DNA from: a bacterium
GTDB lineage: Bacteria > UBP18 > UBA7526
DNA length: 9,893 nt
NCBI GenBank assembly: GCA_030619985.1
Contig: JAUXAI010000047.1
Span: 1-9,893 of the forward strand
Reading direction: 5' to 3'
Shown: one piece after another, positions 1 through 9,893 of the stretch
Numbering within the stretch: position 1 is the first letter of the stretch
Layout: each line of letters begins with the position of its first letter
The notes under the pieces: generated by a model
The model's database searches: none
The model's input: the letters and a program-made list of their open reading frames with translations, nothing else
What the model was told of the DNA's origin: nothing
Position numbers and translations under genes: made by a program

Positions 1-326
1 GGCTGGCCCAGACCCTCATTACCCCCAGTGTCCTGGAGCAGATAGAATTAGCTCCGGGTCATAGCATCATGGAGATCGTGGCCCCAGAAGCCTTTGTGGG
101 CAAGACGATAAGAGACCTTGATATTCGGGCGAAGTATGGGGCAAATATGATCACCATAAAGAAGAAGGTTCCCCACCTCACTAAGACTGGGGAGACAGAC
201 TTTGTGGAAACCATAAATATTGCTCCCAAGGCAGAGGATAAGATTGAGAAGGGGGACCACTTAGTGGTCATTGGTAAGGACGAGCATCTGGCAAAACTTA
301 AAAAGCTTTCCAGCAAAGAAGAGTAA
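1..326 (+). CDS. TrkA/KtrA-family potassium uptake regulator, C-terminal fragment
   Basis: The 5' end lies outside the window. The frame is open from base 3 and reads LAQTLITPSVLEQIELAPGH, then the TrkA-C (RCK_C) domain, to a TAA at 324-326. Phrases such as SIMEIVAPEAFVGKTIRDLD, YGANMITIKK and EKGDHLVVIGKDEHLAKLKKL are typical of the C-terminal half of KtrA/TrkA proteins. These peripheral cytoplasmic subunits bind nucleotides through an N-terminal Rossmann domain, not visible here, and gate a membrane K+ channel subunit (KtrB/TrkH). The internal ATG at 69 is not the start, because family similarity continues upstream of it. A ktrB/trkH gene would be expected upstream, outside the window. Family assignment is confident; KtrA versus TrkA cannot be decided from the tail. 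Confidence 0.88.
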   Translation, partial: LAQTLITPSVLEQIELAPGHSIMEIVAPEAFVGKTIRDLDIRAKYGANMITIKKKVPHLTKTGETDFVETINIAPKAEDKIEKGDHLVVIGKDEHLAKLKKLSSKEE

Positions 327-404
327 CGCAGAAGCGCAGAAGGATCAGAGACGCAGAAGATTTTTCGGCGTTTCTCATTTAAACTCTACGTTTCGGCGGT
401 TGCA
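326..404. repeat. degenerate CGCAGAAG-type intergenic repeat
   Basis: The gap after the potassium-regulator stop holds three copies of (A)CGCAGAAG (326-334, 335-342, 351-359). They are followed by a pyrimidine-rich arm with two TTTCGGCG-like or CGTTTC-like words (364-403). The layout, purine-rich units first and C/T-rich CGTTTC words second, resembles the repeat inside pheS. It begins exactly at the stop codon and ends just before the pheS ribosome-binding site. No open frame fits it convincingly, and I regard it as non-coding decayed repeat DNA. Confidence 0.6.
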
Positions 405-415
405 AGGAGTAGGAA

Positions 416-1531
416 TTGGAAGAGAGGCTGAAAAGAATAAAGGGAGAGGCAAGAAGAGAACTCGATAAAGCCAAAACCCTTGAAGATCTGGAGGCCTTGA
501 GAGTAAAGTATCTGGGAAGGAAAGGCGCCCTCATTCTCTTTATCCGGGAAATAGGAAAAATGCCTAAGGAGATGAGACCTTCCTTAGGAAAACTGGCCAA
601 TGAGATAAAGAAAACCTTAAATCAAAAGATAGAAGAAAGAAAAGCAAAGGCTAAGGAGAGGCGGGTCCTGGCTCCTTTAGACCTCACTCTTCCCGGGAAG
701 AAGCCCTCCCTGGGTGGGCTCCATCCCATAACCCAGGTCTTGAATGAAGTCACGAGAATCTTTTCCAGATTAGGCTTTCGCATCGTCCAGGGCCCGGAGA
801 TAGAGACGGACTACTATAACTTTGAGGCCCTCAATATGCCCCCGGGGCACCCAGCAAGAGGGATGCTCGATACCTTCTACCTTGAAAAGGTCACAAGCCA
901 CATGATACGTATAAATCGGGGAATCGGGGAATCGGGGAATCGGGGATCATCTTCTCCGTCTCACCGTTTCTCCGTGTCCCCGTTTCAACATTCCTGCAGC
1001 CAGTTACTACTTCGGAGCCACACCTCTCCTGTCCAGATACATGTTATGGAGAAGGAGAAACCTCCCATCCGGGTCATTTCTCTGGGCAAGGTATATAGGT
1101 ATGAGGCAGTGGATGCCAGCCACTTACCCATGTTTCATCAGGTGGAGGGGTTTATGGTCGATGAGGGAATTAGTTTTTCTCATTTAAAAGGAGTATTAGA
1201 GGTCTTCTTAAATGAATTATTCGGCCCCAAGACTCCCGTTCGTTTTCGCCCCTCCTTCTTCCCTTACACCGAGCCTTCTGCCGAGGTAGATATCGGCTGT
1301 CTCATCTGTAAAGGAAAGGGGTGCTCTGTCTGCAAGAGAACCGGCTGGCTGGAGATCTTAGGCTCCGGGATGATCGATCCTTCCGTCTTTAAAGCGGTAG
1401 GCTACGATCCAGAGAAGTATACCGGCTTCGCCTTTGGTATGGGAATAGAAAGAATCGCCATGCTTAAATATAATATCAACGATATGAGACTCTTCTTTGA
1501 GAACGACCTGAGGTTCTTGAGGCAGTTCTAA
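416..1531 (+). CDS. pheS: phenylalanine--tRNA ligase alpha subunit, with in-frame repeat insertion
   Basis: This is the catalytic alpha subunit of the (alpha-beta)2 phenylalanyl-tRNA synthetase, which charges tRNA-Phe in the cytoplasm. Residues 1-85 form the N-terminal coiled coil. The class II core follows: LHPITQVLNEV (102-112), GHPARGMLDTFYL (144-156), motif 2 GKVYRYEAVDASH (224-236), FHQVEGF (240-246), the Cys pairs at CLIC and CSVC (295-306), and motif 3 GFAFGMGIERIAML (337-350). The start is TTG at 416, chosen for the AAGGAG at 404-409 and the match to the family N-terminus. At 371 aa it is about 30 residues longer than usual bacterial PheS. The excess lies at residues 157-196, between DTFYL and LLLRSHTSPVQ, and is low-complexity sequence encoded by repeat DNA. 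All core motifs on both sides are intact, so the enzyme is probably functional. Confidence 0.95.
   Translation: MEERLKRIKGEARRELDKAKTLEDLEALRVKYLGRKGALILFIREIGKMPKEMRPSLGKLANEIKKTLNQKIEERKAKAKERRVLAPLDLTLPGKKPSLGGLHPITQVLNEVTRIFSRLGFRIVQGPEIETDYYNFEALNMPPGHPARGMLDTFYLEKVTSHMIRINRGIGESGNRGSSSPSHRFSVSPFQHSCSQLLLRSHTSPVQIHVMEKEKPPIRVISLGKVYRYEAVDASHLPMFHQVEGFMVDEGISFSHLKGVLEVFLNELFGPKTPVRFRPSFFPYTEPSAEVDIGCLICKGKGCSVCKRTGWLEILGSGMIDPSVFKAVGYDPEKYTGFAFGMGIERIAMLKYNINDMRLFFENDLRFLRQF
914..986. repeat. AATCGGGG tandem repeat element inserted in pheS
   Basis: Four exact tandem copies of AATCGGGG occupy 914-945. A C/T-rich arm at 951-986 follows, with CCGTTTC twice and the words TCTCCGT and CCGTGTCCCCG. 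The G-rich units and the CCCCG arm are partly complementary, so the element could fold on itself. Because the unit is 8 bp, the three frames rotate and give the peptide NRGIGESG followed by NRG. The element lies wholly inside pheS and keeps the reading frame without a stop codon. Its exact borders are uncertain; bases 884-913 and 987-1005 may also be non-native. Confidence 0.8.
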
Positions 1532-1590
1532 GACGCGAATTATCGCGAATGCACGAAGCAAAAAATAGACGAACGCGAATATACGCGAAT
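1532..1590. repeat. CGCGAAT decamer repeat element (copy 1)
   Basis: The element begins immediately after the pheS stop. CGCGAAT occurs at 1534, 1544, 1574 and 1584, which is two pairs each with exactly 10-bp spacing, 40 bp apart. The middle is a degenerate match to the element copies at 4836-4900 and 6832-6896. The last unit overlaps an ATG at 1589 that would extend the next gene by 10 codons; I do not take that as its start. Confidence 0.75.
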
Positions 1591-1618
1591 GAAATCCAAA
1601 ACGAAAGGAGAAATTGTT

Positions 1619-2182
1619 ATGAATAAACCAGTTGGAAAATATATCTGGAAAGCGCTAAATAGTCCAATTATTGTTGTTATAATTGCATTAGTGGTATGGC
1701 CTTTATTAACAGTTGCGATGTTCTCTTTCACCGTGCCTAAAATTAAAAGAGGGTTTGGAGAAATTACTACTGAGATAACAAGCCCGTTTACGCAAATGGG
1801 TCAAGAGAGTGAAAAGAAAGCACTTGAGAAACTTAATACTCTTAAACTTTTAGAAATTATAAATATTAAAAAAGCCCCCTCGTCTTGGCCAACAAAAGAA
1901 AAAGTTATAGGGACAATTGTAAACAATTCAGATAAGACTTTAAAATCGGTTAAAGTAAATGCGTCTTTTTACAATGTGGAAGAAAACCTCATAGATGTGG
2001 AAAATAAATGGTTGCATTCATTGGGATTCATACTACCCAAACAATCAGTAGATTTTTCGTTCAAAAGAGAACTTGGCACCCATAAAGAATCTGAAGAAAT
2101 CTTGGCCTCAAGAAAATCTGCTTCTGTCAAGATTAGTGTTAGTGATTTTGATATTGTGAAAACTACTTTAGAAAAAGAATAA
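1619..2182 (+). CDS. small membrane-anchored protein with FxLYD-like domain, unknown function
   Basis: The product is 187 aa. The start ATG at 1619 has AGGAG at 1606-1610 with an 8-nt spacer; the in-frame ATG at 1589 lies in repeat DNA. A single hydrophobic segment covers about residues 15-37, after a short basic N-terminus, so it is probably anchored in the inner membrane with its C-terminus outside. Residues about 66-90 are helical or charged. Residues 96-150 (VIGTIVNNSDKTLKSVKV onward, then a FYNVEENLI-type strand and PKQSVDFSF) resemble the FxLYD-type beta-sandwich of secreted or membrane bacterial proteins; this is pattern recognition, not a profile match. The gene lies between pheS and pheT, where none is expected. 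It is clearly AT-rich: three hand-counted 60-base lines were 35-40 % GC, against about 50 % in pheS. No enzymatic motif is visible, and I cannot assign a function. Confidence 0.7.
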   Translation: MNKPVGKYIWKALNSPIIVVIIALVVWPLLTVAMFSFTVPKIKRGFGEITTEITSPFTQMGQESEKKALEKLNTLKLLEIINIKKAPSSWPTKEKVIGTIVNNSDKTLKSVKVNASFYNVEENLIDVENKWLHSLGFILPKQSVDFSFKRELGTHKESEEILASRKSASVKISVSDFDIVKTTLEKE

Positions 2183-2216
2183 CGGGTTAGTTTTATACAA
2201 TCTAAGGAAAGAAAAA

Positions 2217-4190
2217 ATGAAAGTTCCGCTTAGCTGGTTGAAAGAATATATTGATATTAAACTTTCTTCCCAAGAATTGGCTCATAGATTGACCATGGCG
2301 GGGGTGGAGGTAAGTCATATCCAGAAGTCTGGTAAAAATACTATTCTGGAACTTGACCTAACTACCAATCGAGGGGATTGTGCCAGTATCATCGGTGTGG
2401 CAAGGGAAGTCTCGGCCCTAATCAATAAACCTTTGAAACTTCCTAAGATAAACAAAGAAGATAAAAGAAAAAAAGGAATTATTAAAGTAGAGATAAAGGA
2501 TAGGAAGGGTGGCCCCCGTTATACTGGCCGGGTAATTGAAAATGTCAGGGTCAAATCCTCCCCTCCCTGGCTAAAAGAATGCCTGAAGAGTATGGGAATA
2601 AAGCCCATCAACAATGTGGTTGATATTACCAATTATGTATTATTTGAAACCGGTCAGCCCCTTCATGCTTTTGATTTAAATAAGATAAAAGAAAAGAAGA
2701 TAATTGTGAGGAGGGCGAAGGAGGGGGAGAAAATAACTACTCTGGATGGTAGAAAGAGAATATTGGATAAGAGTATCCTGGTCATCGCAGATGGTAAGAG
2801 AGCCATTGCTTTAGCCGGAATTATGGGAGGAGAGAATACCCAAGTTACTAATAAAACAAGAAATATTCTCTTAGAGAGCGCCTATTTTGACCCCATAGTC
2901 GTGAGGAGAGGATCAAAGAAAATAAACCTCTTTACTGAATCATCCTATAGATTTGAAAGGGATGTTGACCCGGAAGGGGTAATTACTGCCTCCCGGAGGG
3001 CGCGGGATCTAATTCTTAAATTAGCTGGCGGGGAAGAGGTAGCCTTCGTTGATAGAAATTTTCTACCCAGGAAACCGAAGAGAATAACCTTAAGGAGAGA
3101 GAGGGTCAATGCTCTATTGGGGACCCGTCTCTCCTGGAACCAGATGAAAGGAATGCTAAAGAAATTAGGGTTTAAAATAAAGGGGGGAAGTGTTGAAGTT
3201 CCCTCCCATAGAAGGGATATCACCAGGGAGATTGATTTAATTGAGGAGATTGCCAGAATACATGGCTATCACAGGATTCCTTCTGCCTTACCTGGAGGGA
3301 AGATAACTTCCTACTCCCAAGAACCTCTCGAGACCTTAGCCCCCAGGATTAAAGAGATCTTGATCGCCTGTGGTTTGAGAGAGGTGATTAACTATGGCTT
3401 CATCTCCCTTGAGGAGGGGAAGAGGATGGGCTTTGCTCCTCGTGAAATCATCAAACTGACTAACCCTTTGACTGAGAGGCAGAATGTCATGAGACCCAAC
3501 CTCATTCCTGGACTACTCAAAAATCTTATTCATAACCTCAATCAGGGGAACTCCATAGTAAAGGTCTTTGAATTGGGCCGCGTCTTCTCTCCTAAGAAAG
3601 AGCAGATGGCCTTAGGAGCACTTCTCTCTGGAGAAGGCGATCTCTATGACCTGAAGGGAATACTGGAGACCCTCTGTGAAGAACTGGCCATTCCGTCTCC
3701 CAGGATTGGTTCTGCTTCCTTGCCTTTTCTTCTTCCCGGAAGGGAAGGAGAGATTTTAATCGCTAATAGAAAAGTAGGCCTTTTGGGAGAGATGGACCCT
3801 AAAGTCCTCTCCTACTTTGGGACAGAAGAAAGGGCCTTTGTCTTTGAACTTGACCTGGAAGAATTTCTTTTGAGTAGGAGGGCGAAGAGATTCCGAGAAC
3901 TTCCCAAGTATCCGGCTATTGTCCGGGACATCGCCCTCTCTCTTCCTGAGAAGATTACTTCTGAGGAGATTGTCCAGACCATCTATTCCCTGGGAGGGGA
4001 ACTGGTGGAGGGGGTTGAATTCTTCGATCTCTACCGGGGAACCCAGATCCCCTCCGGCCACAAGGGATTGGCCTACTCCATCTCCTATCGGGCAAAGAAT
4101 AGGACGCTTAAGGATGAGGAGATTAAAAGGCTCCACCAGAGGATCTCTCTGGGGCTGGAGAAGAGGCTGGGGGCGAGGATCAGAAAGTGA
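2217..4190 (+). CDS. pheT: phenylalanine--tRNA ligase beta subunit, short form lacking the B2 domain
   Basis: This is the beta subunit of phenylalanyl-tRNA synthetase: structural, editing and tRNA-binding. The N-terminal B1 part (MKVPLSWLKEYI) runs into VEVSHIQKSGKNTILELDLTTNRGD at about residue 30-53. The usual EMAP-like OB-fold (B2, roughly 110 residues in typical bacterial PheT) is missing between these blocks. Next come the B3/B4 editing region (NNVVDITNYVLFETGQPLHAFD, 132-153; ALAGIMGGENTQVTNKT, 198-214; RFERDVDPEG, 245-254), B5 (about 284-356), the B6/B7 catalytic-like fold (about 366-555), and a C-terminal FDX-ACB domain (about 562-657). Its 657 aa compare with about 790-800 in most bacteria; the segment before DLYDLKG (476-482) is also trimmed. 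AAGGAAAG lies upstream of the ATG. The stop overlaps the next gene's GTG. The 5' third is more AT-rich than the rest. Confidence 0.95.
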   Translation: MKVPLSWLKEYIDIKLSSQELAHRLTMAGVEVSHIQKSGKNTILELDLTTNRGDCASIIGVAREVSALINKPLKLPKINKEDKRKKGIIKVEIKDRKGGPRYTGRVIENVRVKSSPPWLKECLKSMGIKPINNVVDITNYVLFETGQPLHAFDLNKIKEKKIIVRRAKEGEKITTLDGRKRILDKSILVIADGKRAIALAGIMGGENTQVTNKTRNILLESAYFDPIVVRRGSKKINLFTESSYRFERDVDPEGVITASRRARDLILKLAGGEEVAFVDRNFLPRKPKRITLRRERVNALLGTRLSWNQMKGMLKKLGFKIKGGSVEVPSHRRDITREIDLIEEIARIHGYHRIPSALPGGKITSYSQEPLETLAPRIKEILIACGLREVINYGFISLEEGKRMGFAPREIIKLTNPLTERQNVMRPNLIPGLLKNLIHNLNQGNSIVKVFELGRVFSPKKEQMALGALLSGEGDLYDLKGILETLCEELAIPSPRIGSASLPFLLPGREGEILIANRKVGLLGEMDPKVLSYFGTEERAFVFELDLEEFLLSRRAKRFRELPKYPAIVRDIALSLPEKITSEEIVQTIYSLGGELVEGVEFFDLYRGTQIPSGHKGLAYSISYRAKNRTLKDEEIKRLHQRISLGLEKRLGARIRK

Positions 4191-4342
4191 GTGATTTAGA
4201 TAGGCTGGAAGAAAGAATTAGGAAAATCCTGACATTAATGGCTAAACTCAAGAATGAAAACGAGACCCTGAAGAAGACCAAGGATTTTGTCAGACTTCGA
4301 GTAGAAGAACTTCTCGCTCGTTTAGAGAAGACGGGAAGATGA
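4187..4342 (+). CDS. ZapB-like short coiled-coil protein
   Basis: This is a 51-codon reading frame, GTG at 4187 to TGA at 4340. The start overlaps the pheT stop (GTGA) and the stop overlaps the zapA start (ATGA), a strong sign of translational coupling. The translation begins VSDLDRLEERIRKIL, continues with a KLKNENETLKK stretch, and ends VEELLARLEKTGR. It is almost entirely charged and leucine-rich with heptad spacing, so one continuous coiled coil is likely. Size, composition and position just before zapA fit the ZapB/DUF904-type cell-division proteins seen between pheT and zapA in other bacteria. ZapB works with ZapA to bundle FtsZ filaments at midcell. The family call rests on context and coiled-coil character, because such short sequences carry little signature. 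Confidence 0.75.
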   Translation: MSDLDRLEERIRKILTLMAKLKNENETLKKTKDFVRLRVEELLARLEKTGR

Positions 4343-4626
4343 CCAAGACCATAAAGATAGAGATTTTGGGTAGTAGCTATCCCATAAGAGTAGAAGGAGG
4401 CGAGGAGGAAAGGTACGTCAAGAGGTTGGCTCGATATGTAGATAGCAAGATGAGAAAGCTAGCCCCTGCTGGTTCTCAGGTACTTTCCGCTAAGCTTGCT
4501 GTCAAAGCCGCATTGAACATCGCAGATGAACTCCATAAGTTGAAGAGAGAGACTGAACTCTCTAACAAAAGAACAAGGGAAAGACAGAAGAAACTGATCA
4601 AACTTCTTGAACAGGGATTAAGATAG
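4339..4626 (+). CDS. zapA: cell division protein ZapA
   Basis: The product is 95 aa, starting at the ATG that overlaps the stop of the ZapB-like gene. The N-terminal globular part has the family pattern: TIKIEILGSSYPIRVEGGEEERYVKRLARYVDSKM, where the (E)EERYV..LA.YVD block is the ZapA hallmark. A helical region follows (SAKLAVKAALNIADELHKLKRE), then a basic coiled-coil tail to LLEQGLR. ZapA is a cytoplasmic FtsZ-associated protein that cross-links protofilaments in the Z-ring. Length and domain layout are normal for the family. It is the last gene of the pheS-to-zapA run. A strong new promoter and 6S RNA follow directly, as in many bacteria. Confidence 0.92.
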   Translation: MTKTIKIEILGSSYPIRVEGGEEERYVKRLARYVDSKMRKLAPAGSQVLSAKLAVKAALNIADELHKLKRETELSNKRTRERQKKLIKLLEQGLR

Positions 4627-4633
4627 ATTTTGC

Positions 4634-4662
4634 TTGCAAATTGAAAAAAAGTGTGTTATACT
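4634..4662 (+). promoter_or_regulatory. sigma-70-type promoter of the 6S RNA gene
   Basis: TTGCAA (4634-4639) and TATACT (4657-4662) are separated by 17 bp and lie in an AT-rich stretch just after the zapA stop. The implied start at about 4669-4670 coincides with the 5' strand of the 6S closing stem. An overlapping TATAAT at 4662-4667 pairs less well, with TTGAAA at 4641 and a 15-bp spacer. Confidence 0.75.
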
Positions 4663-4668
4663 ATAATT

Positions 4669-4825
4669 AGTTCCCTGCTCTAGCGCGTGATGCGGCAACA
4701 ATTTTGAGTCGACACTTCTAAACTGGGGACCCGAGTCGGGGAAGAAATTTCCTGGCGACTAGTAGGGTACCCACTTGGCGTAAAGCCGATTCAAAAGTTT
4801 CCACACACGGCCTGAGCGGGGAACT
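4669..4825 (+). ncRNA. ssrS: 6S RNA
   Basis: 6S RNA mimics an open promoter and binds the housekeeping-sigma RNA polymerase holoenzyme in slow growth. Bases 4671-4680 (TTCCCTGCTC) pair fully, with one G-U, to 4814-4823 (GAGCGGGGAA), and the pairing extends to 4669/4825, forming the closing stem. The internal words GAGTCGACACTTCTAA on the 5' side, and ACCCACTTGGC followed by GATTCAAAAGTTT on the 3' side, line up in order with the E. coli stretches GAGCCGATATTTCATA, ACATTCACCTTG and GGTTCAAGGGTT, as I recall that sequence. The length is near 157 nt, close to the family range. The location between zapA and rarA/5-formyl-THF cyclo-ligase is the classic 6S site. A T-rich run (4825-4833) follows. 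The exact ends are inferred from the stem and the promoter. Confidence 0.9.
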
Positions 4826-4833
4826 TTTCTTTT
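4814..4833 (+). terminator. probable 3' end of 6S RNA, stem arm plus T-run
   Basis: The 3' arm of the 6S closing stem is followed by CTTTTCTTTT. No compact local hairpin sits directly before the T-run. Termination or processing would therefore have to use the long-range closing stem, and a standard intrinsic terminator is not certain. Confidence 0.4.
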
Positions 4834-4835
4834 AA

Positions 4836-4943
4836 GACGCGAATATACGCGAACTGTAAAGCAGAAACGGAAGATAACTAAAACACGAATCAACGCGAAT
4901 AATCCGTGCTAATCTGTATTTTAGATCTGTGCTAATCTGTGTT
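4836..4943. repeat. composite repeat: CGCGAAT decamers plus ATCTGTG units (copy 2)
   Basis: The element fills the gap between 6S RNA and rarA. CGCGAA(T/C) occurs at 4838 and 4848, then CACGAAT at 4884 and CGCGAAT at 4894; each pair is spaced exactly 10 bp and the pairs are 46 bp apart. Bases 4836-4877 match 6832-6873 at 40 of 42 positions by eye. A second module follows: a 19-base unit at 4902-4920 and again at 4925-4943 (17 of 19 identical), built on ATC(C/T)GTGCTAATCTGT. CACGAAT (4884) and ATCCGTG (4902) are near-inverted, so the junction could form a small hairpin. With 6S RNA this explains the whole 338-base gap after zapA. Confidence 0.8.
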
Positions 4944-4964
4944 GACGAGCGAAGCGAGGATGGA

Positions 4965-6326
4965 ATGGATCTCTTTGAAGAAAAGGGAAAGAAAAAGATT
5001 TCTGAAGAGGCTCCTCTGGCTCTGAGGATGAGGCCCAAGGATTTGAAAGAGTTCGTGGGCCAGGAGCCTATCCTCTCCAAGGGGAAGTTATTGAGGCGGG
5101 CAATAGAGGCGGACAGAATAAACTCTGCCATCTTCTGGGGACCTCCGGGAACTGGGAAGAGTGCCTTAGCCTACATCATCGCCCGAAGGACAAAGTCCCA
5201 CTTTGAATATCTCAATGCCACCACCTGTGGGGTAGCGAATATCAGAAAGGTTGTTGCCCAGGCGAAGGATAGGCGGGCGATGTATGGGAAGAAGACCACT
5301 TTGTTCATTGACGAGATTCACCGTTTCAATAAGGCCCAGCAGGATGTCCTGCTCCCCCATGTAGAGGAGGGGGTCATTATTTTGATCGGGGCTACCATCC
5401 ATAACCCTTACTTTTCTGTCATTCCCGCCCTTCTCTCCCGCTCCCTGGTCTTTGAGTTCAAGCCCTTAAAGGGAAAGGATATCGAAAAAATAGTAAAGAG
5501 GGCCCTAAAGGAAGGACTGAAAGGCTATAAGGTAAGGATGGGTAAAGGGGCCTCGAAGCACCTGGCCACCTATTGTGATGGGGATGCCCGAAAAGCCTTG
5601 AACGCCTTGGAACTGGGGGTCATGACTACCAGATCAGATAAGGAAGGAATAATCGATTTCAATCTTGAGGTGGCCCAGGAGTCCATTCAGAAGAAGGCCC
5701 TGAGGTATGATAGGGGCGAGGACGAGCACTACGATACCATATCGGCCTTCATTAAGAGTATGAGGGGCTCTGATCCAGATGCTACATTATACTGGCTGGC
5801 CAAGATGATCTCTGCCGGAGAGGATCCAAGGTTCATCGCAAGAAGGATCGTTATCTGTGCCAGTGAGGATGTGGGGAATGCCGATCCCCAGGCTTTAGTC
5901 TTAGCCCAGGCGGCCTTAGGGGCGGCAGAATCTATCGGTCTACCAGAGGCCAGGATCCCCTTAGCTCAGGCAGCGATCTATATAGCCACGGCCCCCAAAT
6001 CGAATGCCAGCTACCTGGGCATCGAGAAGGCCCTGAAGGATATTGAGGAGAAAAGAACCCTTTTAGTGCCCAAACATCTCAAGAACACCCATTATGAAGG
6101 AGCGAAGAAGTTGGGTTATGGAAAGGGATATAAGTATGCCCATGAATATAAGGGAGGGTATGTCAAGCAGAAGTATCTTCCCAAGAAAGTAAAATATTAT
6201 CAGCCCACGGAACATGGCTATGAGGCGAGAATAAAAAAGAGATTAGAAGAATGGGAAAGAATTGACTATCAAAAGGTGCGGGGTGAAAAGAAGGGTAAGG
6301 GAAAAGATTCTTTCCAGAAGAGATAA
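4965..6326 (+). CDS. rarA: replication-associated recombination protein A (AAA+ ATPase)
   Basis: RarA/MgsA is a clamp-loader-like AAA+ ATPase that acts on stalled replication forks and single-stranded DNA. From ATG 4965 it is 453 aa, close to family size. It shows MRPKDLKEFVGQEPIL (22-37), Walker A GPPGTGKS (59-66), Walker B TLFIDEIHRF (112-121), sensor 1 GATIHNPYF (142-150), arginine-finger LLSRS (157-161), the lid helix CDGDARKALNALE, and the C-terminal tetramerisation part (SMRGSDPDATLYWLAKMI; ASEDVGNADPQAL). It ends with YLPKKVKYYQPTEHGYEARI and a basic tail. ATG 4965 has GAGGA at 4956-4960. An in-frame GTG at 4929 lies inside repeat DNA and would add 12 unconserved residues, so I reject it. 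The last 44 bases overlap the cyclo-ligase gene. Confidence 0.95.
   Translation: MDLFEEKGKKKISEEAPLALRMRPKDLKEFVGQEPILSKGKLLRRAIEADRINSAIFWGPPGTGKSALAYIIARRTKSHFEYLNATTCGVANIRKVVAQAKDRRAMYGKKTTLFIDEIHRFNKAQQDVLLPHVEEGVIILIGATIHNPYFSVIPALLSRSLVFEFKPLKGKDIEKIVKRALKEGLKGYKVRMGKGASKHLATYCDGDARKALNALELGVMTTRSDKEGIIDFNLEVAQESIQKKALRYDRGEDEHYDTISAFIKSMRGSDPDATLYWLAKMISAGEDPRFIARRIVICASEDVGNADPQALVLAQAALGAAESIGLPEARIPLAQAAIYIATAPKSNASYLGIEKALKDIEEKRTLLVPKHLKNTHYEGAKKLGYGKGYKYAHEYKGGYVKQKYLPKKVKYYQPTEHGYEARIKKRLEEWERIDYQKVRGEKKGKGKDSFQKR
6272..6287 (+). promoter_or_regulatory. repeat-derived ribosome-binding site and GTG start of the cyclo-ligase gene
   Basis: AAAGG at 6272-6276 lies 6 nt before the GTG at 6283, which gives the start VKRRVREKILSRRD expected of this family. 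The same 16 bases (AAAGGTGCGGGGTGAA) recur exactly at 6992-7007 as the right arm of the inverted repeat before rny. Here the left arm is missing. The segment also codes for part of the basic RarA tail. Confidence 0.6.
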
Positions 6327-6855
6327 AGAACCAGAAGATCTGAGAGGAAAAAAGAGTCGCAGAATAAAAAAAAGGCTCTTCTCTCTGAAGGAGTTTAAAG
6401 AGGCCCATACCATCCTCTTCTACTACTCAAAAGGGAGCGAGGTAAAGACAAAAGAGATGATGGAGGAGGCCCTCAGGAAAGGAAAGAGAGTCCTCCTTCC
6501 CAGGGTAAGGAGGAGGGAGATCTACCTGGGTGAGATTAAAGAGCTGGAGAAGGATGTAGAAAAGGGAAGCTTTGGCATCCTGGAGCCTAAAGAAGCCTCT
6601 AAGAAGGCAACACCCAAAGGGATCGATCTGGTCATCCTTCCGGGGATTGCCTTTGACCTAAAAGGGAGAAGGGTAGGATATGGGCTGGGATACTACGATC
6701 GCTTTCTAAAAAGGTTACCCAAAAAGGTTTCTCTCGTTGCCTTAGCCTATGACTTTCAGATAGTGAATAGTCTCCCAGGCAAGAGGCATGATAGAAGAGT
6801 TGGGAAGGTGATAACAGAGACGCGAATCATTGACGCGAATCTACGCGAACTGTAA
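6283..6855 (+). CDS. 5-formyltetrahydrofolate cyclo-ligase
   Basis: This enzyme (MTHFS; ygfA/fau in E. coli) converts 5-formyl-THF to 5,10-methenyl-THF with ATP in the cytoplasm, returning a storage or inhibitory folate to the active pool. The product is 190 aa. N-terminal RRDKEPEDLRGKKSRRIKKRL matches the family pattern. Further marks are VLLPRV (66-71), GSFGILEPKE, IDLVILPGIAFDLKGRRVGYGLGYYDRFL (the nucleotide- and folate-binding signature, about 119-147), and HDRRVGKVITETRII near the end. GTG at 6283 is preferred over the upstream TTG at 6262 because of ribosome-binding-site spacing and the family N-terminus. The gene overlaps rarA by 44 nt. The final residues DANLREL and the stop are read from CGCGAAT repeats, an unusual C-terminal extension. 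Together with FolD downstream it points to one-carbon folate metabolism. Confidence 0.93.
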   Translation: MKRRVREKILSRRDKEPEDLRGKKSRRIKKRLFSLKEFKEAHTILFYYSKGSEVKTKEMMEEALRKGKRVLLPRVRRREIYLGEIKELEKDVEKGSFGILEPKEASKKATPKGIDLVILPGIAFDLKGRRVGYGLGYYDRFLKRLPKKVSLVALAYDFQIVNSLPGKRHDRRVGKVITETRIIDANLREL

Positions 6856-6953
6856 AGCAGAAACGAAAGATAATCAAGACGCGAATCTACGCGAATTACA
6901 ATTAATTATTTTCATTATCTGTGATCTGCGGAAATCTGTAATCAATCTGTGTG
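6821..6953. repeat. composite repeat: CGCGAAT decamers plus AATCTGTG units (copy 3)
   Basis: CGCGAA(T/C) occurs at 6821, 6834, 6844, 6880 and 6890. The pairs 6834/6844 and 6880/6890 have 10-bp spacing and are 46 bp apart, the same geometry as copy 2. Bases 6832-6873 are the near-identical partner of 4836-4877. The second module is looser: an AT-rich stretch (6895-6916), then ATCTG words at about 6917-6951, including AATCTGTG at 6944-6951. The first 35 bases lie inside the cyclo-ligase reading frame and supply its last residues and stop. No gene is visible in 6856-7031. Confidence 0.8.
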
Positions 6954-6954
6954 A

Positions 6955-7004
6955 ACCCCGCACCTTTTTAGAAATCGTTTCTCAAAAAGGCAAAGGTGCG
7001 GGGT
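6955..7004. repeat. palindromic hairpin element upstream of rny
   Basis: ACCCCGCACCTTT (6955-6967) is the exact reverse complement of 6992-7004, a perfect 13-bp stem. A competing inner hairpin also exists. CCTTTTTAGAAA (6963-6974) pairs with TTTCT (6978-6982), a bulged C (6983) and AAAAAGG (6984-6990), around the loop TCG. AATCTGTG flanks the element on both sides (6944-6951 and 7006-7013). No T-run follows, so it is not an obvious terminator. It ends 14 nt before the rny ribosome-binding site and would lie in the 5' leader if rny is cotranscribed from upstream. Confidence 0.8.
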
Positions 7005-7031
7005 GAATCTGTGATGAAAAGGAGGAGATAG

Positions 7032-8606
7032 ATGACCATTAATTGGGAGATTTTTGGTCCTGCCATTGCCTTATTCCTCTGCCTAGTAAGTGCCCTCCTG
7101 GTAGGATTTTTAGTCGGGCAGAAGATCACCCGGATACGCCTGGGAGCAGCCAAAAAAGAAGCAGAGAAAATTTTAGAGGAAGCCAAAAGGGAAGCAGAGG
7201 CCAAAAGAAGAGAGGCCCTCCTGGAAACAAAAGATATCTCTCATAAGCAGGAGGTAGAGTTTGAGAAAAGAACTAAAACCAGACGCCAGGAGATAGAGAG
7301 ACTTTCTCGAGAACTCTCCAGAAAAGAGGAAGAACTAAACCGCAAGGTTGACCTACTGGAGAAGAAGGAGAAGGACCTCGCTCTCAAGGCTAATCAATTC
7401 TTGGCCAGAGAGAAGTCCTTTGCTTTAAAAGAAGAGAGCCTGAAGGCTACTATGGAGGAAGAGAGAAAGAACCTGGAGAGACTATCCGGACTAACCAGGG
7501 AAGAAGCAAAGGGAATGCTCCTTGCTAATCTAAAGAGAGAGATGACTCAGGAGCAAGCAATGGTGATTAAGGCTGCTTTGGATAAAGCAAGGGAGGAAGC
7601 GAATAGGAAGGCAAGGGAGATTATCTCCACCGCCATTCAGAGGTGCGCTCCAGAGTATACCACAGAGATTACAGTCTCTACCGTCTCCCTCCCTTCAGAT
7701 GAGATGAAGGGAAGGATCATTGGTCGGGAGGGAAGGAACATCAGGGCTTTTGAGGCCGCCACCGGGGTTGACTTAATCGTTGATGATACCCCAGAAGCGG
7801 TAGTGCTCTCTAGTTTCGACCCCGTGAGGAGGGAGATCGCCAAGATCGCCTTAAAAAGGCTAATCGCTGATGGCAGAATTCAGCCCGCCAGGATTGAGGA
7901 GATGGTGGGCAGAGCGAAGAGGGAGATGGAGGCCACCATAAGAAAAGTGGGGCAAGAGACGGCTCTTGAGGTCGGGGTTTCCAACCTTCATCCAGAGGAG
8001 CTCAAGCTCCTAGGGAGGCTGAAGTATCGGACGAGTTATGGTCAGAATGTCCTGGAGCATTCCAAGGAGGTGGCCCATCTTGCCGGGATGATGGCCGCAG
8101 AACTAAGAGCCCAGGTCAAGGTGGCCAAGAGGGCCGGATTACTCCATGACATAGGGAAGGCGGTGGACCATGAGGTAGAGGGTACCCATGCCCGGATTGG
8201 AGCCGACCTGGCGAGAAGATATCGGGAATCCCCGGGAGTTATCCAGGCCATCGCCAGCCATCATGAGGAAGTGGAACCCAAGAGCGTGGAAGCGGTCTTG
8301 GTTCTAGCAGCAGATGCTATCTCTGCTTCCCGACCAGGGATGAGAAGAGAGACCCTGGAGAGCTATGTTAAGAGGCTGGAGAGATTAGAGGATATTGCTG
8401 ACTCCTTCCCCGGAATCCAGAAGTCCTATGCTATTCAGGCAGGAAGGGAGATAAGGATTATGGTGGAGGTAGAGAAGGTTGACGATGCCCAGGCGGCCCA
8501 GTTAGCAAGAGATATAAGTAAGAAAATTGAGAAGGAACTAGAATACCCGGGACAGATAAAAGTGACCGTCATAAGGGAGAAGAGAACCGTAGAATACGCG
8601 AAGTAG
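7032..8606 (+). CDS. rny: ribonuclease Y
   Basis: RNase Y is a membrane-bound endoribonuclease that starts mRNA decay. The product is 524 aa, a normal length. ATG 7032 has a strong AAGGAGGA at 7019-7026. One N-terminal membrane helix (about residues 8-29) anchors it. A long charged coiled coil spans about 36-200. The KH domain holds [15 protein letters not shown] (227-241) and [23 protein letters not shown] (249-271). The HD phosphohydrolase domain has H343 ([12 protein letters not shown]), the H372-D373 pair (LLHDIGK), and ASHHEEVEP plus [11 protein letters not shown] (about 408-436). The C-terminus [17 protein letters not shown] is the family ending. The YmdB-type gene follows 30 nt later, a common arrangement. 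The 5' leader carries a palindromic repeat that might affect expression; that part is inference. Confidence 0.97.
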
Positions 8607-8636
8607 TAAAGAGTGGGAAAGTGAGCAGATGAGAAT

Positions 8637-9422
8637 GTGAACATTTTAGTTATTGGGGACATTATCGGAAGTCCGGGGAGAAAGGCAGTTGCTGATCTTC
8701 TTCCCAAATTGAAGAGAGAGCATAAGGTCGATCTGGCGATCGCTAATGGTGAGAATGCTGCTGGTGGTATGGGGATTACCCCTAAGATCGTTGAGGAACT
8801 ATATTCTAGTGGGATAGAAGTTATTACCAGTGGGAATCATGTCTGGAAATATAAGGAGATCTATGGAACCCTGGATAAGGACCCTTACTTCTTGAGGCCA
8901 GCAAACTATCCCCCAAAGGTTCCCGGAAAGGGCTCCTGTATCTTCTCCACAGAAAAAGGTGGAAAGGTTGGAGTCCTAAATCTCTCAGGGAGAGTCTTCT
9001 TAGCCGAGTTAGACTGTCCCTTTAGAAAGGCAGATGAAGAGATTGAAAAGCTATCCAGGGAAACAAAGATCATCATCGTTGATATGCATGCTGAGATCAC
9101 CAGTGAGAAGATGGCCATGGGCTGGTATCTCGATGGAAGGGTATCGGCTGTGGTGGGAACCCATACCCATATCCCGACAGCAGATGAGAGGATCCTTCCT
9201 AAGGGTACGGCCTACATCACAGATATTGGGATGGTAGGCTCCTTAGACTCTGTGATCGGTGTAAAGAAGGAACTGGCCCTGAAGAGATTTCTATCCCAGA
9301 TACCGATTAGGTTTGAAGTTGAGAAGGAGAATATCTATCTTCAGGGGGTAGTAATCAGCATAGATTCTAAGTCAGGAAGAGCAAAAAAGATAGAAAGGAT
9401 TCAAGAGAGATGGTCACCATAA
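8637..9422 (+). CDS. YmdB-family (TIGR00282) metallophosphoesterase
   Basis: This family hydrolyses 2',3'-cyclic nucleotides; B. subtilis YmdB influences biofilm and motility decisions. The product is 261 aa, the usual size. The metal-site pattern is intact: D8 in VIGDIIGSPGR, E39 and N40 in ANGENAAGG, N67 in TSGNHVW, H151 in DMHAEITSEK, and H176 and H178 in GTHTHIPTAD. Positions agree with the B. subtilis protein within one residue, as I recall it. The start is GTG 8637, because the conserved MNILVIGDIIG begins there; the Shine-Dalgarno is weak (only GAG around 8631). No signal peptide is visible, so it is cytoplasmic. It follows rny in a conserved pair linked to RNA turnover, and its 3' end overlaps folD by 13 nt. 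Confidence 0.93.
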   Translation: MNILVIGDIIGSPGRKAVADLLPKLKREHKVDLAIANGENAAGGMGITPKIVEELYSSGIEVITSGNHVWKYKEIYGTLDKDPYFLRPANYPPKVPGKGSCIFSTEKGGKVGVLNLSGRVFLAELDCPFRKADEEIEKLSRETKIIIVDMHAEITSEKMAMGWYLDGRVSAVVGTHTHIPTADERILPKGTAYITDIGMVGSLDSVIGVKKELALKRFLSQIPIRFEVEKENIYLQGVVISIDSKSGRAKKIERIQERWSP

Positions 9423-9893
9423 TTCTAGATGGAAAGAAGATTGCCCGAGAAATCCAAAAAGAACTCTCTCTAAAAGTAAAGGAAGAAGGAATTACTCCTG
9501 GGCTGGCGGTCATAAGGGTTGGGGAGGATCCCTCTTCCCTAATCTATGTCCGGAATAAGAAGAAAAAAGCAGAAGAAGTGGGGATCTATTTTGAGGAGCG
9601 CGCCCTAAAAGAGAATACCTCGCAGGATGAATTAATAGAATTGATAGAAGAGTTAAACAGTAATTCCAGAATAGATGGGGTTGTCCTTCAACTTCCTCTC
9701 CCCAGCCATCTCAATGAAAAGAAAATCTTAGAAAGGATTTCTCCTGATAAAGATGTGGATGGCTTCCACCCCCTGAATATGGGAAGGTTACTGAAAGGGG
9801 GTTCCTTATTTGTTCCCGCCACCCCAAGAGGGATCATGGAACTTCTGGATAGGTACCAGATTCCCCTTGAAGGGAAGAGAGCGGTGGTTGTGG
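9410..9893 (+). CDS. folD: bifunctional methylenetetrahydrofolate dehydrogenase/cyclohydrolase, 5' part
   Basis: FolD interconverts 5,10-methylene-, 5,10-methenyl- and 10-formyl-THF using NAD(P). The gene starts at ATG 9410, overlapping the previous stop by 13 nt, with AGGA at 9396-9399, and runs off the window after 161 codons. Visible signatures are the N-terminal ILDGKKIAREI, GLAVIRVGEDPSSLIYVRNKKKKAEEVGI (about 31-59, containing the catalytic Tyr and Lys), VVLQLPLPSHL (91-101), KDVDGFHPLNMGRL (114-127) and VPATPRGIMELL (135-146). In the last motif many homologues have PCTP, so Ala replaces Cys here, probably a tolerated variation. The Rossmann cofactor domain lies beyond the end. With the upstream cyclo-ligase it indicates a local folate-enzyme cluster. 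Confidence 0.95.
   Translation, partial: MVTIILDGKKIAREIQKELSLKVKEEGITPGLAVIRVGEDPSSLIYVRNKKKKAEEVGIYFEERALKENTSQDELIELIEELNSNSRIDGVVLQLPLPSHLNEKKILERISPDKDVDGFHPLNMGRLLKGGSLFVPATPRGIMELLDRYQIPLEGKRAVVV

Follow-up and report, generated by a model that had tools for sequence, protein, structure and literature searches.

The pheS gene of this bacterium carries an insert that is most probably (a probability of roughly 0.8) a copy of a mobile hairpin element, small and non-autonomous, that belongs to this bacterial family, and this reading has direct support from the dispersal of the element, its in-frame copies inside genes, the empty site in relatives and its hairpin potential. The window, i.e. 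the whole stretch of 9,893 nucleotides that was analysed, is one whole contig of the source genome (G000; 1.25 Mb, 91 contigs).

The insert in pheS and its architecture

The pheS frame gave clear profile scores (PF01409, E 1e-102; TIGR00468, 359.8 bits with a cut-off of 237 bits), and none of the named relatives aligned with the protein exceeds 61% identity to it; they are Nitrospinota, Desulfobacterota and other MAGs, none from Rickettsiales. The original prediction of four exact AATCGGGG units in an uninterrupted PheS frame was borne out, as the units start at 914, 922, 930 and 938, the complementary arm comes next and the whole gene is open (Table 1). An insertion between DTFYL and LLLRSHTSPVQ, where homologues were said to have a short loop, was likewise seen in the alignment with close relatives. 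Two genomes of the same genus (G001 and G002) and one of the same family (G003) lack the insert and read DTFYL-TKNT/SKNT-LLRSHT. Its size had been put too low at about 30 residues, the net gain being 36 codons (371 aa vs. 335 aa in these three relatives), and the predicted 73-bp element is the core of the insert rather than its full extent of about 117 bp.

Table 1. Positions of pheS and of the parts of its insert in the window
Feature	Position	Strand	Basis
pheS, phenylalanine--tRNA ligase alpha subunit, 371 aa, intact	416..1531	+	open frame; PF01409/PF02912; TIGR00468
Long-form repeat element inside pheS, inverted orientation (B arm first)	887..1003	+	missing from G001/G002/G003; ends as in long form elsewhere
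Left outer inverted repeat GGTCACAAGCCACATG (other copies: GGCCACAAGCCTCATG)	889..905	+	long-form copies L236, L257, L263, L233
B arm, four exact AATCGGGG units; doubles as G4N4 x4 G-quadruplex motif	914..945	+	
A arm in reverse, CCGTTTCN-type octamers	952..985	+	pairs with B arm
Right outer inverted repeat AACATTCCTGCAGCCAG (other copies: AACATTCTTGCAGCCT)	987..1003	+	long-form copies

Twelve ungapped copies gave the 73-bp core consensus TGAAACGGAGAAACGGAGAAACGGAGAAACGGAGAAAATCTCCGATTCACCGATTCACCGATTCACCGATTCA. The core has a repeat period of 8 and is built of two arms with four octamers each, in which 3-bp blocks (CGG/CCG and GAA/TTC) pair with a mismatch at about every fourth base. Complete copies have one GGNGAAAC-type and one GGNGAATC-type arm in a fixed relation, and the pheS copy is inverted. 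In the long form the core is extended by imperfect outer inverted repeats, roughly CAGGCnrCAAGnATGTT; the core consensus runs from TGAAAC to GATTCA, and the long form from CAGGC to GCCTG. The outer ends match the pheS insert at both sides, covering essentially all of the inserted DNA.

The pheS segment folded better than all of 200 dinucleotide shuffles (RNA, -46.6 kcal/mol, z -4.1; hairpin folding as DNA, z -2.9), showing that its repeat structure is more than chance. With the arms in register 73% of the core positions were paired, compared to 31-68% when the arms were slid. Two-sided base-pair changes (covariation) were not observed across the 12 aligned cores, thus the pairing of the arms rests on sequence symmetry. 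The element is not unusually free of stops: 46% of its frames were open, compared to 68% for dinucleotide shuffles and 38% for the surrounding DNA. An element that is stop-free by design was ruled out by the higher share of open frames in the shuffles, and since a typical copy is open in nearly half of its frames a special coding design is unnecessary.

In the AlphaFold model the PheS core is confident and the insert, located between strands 154-157 and 196-199, has a pLDDT of 31-43. The insert is thus predicted to form a disordered loop at the tip of a beta-hairpin, in line with the tolerant loop site suggested earlier. The alignment with Thermus PheS breaks at the same loop and resumes 15 residues on, as compared to two or three in most bacterial chains, and as judged from this alignment the Thermus loop is also somewhat longer. 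To call the insert domesticated is too strong a wording, as nothing shows a function for the peptide.

Elsewhere in the window a 6S RNA was found at 4669-4826, just downstream of zapA (RF00013, 54.7 bits, above the gathering score); it was seen when the stretch was searched alone and missed by a fast-filter scan of the whole window. An AT-rich 187-aa ORF without Pfam match lies at 1619-2182, between pheS and pheT, and is preceded by ACGCGAAT repeats; the corresponding gap in G003 is too small to hold such a gene. Repeat phrases of other kinds (ACGCGAAT, AATCTGTG, CGCAGAAG) lie between genes at 1533-1589, 4836-4943, 6826-7015 and 327-410, and some of them have inverted arms.

Copies in the genome and its relatives

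A degenerate octamer-array pattern gave 29 matches in G000 and 0 for the reversed control, and 1-27 matches per genome in five relatives (controls 0). Further copies, as implied by the original prediction, were thus present, both inside and outside genes. The best BLAST match to the pheS insert within its own genome had 83% identity over query positions 28-108 (E 3e-17). An exact 16-mer was rejected as a family probe, as it matched pheS alone in the genome because the units vary between copies. About 19 array sites were assigned in G000: four internal in-frame sites, one at the Obg C-terminus, about six in prepilin/GspK leaders and about eight intergenic (approximate counts, the genic status being taken from open frames, homology and Pfam domains).

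The internal in-frame copies of G000 are found in pheS and in the genes of a PD40-Omp85 protein, a clostripain-family protein and a Wzy_C-TPR protein. In the relatives they are found in GatB (G005), where additional residues are present compared to 3h0l, in a GDP-mannose pyrophosphorylase-like (ManC-type) nucleotidyltransferase (G004) and in a Peptidase_C25 protein (G002). The Obg C-terminus bears a copy in both G000 and G005, and some of the prepilin/GspK leaders start at the ATGAAACGG of the element itself. Cleavage and variability are features of prepilin leaders, and we infer that both fit with the element being tolerated there.

Other in-frame repeats were seen as well. A second in-frame repeat-like insert, ARRSPVADRRSPVAGRK, is present in G005 GatB (L235:639-2138); the closest GatB with a solved structure lacks it. 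Another repeat family, GFTPLAGIFPATVRKNSLSPLEGKQ, lies in-frame in the Wzy_C protein L017 (G000:C46, residues ~240-310) and has many further copies in the bacterial family, several of them with stops. At L265:2252-3016 a 23S rRNA intervening-sequence-type protein is joined in-frame to a prepilin via an octamer repeat.

Origin of the insert

Copies in three relatives (G005:C63, G004:C191 and G002:C35) share 85-95% identity over 113-135 bp and are located at non-orthologous places; the alignments stop at the element borders and the flanks are unalignable over 3 kb. Such near-identical copies at unrelated places argue that the element moves. Other copies have been kept in place across genera, for instance a copy that in both G000 and G004 precedes the gene for purine nucleoside phosphorylase (71/73 identical, flanks 84-85%), thus inheritance explains part of the distribution.

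At the pheS site itself, G004 has a different repeat with AGTCAAA-type and CGTCCCTC-type units, and G003, which lacks an insert, adjoins G004 and G005 in the family tree. One ancestral insert shared by G000 and G004 was rejected, as the local similarity between their inserts was equalled in 58 of 500 shuffles, i.e. without significance, and as a single gain would require at least three losses on the tree. Two separate gains would be the simpler history and are favoured by the tree over one gain followed by these losses. The divergence between empty and filled pheS sites is too great to define a target-site duplication.

Different repeat phrases occupy the same tolerant sites (the PD40-Omp85, Wzy_C and pheS genes) in different relatives. 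This would also be expected if the element were immobile and generated locally, with replication slippage and hairpin templating building octamer arrays at tolerant sites, so that loops, linkers and leaders gather whichever repeat phrase is locally favoured. The varying array lengths and the many one-armed arrays are consistent with such a process. However, the orientation-specific A/B asymmetry, the 73-bp length and the outer ends are common to copies at unrelated places and go beyond slippage alone, and we consider local generation unlikely.

A selected function, i.e. control of pheS or modification of its enzyme by the insert, its mRNA hairpin or a G-quadruplex, could be read from the stable hairpin and from the G4N4 x4 motif, which is present in 8 of 73 array sites and perfect in the pheS copy. 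Three relatives without the insert, an unrelated repeat there in G004 and the predicted disorder of the peptide make this very improbable. That a misassembly stitched the repeat into pheS of this fragmented genome is barely credible, as the other genomic copies are at most 83% identical over most of the length, the frame is preserved across 108 extra bases, the trkA-pheS-pheT order is as in G003 and G004 has an independent insert at the same site.

Taken together, these results are best explained by a mobile hairpin element. The hairpin would be copied to new places by an enzyme supplied in trans, and most insertions would be neutral or harmful. The sites seen suggest that in-gene copies may persist only if their length is divisible by three, the frame is stop-free and the site is tolerant, i.e. 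a loop, a linker, a terminus or a cleaved leader. The pheS copy would then encode an added loop, predicted to be disordered and with a putative function at most.

Occurrence in other bacteria

The octamer-array pattern was found in 49 of 386 genomes, with many copies in a few unrelated families (G375, 80; G102, 36; G358, 28; G248, 26). These arrays are mostly of other flavours, e.g. GGAGACAC, and partly hairpins; the wider period-8 arrays are likened to the window element by pattern, and common descent is not implied. An in-frame copy in MetH of G368 lies in a linker that is longer than in 9ssp. Another, in LeuS of G181, lies in a variable loop; the protein is not lengthened compared to Thermus LeuS and is thus weak evidence of insertion. 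It is possible, as a tentative proposal, that octamer-array hairpins form a class of mobile, protein-coding repeats, widespread but undescribed, which settle again and again at the same tolerant protein sites in distant bacteria and replace each other over time.

To our knowledge, the in-frame spread of repeats through genes was formerly described as unique to Rickettsia. The PheS, GatB, Obg and prepilin copies, from an unrelated lineage, give an independent case for asking how frequently new protein segments arise from small repeats, and offer orthologous sites where unrelated repeats supplanted each other.

Comparison with known repeats

Rickettsia palindromic elements are described in PMC10969869 (citing Ogata et al. 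2000, 2002) as palindromic, ~100-150 bp, dispersed and in-frame in unrelated housekeeping genes. By that description the window element behaves alike, being dispersed, palindromic and in-frame in unrelated genes; it differs in coming from a lineage outside Rickettsiales and in its octamer arrays with A/B asymmetry. The parallel drawn in the original prediction thus holds for behaviour, although in-gene palindromic repeats were already known outside Rickettsia (PMC3733652, PMC2759123). Intragenic GTAG/CGTC REPs are palindromic, occur in genes of several bacterial groups and encode ~20-30 residues (PMC3733652). The window element is likewise a palindromic repeat inside genes, but REP units are 20-40 bp and tagged GTAG or CGTC (PMC3733652), whereas it is 73-117 bp and has neither tag at its ends.

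Bacterial MITEs, e.g. ERIC/RU fused to ORFs, are 70-300 bp with terminal inverted repeats and no transposase gene, and some form in-frame gene fusions (PMC2759123). With 117 bp and imperfect outer inverted arms the window element falls within the 70-300 bp and 15-30 bp terminal-inverted-repeat ranges; like MITEs it has no transposase gene and shows some in-frame gene fusions, and its arms differ in being octamer arrays. Heptameric GGGAATC and GGGGA(C/T)T repeats of Xanthomonas and Nostoc are also short, G-rich, tandem and sometimes inverted units with G-quadruplex potential (PMC4692102). Their unit is 7 compared to 8 here, and they are described as intergenic simple repeats whereas the window element is fixed, two-armed and found inside genes. 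A description of this octamer element was not found in our search of openly accessible papers. The window element is an unnamed variant of a kind of repeat already known.
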